From NCBI GenBank assembly GCA_016934555.1, contig JAFGSS010000104.1, forward strand, positions 1 to 36,535: a DNA stretch of 36,535 nucleotides, read 5' to 3'. This DNA is from Acidobacteriota bacterium. Its GTDB lineage: Bacteria > Acidobacteriota > UBA6911. Both the position numbers and the translations under genes were made by a program. The notes below the pieces were generated by a model. It was not told where the DNA came from, did not search any database, and saw nothing but the letters and a program-made list of their open reading frames with translations. Below, in pieces: positions 1 through 36,535 of this stretch (position 1 is the stretch's first letter; every line of letters begins with the position of its first letter).

Positions 1-153
1 GCGGTATTCCATGAATTTGGCCGCGTCCCGGGAGTCCTCGGCCGCCCCGATCCTTTCGACGGCGACGCTCCCGGAGAGGCTGAACCCATCGGCGGCCGCG
101 GCGGCGCCGGGGGCCGGGGCGCATGCGAGGAGCAACCATAGGACGGATTTCAT
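1..153 (-). CDS. MtrB/PioB-like outer-membrane beta-barrel, N-terminal fragment
   Basis: Fifty-one codons are readable from ATG at 153 to the window edge; the rest lies outside. The product starts with a signal peptide (MKSVLWLLLACAPAPGAAAA, then AD) followed by a mature N-terminus with alternating polar and hydrophobic residues and a KFMEYR segment, which resembles the start of MtrB/PioB-family porins (typically a KF.EYRD segment after the first strand). The start has a purine-rich site (AGGGGGA, 5 nt before ATG) and lies 10 nt after the stop of the decahaem cytochrome. MtrA-like cytochrome and MtrB-like barrel are normally adjacent and form a transmembrane electron conduit, so context supports the call. 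The family assignment rests on about 30 mature residues plus the neighbour; another barrel family is possible. Confidence 0.6.
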   Translation of the reverse strand, partial: MKSVLWLLLACAPAPGAAAAADGFSLSGSVAVERIGAAEDSRDAAKFMEYR

Positions 154-163
154 GTCGGTCCCC

Positions 164-1132
164 CTATCGCGTGAGGTATTTGCCGCGGGTGGCGGGCGCG
201 TTGCTCCCGTGGATGGCGTTGTGGCAGTTGAGGCAGGACCGGGCGACGAACCGGGTGTTCGCACTCCTGGCCGGAGACCCGGGGATCCGCTCGAATCCCT
301 GGTCGGCGCTGTAGGCGGTCCCCGGGTGGCGTGACCAGTCGTGGCAGTCCTGGCAGAGGTTGGGCACCCGTTCGTTCAGCAGCTTCGTGTGCGAGGATCC
401 GTGGGGGCTGTGGCAGGAGAGGCAGTTCTCCTCGACCGCCGGATGCTGAAAGAGGAAGGGGCCGCGCTTGTCGGCGTGACAGCTCCAGCACTGCACGTTG
501 AGGGTTTCGTGCCGGATCATCCCCGGGCTCTGGGCGCCGTGGGGGTTGTGGCAGCTGGAGCAGGCGACCTTGCCTTCCACGACGGGATGGTGGGAGGGTT
601 TGCCGATCTCGATGCGCACCCGCTTGTGGCAGCGGATGCAGGTTTCGTATTCCAGCTCCCGTCCCGTGTTGACGAAGGGGGCGGCGGACGGGTCGCGCCG
701 GGTGAAGGCGACGGCCGAGCCGCGGGGGGGCGGCGCATGCACGGCGTGGCAGTCGTTGCAGCGCACATCGTTGCGTGCGTGCCGCCCCGATTCCCAGAAG
801 GCGAGATGCCGGTTTCCCCCGTGGCACTCCATGCAGGCCCCGGTCTGTTCCCGCGCGGGGACGGTCCCCCGGGTGAAGCGTACGGGGAACGGGTTGCCGC
901 GGGGGTCGTCCGGGTGGGCGTCATTCGTCCCGTGGCAGGCGGAACACGCCCGCCCGCTGCCGGCCGGGGAATCGGGATCGCCTGCAGTCCCGTGCCGGGT
1001 GTCCAGGACCCCCGCCTGGTCCTGGTGGCAGGCGAGGCAGGTCGCGGGCTCCTCCGCGGCGGGGGCGGAGAGGGGGAACAGGAGGAGAAGGATCGGGGAA
1101 AAAGGTAAAACCAGAGAGGGGCGATAGGCCAT
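164..1132 (-). CDS. Periplasmic decahaem c-type cytochrome, MtrA/DmsE family
   Basis: The 322-residue protein has a signal peptide (hydrophobic run about residues 7-25, APAA cleavage region) and exactly ten CXXCH haem-binding motifs (CLACH, CSACH, CMECH, CNDCH, CIRCH, CSSCH, CWSCH, CLSCH, CQDCH, CLNCH). Ten haems in about 300 residues matches MtrA/DmsE/PioA-type periplasmic cytochromes, which sit inside an MtrB-type porin and pass electrons across the outer membrane. The ATG at 1132 is preceded by GGAGGG at usable spacing; the frame is open further upstream, but that stretch has no signal peptide and crosses a terminator-like hairpin. The MtrB-like gene follows 10 nt downstream. Whether the flow is metal reduction, oxidation of an extracellular donor, or DMSO-type respiration cannot be told from sequence. 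Confidence 0.92.
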   Translation of the reverse strand: MAYRPSLVLPFSPILLLLFPLSAPAAEEPATCLACHQDQAGVLDTRHGTAGDPDSPAGSGRACSACHGTNDAHPDDPRGNPFPVRFTRGTVPAREQTGACMECHGGNRHLAFWESGRHARNDVRCNDCHAVHAPPPRGSAVAFTRRDPSAAPFVNTGRELEYETCIRCHKRVRIEIGKPSHHPVVEGKVACSSCHNPHGAQSPGMIRHETLNVQCWSCHADKRGPFLFQHPAVEENCLSCHSPHGSSHTKLLNERVPNLCQDCHDWSRHPGTAYSADQGFERIPGSPARSANTRFVARSCLNCHNAIHGSNAPATRGKYLTR

Positions 1133-1164
1133 GTGCCGGGATCCCTCCATTGCGCGGAAAGGGC

Positions 1165-1198
1165 AAAAAGTCACCAACGGGTTCGAACCAGCGTTGGT
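1165..1198 (-). terminator. Rho-independent terminator or attenuator between the two cytochrome genes
   Basis: On the minus strand a perfect 7-bp stem (ACCAACG / CGTTGGT, 1192-1198 and 1173-1179) encloses a 12-nt loop and is followed after three bases by five T residues (1165-1169). It lies only 33 nt before the decahaem cytochrome start, so there is hardly room for a promoter between them. It may limit read-through from the upstream selenocysteine cytochrome gene rather than fully separate the units. Confidence 0.55.
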
Positions 1199-1244
1199 CC
1201 TCTTATAGCACGAATCGGGCAGGGAAGGGAAGCGGAAGGGTGAT

Positions 1245-1268
1245 CCGGGGGGGCGTCCGCCCCCCCGG
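1245..1268 (-). terminator. Strong GC hairpin after the tetrahaem cytochrome gene
   Basis: A perfect 10-bp inverted repeat (CCGGGGGGGC / GCCCCCCCGG) with a 4-nt loop begins 10 nt after the stop codon at 1279. No T-run follows on the minus strand, so it may act with Rho or protect the mRNA 3' end. The canonical T-tailed hairpin at 1165-1198 follows about 50 nt later. Confidence 0.5.
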
Positions 1269-1278
1269 TGGAGGATAC

Positions 1279-2640
1279 TTAATGCCTGATCTTGTCGAAG
1301 ACGATCTCCTTCTCCTCTTCGAACTCCGGACAACGGTCGTCGGTGTGGCACTTCAGGCAGAGGTCGATCTGCGGGTCGGCCACCGGGATCGGCTTCATGC
1401 TGGCCAGGTGCTCCGTCGCGTCCCCGTGGCAGGATTCGCACTGCACGTTCACGAACGCCATCTGCATCTCCTGCATGTTGAAGCCGCCCGGCTGCTCGAA
1501 GCGGATGGTGTGGCAGGAGAGGCACTTGGGATCGTACTGCTTGGACTTTCCGACCAGGGTGGCGTATGCCTTGGCGTGATCGGTCGTCTTCCACTGCGCC
1601 ACCTGGCTGCTGTGGCAGGGGGCGCAGGCCTCGACGCGCAGAGGTACATCCGCAGCCGCGGGCTGGTCCCCGCCTCCCCCGCCGTACATGTCGGCCACCT
1701 TGTCGTTGTAGGCCGAGATCATCCCCTGGACCTTGCCGTCGTCGGCAATGGATTCGTCAAAGGGGACCAAGGTGTTTACCGGCTCCTTCGACCCGTCCAG
1801 GGCGACCTCGAGCATTCCCAGGTACTGCCCCTTCTCCCCCGCCCGGACGATGAAGGCGTCCCCGGCACCCAGGGGATCCGGCGTCTTCTGCCTGTCGTGG
1901 CCGCCAACCACCAGGTGGATGCCCTTGACGCGGCGCGCGATGACCCAGTCGCGGTTGGCGATCTGGTGCGTCATCGCGATCACGTAGTCGGCTTTGCCCG
2001 CGAGTTCGGCCACCACCGCTTCCGCCGCCTTGACGGGGTCCTGGACGGTGAGGGCGCCCCCGGTGATATCGGCGAGCTTGCCCGCCATTTCCGAGGTGTC
2101 GCCGTACAGGCCCATGATGGCCACGGTCTTGCCGTTGACCTGCTTGAGCACGTAGCGCTGGAACACCGGTTTGTTGTCGGCGTCGACCAGGTTGGTGGAA
2201 ACGAACGGGAAGGAGTACTTCTTTTCCAGCTCCTTGAGGTAGTCCAGTCCCAGGACCAGGTCGAGCTCTCCGACGTTGACGGCGTCGATCCCGATGGTCT
2301 TGAAGATTTCGAGGATCAGTTCCGCCTTGAGTTTCGCGCTCTCGATCACCGAATCGGGAAGCTCTTCATCCTCGTTGAGCAGGTCTCCCGAGTCCACGAT
2401 GACGAGTCCGGGGTGATCCTTGCGGTATTGGTTGAGATAGGTGGCCTTCTTGTACAGCCCGCCGAGCTGTGCACCCGTGTCCGCTCAACCGCACGGCTCC
2501 AGGTAGCCCCGCAGGTTGCTCGTGTAGGCCACCGTGATCCCGGAGGCGTCATCGGCGCGCGAGGGGCCCACGCTGATTCCGGTCGATAAAAGGATGGCCG
2601 CGCCAAGAAACAGCAGCAATACACCAAAAATCTTCTTCAT
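1279..2640 (-). CDS. Selenocysteine-containing tetrahaem cytochrome with UshA/metallophosphatase-like domain
   Basis: Read from ATG 2640 the frame gives 453 residues with one internal TGA at codon 52 (2485-2487), best read as selenocysteine. The ATG has an excellent AGGAGG site 4 nt away and opens a signal peptide (MKKIFGVLLLFLGAAILLS). The UGA sits in EPC-G-U, where related metallophosphatase/cytochrome proteins, as I know them, carry PCGC followed by a LGGL segment, seen here as QLGGL. Downstream is a calcineurin-like fold with partly changed metal ligands (VDSGD, NVGELD, MTHQ, GGHD), then a C-terminal cytochrome region with four CXXCH motifs (CAPCH, CLSCH, CESCH, CLKCH). A standard gene caller would start near codon 82 and lose the signal peptide, impossible for a periplasmic cytochrome. 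A sequencing error or nonsense mutation is the alternative, but frame and similarity continue on both sides. Confidence 0.85.
2451..2487 (-). other. UGA selenocysteine codon and candidate bacterial SECIS hairpin
   Basis: UGA is at 2487-2485. Starting 11 nt downstream, the transcript can fold into a hairpin (2473-2451): two outer pairs, one C/A mismatch, five pairs ACAGC/GCUGU, and a 7-nt loop UCGGCGG beginning 20 nt after the UGA. SelB-recognised bacterial SECIS elements are hairpins at about this distance with guanines early in the apical loop. The fold was made by eye. Confidence 0.6.
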
Positions 2641-2941
2641 CTAACCTCCTGCGGGGTATGACGGCCCAAAACTTCGGCAGTCCCCCGTATCTTCAGATAT
2701 GCCATGCCCTACGATGATAACATCCCCGGGCGGCGGCGCGCCAGCAATTCATCCGCCTTACGCCGCCGGCGCCCTCATGCTCCATATACGTCGGGGCGGA
2801 GGGGGCTGTTTTGTCCCCGCTGAAAAAAATCGACGCTCCCGCCCGGCAGGGGGGCGAGATGAAACCTTCGATTGCGCCCCGGGGAAGGGTGTGCTATTTT
2901 TTTCGCTTATTCAGACTTTTCCCGGTTCAAAGGAAGGCACC
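2641..2941. other. Divergent intergenic region, cytochrome gene and TPR gene
   Basis: These 301 bases separate the minus-strand selenocysteine cytochrome from the plus-strand TPR gene. They hold the AGGAGG site of the cytochrome gene next to 2640, an 8-bp inverted repeat CGGCGGCG/CGCCGCCG (2731-2738 and 2761-2768, long loop), and the plus-strand promoter candidate at 2872-2900. A frame open through 2699-2941 shows no protein-like composition. I found no convincing minus-strand promoter. Confidence 0.5.
2872..2900 (+). promoter_or_regulatory. Sigma70-type promoter candidate for the TPR gene
   Basis: TTGCGC (2872-2877), a 17-bp spacer, and TATTTT (2895-2900) preceded by TGC as an extended -10 element. 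It lies 41 nt before the proposed TTG start and in a locally AT-richer patch. Confidence 0.45.
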
Positions 2942-3718
2942 TTGAGCACTAACAAGATGACTCGCAAGGAAATACTCTCGGAGGACCCGGTTCACGAGGC
3001 CCTGCTGCGCATCGTCGGGTTTTTCGGGGAGAACAAAGCCAAAATCGGTGTTGCCGCCGCGGCCGTCGTCCTCCTGGTGGTGGGCGCCTACGGGGTGTCC
3101 CGGTATCTCGGGGCCAGGGAAGCCCGGGCCCAGGTCCAGCTGGGGAAAGGGATCGATTTCTTCAATGCCGCGGTCGCGGCCGACGCCGGATCGGACCCTT
3201 ACGGCAAAGGGCCGGATGCCGTTTTCCCCAGCGAACGGGCGAAGTATGAAGCGGCGGCCCGGGAATTTTCGGCGATCGCTTCCGGGCACGGATACGGCAA
3301 GATTGCGGTCGTGGCCCGTTATTACCTCGGTCTGTCCCAGCTCCGGCTGGGACAGGAAGCGGAGGGGATCCAGAGCCTGGAGTCGGCGGCCTCCAACTCC
3401 CGCAACCGCTCCGCCGGTTTTCTGGCGAAAAGGGTGCTGGCCCGTACCTATTACGATTCAGGCAACTATCAGCGTGCGCAGGAAATTCTGAGCCAGATGA
3501 TACGGGATCCCAAATGCGACCTCCCCCGGGAGGAACTGAGTCTGGAGCTGGCGCGGGCGCTCGAGGCGCAGGGGCGCCGGGACGAAGCCGTGAAGGCGCT
3601 TCAGGAGGCCGACGAGCAGAGCGCGGCTTTCGGGCCCTACAAGCAGAAGCTGATCGCGGAGATCGAGCGGCTCGGGAAGGCGCCTTCGTCCGGCCCGGAT
3701 CCCGCGTCGCAGCCCTAA
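2942..3718 (+). CDS. Membrane-anchored TPR protein, YfgM/TPR_21-like
   Basis: A 258-residue protein with a short cytoplasmic N-terminus, one transmembrane helix (about residues 37-58, ending VVLLVVGAYGV) and a soluble tail of helical repeats. Motif-like helices RYYLGLSQLRLG, LARTYYDSGNYQRAQEIL and LELARALEAQGRRDEAVKAL are tetratricopeptide-type. The layout matches YfgM/TPR_21 proteins, single-pass proteins with a periplasmic TPR domain associated with the translocon and chaperones in E. coli. The TTG start is chosen because AGGAAGG precedes it by 4 nt; an in-frame ATG at 2957 is the alternative. Its exact role here is unknown. Confidence 0.72.
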   Translation: MSTNKMTRKEILSEDPVHEALLRIVGFFGENKAKIGVAAAAVVLLVVGAYGVSRYLGAREARAQVQLGKGIDFFNAAVAADAGSDPYGKGPDAVFPSERAKYEAAAREFSAIASGHGYGKIAVVARYYLGLSQLRLGQEAEGIQSLESAASNSRNRSAGFLAKRVLARTYYDSGNYQRAQEILSQMIRDPKCDLPREELSLELARALEAQGRRDEAVKALQEADEQSAAFGPYKQKLIAEIERLGKAPSSGPDPASQP

Positions 3719-3799
3719 GTGGTGCTAAAGCGCCCGATTACGCTTCTTCGGGCGCGCCGCGACGGCGCCGTAAGTCCTTGAGTTGCACGGGCTTTATCC

Positions 3800-3827
3800 T
3801 TGACAAAAGTCCCACTGTCAATATAAT
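3800..3827 (+). promoter_or_regulatory. Consensus sigma70 promoter for yceD-rpmF
   Basis: TTGACA (3800-3805), a 16-bp spacer and TATAAT (3822-3827) match both consensus hexamers perfectly. It is 34 nt before the proposed yceD start and should drive yceD, rpmF and probably plsX. Confidence 0.85.
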
Positions 3828-3861
3828 TTCCCCCTTCGCCCAGGAAGGCAGGAGTTTGGTT

Positions 3862-4401
3862 GTGTTCATTGAAATAGAGGATCTGAAAGCGGAGCCGCTT
3901 CATGTCCGTCACGTGTTCCCGGTCGATGAGATCAGGTTTTCGCACGCGGACGCGTCGCTGTCCGAACCGGTGACGGCCGATTTCGTGCTCACGCACCACG
4001 ACCGGGACCTGCATATCCAGGGGACGGTGGAGACGGCGATCGCGTTCCGATGCTCCCGGTGCATCAAGGATTTCACCCGTCCCTTCTCCTCCAGCTTCGA
4101 CCTTTTCTACGCGCCGCAGCCGGACTGGGGCGCAGTGAGCACGGAAATTGAACTGAAGTATGAAGAAATGGAAGTGGGGTATTACGATGGCGTTTCCTTC
4201 GACGTGAACGCCATGATCCTCGAGCAGATAGAGCTCGCCATTCCCATGAATTTTGTCTGTCGGGAAGATTGCCAGGGGCTCTGCGACCAGTGCGGAGCCG
4301 ATTTAAATGAAGGGGCGTGCCGCTGCAAAAAGGAGGAGCCGGACTCCCGCCTATCCGTTCTGCTCGATTTTCAGAAGAAGAAAGTGCAGAAGGAGGAATA
4401 G
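3862..4401 (+). CDS. yceD: YceD/DUF177 family protein, 23S rRNA accumulation
   Basis: A 179-residue protein of usual length for the family. The hallmark is the C-terminal cysteine cluster at about residues 133-157: a CREDC-x-GLC-x2-C segment, then a DLNEGACRC segment, likely a metal site; an earlier CSRC pair is also present. YceD lies directly before rpmF in very many bacteria and affects 23S rRNA levels in E. coli, and the same order is kept here (61 nt gap). The GTG start fits a GGAG box ending 7 nt upstream; a TTG two codons earlier is too close to that box. The consensus promoter at 3800-3827 lies just before it. Confidence 0.85.
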   Translation: MFIEIEDLKAEPLHVRHVFPVDEIRFSHADASLSEPVTADFVLTHHDRDLHIQGTVETAIAFRCSRCIKDFTRPFSSSFDLFYAPQPDWGAVSTEIELKYEEMEVGYYDGVSFDVNAMILEQIELAIPMNFVCREDCQGLCDQCGADLNEGACRCKKEEPDSRLSVLLDFQKKKVQKEE

Positions 4402-4462
4402 GTGGAGAGCGCCGCAACTCTCGATTGCGGGCATCCTTTCCCCATGATGGAGAACAGTCGCC

Positions 4463-4648
4463 ATGCCGAATCCTAAGAGGAGACATTCCAAGTCGCGCCG
4501 TGGAAAGCGCCGGGCCCACGATTTTCTGCAGCCCGTAAGTCCAGGCAAATGCCCCAACTGCCAGGAACCCAAGGCGCCGCACCAGGCCTGTGCCAAGTGC
4601 GGTTTCTACAAGGGGAAACCCGTAATCAAGGGTGAAGAGGAATTCTAG
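4463..4648 (+). CDS. rpmF: 50S ribosomal protein L32
   Basis: A 61-residue protein with the typical L32 start (MPNPKRRHSKSRRGKRRAHD), a basic N-terminal arm that binds 23S rRNA, and a zinc ribbon made by CPNC and CAKC (residues about 30-47), so this is the four-cysteine zinc-binding form. It follows yceD in the usual order. A GGAG box sits about 11 nt before the ATG. Confidence 0.97.
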   Translation: MPNPKRRHSKSRRGKRRAHDFLQPVSPGKCPNCQEPKAPHQACAKCGFYKGKPVIKGEEEF

Positions 4649-4696
4649 GTTCTTCGCCCTTCATCATGGTCCATCACCGGTGGTTTCCGTGCGCGC

Positions 4697-5725
4697 ATGA
4701 TTAAGATAGCCGTGGACAGCATGGGGAGTGACAATTCCCCCTTCAGTGAAGTTGAAGGAGCCGTGATGGCGGCCCGTGCCTACAAGGTCGCCGTCATCCT
4801 CGTGGGGAAGGAATCCCTGCTGGCCCCGCTCCTCGAGGAGGCAGGGGGGGGGGAACTCCCGATCGAGATCCGCAACGCGACCGAGGTGGTGGCCATGGAC
4901 GAGTCCCCGGTCGCGGCCCTCAGGAAGAAGCGGGATTCCTCGATCCGGGTAGCCGCGGACCTGGTGAGGGACGGCAGGGCCAGCGGACTGGTCAGCGCCG
5001 GCAACACGGGCGCGGTGATGGCGACCTCGAAGATGGTTTTCGGTACCGTCCCCGGAGTGGACAGGCCGGCGCTGTCGACGGTCCTGCCCACGCTGACGGG
5101 TCACTCGGTGCTGCTCGATGTGGGCGCCAACATCGCCTGCAAGCCGCACCACCTGGTCCAGTTCGCCGTCATGGGGCATCTTTTCAGCAAGAAGATCATC
5201 GGTGTCGCCTCCCCCCGGGTCGGGCTCATGTCGGTCGGGGAAGAGGAAAGCAAGGGGAACGACCTCACCAAGGAGGTCCACCGGGAACTGAAACGGCTGA
5301 AGCTGAACTTCATCGGCAACGTGGAGGGGCGGGACCTCTACAACGGGCGGGCCGACGTCATCGTCTGCGACGGGTTCACCGGCAACGTCGCCCTGAAGAC
5401 GAGCGAGGGGCTGATCGAGGCGGTGCTGACGCTGCTCCGGGAGGAACTCTCGCGGAACCTTCAGGCCAAGCTCGGCGCCCTCCTCAGCCAGCAATCGTTC
5501 AAGCGGCTGAAGAAGAGGCTCGACTACTCGGAGTACGGCGGCGCGCCCCTTCTCGGGCTGCGCGGCGCCACCATCATCTGCCACGGCAGATCCAGCGGCA
5601 ACGCGATCAAGAACGCGATCCGGGTGGCCAAGGAATTTTCAGACAATCAGGTCAACGCCATGCTCGAAGCGGAACTCAGCCAGGTGGAGCAGGGCCCCAA
5701 GGGGGTGGTTCCCATCGGCGGGTGA
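4697..5725 (+). CDS. plsX: Phosphate acyltransferase PlsX
   Basis: A 342-residue protein that converts acyl-ACP and phosphate to acyl-phosphate, the acyl donor for PlsY at the start of phospholipid synthesis; it is a peripheral membrane enzyme. The N-terminus IKIAVDSMGSDNSP with EGAVMAA is the family signature, and SAGNTGAVMA, LPT and the late CDGFTGNVALKTSEG and GA-TIICHGRSS segments follow in order. Length matches the family. It follows rpmF by 48 nt in the common rpmF-plsX order, but the usual fabH-fabD-fabG are missing before acpP. The ATG at 4697 has only a weak ribosome binding site. Confidence 0.95.
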   Translation: MIKIAVDSMGSDNSPFSEVEGAVMAARAYKVAVILVGKESLLAPLLEEAGGGELPIEIRNATEVVAMDESPVAALRKKRDSSIRVAADLVRDGRASGLVSAGNTGAVMATSKMVFGTVPGVDRPALSTVLPTLTGHSVLLDVGANIACKPHHLVQFAVMGHLFSKKIIGVASPRVGLMSVGEEESKGNDLTKEVHRELKRLKLNFIGNVEGRDLYNGRADVIVCDGFTGNVALKTSEGLIEAVLTLLREELSRNLQAKLGALLSQQSFKRLKKRLDYSEYGGAPLLGLRGATIICHGRSSGNAIKNAIRVAKEFSDNQVNAMLEAELSQVEQGPKGVVPIGG

Positions 5726-5854
5726 CGGAGGGCGGCCCGGATGAAGCCTTCGGAGGCGGGAGCGGGGCTTCGGCCGCCGTCGGCGTCAACAGGTGAGTTT
5801 TCCGGCGCGGGCCTCGGGTCCTGCGGCGGGTCATATCAAAGGGGAGGAACTGGG

Positions 5855-6091
5855 ATGGCTTCGGTAAAAGAAAGAGTGAAATCGATCATCGTGGATCAGT
5901 TGGGAGTGAACGAGGCTGAGGTGACACCGGCGGCGTCCTTTGTCGACGACCTGGGCGCGGATTCGCTGGATACGATCGAGCTGGTGATGGCCTTCGAGGA
6001 GGCCTTCGGAATCGAGATCCCGGACGAAGACGCCGAGAAGATCAAAACGGTTCAGAACGCCATCGAATACGTCGAGACCCACGTAAAATAG
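5855..6091 (+). CDS. acpP: Acyl carrier protein
   Basis: A 78-residue acidic protein with the [10 protein letters not shown] motif; Ser37 carries the 4'-phosphopantetheine arm. It shuttles growing acyl chains for fatty acid synthesis and supplies acyl-ACP to PlsX encoded just upstream (129 nt gap). The ATG at 5855 follows GGGGAGG by 7 nt. An upstream in-frame ATG at 5741 would add 38 residues with no ACP similarity and was rejected. Confidence 0.97.
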
Positions 6092-6184
6092 GGGAGGGCG
6101 TGCGAGGCCTTTCCTGAAGGGGCGGCGGCGCGGGAGAGCGCGCGGCGCCGTTCATTCTGAAAACGTCCAACCGGGGAATCGGTC

Positions 6185-6961
6185 ATGAAGATTGTCGCTT
6201 GCGTGAAATACGTTCCGGATACCGCCATCAAGGTCAAAATCGCCCCGAACACGGGCGAAGTGGATCTTTCGGAGGTTTCCTTCGTCGTCAACCCATACGA
6301 TGAATTCGCCGTCGAAGAGGCGCTCCAGCTGAAGGAGAAGCATGGGGGCGAAGTGATTGTGGTCGGGGCGGGAAGCGAAAGCGCATCCGCCGGGTTGCGG
6401 ACGTGCCTGGCCATGGGAGCGGATTCGGCCATCCTCGTAAGCGACGGTTCCCTGGAGAAGGCGGACAGCTACGTCGTCGGCACCGTCCTGGCCCGCGTCT
6501 GCCGGGCGCTTTCCCCGGACCTGATCCTTTTCGGGAAGCACGCCATCGGCGTGGACAACGGCCAGGTGCCCGCGGTGGTGGCCGAGGCGCTGGATCTTCC
6601 GCAGGTATCGGTGGTCACCAGGCTGGAGATCGAGGGAAGCGCCTTCCGGGCGGAGAGGGATATCGAGGGGGCCCACGAAATCGTGGAGGGGAGCCTGCCG
6701 GCCGTCGTGACGGCACAGAAGGGGTTGAACGTTCCGCGCTACGCCTCCCTGAAGGGGATCATGGCGGCCAAGAAGAAACAGATCGAGGTCCGGCCGCTGG
6801 AATCGCTCGGGCTCACGGCGGAAGAACTCGCGCCGCGGGTGGAGTCCGTCGGGGTCACCCTGCCCCCTTCGCGCCCGCCCGGAAAGATCCTCAAGGGTGA
6901 GGTTTCCGAAACGGTGCCGCAACTGGTGAAACTGCTCCACGAGGAAGCCAAAATCATTTAA
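6185..6961 (+). CDS. etfB: Electron transfer flavoprotein beta subunit
   Basis: A 258-residue protein that pairs with EtfA to carry electrons from acyl-CoA-type dehydrogenases to a quinone reductase. Family markers are the start KIVACVKYVPDT, the segment VNPYDEFAVEEAL, GKHAIGVDNGQVPAVVAEAL in the nucleotide-binding region, and a late PRYASLKGIMAAKKK segment typical of EtfB. The ATG is preceded by GGGGA at 7 nt. etfA follows 46 nt downstream. Whether this pair bifurcates electrons cannot be decided by eye. No Etf-quinone oxidoreductase gene is in the window. Confidence 0.95.
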   Translation: MKIVACVKYVPDTAIKVKIAPNTGEVDLSEVSFVVNPYDEFAVEEALQLKEKHGGEVIVVGAGSESASAGLRTCLAMGADSAILVSDGSLEKADSYVVGTVLARVCRALSPDLILFGKHAIGVDNGQVPAVVAEALDLPQVSVVTRLEIEGSAFRAERDIEGAHEIVEGSLPAVVTAQKGLNVPRYASLKGIMAAKKKQIEVRPLESLGLTAEELAPRVESVGVTLPPSRPPGKILKGEVSETVPQLVKLLHEEAKII

Positions 6962-7007
6962 CCCGCGCGCACCGCAAATTTTGTGCCATGATGTCTAAGG
7001 AGGGGAA

Positions 7008-7988
7008 ATGGCTCAGGGAATCCTGGTCTTTATCGAGGAACGGGACGGCAAGGTAAAGAAACCATCGCTCGAGGCTCTGGGCGCGGCGCGCAAAGTGGCC
7101 GACGGTCTCCAGGAGGCCGTCATCGCCCTGCGCATCGGGACCGGAGAACCCTCGGAGAATCTGGCCGCGTTCGGCGCCGACCGGGTGATGACGGTGCGGC
7201 ACGATCTGCTCGTGGCCTACTCCGCCGACGGGTATGCCACGGCCCTGGCCCAGGCGGCCCGCTCTCTCCAGCCGCGGTTCGTGTTCGGTTCGTCCAGCGC
7301 CATGGGGCGCGACCTGCTCCCCCGGGTGGCGGCCAAGCTCGGGGTGGGACTCGCCCAGGATTGCATCGAAATCCACGCCGACGGCGGACGGCTCGAATGC
7401 GTGCGTCCCATCTACGCCGGCAAGGCGTACGCGCGCGTACGTCTGGCGATGACGCCGGGCATGGCCACGCTCCGGCCGAACGTGTTTTCGCTCGGGGACC
7501 CCGACACCGGGCGCAACGCCGAGGCGGTCGATTTCACCCCGGAACTGACCCCGGCGCAGTTCCGCGCCGCCGTCCGGGAGGTCCAGGCCTCCGAGGGGCA
7601 GAAGGTCGAACTGACCGAGGCCAACATCATCGTTTCCGGGGGGAGGGGGATGAAGGGGCCGGAGAATTTCCCCCTGATCGAGCGGCTGGCCGACGTCCTG
7701 GGAGGCGCCGTGGGGGCCTCGCGCTCCGCGGTGGATGCGGGATGGATAGATCAGCAGCATCAGGTCGGGCAGACGGGGAAGACCGTGTCGCCCACCTGCT
7801 ATGTCGCCTGCGGCATCAGCGGCGCCATCCAGCACCTGGCCGGCATGTCGTCGTCCAAGTTCATCGTCGCGATCAACAAGGACTCCGAAGCGCCCATTTT
7901 CAGCGTTGCCGATTACGGCATCGTGGGGGATCTCTTTGCCGTGGTTCCCGCCCTTACGGAAGAGATCCGGAAACTCAAATCTTCATAG
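7008..7988 (+). CDS. etfA: Electron transfer flavoprotein alpha subunit
   Basis: A 326-residue protein of standard EtfA length. The C-terminal FAD domain is clear: [47 protein letters not shown], and [20 protein letters not shown] carry the conserved FAD contacts. The N-terminal half has the Rossmann-like fold that pairs with EtfB. A strong AAGGAGGGG box lies 3-4 nt before the ATG. It forms an operon with etfB. Confidence 0.96.
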
Positions 7989-8040
7989 GACGGTCCCGGG
8001 GATCCGGCCGGGAGCCGGCGAAAGGTCTATGGCGACCTAA

Positions 8041-10386
8041 ATGGCTACCTCTGCAGGATTTGAGAAGTGGGGAGAGAGACCCCGGCAGCGATGGTACCTG
8101 GAACTGCTGGAGAACCTGCGGAGCGGCCTGACGTGGATAGACGCGCTGGCCGGGTTTTGCGCCACCGCCGTCATCGCGCTGATCCTCGTCGGATTCCGTT
8201 CCCAGGTCATTCCCGATTATGAAGTCGGACAGATCGCCGACCAGGAAGTGCGCGCGGCGCAGGATGTCTTTTATGAAGACCGGATGGCGACCGATCTGCG
8301 GCGGGCGGAAGCGGAGGCCGCCGTCCCGGCCGTATACCAGCTCGAATCCGACCTCATCTCCAGCCAGGTGAAATCCACCGCCGCCGTCTTTTCCGAGGCG
8401 CGCGACATCCTGGCGGAGGCCGGCGCGGGCGCCCAGGCATCGAAGGCGCGCCGCGAGGAACTGCTGAAGAAGCTGAGGGAGCGCGCGGGGGGCGCTTTTC
8501 CGCCCCAGGTGCTGGAAGCCCTGCTGCGGTACAACTTCAGCCCCGATCTCGAAGCGCGGATGCTGGGACTGCTCGATACGGTGTTGCGCGACGGCATCAT
8601 CCGGGACCGGGGGGAGTTCCTCAAGGACCTGCGCTCGGGCATCCTCGTGCGCGACGGCTCCTACACCATGGAGCACCCGCTGACGGATGCCTACCGGGTC
8701 CGCGATCTCTCGGCGGCCAAGGAGTTTCTCCGGCAGTCCCCGATCGAATATCCCGGCCTGTCCCAGCGCGACCGCGCGACGATCCTCTCCTATCTCGAGG
8801 GCGTGCTTTTTCCCACACTCCTGTGCGACCTCGAGGAGACCCGTTCGCGGAGGATCCTGGCCTCGCGCCAGGTCCAGCCGGTCCAGGTACAGCTCAAGCA
8901 GGGCCAGACCGTGGTCCGCAGCGGGGAGCAGATCACGCCCCAGATCCTGATGCAGCTCGACGCGCTCAAAAACCTGCGCCGGCCGCGTTCCCTCATCTGG
9001 CAGTTCGGGGGGTATTTCCTGATCGCAGCGATTTTGATCTACTCGCTCTGGCGCTACTTCGTCTACTACCAGACGCGCCACCGCAAGATCCGGAACCACG
9101 CCGTCCTGATCCTGGCCGTGATCGTCTCGGAACTCCTGGTCATGCGGCTGCTGACCTCGCTGGCCGACATCCTCGGGGAGCGGTTCCCGCGGTTTCAGGA
9201 CCCGTACGTGCTGTATTACGGCATCCCTTTCGCCTTCGGCGCCCTGCTCATCACGCTGCTGGTCGACGTCAACCTGGGGGTGCTCTCCTCCGTGGTGCTG
9301 GCTATTCTCTGCGGGATTTTTTACGGCCACGTGGAATTGTCGGCCTACTGCATCATCGGCAGCTTGGCCGGGATCTACAGCATACGGCAGTACAAGGACC
9401 GGGCGGCCATCCTCAAGAGCGGCCTCACCATCGGTGTCGCCAACATCGCCTGTCTGGCGGCGCTCGCCATCATGCGGCAGGCGCCGCTCAGGTTCTCCGA
9501 CACCCTGGATCAACTCGTCCTGGCGCTGCTTGGCGGGATGCTGGCGAGCGCGCTCTGTTCCATGCTGCTGCCGGCGCTGGAAACAGTGTTCAAGATTACG
9601 ACCGACATCCGGCTCCTGGAGCTGTCGAACCTCAACGCCCCCCTGCTGCGGCGGCTGGCGGTGGAGGCGCCCGGGACGTATCACCACAGCCTGATGGTGG
9701 CGACGCTGGCGGAGGCGGCGGCCGAGGCCATAGGAGCCAACCCGCTCCTGGCGCGGGTGGGGGCCTACTACCACGACATCGGCAAGCTGCTGAAGCCGGA
9801 GTATTTCGTGGAGAACCAGGCCTACGGCGGCAACAAGCACGAGGACCTTTCCCCCAGCATGAGCTGCCTCATCATCTCCAGCCACGTCAAGGACGGGCTC
9901 AATTTCGCAAAGGCGGCGGGGCTGCCCCAGCGCATCAGCGACATGATTCCGCAGCACCACGGGACGAGGATCATGACCTTCTTCTACCAGAAGGCGAAGG
10001 AGGCGGCGGACGCGGACAGGAGCAAGCTGTCCGAAGCCGATTTCCGCTATCCCGGGCCGCGGCCGAGGAGCCGGGAGGCCGGGATCATGATGATGGCCGA
10101 CAGCGTGGAAGCCGCTTCCCGCACCCTGGGCGAGGCGCCGGCACCGGCACAGATCCGAGGCATGATCGACAGGCTGGCGGATTCGGTCATCGGGGACCAC
10201 CAGTTCGACGAGTGCGACCTCACCTTCAGGGACGTGAAGCTCATCAAGGAGAGCTTCTTCAAGATTCTGGCAGGCATTTTTCATCACCGAATCGAATATC
10301 CGGGATATGACTTCAAACGCACGGGAGGCGGATCCGGGGGGACGGCACCCGAAGATCCAGGTCCTCAACAGGCAAAAACAGGTTAG
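8041..10386 (+). CDS. pgpH: 7TM-HD phosphodiesterase, PgpH family (cyclic di-AMP hydrolase type)
   Basis: A 781-residue membrane protein. Order: short N-terminus and first membrane helix (about residues 38-58), a large extracytoplasmic 7TMR-HDED domain (about 60-310), a seven-helix membrane block (about 320-510), and a C-terminal HD domain with YHHSLMVATLAE and AYYHDIGKL (HD about residue 577), HEDL, HHGT and DSVEAASRT. In Firmicutes PgpH this domain hydrolyses c-di-AMP; the substrate here is inferred. The ATG at 8041 lacks a strong ribosome binding site and is preceded by a tiny ATG-GCG-ACC-TAA frame at 8029. The gene heads a run with ybeY and corC, a common order for this family, and its last 80 nt overlap ybeY. 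Confidence 0.92.
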   Translation: MATSAGFEKWGERPRQRWYLELLENLRSGLTWIDALAGFCATAVIALILVGFRSQVIPDYEVGQIADQEVRAAQDVFYEDRMATDLRRAEAEAAVPAVYQLESDLISSQVKSTAAVFSEARDILAEAGAGAQASKARREELLKKLRERAGGAFPPQVLEALLRYNFSPDLEARMLGLLDTVLRDGIIRDRGEFLKDLRSGILVRDGSYTMEHPLTDAYRVRDLSAAKEFLRQSPIEYPGLSQRDRATILSYLEGVLFPTLLCDLEETRSRRILASRQVQPVQVQLKQGQTVVRSGEQITPQILMQLDALKNLRRPRSLIWQFGGYFLIAAILIYSLWRYFVYYQTRHRKIRNHAVLILAVIVSELLVMRLLTSLADILGERFPRFQDPYVLYYGIPFAFGALLITLLVDVNLGVLSSVVLAILCGIFYGHVELSAYCIIGSLAGIYSIRQYKDRAAILKSGLTIGVANIACLAALAIMRQAPLRFSDTLDQLVLALLGGMLASALCSMLLPALETVFKITTDIRLLELSNLNAPLLRRLAVEAPGTYHHSLMVATLAEAAAEAIGANPLLARVGAYYHDIGKLLKPEYFVENQAYGGNKHEDLSPSMSCLIISSHVKDGLNFAKAAGLPQRISDMIPQHHGTRIMTFFYQKAKEAADADRSKLSEADFRYPGPRPRSREAGIMMMADSVEAASRTLGEAPAPAQIRGMIDRLADSVIGDHQFDECDLTFRDVKLIKESFFKILAGIFHHRIEYPGYDFKRTGGGSGGTAPEDPGPQQAKTG

Positions 10387-10810
10387 GATCGATCGGGCGG
10401 CCGCCGCCCGCTTTGCCGCCGCTCTGCTCCAGACGCTGGGTCTACGGGGCGGGTCGCTGTCCGTGGTGTTTGTCGGGACGCGCACCATGCGGAGACTGAA
10501 CCGCCGGTGGCGCGGCGGCGACTACGCGACGGACGTGCTGAGTTTCGACTATGGGGACGGGAGCGGGACGGAAGCGGGATTCCTGGGAGACATCGTGATC
10601 GCCCCGGAAGTGGGCGTCCGGCAATCTTCGGGGACGCCCGACGGGGCGGAGAGGGAGATCCGGATGCTGCTGGTGCACGGGGCGCTGCACCTGGCGGGCT
10701 ACGATCATGAGACGGACGGCGGCGAGATGATGCGGATACAGGGGAAACTGATGCGGCGCAGGTTCTTCCAGGACCCCCCCGCGCTGATGGGGCCGAAGGG
10801 GCGCCGATGA
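10307..10810 (+). CDS. ybeY: Endoribonuclease YbeY
   Basis: A 167-residue single-strand endoribonuclease needed for 16S rRNA 3' maturation and ribosome quality control. The zinc motif is intact: HGALHLAGYDHE, with the three His ligands in the H-x3-H-x5-H pattern. The conserved DVLSFDY and FLGDIVIAPE segments precede it. The first family-typical residues (IQVLNRQKQVRID) come about 17 codons after the ATG at 10307 with no start codon between, so the gene must begin inside pgpH. It overlaps the next gene by 4 nt (ATGA), implying translational coupling. Confidence 0.93.
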   Translation: MTSNAREADPGGRHPKIQVLNRQKQVRIDRAAAARFAAALLQTLGLRGGSLSVVFVGTRTMRRLNRRWRGGDYATDVLSFDYGDGSGTEAGFLGDIVIAPEVGVRQSSGTPDGAEREIRMLLVHGALHLAGYDHETDGGEMMRIQGKLMRRRFFQDPPALMGPKGRR

Positions 10811-12096
10811 TGTTTGTCAACCTTGAAATCGCCCTCCTCGTGGTTTCCCTCGGACTCCTCTTCTTCTTTTCCCTGGTCGAGAGCGCCATCACCCAGTCGA
10901 GCCCGCTCCTGCTGCGCATGATTCTGGAGCATGGTGACGAGTCCGCCCCCCCGCTGCTTCCGGCGATCCTGGAGAACCGCAACCAGGTGTTCGTGCCGCT
11001 GCAGTTCGGGACCCAGTTCTGCGCCATCACCCTCGTGGTGCTCTCCACCCACCTCAGCCTCGGCCTCTGGCCGGTTTACGGTTGGGTCTACGCCTTCCTG
11101 GCGAACATCGTCCTGTCCGTGCTGTTCCGGCAGCTGCTGCCGCGGCTGCTCACCCAGCACGAGCCGGAGGAGAAGCTGGTGACGCTGCTGCGGGTGTTCC
11201 ACCCGCTCAGCCTGATCCTCGGCCCGGTGGCGCTCCCCCTGTCGCAGGTTCTCAACCTCCACAAGCGGATGCACGAGGAGGTCCATAGCGGGGGCAGGGA
11301 CGAAGACGAGGAGGCCACCGGCGAGGAAATCCAGGCCTACCTGGAGATCGGGGAGGACGAGGGCATTCTCGAGGAGGAGGATTCCCGCCTCATCCAGTCG
11401 GTCGTCCAGTTCGGGAACACGCTGGTGAGGGAGGTGATGACGCCACGCACCAAGATCGTGGCGTGCGAGGAGGGGGCCACCATCGCCCAGCTGCGCGACA
11501 TCATGGTGGAGCACAGGCATTCACGTATCCCGATATATCGCGGGGACCTCGATCATATCGTCGGGGTCGCCTATATCCGCCAGCTGATGACGCTGTCCGT
11601 CACCGGGAAGGAATCCGATCCCATCGCCGGCCTCATTCATCCCGTCCTGTTCGTCCCCGGATCCAAGCCGGTTTCCAAGCTCCTCAAGGAGCTCCAGGAG
11701 CGGGGGGACCATACCGCCATCGTGATCGACGAATTCGGCGGGGTGGCCGGCCTGGTCACGATCGAGGACCTCGTCGAGGAGATCGTCGGGGAAATCTGGG
11801 ACGAGGACGAGGCCAAGGTGAACCAGGTGGTGAGGGAGGATTCCGGCACCTTCCTGGTGCACGGGAGCGCCGAGATCTTCCTCCTCGAGGAACTGACGGG
11901 AAAAAAGTTCGAGGACTCGGGCTGCTCCACGGTCGCGGGTCTGCTGATGGGGTTTCTGGGACGGGTCCCGGCTCCGGGCGAAGCCTTCGAGATGGAGGGG
12001 ATGCGGGTGCAGGTGATCGACGCCGACCGCAAGCGGGTGCATTGGATCCGGTTTCATCTCCCCGGGGTTCCCGGCGCCGACGGCGCCGGGCAATGA
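10807..12096 (+). CDS. CNNM/CorC-HlyC family membrane protein with CBS pair
   Basis: A 429-residue protein. Residues 1-160 hold hydrophobic segments of the CNNM (DUF21) transporter-like domain; about 185-325 is a CBS pair beginning VREVMTPRTKIVACEE with HSRIPIYRGDLDHIVGV and TAIVIDEFGGVAGLVTIEDLVEEIVGEI; about 335-420 is the CorC_HlyC domain. Members are linked to magnesium and cobalt efflux or tolerance; haemolysin is a historical name. The start overlaps the ybeY stop (ATGA). The PhoH-YbeY-CorC neighbourhood is widespread, here with pgpH in place of phoH. Confidence 0.9.
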   Translation: MMFVNLEIALLVVSLGLLFFFSLVESAITQSSPLLLRMILEHGDESAPPLLPAILENRNQVFVPLQFGTQFCAITLVVLSTHLSLGLWPVYGWVYAFLANIVLSVLFRQLLPRLLTQHEPEEKLVTLLRVFHPLSLILGPVALPLSQVLNLHKRMHEEVHSGGRDEDEEATGEEIQAYLEIGEDEGILEEEDSRLIQSVVQFGNTLVREVMTPRTKIVACEEGATIAQLRDIMVEHRHSRIPIYRGDLDHIVGVAYIRQLMTLSVTGKESDPIAGLIHPVLFVPGSKPVSKLLKELQERGDHTAIVIDEFGGVAGLVTIEDLVEEIVGEIWDEDEAKVNQVVREDSGTFLVHGSAEIFLLEELTGKKFEDSGCSTVAGLLMGFLGRVPAPGEAFEMEGMRVQVIDADRKRVHWIRFHLPGVPGADGAGQ

Positions 12097-12111
12097 GGGT
12101 GTCGGGGCCTT

Positions 12112-13299
12112 ATGTTTGACGCCGCGGACCGCAGGTACATGAAGAAGGCGCTCCTGCTCGGGGAAAGGGGGACCGGCAGGTCCAGCCCGAATCCCAGCGT
12201 CGGCTGCGTCATCGTGCGGGACGGGCGCGTTGTGGGCCGGGGGTGGCACGAGTACGCGCTCCGGGACCACGCCGAGGTGCGGGCGCTGCGGATGGCGGGG
12301 GAACTGGCGGCCGGCTCCGAGGTATACGTCACCCTCGAGCCCTGCTGCCACGAGGGACGCACCCCCCCGTGCGCCGATGCACTCGTGCGGGCCGGCGTGC
12401 GGCGCGTCGTGGCGGCCAGGCCCGATCCCAACCCGGTCGTCTCCGGGCGCGGCGTGGAAAGGCTCCGGTCCGCCGGTATCCGGGTGGATGTGGGGCTGTG
12501 CGCCGAGGAGGCGGGCCGCCTCATCGAGCCCTTCGCCCGCCACGTCAGTTCGGGATACCCGCTGGTCGTTTCCAAGGTGGGGATGACGCTCGACGGAAAG
12601 ATCGGGACCGGGAGTGCCGAAGGGCGAGCCATTTCCTCCCCCGAGGGGCTCGAGTTCGGCCAGCGGCTGCGTCTCGGGTGCGACGCCGTCATGGTCGGCG
12701 TCGGCACCCTCCTCGCCGATGATCCCGCGCTGACCTACCGGGGCGGCCGGAGCAGGGGGCGCCCCCTCCTTCGCGCCATCCTGGATTCCCGGCTGCGCAC
12801 CCCCCCCGGCTCCCGGCTGCTGCGGGTTGCGCCCGAGTCTCCCGTCCTCCTCTTCTGCGGCCCCGACGCGCCCGAGGCCTCCCGGAGGGAACTGGAAAGA
12901 GCGGGGGCCGAAATCGTGGCCGTTCCCCGGTGCGGCACGGGGCTCGACCTCGAAGCGGTCCTCCGGGAGCTGGGAGCCAGGAACATCCTGGCCGTTCTCG
13001 TGGAGGGGGGGAGCTGCATCCACCGGGCTTTCCTGGAGGCGGGGAAGGTGGACGTCTTCCACTTCATCGTAGCCCCGCTGGTCCTGGGAGGCGGGACGGC
13101 CGTTCCCGTGGTGGGGGGGCGGGGATACGGCTCCACGGCCGAGGCGCTCCGTTTCCGGATCCGGCGGACCCTGCGCGCGGGCCCCGACGTGGTCCTGGAA
13201 GCCTACCCGGAATGCTCCAGGTCCATCATCTCCCCGTGGCTCGGAGGAAGCGCTCCATTTCCCGCGCCAGGTTCCCGGACCCCATCAGGGCCGAAATGA
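12112..13299 (+). CDS. ribD: Bifunctional riboflavin biosynthesis deaminase/reductase RibD
   Basis: A 395-residue enzyme catalysing the second and third steps of riboflavin synthesis from GTP. The N-terminal zinc deaminase has SSPNPSVGCVIV, HAE (His53, Glu55) and the cysteine ligands in EPCCHEGRTPPC; the C-terminal NADPH reductase starts about residue 145 with SKVGMTLDGKI and shows DAVMVGVGTLLADDP and LVEGGS. About 30 residues after the usual end are unlike the family and run antisense over the 3' end of thiE (74-bp overlap). It begins 15 nt after the corC-like gene. No other rib gene is adjacent. Confidence 0.94.
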   Translation: MFDAADRRYMKKALLLGERGTGRSSPNPSVGCVIVRDGRVVGRGWHEYALRDHAEVRALRMAGELAAGSEVYVTLEPCCHEGRTPPCADALVRAGVRRVVAARPDPNPVVSGRGVERLRSAGIRVDVGLCAEEAGRLIEPFARHVSSGYPLVVSKVGMTLDGKIGTGSAEGRAISSPEGLEFGQRLRLGCDAVMVGVGTLLADDPALTYRGGRSRGRPLLRAILDSRLRTPPGSRLLRVAPESPVLLFCGPDAPEASRRELERAGAEIVAVPRCGTGLDLEAVLRELGARNILAVLVEGGSCIHRAFLEAGKVDVFHFIVAPLVLGGGTAVPVVGGRGYGSTAEALRFRIRRTLRAGPDVVLEAYPECSRSIISPWLGGSAPFPAPGSRTPSGPK

Positions 13300-13852
13300 C
13301 CGCGACGCTCGCGGCCCCCGAAGCGAGAACCCCGGCCACCCGGTCGATGCCGATCCCCCCGATCGCTACCACCGGGACCGTGGACGCGGCGCAGGCGGCG
13401 GCCAGGCGCCCGAGCCCCACGGCGGGGGCGGGACGGTCCTTGGTGGCGGTGGGGAACACGGGGCCGAAGCCGATGTAGTCGACGGGCAGGGCGCGCGACC
13501 GTCGCACCTGCCCCAAGGTATGGGTGGAGTATCCCACGACGGCCCCCGGTCCCAGCAGGAGGCGCCCCGCTTCCGGTGGGAGGTCTTCCTGTCCCAGGTG
13601 CACCCCCCGGGCGCCGGCGGCCAGCGCCAGGTCGCAGCGGTCGTCGACGATGAGGGTGACGGCGCGGCGCTCGGCGAATTCCACGCAACGGCGGAGGTCG
13701 ACGAGCAGTTCGCCGGCCGGGGTCGTCTTGTCGCGGATCTGAACCCACGTGGCTCCCCCGCGCGCCAGTTCGCGCAGAACGGCCAGATGGGTCGCGGTCC
13801 GTGCCAGGCCCTTGTCCGTAATCGGGTAGATGGGGGGGATCGGAATCTTCAT
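13226..13852 (-). CDS. thiE: Thiamine-phosphate synthase ThiE
   Basis: A 208-residue TIM-barrel enzyme that joins the thiazole and pyrimidine moieties into thiamine phosphate. Family motifs appear in order: YPITDKGL, VQIRDKTTP, VDDRCDLALAAGARGVHLGQEDLPP, GYSTHT, DYIGFGPVFPTATK and VAIGGIG. Length is typical. It lies downstream of pilQ on the same strand, behind a strong hairpin, and is convergent with ribD. No thi partner genes and no TPP riboswitch are visible here. The ATG has a weak ribosome binding site. Confidence 0.95.
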   Translation of the reverse strand: MKIPIPPIYPITDKGLARTATHLAVLRELARGGATWVQIRDKTTPAGELLVDLRRCVEFAERRAVTLIVDDRCDLALAAGARGVHLGQEDLPPEAGRLLLGPGAVVGYSTHTLGQVRRSRALPVDYIGFGPVFPTATKDRPAPAVGLGRLAAACAASTVPVVAIGGIGIDRVAGVLASGAASVAVISALMGSGNLAREMERFLRATGR

Positions 13853-13904
13853 CGCCGGAGTTTCGATTCTAGGGCAGGGGGGGCGGGAAGGGAAGGGCTA
13901 AATG

Positions 13905-13946
13905 GGGGCCGGGGAGGGGGCGCGGCGCGCCTCCCCCTCCGGCCCC
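13905..13946 (-). terminator. GC-rich hairpin after pilQ
   Basis: GGGGCCGG (13905-13912) pairs with CCGGCCCC (13939-13946), with further imperfect pairing inside. It begins 5 nt after the pilQ stop on the minus strand and is followed by CATTT rather than a clean T-tract. It probably ends or stabilises the pilMNOPQ transcript. Confidence 0.45.
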
Positions 13947-13951
13947 GGGGT

Positions 13952-16186
13952 TTACTTGACGATGCGGGGAGTCACGAAGAACAGGATCTCCTGGGTGGAG
14001 CGGGTGACGGACGTATTCTTGAAGAGGTGTCCGATCACGGGCAGGGAACCGAGTCCCGGGACCTTGTTTTCGCTGTTCGCGTCCTCGTCCAGGAGGATGC
14101 CCCCGATCACCGTGGTGCCCCCGTCGGTGACGAGCACACGGGTGCTGGACTCGCTGGTGCGGATGGAAGGAACCCCGTCGACCGAATTCCCGAAGTCGGC
14201 CGTGTTGTTTTCCACCTTGAGATCCAGCACGATATTGCCTTCGTAGGTGATCTGCGGGGTGGCGGTCAGGGTCAGGGCGGCGTCGAAGAACTGGATCGTC
14301 ACCGTGTTGTTGGAATTGATCGGGACGGGGAATCGCAACCCTTGGGTCACGACCGCGCGGCTGTTGTTCTGCGCGATCACCTTGGGCTGCGAGATGAGCT
14401 TGGCCATCCCCTTGGTCTCGCCCGCGGTGATGGCGGCATCGAGCAGGAAGGTGTCGAAGATGTTGCCCACCGAGATCCCCAGTCCGCCGAAGGCCCTGGC
14501 GGCCGGCAGGTTGACGTTGTAGTTGCCCTTGTTGGTCGCCTGGGTCCCGGTGCTCACCGCGGCGCTTTCGCTCGCGGTCCCCCCGTCGTCGCCGGTGATT
14601 CCCGCTCCCCTTCCCGTGATCGGGTTCCCGGCGGCGTAGGTCTTGTCCGGCGTGGCGCTCGGCCGGGTGCCGCCGATGGTCCCGAAGGTGTTGGGGCCTC
14701 CGACGGTGACGCGCTCCAGGTTCCCCTGGACGAAGCCGAACTGGACGCCGATGTCGCGGGCGAAGTTGCGGGAGGCGGACACGATGCGGGCCTCGATCTC
14801 CACCTGGGCCTGCGGGAGGTCCAGGGCCTCGATCAGGTCGATCTGCCTGGCGATCGAGGCGGGGATATCGGTCAGGATCAGGGAATTGGTCCGTTCATCC
14901 ACGACCACGGTGCCCCGGACCGTTTTCTGATCGGAGACCGCGTCGATCAGGTCCTTCGCCTTGGCGTAGTTCAGGCGTTTGATCCGCGTCTGGAGGTCCG
15001 CGGCCAGCAGGTTCGCCTTCTTCAGGGATTCCTCCTGCCTGGCCTCATCCTGGAGCGTCGATTTCCGGGCGACGCGCACCATCGTCCCCTCTATCTGCTT
15101 GTCGAGGCCGTTGTTACGCAGGGCGGCCTCGAAAATCTGATCCCACGGCATCTTGACCACCTTCATGGACAGGGTGCCCTTGACGGCGGGATCCAGGACG
15201 ATGTTGATCCCGCCCTCATCGGCCATCAGGCGGAAGAAATCGACCAGCGGAACATTGACCAGGTCGAGGGTCAGGGGGTGTCCCGAGAACCGGGATCCGT
15301 TGGTGCTTCCACTGCCGTTTCCCGGAACGGCCGACTGGGCCAGCGCGGCGATCAGGGGCGGCGCCTGCGGCCGGGCGGCCTCCGGGACCGGTGCGGCGGC
15401 GGGGCGCACCGCCGCGGGCTTGATCGCGCTCGCCGCTGCGGGCTGAACGGCTGCGGGCTTGATCGCGCTCGCCGTGGCGGGCTGAACGGCCGCGGGCTTG
15501 ATCGCGCTCGCCGCTGCGGGCTCAGCCGCTGCGGGCTTGATGACCGTCGCTGCGGCGGGCCGCACCGCTGCGGGCTTGATCACGCTCGCCGCGGCAGGCT
15601 GAACGGCCGCCGCGGGCTGTTCCGGCGGGGAGTAGGGCTTGATGGCGTACTCCCTCCTGCCGGCAGCGGCACTGACCGTTTTCTCCGGGGCCGCGGAGTT
15701 CTGTCCGGGGTGGAACACCAGCCGGACGGAGCCGCTGTCGACGGAAAGTTCGTGGGTCCCGTGCCCCTCTTCCAGGTCGAACACCATCCGGGTGATCAGG
15801 GAAGGGGAGGTCTGGTACTGCTGCACCCTCAACTTTTTCACCGACGCCGTTCGTATAGGCAGGCGCGTGAACGGGATCCGGTTGCGTGTATTAGGGAAGT
15901 CGAGGACCAGGCGCCGCGGATTGTCCAGCATGAACTGCTCGGGCGCAATCTGACGGTCGGCGTCGACCGTTATTACCGCCCTGTCGTTCTCCGGAACGAA
16001 ACGGACGTCGGTGAGGGCGGCGGCCGCAACGAGTTCCCTGGCCGGCGCACCGGAGCTTTCCCCGGCCTGGGTGAACCCGGGGAGGGACAGTGCCAGCAGG
16101 AGGAGAAGGATGCCGCATGTCGCGCCCTTCGCCTTAGTCGATATTGGGTCTGTGATCGGGGCATGTCGCATTTTCATACCAGCCAT
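13952..16186 (-). CDS. pilQ: Type IV pilus secretin PilQ
   Basis: A 744-residue outer-membrane secretin. Order: signal peptide (GILLLLLALSLPGFTQA), AMIN domain (about residues 55-150) that binds peptidoglycan, an Ala/Pro-rich linker with five 13-residue repeats (about 192-257), a short secretin N-domain (about 298-360, LTLDLVNVPLVDFFRLMADE), N0/N1-type modules (LNYAKAKDLIDAV near 405), and the secretin barrel (SQPKVIAQNNSRAVVTQG near 595, with VPGLGSLPVIGHLFKN and EILFFVTPRIV at the end). It forms the pore through which the pilus passes. It is last in pilMNOPQ, 1 nt after pilP. Confidence 0.96.
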   Translation of the reverse strand: MAGMKMRHAPITDPISTKAKGATCGILLLLLALSLPGFTQAGESSGAPARELVAAAALTDVRFVPENDRAVITVDADRQIAPEQFMLDNPRRLVLDFPNTRNRIPFTRLPIRTASVKKLRVQQYQTSPSLITRMVFDLEEGHGTHELSVDSGSVRLVFHPGQNSAAPEKTVSAAAGRREYAIKPYSPPEQPAAAVQPAAASVIKPAAVRPAAATVIKPAAAEPAAASAIKPAAVQPATASAIKPAAVQPAAASAIKPAAVRPAAAPVPEAARPQAPPLIAALAQSAVPGNGSGSTNGSRFSGHPLTLDLVNVPLVDFFRLMADEGGINIVLDPAVKGTLSMKVVKMPWDQIFEAALRNNGLDKQIEGTMVRVARKSTLQDEARQEESLKKANLLAADLQTRIKRLNYAKAKDLIDAVSDQKTVRGTVVVDERTNSLILTDIPASIARQIDLIEALDLPQAQVEIEARIVSASRNFARDIGVQFGFVQGNLERVTVGGPNTFGTIGGTRPSATPDKTYAAGNPITGRGAGITGDDGGTASESAAVSTGTQATNKGNYNVNLPAARAFGGLGISVGNIFDTFLLDAAITAGETKGMAKLISQPKVIAQNNSRAVVTQGLRFPVPINSNNTVTIQFFDAALTLTATPQITYEGNIVLDLKVENNTADFGNSVDGVPSIRTSESSTRVLVTDGGTTVIGGILLDEDANSENKVPGLGSLPVIGHLFKNTSVTRSTQEILFFVTPRIVK
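15416..15610 (-). repeat. Five 39-bp tandem repeats inside pilQ
   Basis: The string GGGCTTGAT recurs at 15416, 15455, 15494, 15533 and 15572, exactly 39 bp apart, within units that differ at a few bases. Each unit encodes 13 residues of the form IKPAAVxPAAAxx. The count keeps the frame if units are gained or lost. Confidence 0.9.
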
Positions 16187-16187
16187 C

Positions 16188-16754
16188 CTATGGTGTCCTT
16201 AATCGCTTGGTGACCTCTTGAGCCACGGTTTTGCCAGAGCGCATTTTGGTTTCACGAACCAACGTGACGGAATCCTCGTGAATGGTTTTCAAGTAGCCGT
16301 CGAAGAGCCGGTCGCCTTCCCGGAGAAAATAGGCGCGGGCGTCGGCCGCGCGAATGACGGCCGTCCTCCGGTCGTCGCGCAGCGAGATCCCTTCGAGCGC
16401 CGCCTGTGAGATGTACGTCCCGGAGATTCCCGGAGGCGGCACCCCCCGGGACACTTCCTCGTCCCCGGGCCTGGATCCGGTCTTCTTTCTTTCCGGGTGC
16501 CAGAAGGGGTCGCGCCGGTTGGCGGGTTGATACGGAATGCCGGCATAACGGATGGGGGATTCCGCCGACAGCTTCGCGGCCCCCTCCTGGTCGGGGACCG
16601 TGCGGGCGTCCCGGGCCAGGGCCGGCACCGCGAGCGGCACCGACAGGCACAGCCAGGGGAGCACGCGTCCCAGAAACGGCACGCATCCGTGCCGGCCGGC
16701 AGAGACCCGGCCCTTCCCGGGGAAGGGGGTCGTGGAACAATGGAGGCGTGTCAC
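16188..16754 (-). CDS. pilP: Type IV pilus assembly protein PilP
   Basis: A 188-residue inner-membrane-anchored protein that links the PilNO complex to PilQ. The N-terminal hydrophobic run (WLCLSVPLAVPALA) is followed by a proline-rich linker with a YQPANRRDPFWHPE segment, the family's RDPF motif, and a C-terminal beta domain (ISLRDDRRTAVIRAADARAY, REGDRLFDGYLKTI). It starts at GTG overlapping the pilO stop (GTGA), with AAGGAG 8 nt upstream, so translation is coupled. Confidence 0.9.
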   Translation of the reverse strand: MTRLHCSTTPFPGKGRVSAGRHGCVPFLGRVLPWLCLSVPLAVPALARDARTVPDQEGAAKLSAESPIRYAGIPYQPANRRDPFWHPERKKTGSRPGDEEVSRGVPPPGISGTYISQAALEGISLRDDRRTAVIRAADARAYFLREGDRLFDGYLKTIHEDSVTLVRETKMRSGKTVAQEVTKRLRTP

Positions 16755-17371
16755 CGCTTTTTCTCCTTCTTGGTCGGGTTGTCGTTCGACGGATCCAGGG
16801 GCACATCCCGGAAGACATAGGTGGTCGCGGTGCAGCCCGCGACCAGGGTGCGGCTGGGATCGGTCTGTTCCTTGGCGTTCTGGAGCGAGAGCGTGTCCAC
16901 GTCGATGATGCGCGTGGCCTGGCTCACCTTTTCGAAGAAGAGTCCCAGGCCGTGGTAATTCCCTTCCACGACCATGTCGATCGGCCAGTCCGAATAGAAA
17001 TCACGCGGCAACATCGCCCGCGGCTGAAATTTGTTGATCTTGAGGTTGCTCGCCGCCGCCATCTGCTGTATGCCGCGCAACAGGCCCGGCGTCTCCTTTT
17101 CCGAAGGGAGGATGCTCTGCAGCACCGCGAGCCGCTGCTCGAGCTCGGCCAGCTCCTTTTTGAACTGCTCGAGCTGGGTCTCGATGGCCGTACCCTGCTG
17201 CACGGACTTTTCCAGTTCCTGGATCTCCGCCCGGATCTGGTCGTGCTTCTGGATCCTGTCTTTCAGGTAGTACATGTAAAACGCGAATGAAAGACAGAGG
17301 ACGAGGACCGCAAACACCCCGATCTGGGTTGCGCGCGACAGGTTTTCAAAACGAAAATTGCTGATGGCCAT
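16751..17371 (-). CDS. pilO: Type IV pilus assembly protein PilO
   Basis: A 206-residue bitopic protein: a short cytoplasmic start, one membrane helix (about residues 17-36), a coiled coil (about 40-90, rich in E, Q, K and L), then a ferredoxin-like domain (KFQPRAMLPRDFYSDWPIDM, GNYHGLGLFFEKVSQATRI). It dimerises with PilN and transmits motor forces. It overlaps pilP by 4 nt and begins 4 nt after pilN. Confidence 0.93.
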   Translation of the reverse strand: MAISNFRFENLSRATQIGVFAVLVLCLSFAFYMYYLKDRIQKHDQIRAEIQELEKSVQQGTAIETQLEQFKKELAELEQRLAVLQSILPSEKETPGLLRGIQQMAAASNLKINKFQPRAMLPRDFYSDWPIDMVVEGNYHGLGLFFEKVSQATRIIDVDTLSLQNAKEQTDPSRTLVAGCTATTYVFRDVPLDPSNDNPTKKEKKR

Positions 17372-17375
17372 GCCT

Positions 17376-17939
17376 TCACTCCGCCTGGGGTTGCTTGACG
17401 CTGGTGCATATGAGCGAAAATTTGGAAGAGTCCTCCTGCCGCTCGATCAGCTCGAGGTCGACGCTGGCAAAAATTCCGCTCGCCTTGAGGTTGCTCATCA
17501 ATTGGGGGATGACGTTCGGGGCCGCGGTGCTCCCCACGACCTTGATGATGCCCGACTTCTGCGAAAGGGAGGTGAGCCAGAGGTCGCCGTCCCGCGGGAT
17601 GCTCTGGATCACGGTGTTGAGCAGGAGGACCGGGCCGCTCTGCTTGTCCTTCAGCGTCTCGATGACGTCGATCCGGCTCTGGCGCTGCTGCTTCAGCTTC
17701 TCGTATTTTTCGACCTCTTTTTTCAGCAGCTCGAGGCGCGCCACTTCCCGGCGGAGGTCCTCCCTCCGGACGGTGTCGACGGAGATCTGGTGGTTGACGG
17801 TGAAGGTCCACGCTCCCATGACGGCCGCCGCCGCCAGGAGGAGAACTGCGAAAATGAGCCCCGTGCGCGAGACCTTCGGCTTGACGAAGGTCTTGCGCGT
17901 CCGGGCTGTCTGATCCTTCAGCAGGTTTACTTTGATCAT
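17376..17939 (-). CDS. pilN: Type IV pilus assembly protein PilN
   Basis: A 187-residue bitopic protein beginning with the conserved MIKVNLLKD motif that docks into cytoplasmic PilM. One membrane helix (about residues 27-47), a coiled coil (about 55-90) and a periplasmic domain (GDLWLTSLSQKSG, GSTAAPNVIPQLMSNLKASG) follow. The ATG at 17939 is 7 nt after the pilM stop, with GGAGGAA overlapping that stop; longer upstream in-frame starts would lie inside pilM and were rejected. Confidence 0.95.
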   Translation of the reverse strand: MIKVNLLKDQTARTRKTFVKPKVSRTGLIFAVLLLAAAAVMGAWTFTVNHQISVDTVRREDLRREVARLELLKKEVEKYEKLKQQRQSRIDVIETLKDKQSGPVLLLNTVIQSIPRDGDLWLTSLSQKSGIIKVVGSTAAPNVIPQLMSNLKASGIFASVDLELIERQEDSSKFSLICTSVKQPQAE

Positions 17940-17946
17940 AGCCGCC

Positions 17947-19008
17947 CTATTCCTCCGCACTCCGGAGTGCCAAACCGATTGCGATCGCCAGATCCGGCGC
18001 CCGGTCCTCGATGAGCGAGGGGGAGAAGCGCTTGGGATCGAACGAGATCTTCCTGAAGCTGTTGAATTTTTCCGCGGGGAGGTCAAATTTGCGCTGGAGC
18101 GCGTCGATCAGCCCGGGCGTGTGTGCGGCCCCCCCGCTGACGATCATCCGGTCGATGCGGTCCACGGTGGTCGTCGATTTGAAGAAATCGTAGGTTTTCT
18201 GGATTTCCATGCAGAGGATTTCGGTCACGGAATCGATCACGTGAGACGCCTCCTGGGGGGTGATGTTTTCCACCTTCTCCCCGTGCTTCAGCGCCCGGGC
18301 CTGGCTGTAGGTGAGGTTGAACTCCTTTTGGAGGAATTCCGTGTACTGGTGTCCCCCGACGCCGACGTCGCGCGTAAAGAGGAAGTCGGTCCCGGAGACG
18401 ATGACGATCGTCATCGTGCTGGCGCCGATGTCGAGCAGGGCCACGGTGCTCCCGTTTCGGGGCTCGTAGTTGACCTCGTAGGCGTTCTGAAGGGCGAACG
18501 CGTCCACGTCGACGAGGGAGGGGGTCTTCCCCGCCATGTTGAGGACGCTGGTGTAGTCGGTGATCTTGTCCTTTTTCACGGCCACCAGGAGGATGTCCAG
18601 GTTCCCGGTCCCGATGTTTTCGCCGAGGACCTGGTAATCCATGTTCACGTCGGCGATGTCGAAGGGGATGTACTGTTCCGCCTCCCACCGGATCGATTCG
18701 GCCAGATCCTCCTCCCCCTGCACCGGCAGCGAGATCTTCTTGACGATGACGGAATGGCCCGAGATGGAAGTGGCGATCCGTTCGTTCTTGATCCCCTGCT
18801 GGGCGAAAATCCGGTTGATGGCGTCCGATACCGGTATCTTGGAGATGATGACCCCGTCCACGATGCAGTCCGGGGACAGTTCCTCGAAGCCGAGACTCTG
18901 CAGTTCGTAGGCGCCCTTGCGCGTCGGGCGCAACTCCGCCGCCTTCAGCGCGCTGCTGCCGATGTCGAGGCCGATGGGCTGCCGGTTGCGATTCAGGAGA
19001 CTTAGCAT
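17947..19008 (-). CDS. pilM: Type IV pilus assembly protein PilM
   Basis: A 353-residue actin-like ATPase-fold protein forming the cytoplasmic ring of the pilus alignment complex. Markers are the first phosphate loop IGLDIGSSALKAAEL, the second ALLDIGASTMTIVIV, and IVSGGAAHTPGLIDAL near the C-terminus. The ATG at 19008 gives the usual length; the frame is open further upstream, but the extra residues have no family similarity. It is the first gene of pilMNOPQ. No pilus motor or pilin genes are in this window. Confidence 0.95.
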   Translation of the reverse strand: MLSLLNRNRQPIGLDIGSSALKAAELRPTRKGAYELQSLGFEELSPDCIVDGVIISKIPVSDAINRIFAQQGIKNERIATSISGHSVIVKKISLPVQGEEDLAESIRWEAEQYIPFDIADVNMDYQVLGENIGTGNLDILLVAVKKDKITDYTSVLNMAGKTPSLVDVDAFALQNAYEVNYEPRNGSTVALLDIGASTMTIVIVSGTDFLFTRDVGVGGHQYTEFLQKEFNLTYSQARALKHGEKVENITPQEASHVIDSVTEILCMEIQKTYDFFKSTTTVDRIDRMIVSGGAAHTPGLIDALQRKFDLPAEKFNSFRKISFDPKRFSPSLIEDRAPDLAIAIGLALRSAEE

Positions 19009-19450
19009 AATATGTTCGCCGATTCCCCTTTCATTTCCCGGCCCCGTCGGTAACCCCGGGATCATCCGGGAACCGCGAAGCGTCGGAACAAATGAAAGCG
19101 TTTGACATTGTCGTTTCGTCCAGGTGCCGCAAAAATGGACCCGCCTCGGCAATTTCCCTACCGGTGCCGCAGGCTTCCTGCTATCCTTATCGTTCCGAGG
19201 CGCAAACCTGTTGCGTTTTTATTGAATTAAAATGGTGACCGGGATCACCAATACGGGGAATGTTTCCCGCCCCGGGTGGATATTTCAGGTCAAAGCGGCG
19301 CAATCGGGGCCTCTCCGCGGCGGGGTGATGGCGGGCGGCCCGGGGGGCGGAAGCCCGAAAAATGGCCGCCTGTTCCAAATATACTTGACACGCTGTCTGC
19401 TCTTGGATAGCCTAAAGGATTGTTCTGCTTGGTATTTACTGAGGGAGAAT
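19009..19450. other. Divergent intergenic region between pilM and rplM
   Basis: These 442 bases must hold promoters for both the pil operon and the ribosomal protein operon. I find a good plus-strand promoter (19385-19413) and an inverted repeat TGGTGA-N6-TCACCA (19233-19250) next to an AT-rich patch (19212-19231). On the minus strand only weak hexamers are seen. No RNA gene or conserved small frame is recognised. Confidence 0.5.
19385..19413 (+). promoter_or_regulatory. Sigma70-type promoter for rplM-rpsI
   Basis: TTGACA (19385-19390), a 17-bp spacer, then TAGCCT (19408-19413), which keeps the key T, A and final T of the -10 box. It lies 37 nt before the rplM start. Confidence 0.65.
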
Positions 19451-19882
19451 ATGATGAAGAGTTTTATTCCCGGCGAGAAGGATATTCGGAAGCGCTGGCA
19501 TGTCATTGACGCCGAAGGGCAGATTCTGGGAAGGATCGCCACCAGGGCGGCCACCCTCCTTACGGGCAAAAACAAGCCGATTTATACCCCTTTCCTGGAC
19601 ACCGGCGATCATGTCATTATAGTCAACGCCGAAAAGGTGAAACTGACGGGCAACAAGCTTGCGGACAAGAAATACCGCCACCACACCGGGTATCCCGGAG
19701 GGTTGCGGGAAGCCACTGCCGGCGAGCTTCTGGCCAAGGATCCAGGGAGGCTGCTGCGCGAAGCCGTGTTCGGCATGCTTCCCAAGACGAAACTGGGCCG
19801 GGCGATGAGGAAAAAACTGAAGGTGTATGCGGGACCTCAGCACCCGCACGAGGCCCAGCAGCCCACGCCGCTGGCCTTGTAG
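19451..19882 (+). CDS. rplM: 50S ribosomal protein L13
   Basis: A 143-residue protein of normal L13 length. Signature segments are WHVIDAEGQILGRIATRAATLL, split here as WHVIDAEGQ and GRIATRAA, then FLDTGDHVIIVNAEKVKLTG, and RAMRKKLKVYAGPQHPHEAQ with a C-terminal PTPL. It binds 23S rRNA early in large-subunit assembly. GAGGGAG lies just upstream; the second ATG at 19454 is equally possible. The next gene is rpsI, the near-universal partner. Confidence 0.97.
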   Translation: MMKSFIPGEKDIRKRWHVIDAEGQILGRIATRAATLLTGKNKPIYTPFLDTGDHVIIVNAEKVKLTGNKLADKKYRHHTGYPGGLREATAGELLAKDPGRLLREAVFGMLPKTKLGRAMRKKLKVYAGPQHPHEAQQPTPLAL

Positions 19883-19932
19883 TCACTTAATAAATGGAAT
19901 GCGCTGCATTCTGCGTCGAGCCGAGGAATGGA

Positions 19933-20325
19933 ATGGCGACAGTCGAGTATTACGGAACAGGAAAGAGGAAAAGCTCCACCGCGCGCGTGCGCCTTTTGCC
20001 CGGCGCCGGCCAGGTGATCGTCAACAAGCGTGATCTGAGCGAATACTTCAAGAACGAGACCCAGCGTACGGTGATCCGTTACCCGTTGGCGGTTACGGAA
20101 AACGTGGGCAGGTTTGACATCCGGGCCATCGTGAGCGGTGGGGGCACTTCCGGCCAGGCGGGCGCCATCCGGCTCGGCATTGCCAAGGCCCTCCTGCAGT
20201 TCAACGCCGAACTGCGCTCCCGGCTCAAGAAGGCGGGCCTGCTGACCCGGGACTCCCGTGTCAAGGAACGAAAGAAATACGGTCAGAAGGGGGCTCGCAA
20301 GAGATTCCAATTCTCGAAACGATAG
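19933..20325 (+). CDS. rpsI: 30S ribosomal protein S9
   Basis: A 130-residue protein with [16 protein letters not shown] at the start, the [19 protein letters not shown] core and the basic C-terminal tail ending QFSKR, which reaches the P-site tRNA. ATG at 19933 follows GAGGAA at 5 nt; 13 in-frame codons upstream from 19894 are unlike S9. It lies 50 nt after rplM and 16 nt before rpsB. Confidence 0.97.
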
Positions 20326-20341
20326 CCTGAGGAGGTTCTAC

Positions 20342-21430
20342 TTGGTTTCGGTAACCATGAAACAACTGCTGGAAGCCGGGGTTCACTTCGGCCACCAGAC
20401 CAAACGCTGGAATCCGAAGATGAAGGAATATATCTTCGGGCAACGGAACGGCATCTACATCATCGATCTGCAGAAGAGCCTCAAGCTGTTCAAGCAGGCC
20501 ATTCAGTTCGTGTACGAGCTGGGAGCCCAGGGGAAGACTGTTCTGTTCCTCGGCACCAAGCGGCAGGCCCAGGAAGTGATCCAGGAAGCGGCCGGTCGAA
20601 CGGAGCTGTACTACGTCAACCAGCGATGGCTGGGGGGGCTGCTGACCAACTTCGTGACGATCCAGAAGAGCATCAAGCGCTTCCGCGAACTGGAGACGAT
20701 GCGGAGCACTGGCCAGTACGACCTCTTTTCCAAAAAGGAAGTGGCCCGGTACGAGCGCGAGCGCAAGAAGCTGGAAAAGAACCTTTCCGGCATCAAGGAC
20801 ATGGGCGCCCTGCCCGACGCGCTTTTCGTCATCGACACCAACATGGAATCGATCGCCATCAAGGAAGCGGCCAAGCTGGGGATTCCCATCATCGGCGTCG
20901 CCGACACCAATTGCGACCCCGATTCCATCGATTACATCATCCCCGGCAACGACGACGCCCTGCGGGCGATCCGCCTGATCACGGAGACGGTGGCCGAGGC
21001 CTACCTCGACGGCAAGGCGGTTTTCGATGCCCGGCAGAAGGAAATGGCCGAGCAGGCGGAAAAGGCGCGTCAGCAGCAGGCCCAGCAGGCCGCGGCGGCG
21101 CGCGAGGCTGCGGCGGCAAGGGCTGCGGCGCGGGCGGCCGAAGGGGGAGAAGCTGCGGGCGCGGGGGCGTCGGCGGGGGCTGAAGGGGCGGAATCCCCTG
21201 CCAGGCCCAGAACCACGGTACGCAAGACCCTCCAGCGCAAGCCCAGGGCGAAGAAGGCGGAAACCGGGGCAGACCCCGGGGCGGCGGCTGCGGAGGCCCC
21301 CTCCTCCGATGCCGGAATCGAAGCCGCTCCGGCTGAAGTCCAGGCTGCTCCATCTGAAGTCCAGGCCGCTCCGGCCGCGGCGGAAGAGCCTGTCGCTCCG
21401 GCCGAGCCTGAAGGCGGGCGTCCGGAATAA
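20342..21430 (+). CDS. rpsB: 30S ribosomal protein S2 with long Ala-rich C-terminal extension
   Basis: A 362-residue protein. Residues 1-about 235 are ordinary S2 ([81 protein letters not shown]). S2 usually ends near 240-260; here about 115 more residues follow, first a helical A/Q/E-rich stretch, then an A/P/E-rich stretch with a basic [14 protein letters not shown] island and repeats of EVQAAP. The TTG start is set by GAGGAGG 6 nt upstream and gives the normal N-terminus; the nearest in-frame ATG (20357) would remove five conserved residues. Confidence 0.95.
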
Positions 21431-21639
21431 CCGGCGTTTGAATGCGGGCTTCCCGGCCTTCGGGAAGCCCGATCTCCGGTCCCCGCGAAGGAACAGCCGG
21501 GGACGCGGCCTGTTTCCATTCAATCCTCGTCTCCGTTCTGGGAAGCCCGGGACAGAAGCATCAGCGCCGGGGGGCGGCTGGCGTCATCGCATCTCCATCG
21601 ACCATACAATGCCGGAACAGGAATTTTAGGAGGAATCTC

Positions 21640-22230
21640 ATGGCTATTTCCGCGGATCAGGTGAAGGAACTCAGGGAAAAAACGGGTGTCGGGTTCATGG
21701 AGTGCAAGAATGCGCTGCAGGATGCGAACGGCGACATCGAGGAGGCGGTCACCATCCTGCGCAAGCGGGGGCTGGCCTCCCTGGCCAAAAAGTCGGGGCG
21801 TGAGACCAAGGAAGGCCTGATAGGTTCCTATGTCCATAACGGCAAGATCGGCGTCATGGTCGAGGTGAACTGCGAGACCGATTTCGTCGCGCGCAATCCC
21901 GATTTCCAGTCCCTGGTGAGGGATATCGCCATGCACATCGCCGCCAGCGACCCGCGCTTCGTCTCCAAGGAAGAGGTGACCGAGGACGTGCTGGCCAAGG
22001 AACGGGAGATCTACCGGGAACAGGCCAAGGCCACCGGCAAGCCCGATAACGTGCTGGATAAGATCGTAGAGGGGCGGATCGGCAAGTACTACGCCGAGGC
22101 CTGCCTGCTGGAGCAGCCGTTCGTGAAAGAGCCGTCCGTGAGCGTGCGGGACCATGTCGCCGCCCATATTCAGAAGATCGGCGAGAATATCCAGGTGCGG
22201 CGCTTCGTGCGTTACAAACTCGGAGAATAG
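21640..22230 (+). CDS. tsf: Elongation factor Ts, short form
   Basis: A 196-residue guanine-nucleotide exchange factor for EF-Tu. The N-terminal module VKELREKTGVGFMECKNAL and the core NGKIGVMVEVNCETDFVARN are intact, as is LLEQPFVKEPSVSV. At 196 residues it is the short class with one core subdomain, shorter than the E. coli protein (about 283). An AGGAGGA box precedes the ATG. It follows rpsB after 209 bp, in the conserved rpsB-tsf-pyrH-frr order. Confidence 0.96.
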   Translation: MAISADQVKELREKTGVGFMECKNALQDANGDIEEAVTILRKRGLASLAKKSGRETKEGLIGSYVHNGKIGVMVEVNCETDFVARNPDFQSLVRDIAMHIAASDPRFVSKEEVTEDVLAKEREIYREQAKATGKPDNVLDKIVEGRIGKYYAEACLLEQPFVKEPSVSVRDHVAAHIQKIGENIQVRRFVRYKLGE

Positions 22231-22252
22231 CCGGGTTGTTTTCCCAGGGCCG

Positions 22253-22276
22253 TCGGGGTGTGGCGAAACACCCCGA
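22253..22276 (+). terminator. Perfect 9-bp hairpin between tsf and pyrH
   Basis: TCGGGGTGT (22253-22261), a 6-nt loop and ACACCCCGA (22268-22276). No T-run follows, so it may be Rho-assisted or a 3'-end stabiliser. It lies 23 nt after the tsf stop. Confidence 0.5.
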
Positions 22277-22497
22277 TGCCCGATGTCACGCGGGGCCGGC
22301 CGGGCCCCGGGCGCACGGCGGCGGCAGCGCCGTCCGGCGGATGGCGATTTGGCCAAAATAGCCTCCTTCTCCAGTCCCAATTAGCGTAAAATCACTCTGC
22401 GCGCCGCCGGCGGCCGGAAGATTCCGGCCGTCCCCCGCCATGTGCCGGGTCGGGGCCGCATCCAGACGACAACAGGCATCATCGGGCGGGAGGGCCA

Positions 22498-23232
22498 ATG
22501 GGAGCGACGGTTCCGGGAGACAGACCAAAATTCAATCGGGTTCTGCTCAAACTCAGCGGGGAAGCGCTCATGGGATCCCAGGGCTTCGGGGTCGACCCCG
22601 CCATGGCTTCCAGGATCGCGGAGGAGATCGCGGAGCTGCACGCCATCGGCGTCGAGGTTGCCGCAACCGTGGGAGGGGGGAACATCGTCCGGGGGATCTC
22701 GGTCAGCGCGGCGGGCATGGACCGGGTCAGCGGCGATTACATGGGCATGCTGGCGACCGTCATCAACGCGCTGGCCTTGCAGAACGCGCTCGAAAAGCTG
22801 CAGGTATTCACCCGGGTGCAGTCCGCCATCGAGATGAAAGAGGTCGCCGAGCCCTTCATCCGCAGGCGCGCCATACGCCATCTGGAAAAGGGGCGGGTGG
22901 TCATTTTCGCGGCCGGGACCGGCCTCCCCTACTTCTCCACCGATACCGCGGCCGCCCTGCGCGCCATGGAGATCGGCGCGGAAGTGATCCTCAAGGCGAC
23001 CAAGGTCGACGGCATTTACGATTCGGATCCCATGAAAAACCCCTCCGCCGTGCTCCTGCGGTCCCTGACCTACCGGGAAGTCCTGGAAAAGGACCTGAGG
23101 GTGATGGATACGACGGCGGTGACCCTCTGCATGGAGAACAAGCTGCCGATCGCGGTGTTCAATCTTCTCCGCCGCGGGAACATCCTGGACGTGGTGATGG
23201 GGAAGAGCGTCGGTTCCCTGATTCGGGTTTAG
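22498..23232 (+). CDS. pyrH: Uridylate kinase
   Basis: A 244-residue enzyme phosphorylating UMP to UDP. Motifs are [64 protein letters not shown] and [12 protein letters not shown], all typical of the amino-acid-kinase-fold bacterial UMP kinase. GGGAGGG lies 4 nt before the ATG. It is followed by frr, the standard neighbour. Confidence 0.97.
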
Positions 23233-23280
23233 GCGCCCAAACCGGCATGTCGATGCCCAGCATAAGGAGAGAACAACGGT

Positions 23281-23838
23281 ATGGTTCGACAGATACTTGA
23301 TGCTGCCAAGAAAGGCATGGAAAAGTGCATTGAAGACCTCGAGCGGAATCTCGCCACGATTCGGACGGGGAGGGCTTCCGTCGGCATTCTCGACGGGATT
23401 CAGGCCAACTACTACGGCACCCCGACGCCGCTCTCCCAGATGGCTTCGCTCTCCACCCCGGATCCGAGCCTGATCGTGATCCAGCCCTGGGACACCTCGA
23501 CGATCGCCGCCATCGAGAAGGCGATCCTGACCTCCGACCTGGGGCTGAATCCCACCAACGACGGGAAGGTGGTCCGGCTGCCGATCCCGCCGCTTACCCA
23601 GGAGAGGCGCAAGCAGCTGGCGAAGAACGTCGGGCAGATCGGCGAGCAGCACCGCGTCGCGGTGCGCCTGGTGCGGCAGCAGGCGAACGACCAGGTCAAG
23701 AGCCATCTCAAGGAAAAGAAGATATCGGAAGACGAGGAGAAGGACGCCCTGAAAAAGGTGCAGGAACTGACCAACCAGTACATCGAGAAAGTCGGGGAAC
23801 TGCAGAAGAGGAAGGAATCCGAAATACTCGAAATCTGA
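23281..23838 (+). CDS. frr: Ribosome recycling factor
   Basis: A 185-residue protein with the family's length and features: MEKCIEDLERNLATIRTGRA, YYGTPTPLSQMASLSTPD, LIVIQPWDTSTIAAIEKAI, and the helical LTQERRKQLAKNVGQIGE. With EF-G it splits post-termination ribosomes. AAGGAGAG lies 9 nt before the ATG. Downstream is efp, another translation factor. Confidence 0.97.
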   Translation: MVRQILDAAKKGMEKCIEDLERNLATIRTGRASVGILDGIQANYYGTPTPLSQMASLSTPDPSLIVIQPWDTSTIAAIEKAILTSDLGLNPTNDGKVVRLPIPPLTQERRKQLAKNVGQIGEQHRVAVRLVRQQANDQVKSHLKEKKISEDEEKDALKKVQELTNQYIEKVGELQKRKESEILEI

Positions 23839-23963
23839 TGCGGGACCATGCGTCCGGCACCCTCCCGCGGGCGGAGCGCGGGGCGGATCCGCAGGCGCGA
23901 CCCTCCGGCTTGTGCGGGGGCCCGGGTTTCAGTAACATGACGCATTCACAACGGGGTTAGCGA

Positions 23964-24527
23964 ATGATTTCTGCGACACAGATCAAGCGGGGCATGGCCA
24001 TCAAACTGAACGGGGAACTCTACCGGGTCTTCTCCTTCCAGCACATCACGCCCGGGAACTGGCGCGGCATGGTGCAGACGAAGTTGAAATCGCTCAAATC
24101 GGGATCCATCATCGAGCACCGCTTCCGGTCCGAGGACCGTGTGGAGCAGGCCTACCTGGAAACCCACGAGGTGGAGTTCCTCTACTCGGACGGGTCGGAC
24201 TATTATTTCATGAACACCGAGTCCTTTGAGCAGTTCCACCTTTCGGCGGACTGGCTCGAGGACGCCATCCCCTACATGACCCCGAACATCAAGCTCAAGA
24301 TCGAATACTGCGAGGGGAAGCCGATCGGGGTGGAACTCCCCGCGAGCGTCGAGCTCCGGGTGACGTCGACGGAACCGGGGCTGCGCGGGGCGACGGTGAG
24401 CAACGTCAACAAGCCGGCCACGCTGGAGACGGGGCTCGTGATCCAGGTGCCCCCTTTCGTCAACGAAGGGGAGTTGATCCGCGTGGATACGAGCGAAGGG
24501 AAATACCAGGAACGGGTCAAATCGTAA
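23964..24527 (+). CDS. efp: Elongation factor P with Asn at the tip position
   Basis: A 187-residue, three-domain EF-P: KOW-like N-domain (residues 1-65), OB domain II (about 66-128) and C-terminal OB domain (about 130-187, ending EGKYQERVKS). EF-P rescues ribosomes stalled at polyproline. The loop that reaches the peptidyl-transferase centre reads TPGNWRGM; aligned without gaps to PGKG in E. coli EF-P, the modified Lys34 is Asn32. So neither the Lys (EpmAB or aminopentanol) nor the Arg (EarP) modification fits the tip directly, although Arg34 is two residues on. No modification gene is nearby. Confidence 0.94.
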   Translation: MISATQIKRGMAIKLNGELYRVFSFQHITPGNWRGMVQTKLKSLKSGSIIEHRFRSEDRVEQAYLETHEVEFLYSDGSDYYFMNTESFEQFHLSADWLEDAIPYMTPNIKLKIEYCEGKPIGVELPASVELRVTSTEPGLRGATVSNVNKPATLETGLVIQVPPFVNEGELIRVDTSEGKYQERVKS

Positions 24528-24554
24528 CCGCGGTTTTTGTGGTGGAGCCGATCG

Positions 24555-26471
24555 ATGAAGGAACTTACGACTAGTCTTCGCCTGTCTCCGAGCGAAATCC
24601 CCAACCGCATCTACGGGGTGGAGAACTGGGGGGGGGGGTATTTCGGCGTCAGCGAGCAGGGGGCCCTCACCGTTCACCCGACCCGCAACCCCCTGATGGG
24701 GGTGGAAGTGATCGGGCTCGTCCAGACGCTGCTCCAGCGGAAGGTGAAACCCCCCTTTCTCCTTCGCTTCCCCCAGATCCTGGACACGCAGATCCGCGAA
24801 CTGCACGAGGCGTTCCGGAACTCGATCGCCGAATACAACTACGGGGCGCGGCACCGGGGCGTTTTCCCCATGAAGGTAAACCAGAACCGGAGCGTCGTGG
24901 AGCGCCTGATGGCCGCCGCCCACCGCTACGAATACGGGCTCGAGGTCGGCACCAAGGCCGAGCTGGCCGCCGCGCTGACCCTTTCGATCCACCCGAACGC
25001 GCTGATGGTGTGCAACGGCATCAAGGACCGCCGGTACCTGGAGTGGGCCATGCAGTCGTCCCGGATCGGCAAGAACCCGGTGCTGGTGATCGAGGAGGTG
25101 TCCGACCTGCAGAAGATCTCCGAGGTGTCCGCCGCCCTGGGGATCGATCCCAGCCTGGGGTTCCGGGTGCGGGTCTTTTCCCGGGGGGCCGGGAAGTGGG
25201 AGGAGTCGGGGGGGGAGACCTCCAAGTTCGGCATCAACACCATCCAGCTGCTCGATTGCCTGAAAACGGTCTCCGACCGGGGATGGACCCGGCAGCTGAA
25301 GATGCTCCACTTTCACATCGGGTCCCAGATCACCGATATCCGCCGGATCAAGAACGCGATCAAGGAGGCGGCGCGCGTATACGCCAAGGTGCGCAAGATG
25401 GGGTTCCCGGTCGAATATCTCAACGTGGGCGGGGGGCTCGGCGTCGATTACGACGGGAGCCGCACGGCCTCGGACTGCAGCGTCAATTACAGCATGCAGG
25501 AGTTCGCCAACGACATCGTCTACACCATCAACGAGATCTGCCTGTCGGAAAACGTCCCCCCGCCGACGATCGTGACGGAGAGCGGCCGGGCGGTCGCCGC
25601 GCATCACGCCCTCTTCATCATGAACGTCATCCGGACGCTGAACCCCGGGCTGGGGGGGTCGGAGGTCGACCCCGCGAAGGTCGATTCCGAGGTCGTACAG
25701 GAGATGATGGACCTCTACACGGAGATCACGCCCAAGAACTTCCGGGAGTATTACCACGACGCGCTGCAGCACCGGGAGGAGCTCCAGTCCCTGTTCAACC
25801 TCGGCTACCTGAACCTTCAGAACCGGGCCCAGGGGGAATGGCTCTTCTGGGAGATCTGCCGCAAGGCGATCAAGTTCTCCCGTTCCATGAAGGAGCGCCC
25901 GGAGGAGTTCATCGACCTGGAGAACATCCTGGCCAGCAAGTACATCTGCAACTTCTCGGTCTTCCAGTCCACCCCGGACAGCTGGGCGCTCGACCAGCTT
26001 TTCCCCATCATCCCGATCACCCGGCTGACGGAGGAGCCGACGGTGCGCGCCACGCTGTGCGACATCACCTGCGACTCGGACGGGCAGATCGACAAGTTCG
26101 TCGACCTGCGCGACGTGAAGCAGGCGCTCGAGCTGCACCGTGTCAACGCGGACCCCTATTTCCTGGCCATCTTCCTCGTCGGCGCCTACCAGGAATCGCT
26201 GGGGATGAACCACAACCTGCTGGGGTCGGTCAACGAGGCGCACTTTCTCGTGGATGACGCCGGGAGGCCCCATCTCGACAGGGTGATCCGGGGCGAATCG
26301 CTCGGACAGGTGCTGGAGACCGCCGGGTACCAGGCGCGCGACCTGGTGGAAAACCTCAAGCAGATGGCCCAGAGCGCCGAAGCGCAGAAAAAGATCACCG
26401 CGGAGGAGCGGGAATCCTTCTGCGCCTCCTACGAATCGGCGCTGGCCGGCTACACCTACCTGGAAGATTAG
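24555..26471 (+). CDS. speA: Biosynthetic arginine decarboxylase SpeA
   Basis: A 638-residue PLP enzyme of the alanine-racemase-fold class, converting arginine to agmatine for polyamine synthesis. Motifs are FPMKVNQNRSVVERL (PLP lysine near residue 107), HFHIGSQITDIRRIKNAI, EYLNVGGGLGVDYDGS, ESGRAVAAHHALFI and CDITCDSDGQIDKFVDL. Length matches SpeA. ATG 24555 follows GGTGGAG at 7 nt; a TTG at 24537 in the same frame is less likely. It is 27 nt after efp, so the two may be co-transcribed. Its stop is 12 bp from the stop of convergent argH. Confidence 0.95.
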   Translation: MKELTTSLRLSPSEIPNRIYGVENWGGGYFGVSEQGALTVHPTRNPLMGVEVIGLVQTLLQRKVKPPFLLRFPQILDTQIRELHEAFRNSIAEYNYGARHRGVFPMKVNQNRSVVERLMAAAHRYEYGLEVGTKAELAAALTLSIHPNALMVCNGIKDRRYLEWAMQSSRIGKNPVLVIEEVSDLQKISEVSAALGIDPSLGFRVRVFSRGAGKWEESGGETSKFGINTIQLLDCLKTVSDRGWTRQLKMLHFHIGSQITDIRRIKNAIKEAARVYAKVRKMGFPVEYLNVGGGLGVDYDGSRTASDCSVNYSMQEFANDIVYTINEICLSENVPPPTIVTESGRAVAAHHALFIMNVIRTLNPGLGGSEVDPAKVDSEVVQEMMDLYTEITPKNFREYYHDALQHREELQSLFNLGYLNLQNRAQGEWLFWEICRKAIKFSRSMKERPEEFIDLENILASKYICNFSVFQSTPDSWALDQLFPIIPITRLTEEPTVRATLCDITCDSDGQIDKFVDLRDVKQALELHRVNADPYFLAIFLVGAYQESLGMNHNLLGSVNEAHFLVDDAGRPHLDRVIRGESLGQVLETAGYQARDLVENLKQMAQSAEAQKKITAEERESFCASYESALAGYTYLED

Positions 26472-26483
26472 GTTCTCCGCGAA

Positions 26484-27869
26484 TCAGGAGCGGATCCTCT
26501 TCCGGTAGGCGGCCAGGGCCCTCTGCACGGCGGCCGGGGAGGTCCCGCCCAGTTCCTTCCTGCGTGAAACGGTGCGCTCGAGGCCCAGCGCCTCGTGGAC
26601 TCCTTCCTCGAAAAGGGGGGAAAAGGCCTGGTACTCCCTCAGGGGGAGTTCCTCCAGGGGGAGGCCGAGTTCCGAAGCCCTCATGACGATCTTCCCCACC
26701 AGGTCGTGGGCCTCCCTGAAGGGGAGGCCTTTCGCGACCAGGTAGTCCGCCAGTTCGGTCGCGTTGAGGTACCCGCGCGCGGCGGCCTCCCGCATCCGCC
26801 CGGGCTGCAGGCGGATCTTTTCCAGCACCCTCTGGACCATCCGGACGCAGGCGTCGATGGTCCGGACGGTGTCGAACACCCCCTCCTTGTCCTCCTGCAG
26901 GTCCTTGTTGTAGGTCATGGGCAGGCCCTTCAATACCGTGAGCATGGCCACCAGATGGCCGAATACGCGCCCCGTCTTGCCGCGCACGAGCTCCAGCGCG
27001 TCGGGGTTCTTTTTCTGCGGCATCAGGCTGCTGCCCGAGGAGACGCTGTCGTCCATCTCGACGAAGGCGAACTCCGAGGAGTTGTAGAGGATCAGGTCCT
27101 CGGCCAGCCGGCTGAGGTGCGCCATAAGGGTGGCGGCGAAGAAGAGGAAATCGAGCACGAAATCACGGTCGGACACCGCGTCCATGCTGTTGGGCGCCGC
27201 GGAGGCGAAACCGAGATCGGCGGCGAGCGCCCTGCGGTCGACCGGGTAGACGGTGCCGGAAAGGGCGCCCGAGCCCAGGGGGCTCACGTCGATGCGCCGG
27301 AGCGAGTCCCGGAGCCGGTCGCGGTCGCGCAGAAACATCTCGCCGTAGGCCAGGATATGGTGGGAAAAAAGCACCGGCTGTGCCCGCTGCAGATGGGTGT
27401 ACCCCGGGGTGACCGCCTGCGGGTAGCGTGCGGCGAGTTCCGCCACGGTCTCGAGCAGGAGGTCGAGCGCCCGGGCGATCCCGGTCTCTTTCCGTTTCAG
27501 GTAGAGGCGGAGGTCGGTGGCCACCTGGTCGTTCCGGCTGCGCCCGGTGTGGAGCTTCAGGGCCAGGGCCCCGGCACGGGCGTAGAGGGCCTGCTCCACG
27601 TAGCTGTGCACGTCCTCCGCCCCGCTCCGGAGCACGGCTTCGGGGTCCCGCTCCGCGTCCTTGCGCACCGCGCGGAGCCCTTTCTCGACGCGCGCGCGCT
27701 CGGCCGGGTTGAAAATCCCGGCACGTTCCAGGGCGCGGGCATAGGCGAGACTCCCCTCGATGTCGGCTTCGAGCAGTTCCCGGTCGAAGGGGAGGGAGTC
27801 GTTGAACTGAGCAAAGAGCGGGTCTTCATCCGAGGAGAAACGTCCTCCCCACAGCTTCTTTCTGGCCAC
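26484..27869 (-). CDS. argH: Argininosuccinate lyase
   Basis: A 461-residue enzyme releasing arginine and fumarate in the last step of arginine synthesis. Motifs are LWGGRFSS at the start, HTGRSRNDQVATDLRLYL, TPGYTHLQRAQPV, the catalytic-loop signature GSSLMPQKKNPD, and LPMTYNKDLQEDKEGVFD. I chose GTG at 27869 because GGAGGT lies 4 nt upstream; that box is itself part of an in-frame ATG at 27881 that would add four residues. It sits 64 nt after the response regulator gene on the same strand and is convergent with speA, which consumes arginine. Confidence 0.95.
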   Translation of the reverse strand: MARKKLWGGRFSSDEDPLFAQFNDSLPFDRELLEADIEGSLAYARALERAGIFNPAERARVEKGLRAVRKDAERDPEAVLRSGAEDVHSYVEQALYARAGALALKLHTGRSRNDQVATDLRLYLKRKETGIARALDLLLETVAELAARYPQAVTPGYTHLQRAQPVLFSHHILAYGEMFLRDRDRLRDSLRRIDVSPLGSGALSGTVYPVDRRALAADLGFASAAPNSMDAVSDRDFVLDFLFFAATLMAHLSRLAEDLILYNSSEFAFVEMDDSVSSGSSLMPQKKNPDALELVRGKTGRVFGHLVAMLTVLKGLPMTYNKDLQEDKEGVFDTVRTIDACVRMVQRVLEKIRLQPGRMREAAARGYLNATELADYLVAKGLPFREAHDLVGKIVMRASELGLPLEELPLREYQAFSPLFEEGVHEALGLERTVSRRKELGGTSPAAVQRALAAYRKRIRS

Positions 27870-27933
27870 GTGCACCTCCATGTCAGTGCGATTTTCTCAG
27901 ATCGGGGGGGTCGGGACAATGCCCAATACGGCG

Positions 27934-29298
27934 TCAGTCCCCGGCCTCGTGCGGGGGTTCCCCCCCAGTCTCCAGCTTGCGCAGCTTTTCGACGAAGGTG
28001 GTCCGTTTCAGGTGCAGGAGCGACGCCGCTCTCTTCTTGTTTCCCCGGGTCGCCTCGAGGCTCCGGAGGATCAGGCGCTTCTCCAGGTCCGAGATCACGG
28101 CGTTGAAATGGACGCCGTCCTGGGGGATCTCGATCTCCCCCCGGCCCGGGTCGGGTTCCGTCGGCCCGGAGAGGAGGGGAAAGTCCCCAGGGTCGAGCTG
28201 CGGGCGCCCTGCGGAGAGGGCGACGGCCGTTTCCACGGCGTTTTCGAGCTGGCGTACGTTTCCGGGCCAGTCGTGGGCCATGAGGCGCCGCATCGCATCG
28301 TGGGACACCTGCTTGGGGGGCAGGGCCTGGCCGGCGCAGAACTTCCGGACGAAATGGGCGACCAGCGGGGGGATGTCGTCCCGGCGCCGCCTCAGCGGGG
28401 GGACGCGGATGGGGAGCACGCCCAGCAGGTCGTAGAGATCGCTCCGGAATCCCCCTTCCTGAACGGCGGAGGCGAGGTCGACGCTGGTGGCCGCGATGAT
28501 GCGGACGTCCGCCGGGACGGTGGAGGAGCCGCCGGCCCGCCCGGGCTCCCTCTCCCGGAGCACGCGGAGAAGCCCGGCCTGCAGCTCCCCCGGCATGCGG
28601 GAGACTTCCTCCAGCAGGAGGGTCCCGCCGCGGGCCTCCGTAAGGCGGGCGGAAAGCTCCCCCTCGAGCAGGGCCGGGGGGAGGGCGCCGCAGTCGAGGG
28701 AGACCAGCGGCCTGTCCTTCCGGGGACTGTTGGTGTGGAGGAGGCGCGCGATCAGCTTTTTCCCGGTCCCCGGTTCCCCCTCGACGAGGACGGCGCCCGA
28801 TTTCGGGGCGACCAGGCGGACCAGGCTGCAAATGTCCTGCATGGGGGCGCTCCCGCCCACGAGTCCGGTAAACCGTTGCCTTTCCTCCAGTTCGCCCCGC
28901 ATCCGGAGGTTTTCCCGTTCGAGCCGCCGGTCGGCCAACCCCTTTTCCACCCGCAGGACCAGTTCGGCCGGATGGAACGGCTTCGGGATGTAGTCCCGGG
29001 CCCCCCGTCGGACGGCTTCCACCGCCGAGGGGATGTCCGCGGGGCCCGCCATGACGAGAACGGCGGTCCCGGGGAAGTGCGTGAACGCCTCCTCCAAAAG
29101 GACCTCCCCCCCCGCGCCGGGGAGACGGAGGTCGGTGACGATCGCGTCATAGGGGGATCGGCGGAGCATGGCAAGGGCCGTCCGGCCGTCGGCGGCCTCA
29201 TCCGCCACATGGCCCGCGTTTTTCAGGGCGCGGCAGGCCGCTTGGCGCACGGGATCCTCGTCATCGACCACCAAGATCCGGACCTCTCCGGGTTCCAT
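27934..29298 (-). CDS. NtrC-type response regulator lacking the GAFTGA loop
   Basis: A 454-residue protein with receiver domain (1-120, phospho-acceptor Asp56 in TDLRLPG, Lys106), AAA+ domain (about 145-375) and a Fis-type helix-turn-helix (about 405-440, GNKKRAASLLHLKRTTFVEKL). Walker A is GEPGTGKK (174-181). Between CGALPPALLEGEL and GGTLLLEEV only seven residues occur where NtrC has about 22 including GAFTGA, so the sigma54-binding loop is gone; Walker B Asp is Glu230, and the receiver Thr/Ser switch is Ala84. The FRSDLY arginine-finger region is kept. It likely works as a sigma54-independent regulator. ATG 29298 has GGGAG 4 nt upstream. Confidence 0.92.
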   Translation of the reverse strand: MEPGEVRILVVDDEDPVRQAACRALKNAGHVADEAADGRTALAMLRRSPYDAIVTDLRLPGAGGEVLLEEAFTHFPGTAVLVMAGPADIPSAVEAVRRGARDYIPKPFHPAELVLRVEKGLADRRLERENLRMRGELEERQRFTGLVGGSAPMQDICSLVRLVAPKSGAVLVEGEPGTGKKLIARLLHTNSPRKDRPLVSLDCGALPPALLEGELSARLTEARGGTLLLEEVSRMPGELQAGLLRVLREREPGRAGGSSTVPADVRIIAATSVDLASAVQEGGFRSDLYDLLGVLPIRVPPLRRRRDDIPPLVAHFVRKFCAGQALPPKQVSHDAMRRLMAHDWPGNVRQLENAVETAVALSAGRPQLDPGDFPLLSGPTEPDPGRGEIEIPQDGVHFNAVISDLEKRLILRSLEATRGNKKRAASLLHLKRTTFVEKLRKLETGGEPPHEAGD

Positions 29299-29381
29299 AG
29301 CTCTCCCGTTCTGAACCGGGGCCATGATATCAGCTTTTCGGCAAAAGCGTCAAAATAATGACACCAAAAGTGCTGATTCCC

Positions 29382-29406
29382 GCGCGGAAAATGGATATTT
29401 CCGCGC
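29382..29406. promoter_or_regulatory. 25-bp palindrome, candidate operator
   Basis: GCGCGGAAA (29382-29390), 7-bp spacer, TTTCCGCGC (29398-29406), a perfect 9-bp inverted repeat 84 bp upstream of the response regulator start. Size and symmetry suit a dimeric Fis-type helix-turn-helix protein. Confidence 0.55.
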
Positions 29407-29592
29407 ACAACGGGGGGGGTCGGCCTCACGAAGCGGTCCCCCGTCCCGGGTTCGGTGCCGGCAGCCGCAAAATCTTTCCGGGGCGCGGACGCGATTAAGT
29501 CCAGTGTTTAAGCGGCTTGGACCCGCTTGCGCTCCCGCTCCGGCAGCGCCGGAAGGCGCCCGGGCCCGAAAAATCCTCGTTTGCGTTCGAAT

Positions 29593-29608
29593 TGGAATGC
29601 GAATTGCA
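29593..29608 (+). promoter_or_regulatory. Sigma54-like -24/-12 promoter element
   Basis: TGGAAT-N5-TTGCA keeps the GG and GC dinucleotides at the required 10-bp spacing and has a perfect TTGCA. It departs from TGGCAC at two positions. It points toward flhG, about 290 bp downstream. Confidence 0.35.
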
Positions 29609-29819
29609 AATAAAACGGGCGTGATTCAGGAAATGCACGGGAGATCCGAAAAGCCGATGCGTGCTGCAAAGAAATTAGGGCGTTACCGTTGCTTCAAAGG
29701 CCTCGTCAAACTCCACTTGGTGAGCCAATCCGGGGTGACGGGAACAGTGCGGACCGCGGCGCAGCCCATGCCTGCCGCCACCGCAACCTTCCCCGCATGC
29801 CTGAATCACGGATTTGGCG

Positions 29820-29839
29820 GCCGGCCGGTTCCGGCCGGC
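29820..29839 (+). other. Strong leader hairpin upstream of flhG
   Basis: GCCGGCCGG-TT-CCGGCCGGC, nine paired bases in register, 56 nt before the flhG start. It could be a terminator stem for short upstream RNA or a leader structure; no clear T-run follows. Confidence 0.4.
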
Positions 29840-29895
29840 ATCCTGCAGCCGTCGCGCTTTTCGGTGTTCCCGTCACTCCGCTTGAGGAGCTGTTT

Positions 29896-30777
29896 ATGAC
29901 ATCCCCCGATCGGTTGAGCCCGCACAGCTGCGGCCGGACGGCTTCCGCACGGGGCCTGGCAGCGCCCGGGGGGCGGACGCCCCGCGTGATCGCGGTGACC
30001 AGCGGGAAGGGGGGGGTCGGCAAGACCAATATCGTCGCCAACCTTTCGGTGAGCCTGGCGGAGCTGGACCGTAAGGTCATCGCCCTGGACGGTGACTTCG
30101 GGCTGGCAAACCTCGACATCCTCTTCGGCCTCGCACCGCGGCACCACCTGGGCCACGTGCTCTGCGGCGACCGGACCATGGGCGACATCTGCGTCCAGGG
30201 GCCGGCGGGGGTCCGGGTCATTCCCTCGGGGAGCGGGCTGCAGCGCATGTCGGAGCTGACGCGGGCCCAGAGAAGCCGGCTGGCCGAGGAGTTCGCCCGG
30301 ATCGACGCGGACACCGATTACGTCCTCATCGACACCGCCACGGGCATTTCGCGCAACGTGATCCAGTTCCTGCTCATGGCGGGCGAGGTCATCGTCGTCA
30401 GCACCCCGGAACCCGCGGCCATCATCGACGCCTACGCCGTCATCAAGATCATCCTGGCGGAAGCGCCGGACAAGAACATCCAGGCCGTCGTCAACTGTGC
30501 GGAATCCGCCTCGGAAGCCCGGGAGGTGTTCGGCCAGATCGACTCGGTCGTCCGGCGCTTTCTCGACCGTGAAATCGAATACCTCGGGCATATCGAGCGC
30601 GACCCCAGAGTGCTCGAGGCGGTACGCGGCCAGGTTCCGGTGGCGCACCGGTTCCCCGACTCCCCCGCCAGCCGCTGCTTCCGTCTCCTGGCGCAGCGGA
30701 TGACGCAGCGCGAGGGGGAGATCCGTTCGTCCGAAGGTTTGCTTTGGGAGACACTGCTCAACGACTGGGTCAACTGA
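29896..30777 (+). CDS. flhG: MinD/ParA-family ATPase FlhG (FleN/YlxH)
   Basis: A 293-residue ATPase that sets flagellar number in polar flagellates. The deviant Walker A is VTSGKGGVGKTNIVANLSVS, followed by DGDFGLANLDILFGL, YVLIDTATGISRNVI and EPAAIIDAYAVIKII, all typical of FlhG rather than cell-division MinD. A TSPDRLSPHSCGRT N-terminal tail precedes the ATPase core. ATG at 29896 follows GAGGAGC at 5 nt. fliA and flgM follow, supporting the flagellar role; flhF is not adjacent. Confidence 0.9.
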   Translation: MTSPDRLSPHSCGRTASARGLAAPGGRTPRVIAVTSGKGGVGKTNIVANLSVSLAELDRKVIALDGDFGLANLDILFGLAPRHHLGHVLCGDRTMGDICVQGPAGVRVIPSGSGLQRMSELTRAQRSRLAEEFARIDADTDYVLIDTATGISRNVIQFLLMAGEVIVVSTPEPAAIIDAYAVIKIILAEAPDKNIQAVVNCAESASEAREVFGQIDSVVRRFLDREIEYLGHIERDPRVLEAVRGQVPVAHRFPDSPASRCFRLLAQRMTQREGEIRSSEGLLWETLLNDWVN

Positions 30778-30840
30778 TTTCGAATAGCCTGCGGGCCGGC
30801 CATGCTTTCTCGAACCCGGCGCCGCCATGAGGACACGACG

Positions 30841-31602
30841 ATGCGGAATGCGGCACAGCAGACAAAGAGCTTCGAATCGATCGATCAGACCGGCGCCGAG
30901 CGCGACGCCCTGATCCTCGAACACCTCCCCCAGATCAAGTACATCGCGCAGCGGATATCGACCAAGCTTCCCTCCCACGTCGAACTGAACGACCTGGTGA
31001 GTGCCGGGATCCTCGGGCTGCTCGACGCCATCGAGAAATTCGACCGCAGCCGCGGGGTCAAGTTCAAGACCTACGCCGAACTGCGCATCAAGGGCGCGAT
31101 CCTGGACAGCCTCCGGAACCTGGACTGGGCGCCGCGGTCGCTGCGCAAGAAGAGCAAGGACCTCGAACGGGTCCACCGCGAACTGGAGCAGCGGCTCGGC
31201 CGGCCGGCGACCGAAAAGGAAATCTGCGACGAGATGGAGATCACGCTCGAGGAGTTCTACGGGCTGGTGGACCAGATCAAGGGGCTGAACCTGGGCAGCT
31301 TCCACGAACTCGCGGGGCAGGACGACGACAGGAACAGCGACCCCCTGGTCAAGTACGTGCCCGACGCCCCCCAGATGGACCCCTTCTTCGTCTGCCACAA
31401 ATCGGAGATCCAGGAGATCCTCGCCTCCACCATCGACACCCTGCCCAAGAAGGAACGGCTGGTGGTGTCCCTGTACTACTTCGACGAACTGACGATGAAG
31501 GAGATCGGGAAGGTGCTGGGGGTGAACGAGTCGCGGGTGTCGCAGCTGCACACCAAGGCGATGCTGCGGCTGCGCACCAAGCTCCGCAGGGTCAACGAAT
31601 AG
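30841..31602 (+). CDS. fliA: RNA polymerase sigma28 factor FliA/WhiG family
   Basis: A 253-residue sigma factor. Region 2 is EHLPQIKYIAQRIS, LNDLVSAGILGLLDAIEKFD and FKTYAELRIKGAILDSLRNL-DW, region 3 begins RSLRKKSKDLERVHRELEQR, and region 4 is LPKKERLVVSLYYFDELTMKE with IGKVLGVNESRVSQLHTKA. The region 2.4-3.0 sequence is characteristic of sigma28 for late flagellar genes. ATG 30841 has AGGA 9 nt upstream; ATG 30802 is in frame but has no site. flhG ends 63 nt before and flgM starts 31 nt after. Confidence 0.93.
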   Translation: MRNAAQQTKSFESIDQTGAERDALILEHLPQIKYIAQRISTKLPSHVELNDLVSAGILGLLDAIEKFDRSRGVKFKTYAELRIKGAILDSLRNLDWAPRSLRKKSKDLERVHRELEQRLGRPATEKEICDEMEITLEEFYGLVDQIKGLNLGSFHELAGQDDDRNSDPLVKYVPDAPQMDPFFVCHKSEIQEILASTIDTLPKKERLVVSLYYFDELTMKEIGKVLGVNESRVSQLHTKAMLRLRTKLRRVNE

Positions 31603-31633
31603 GCCGGCCGCGAAATCCCCCGGGGGGGGCGCC

Positions 31634-31876
31634 ATGGACATCAAGCGCACGGAATCCCGGGCCTGCCCGAACGCCCGGAGGATGAAGCGGGCGGGTCCCC
31701 CCGCCCGCGACCCCGACCTGGAGAGGCTGGAAGAACTCGCCCGCTCGGTCTCCGACATCCGGGAGGACCGGGTCGCGGAGCTGCGCGAGAAGATCCGGAG
31801 CGGCACCTACCATGTCGAGGCGGACCGGATCGCGGAAAAGATCATCGAAGAGCACACCCCGGACGAAACCGGCTAG
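31634..31876 (+). CDS. flgM: FlgM-like anti-sigma28 factor
   Basis: An 80-residue protein whose C-terminal half, VAELREKIRSGTYHVEADR followed by IAEKIIEE, matches the FlgM sigma28-binding helices (pattern ReKI..G.Y.vda..IAekl). The N-terminal half is basic and probably disordered, as in other FlgM proteins, which are exported through the hook-basal body to free sigma28. The position right after fliA strengthens the call. Its last 4 bp overlap the convergent regulator gene. Confidence 0.85.
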   Translation: MDIKRTESRACPNARRMKRAGPPARDPDLERLEELARSVSDIREDRVAELREKIRSGTYHVEADRIAEKIIEEHTPDETG

Positions 31877-34827
31877 GATCCCAGCAACGCCCGGGCCTCC
31901 ACGAGGTCGCCCGTGCCGAAGCCTTCATCGAACATGCCGTAGAGGTGTTCGAGCCGGGCGCGCGCCTCGGCTTCCCCGTCCCGTTCCCTCATATATACGG
32001 CCAGGCTCGTCGCCGCCCGCAGTTCGAGCGAGAGGGCGCCCTGGTCATGGGCCGTGCGGATCGCCCGTTCGAAGCAGGCGGCCGGGTCCCGGTCGCCCCC
32101 CTCCCTGACGATGCGGCAGGCCAGCAATTCCCCCCGGATCCGGTGGAGTTCCGCGTCGTAGTGATGCATCCCGGTCCGATTCGACAGCTCCAGCCCCTTT
32201 TCGACGGTTTCCAGCCCCTCGGTCGTCGCTCCGGCCTCGAGGTCGACATCGGCCGCCAGGGCCAGCACGAGCGGGGCCAGGTTCGAGGCGCCGATGGCGT
32301 CGAAAACCTCCCGCGCCTTCCGCAGTTCCTCCCGTCCATGATGCGCCTGTCCGGTCCGGGACAGCGACCAGCCGCGCACTCCCGCCATCGGTGCCAGCCA
32401 CGATTCCGGCAGCCGGAGCTCGCGCGCCATGGAAAGGGACTCTTCGGCGCACTCGAGAGCCAGGGCGGGTTCCCGGCGTTCGAGGTGGATCCGCGCCTTG
32501 CAGAGCCCGGCGAAGATGACGGTCTCCGGTTGCCGTTCGGCGCGCGCCCGGGCCAGGATCCTCTCGATGCCCGCGAGCGCGCGGTCGGGGAAGCCGAGGC
32601 ACCACTCCGCGGTCGCCGCCATGCCGAAGCCGTGCGGCCTGGCGCTTTGCGCGAGGTGCCGCGCGGCCTCGGCGTAGTCCCCGCGGTCCATCAGGGTGGC
32701 CCCCATGCAGTAGTGGGAACGGTCGAGCAGCGCGGCCTCCCCGGCCGCCCGGGCCAGGTCGTGCATCCGCCCGGCCAGTTCCTGCGCGGCCCCGGCTTCG
32801 GCGTGGACCCAATGGTAGGACCACAGGCCCTGGAGCGCGGAGAAGAGAATCCCCCGCTGTTTCTCCCGGCGTTGCGGGTCCAGCTCGGAATGGAGGTCGC
32901 GCGCCCTCTCGTGAGCGAGCCGGACCTCCTCCGCCCCGATGCCGCGCGTGATCGCCATGGCCCCCCCCAGGGCGTTGTGGAGGCGCGCCTCGCTCTCGAT
33001 CGGGGCCGGAGCACCGGAGAGGCGGCCCAGCAGTTCGAGGCCGCGCTCCGCCGCCCGCAGGGCGTCCCGTCCGGCAAAGCGGGTAAGGGCGCTCTCAGCC
33101 GCCTCGGCGTAGAAGGAAAGGGCCTGTTCCGGTTCGCCCCCCCGGTCGTAGTGGCGCGCCAGCAGTGGAGCCGGATCCGCGCCGCCGTCGGGCCGGGTGC
33201 GTTCGATGTACCGGGCCGCCCTCAGGTGGAGACGCGCGCGCGTCGCGGCGGGAAGGAGCCGGTAGCAGACGTCGCGGCACAGCGCGTGGGGGAAACGGTA
33301 GCGGGCGCCGCCCCCGGGACCCGGATCGGGCGCGGGGGACAGGAGGCTGTGGCGCGCCGCGAGGTCCCGGAGCCGGGCGTCGACGCCCGCCTGCCCTTTC
33401 CGGACCAGGGCAGCCACGGCGGCGGCCGAAAACTCCTCCCCCGCGACGCTCGCGGCTTCGATCAATCCCCGGTCCTCCATCGTGCAGCGGTCGAGCTGCC
33501 GCTCGATGATGTGCCCGATGGTCGGGGGGACGATCCGGACCGCCTCGTCGGGCGGGGCATCGAGGGTCCAGCGCCCGTCGCGCCGCAGCAGGAGGCCGCG
33601 CTCGCGGAGATCGTCCAGCACCTTGGACGCGAACAAAGGATTGCCGCCGGTGCGCCGGGCGAGCCACGGGGCCAGTTCCCCCGGGAATCGGTGCCCGGGG
33701 AAGCGGCCCGCCAGGTAGTCGGCCATGTCCACCTCCGCGAGGGGGCCGAGAGTGAGGCTCAGGCACTGCCGGTGCGCGTCCAGTTCCTTCAGGATCTCCC
33801 CGAGGGGGTGGCCGTCGGCGGCCTCGCCCGTCCGGTAGGTGCCCACGAGCAGCAGCCGGGCCGGGCCGCGGCGCTGCGCCCAGCAGGAGACGAGGTCGAG
33901 CGTGGCGAGGTCGCTCCAGTGCAGGTCCTCCAGCACCAGGATGAGCGACCGGTCGGCCGTCAGCGCCTCCAGCGCCTCCGCCATCTCGCGCAGCATCCGC
34001 TGGCGCGAGGCGTCGAGCGTCGCCCGCCGCACTTTGGCGAAATCGGCCGCGGGGATCAGCGAGGGCATCTGGGCCAGCCACAGCGGCGCATGGCGGCGCA
34101 GGACGGGCACTACCGCCCGCCGGTGCGCCGAGCCGCCCAGGGCGGTTACCGCCTCGAGCACCGGCATGTAGGCCTCCCCGGCGCCGAGAGAGTTGAGGCA
34201 CTGGCCCCGGGCCACCATCGGCCGGAGGGCGCCCTGTCTGCCCGGCGCGGCGGGGGATACGCGGTCGACGAAGGTGTCCACGAGGCGCGTTTTCCCGATC
34301 CCCTGCTCCCCGCCGATGACGACCACCTGCCGCCGGCCCGCCACGGCTGCGGCCAGGGCGCGGCCGAGCTGGCCGAGCTCGGGCTCTCTCCCGACAAAAT
34401 GGTCTTCCGCCCTGTGGCCTTCGGCCGCGGCCCGCGGGGCGCCCTCTGCCGCCGGGGCTGCGGGCGCCCGGTCGCGTCCACCCGCCCCGATCTTGCGCGG
34501 GTTCCCGACCCTGGCGGTCCCGGCGACGAAGCGGTACCCCCGCCGGTGCACCGTCTCGACGAAGCGCGGCGCCTCCGCGCGGTCGTCCAGGGCGCGGCGG
34601 ATCTCGGCCACGCAGTGCTTGAGCGCCTCGTCCCCGACGTTGCACTCCCCCCAGACGGCGTTGAGCAGGTCGGTCTTCGTCACCAGCGCCCCCGGCCGCA
34701 GCGCCAGGTGGCGGAGCAGGGCGAACGTCTTCGGCCGCAGCCGCACCTTGTCCTCCCTCTTCCAGAGCACTTCGTTGGCGGGATCGAGGGTGAAGGCGTC
34801 GAATCGGATCGGCCGGTTATCGATCAT
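31873..34827 (-). CDS. Winged-helix, AAA/STAND-type ATPase and TPR regulator
   Basis: A 984-residue cytoplasmic regulator. Residues 1-105 are an OmpR/CadC-type winged helix (FDAFTLDPANEVLWK, LRPKTFALLRHLALRPG, RFVETVHRRGYRFVA). A variable linker leads to an ATPase that starts FVGREPELGQL (about 128), with Walker A GGEQGIGKTRLV (about 172) and Walker B LILVLEDLHWSD (about 292). From about residue 560 to the end are helical TPR-like repeats, the likely ligand or partner sensor. This layout is the MalT/AfsR-like signal-transduction ATPase class with an N-terminal DNA-binding domain. Its target is unknown; its own promoter carries phased repeats. ATG 34827 gives a normal winged-helix start. Confidence 0.88.
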   Translation of the reverse strand: MIDNRPIRFDAFTLDPANEVLWKREDKVRLRPKTFALLRHLALRPGALVTKTDLLNAVWGECNVGDEALKHCVAEIRRALDDRAEAPRFVETVHRRGYRFVAGTARVGNPRKIGAGGRDRAPAAPAAEGAPRAAAEGHRAEDHFVGREPELGQLGRALAAAVAGRRQVVVIGGEQGIGKTRLVDTFVDRVSPAAPGRQGALRPMVARGQCLNSLGAGEAYMPVLEAVTALGGSAHRRAVVPVLRRHAPLWLAQMPSLIPAADFAKVRRATLDASRQRMLREMAEALEALTADRSLILVLEDLHWSDLATLDLVSCWAQRRGPARLLLVGTYRTGEAADGHPLGEILKELDAHRQCLSLTLGPLAEVDMADYLAGRFPGHRFPGELAPWLARRTGGNPLFASKVLDDLRERGLLLRRDGRWTLDAPPDEAVRIVPPTIGHIIERQLDRCTMEDRGLIEAASVAGEEFSAAAVAALVRKGQAGVDARLRDLAARHSLLSPAPDPGPGGGARYRFPHALCRDVCYRLLPAATRARLHLRAARYIERTRPDGGADPAPLLARHYDRGGEPEQALSFYAEAAESALTRFAGRDALRAAERGLELLGRLSGAPAPIESEARLHNALGGAMAITRGIGAEEVRLAHERARDLHSELDPQRREKQRGILFSALQGLWSYHWVHAEAGAAQELAGRMHDLARAAGEAALLDRSHYCMGATLMDRGDYAEAARHLAQSARPHGFGMAATAEWCLGFPDRALAGIERILARARAERQPETVIFAGLCKARIHLERREPALALECAEESLSMARELRLPESWLAPMAGVRGWSLSRTGQAHHGREELRKAREVFDAIGASNLAPLVLALAADVDLEAGATTEGLETVEKGLELSNRTGMHHYDAELHRIRGELLACRIVREGGDRDPAACFERAIRTAHDQGALSLELRAATSLAVYMRERDGEAEARARLEHLYGMFDEGFGTGDLVEARALLGS

Positions 34828-34865
34828 GGCGCGGACATCGGAAACCGTAGAGTGACGGCAAAAAG

Positions 34866-34898
34866 GAAATTACACCGAAATTACACTATAGTTACATG
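34866..34898. promoter_or_regulatory. Three direct repeats with 11-bp period, candidate operator
   Basis: Three consecutive 11-bp units, GAAATTACACC, GAAATTACACT and ATAGTTACATG, place TTACA at 34870, 34881 and 34892, exactly 11 bp apart. OmpR/PhoB-type winged-helix proteins bind head-to-tail repeats with this helical period. They overlap the -10 box of the adjacent regulator gene. Confidence 0.7.
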
Positions 34899-34912
34899 AT
34901 TTATCAAATCAA
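34885..34912 (-). promoter_or_regulatory. Sigma70-type promoter of the winged-helix regulator
   Basis: On the minus strand TTGATT (34912-34907), a 16-bp spacer, and TATAGT (34890-34885). Transcription would start near 34878, giving a leader of about 50 nt. The -10 box lies within the phased repeats. Confidence 0.6.
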
Positions 34913-34927
34913 CTAATGTTATCAAAT
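34901..34927. repeat. Direct repeat TTATCAAAT, 18-bp period
   Basis: Identical 9-bp copies at 34901-34909 and 34919-34927. The first overlaps the -35 region of the minus-strand promoter. It may be a second regulator site or chance in an AT-rich stretch. Confidence 0.4.
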
Positions 34928-35168
34928 AAGCATTGTACTGAGTGCAGCTTGTTGATTCGTCCTTCTTGGCTATTGGTAGCGCAGCACTTTTCGGGCGCAA
35001 GGGAATAGTGTATCTCAAGCCCGTGACAGCGGTCTATCATTTTCGCCCTTGCCGCCAACAGCTTCTCCTGGCGAATCAATATTTTGCAATCGAGGAGCAA
35101 CCGAGCCGCAGCATGGGACTCTTCCCTGTGCTTCATCGGCCGGGGGGCCAAACCAAAGGAGATATTCT

Positions 35169-36535
35169 ATGAACGGGAAACGGAAACGATTCAGCATGGC
35201 CGGCCGGCTGGCTCTGGCGGCCATGATTGTGATGCTTTCCTTCACAACGATGGTCTTCGCCGAAGGGGGCGGGCGGTACGAGGTCAACCCCTGGTCCTTC
35301 GGCGTGATGGCGGACACCCAGTGGACCGTGGGCGAAGACCCTTCGGGCGAGAACCCGGAGTACGTCAGCGCGGCCCTGGCGCGGGCTTTCCAGCAGCAGT
35401 TCATCAACGCCGGGGTCAAATTGGTCGTCCAGGTGGGGGATCTGACCGATCGGGCCGGGGACGAGGGGTTTGTGGCCCGTGCCGCTGCGGCGCAGCCTCT
35501 GCTTGATGCCGGGATCGGGTTCTTCCCCCTGCGCGGCAACCACGAAACCTATGGCTACCTGTACGGCCGTGACCCCGACTGGAACGTGAACGTTCCCGGA
35601 TGGAGGGCCGCCTTCCCCCAGACCCAGGGGATGGGGACCGTCTACGGCGCCACCAATTTCAGCGCCCCCGACATCGACGACCTGGCCGGGCTCAGCTACT
35701 CCTTCGATTACGCGAACCAGACCGGGAGCGCGAGATTTGTCATCGTCGATGTGGAAGGCACGAAATTCATCCAAACCAGCGCAGAGGATCATCCCGTATA
35801 CGGCGAAGCATGGTTCTATCTGTATTGGACCATTTACAAGGCCACGGCAACGGTGCCGGGTGGGTCGATCCCGGAAGGGGCATGGTTCCGCGTCAGCAGT
35901 TCGGGCAGCCTGTCGACCACTTTCTACGGGTTCGAAGTCAACTGGCCGATTGATGTTTATGCCGCCAAAGTAAAATACGATATTGCCGGAACCGAATACT
36001 GGCCCGGGATGCAGCAAAACTGGATCGACGAGCGGCTCGACAAGAGCACGCGGGGGACGGAGCACGCCTTCGTATTTTCCCACCGCGGCCTGATGGGGGC
36101 CAACCACGCCGACGGTTTCTTCGGGAGTTCCCCGGCTTCGAAAGCCGCCACCCAGACGCCGTTCTACCGGAGCCTGATGGAAAACGGGGTGCGCTACATG
36201 CTTTCGGGCCATGACCACCTGCACAACCGCGCTCTCGTGACCGATCCCACCGGCCAGTTCCAGGTGCAGCAGATCATCCACATGGCCGGCAGCACCAAAT
36301 TCTACGCCGCCGCCGCGCTGGACGGCTTCAGCGGGGCGAAACCCCGGGAAACCCAGATTTCCCAGGAACTTTTCAACGTGGGGTACTATGTCTACAAAAT
36401 CGACGGCCCGCGCGTGACGGCCACCTACTATGGCGACCGGGTCAACGATTACCAGGATAACGAAGAATATCCTGACGGCGATGATTCCATCAACGGCAAG
36501 CTCTACCTGCCTCCCCTGGATTTCATCGAGAAGGA
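35169..36535 (+). CDS. Secreted calcineurin-like metallophosphoesterase, 3' end outside window
   Basis: The frame is open from ATG 35169 to the window edge, 455 codons without a stop. It begins with a signal peptide (RLALAAMIVMLSF, cleavage near TMVFA-EGG). The metallophosphoesterase motifs occur in order: MADTQW (usual DxH is DxQ here), VGDLTDR, RGNHE, SHRG and SGHDHLHN, so the dinuclear metal site looks largely intact. A less conserved insert of about 110 residues lies between RGNHE and SHRG. AAAGGAG is 7 nt before the ATG. The substrate is unknown; the divergent winged-helix regulator might control it. Confidence 0.9.
   Translation, partial: MNGKRKRFSMAGRLALAAMIVMLSFTTMVFAEGGGRYEVNPWSFGVMADTQWTVGEDPSGENPEYVSAALARAFQQQFINAGVKLVVQVGDLTDRAGDEGFVARAAAAQPLLDAGIGFFPLRGNHETYGYLYGRDPDWNVNVPGWRAAFPQTQGMGTVYGATNFSAPDIDDLAGLSYSFDYANQTGSARFVIVDVEGTKFIQTSAEDHPVYGEAWFYLYWTIYKATATVPGGSIPEGAWFRVSSSGSLSTTFYGFEVNWPIDVYAAKVKYDIAGTEYWPGMQQNWIDERLDKSTRGTEHAFVFSHRGLMGANHADGFFGSSPASKAATQTPFYRSLMENGVRYMLSGHDHLHNRALVTDPTGQFQVQQIIHMAGSTKFYAAAALDGFSGAKPRETQISQELFNVGYYVYKIDGPRVTATYYGDRVNDYQDNEEYPDGDDSINGKLYLPPLDFIEK

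Follow-up and report, generated by a model that had tools for sequence, protein, structure and literature searches.

An UshA-like selenoprotein of COG0737 with the motif CxU is listed in the available part of the GOS survey of 2008 (PMC2398784), and an UshA-like selenoprotein family is listed again in the accessible text of reviews of 2022 (PMC9312934) and 2026 (PMC13188914). The family is held in NCBIfam as NF041198 (UshA_like_PCGU), and a literature search for its function or for its fusion to haems returned only family listings. The accessible text of the 2026 review (PMC13188914) also lists the haem-linked selenoproteins ExtKL (NF040886), the GSU2204 barrel (NF041027) and the octahaem TIGR04315. 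These resemble the protein described here in placing Sec within multihaem electron-transfer systems, but are separate protein families with other Sec sites.

The stretch of DNA analysed (36,535 nt, hereafter the window) encodes a member of NF041198 on its minus strand. The protein scored 332.1 bits against a cut-off of 275 (E 5.4e-99), with both the UshA-like part of the profile (positions 9-270) and its haem region (positions 352-517) matched. As this cut-off was passed and the family has been reported since 2008, the protein belongs to an already known selenoprotein family; an earlier reading of the same DNA (the sequence-only reading) had described an unusual electron-transfer protein, but it is not an unrecognised one, since NF041198 and the selenoproteome surveys already contain the family. 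The PCGU motif, the UshA-like N-terminal domain, the C-terminal haem region and the overall architecture are shared with the family, whereas the window protein differs in belonging to a genus labelled Acidobacteria in public records. Metal-site loss, SECIS conservation and Sec/Cys interchange were not found in the available parts of the literature on this family, and are set out here.

Gene, reading frame and annotation

2645 to 2650, minus strand: Shine-Dalgarno AGGAGG, 4 nt 5' of the ATG (sequence)
1279 to 2640, minus strand: UshA-like tetrahaem selenoprotein gene, 453 aa with Sec52, ATG to TAA (sequence; NCBIfam NF041198 match)
2554 to 2640, minus strand: predicted signal peptide region, MKK and hydrophobic helix, residues 1-29 (sequence; AlphaFold2 helix 2-20)
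2485 to 2493, minus strand: putative Cys50-Gly51-Sec52, TGC GGT TGA (sequence; all 43 aligned members have C-G-(Sec/Cys))
2485 to 2487, minus strand: in-frame TGA at codon 52, almost certainly read as selenocysteine (sequence comparison)

The gene forms a single 453-residue frame (2640-1279, minus strand) from the ATG at 2640 to the TAA at 1281-1279. Its sole in-frame stop is the TGA at 2487-2485 (codon 52), which completes a Pro-Cys-Gly-(Sec/Cys) motif as PCG-TGA at codons 49-52. The sequence-only reading had proposed one in-frame TGA at codon 52, falling at the second Cys of a PCGC motif, behind an ATG with an AGGAGG site and a signal peptide for export. All of this was borne out: the AGGAGG lies at 2650-2645, the N terminus is signal-peptide-like with a helix over residues 2-20 in the AlphaFold2 model, and relatives with the motif carry Sec or Cys. 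A near-perfect Shine-Dalgarno sequence also precedes the equivalent ATG in most genus members. Under the standard code, only a 372-aa GTG ORF (2397-1279) is listed, which lies 3' of the TGA and is without the signal peptide; the selenoprotein gene is one that standard annotation software would shorten, and the risk of a truncated annotation that had been anticipated is borne out. The window was scanned for further UGA-Cys motif candidates, and none was convincing, the others lying in frames unlike coding sequence.

Selenocysteine codon among relatives

TGA was kept at the equivalent of codon 52 in 10 of 10 genus genomes, with SCGU replacing PCGU in 2 of the ten members. Public relatives in the genus (60-65% identity) are labelled as Acidobacteria/Acidobacteriota MAGs. 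In a large genome collection, 79 loci were compared and each relative in the alignment had C-G-(U or C), and haem-bearing relatives with the motif had only U or C at the codon 52 position. A tree of 113 sequences (57 Sec and 56 Cys), made with the Sec/Cys trait column masked, needs at least 9 Sec/Cys changes. Selenoproteins, unlike nonsense mutations, commonly show such an interchange. Two results that had been named beforehand as counting against selenocysteine did not appear: the homologue alignment gave Sec or Cys only, with no unrelated residues, and in place of TGC or TGT at 2485-2487 there is a TGA that is conserved in ten genomes. From these comparisons, the TGA at codon 52 is almost certainly a selenocysteine codon and the product a selenoprotein. 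Viral contigs were searched for relatives of the tetrahaem selenoprotein, and none were found.

The genes selA, selB and selD scored above curated cut-offs in the source genome (3.25 Mb, 233 contigs, 97% complete). Its selD (G000:C149:344-1273, L017) also codes for a selenoprotein and has a TGA within the frame at the usual place (TTAAGUAAK). A tRNA-Sec search of the 233-contig assembly gave hits to serine and other tRNAs, but none to tRNA-Sec. In each of the 9 other genus genomes, the tRNA-Sec model was matched at about E 1e-13 or better, and those of these tRNAs that were checked with ARAGORN have the anticodon TCA. The tRNA-Sec flank of sister genome G005 (L038:1688-3095; tRNA at 1501-1599) aligned at 92% to contig C69 of the source genome and reached base 5022 of 5024, i.e. 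the contig end. As the alignment stops there, the tRNA-Sec gene is expected 89 bp beyond the contig break, and we infer from this synteny that the genome has its own copy behind it. Of the Sec-insertion genes that the sequence-only reading had named for checking, selA, selB and selD are present, and selC is not in the assembly; a lack of all of them, which would have counted against selenocysteine, is therefore not what was seen.

Other readings of the TGA were weighed against selenocysteine. The codon is one base from TGC or TGT and Cys is common at the site in relatives, which would suit a nonsense mutation or a misread Cys codon; yet the same TGA stands in ten genus genomes and dozens of others, coding conservation flanks it on both sides, and there is no second in-frame stop. 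Its conservation across genomes already refutes a pseudogene or sequencing error, and we attach practically no probability to either. Hardly better placed is a restart after the TGA, by which the 372-aa GTG ORF reported by a standard ORF finder would yield a shorter, cytosolic protein: such a product would lack both the signal peptide on which c-type haem attachment depends and the conserved G45, C50 and G51, while the Shine-Dalgarno sequence and ATG lie upstream and the segment 5' of the TGA is conserved. An open frame with TGA as sense would, by itself, look alike if the code had changed genome-wide and TGA specified another residue such as Trp. However, plsX, ybeY and corC in the same window all end with TGA as a normal stop, so that a genome-wide change is excluded; in relatives the site is occupied by Cys and never by Trp, and the Sec machinery is present, leaving this explanation with a negligible probability. 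Selenocysteine at codon 52 is the reading used below.

SECIS hairpin

2454 to 2470, minus strand: putative bacterial SECIS hairpin, ACAGCUC-GGC-GGGCUGU (comparative conservation, bSECIS rules)

The bSECIS rules given in the available part of PMC13188914 comprise a loop of 3-9 nt, a stem of 4-16 bp, a G in the first two loop positions, a distance of 16-37 nt from the UGA, and an energy of -7.5 or below. Scored against these rules, the hairpin at 2470-2454 (7-bp stem, GGC loop that begins 21 nt after the UGA, -7.5 kcal/mol) falls within the limits, with an energy exactly on the threshold and so borderline. Taken alone, the hairpin is weak: its performance was matched by 11% of synonymous shuffles of the window gene, and single-sequence folding of the 71-nt region was not unusual (z -0.8). 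It is taken as real because comparative evidence supports a SECIS. Among the ten genus genomes, codons 58-63 hardly vary at silent positions (entropy averaging 0.27 bits, against 0.99 in the other codons whose amino acid is invariant), and resampling codons of the same amino acid gave P about 3e-5 for this synonymous-site conservation, a value that serves as a guide only because related sequences are not independent. Of 62 Sec genes, 38 fitted a strict SECIS model, where synonymous shuffling gave an expectation of 6.1; of 56 Cys genes, 8 fitted it, against an expectation of 5.1. Among the 62 Sec genes, 5 are duplicates of genus genomes, without which the count is 33 of 57. Rfam gave no match at the gathering score at the hairpin site, and with E allowed up to 10 there was still no hit to a SECIS family. 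Bacterial SECIS elements are described as diverse in the available part of PMC13188914, so an Rfam match is not required. The SECIS-like hairpin of the sequence-only reading is upheld in its size, spacing and comparative conservation, and is qualified by its weakness in isolation and its borderline energy.

Phosphatase-fold domain and loss of most metal-site residues

1681 to 2547, minus strand: UshA/CD73-type metallophosphatase-fold domain, residues about 32-320, with most of the metal-site residues lost (sequence, model)
1282 to 1638, minus strand: tetrahaem cytochrome c554-like domain, four CXXCH (Pfam PF13435, E 6.9e-15)

An AlphaFold2 model was made from 43 family sequences (pLDDT 86, pTM 0.83), and its best PDB matches were 5'-nucleotidases (3ivd, CD73, UshA) over about 320 residues, with a Foldseek E of 8e-23 to 3ivd. 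Residues about 32-320 share the fold of the 5'-nucleotidase/UshA/CD73 enzymes; the window protein differs from them in having largely lost the metal and catalytic residues, and in carrying a tetrahaem domain in place of the nucleotide-binding domain. CD73 residues D36, H38, D85, N117, H118, H220 and H243 are those which we take to be the two-metal site and the catalytic Asn-His pair. By sequence comparison, four counterparts are replaced in the window protein (D36 by N42, H38 by R44, N117 by E125, and H118 by L126), which thus does not have the two-metal site plus Asn-His pair of 5'-nucleotidase/UshA enzymes. D86, H225 and H248, the counterparts of phosphatase ligands, are kept, so a residual metal site is possible; these positions vary across the family. 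No metal-ligand position is fixed among the 43 aligned members, whereas all 43 share C50, G51, G45 and G85, have U or C at position 52, and keep the haem-binding residues. The C-terminal nucleotide-binding domain is missing, with PDB sequence matches stopping near residue 321-328, where the haem domain follows.

SoxB thiosulfohydrolase (TIGR04486) is the closest named enzyme profile outside the protein's own family, and its score of 83.7 bits lies far below the cut-off of 550. To our knowledge, SoxB has no haems and no Sec. As its metal and catalytic residues are largely lost, the window protein is, judged by alignment, probably no phosphatase. The name metallophosphatase, given in the sequence-only reading, remains apt for fold and ancestry, but not for activity.

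Tetrahaem domain

Four CXXCH sites were found (residues 339-343, 373-377, 401-405 and 428-432), in agreement with the four haems proposed earlier, and the PF13435 match scored 56.2 bits against a gathering score of 20.8. Every one of the 43 aligned members matched the cytochrome c554 domain. In the tree, 105 of 113 members carry four haems in one chain, a share inflated because the set was gathered with a haem-bearing query; relatives with the motif but without haems are a minority (L055, L057, L059, L062, L065, L067 and L074). Judged from these alignments, the conserved core of the haem-bearing branch consists of the Cys-Gly-Sec/Cys pair and the four haems, carried by a scaffold of phosphatase origin. 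The tetrahaem module matches cytochrome c554 (PF13435; PDB 1bvb) by sequence, but differs in being fused to an UshA-fold domain and in scoring only 38 bits against the 400 of the equivalog NF043010.

Neighbouring genes

164 to 1132, minus strand: DmsE-family decahaem c-type cytochrome, 10 CXXCH, 3' of the Sec gene (TIGR03508, 228 bits vs. cut-off 192)
1 to 153, minus strand: 5' part of an MtrB/PioB-type outer-membrane barrel gene that runs off the contig end (sequence; sister homologue)

The intact barrel of sister G005 matched TIGR03509 at E 8.5e-50, yet below the curated cut-off. In the source genome, a TIGR03509 fragment at the start of another contig (C64:124-1140) is probably the remainder of the window's cut MtrB/PioB barrel gene. 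The DmsE decahaem/barrel pair stands next to the Sec gene only in the window and the closest sister (L161); it was absent in the other genus members examined, where unrelated genes follow the Sec gene, and the association of a DmsE-MtrB conduit with the Sec gene was not conserved across relatives. On the 5' side, a divergent conserved block encodes a TPR protein, a 295-aa protein, PlsX, ACP, EtfB and EtfA, and the 295-aa protein gave no family match. A conserved operon partner was sought, and in most genus members examined the Sec gene stands alone, divergent from the TPR to EtfBA block. In seven other loci, mostly of Deltaproteobacteria, a 16-haem cytochrome neighbours the relatives. Gene context points to electron transfer.

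A perfect GC-rich inverted repeat (CCGGGGGGGCGGACGCCCCCCCGG) without a T run occurs at window 1267-1244, just past the stop of the Sec gene, and stands between this gene and the decahaem/barrel pair. It is a possible terminator or stabilising hairpin.

Proposed function and alternatives

The proposal builds on what comparison has shown, namely Sec at codon 52, the SECIS, the fold, the haem motifs and the decay of the metal-site residues. The best explanation, which we hold with fair confidence, is an exported selenoprotein in which UGA-52 is decoded as Sec and a redox Cys-Gly-Sec pair exchanges electrons with the haems. SelB and tRNA-Sec would decode the UGA at codon 52, directed by the hairpin at 2470-2454, and the protein would be exported and receive four haems. 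Redox chemistry at Cys50-Gly51-Sec52, which would sit in a loop beside the former active site, probably replaces hydrolysis, with Cys50 and Sec52 perhaps cycling between selenenylsulfide and selenol. Electrons would move through the tetrahaem C-terminal domain between the selenol/thiol pair and periplasmic cytochromes; the electron partner here is perhaps the DmsE decahaem/MtrB-PioB conduit encoded next door. The reaction partner may, as a guess, be a sulfur or selenium compound of the periplasm, or else a disulfide in a protein; SoxB, the closest enzyme profile outside the family, is a sulfur enzyme.

From residue conservation, we consider a redox rather than hydrolytic function probable, and a selenol redox centre feeding the haems is the likely mechanism. 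A link to an outer-membrane conduit in the window organism is tentative. More speculative still is the full scheme, in which a former metallophosphatase has become a Sec-dependent periplasmic oxidoreductase whose four haems lead to a multihaem network and, in the window lineage, to an MtrAB-type conduit, coupling a chalcogen or thiol reaction to extracellular electron transfer.

The selenoprotein might instead still be a metallohydrolase of the 5'-nucleotidase or SoxB kind. Sec52 would then add a metal ligand or act as a regulatory switch, and the haems would have some other purpose. In favour of this are the matches in fold and profile to 5'-nucleotidases and SoxB, together with the remaining H225, H248 and D86. 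N42, R44, E125 and L126 in place of four metal or catalytic residues, ligand positions that are unfixed across a family in which C-G-(U/C) and the haems are fixed, and the missing nucleotide-binding domain make it improbable. About as improbable, in our estimate, is a role of the Cys-Gly-Sec in assembly, for example in handling thiols during haem attachment or in selenium or metal trafficking, rather than in electron transfer. Some relatives do keep the motif without haems, but four haems in the chain of 105 of the 113 tree members, even as a share raised by the haem-bearing query, are hard to explain unless motif and haems cooperate. Electron exchange between the Cys-Gly-Sec pair and the haems is the reading preferred over both.

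The case is one in which a Sec codon is established from sequence alone. In this widespread selenoprotein family, which is classed as related to phosphatases, most of the phosphatase site has gone while the Cys-Gly-Sec/Cys pair and four haems are kept, which suggests an uncharacterised class of periplasmic selenol-haem oxidoreductases. The natural Sec/Cys variants of the family permit a direct test of the role of selenium.

Tandem copies and outlying members

Mostly in Planctomycetota genomes, two family copies occur in tandem at a distance of ~1.4-1.6 kb, with TGA in the first copy and a Cys codon in the second (L106, L130, L131, L133, L136, L137, L139, L141, L145, L148, L150 and L155). L103 has a U+C tandem and L121 a U+U one. 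In the tree, the copies group into two sister clades whose branching runs in parallel, and the Sec/Cys pair has therefore been kept together since an old duplication. L087 is titled as a Thermoplasmata archaeon, yet its sequence nests among Deltaproteobacteria in the tree, and L150 is titled Bacillota, yet nests among Planctomycetota; both are probably mis-binned MAG contigs or cases of transfer. A stand-alone 157-aa tetrahaem protein at G000:C70:14291-14635 (L021, L078) matches only the haem part of NF041198, and is also present in most other genus genomes examined.
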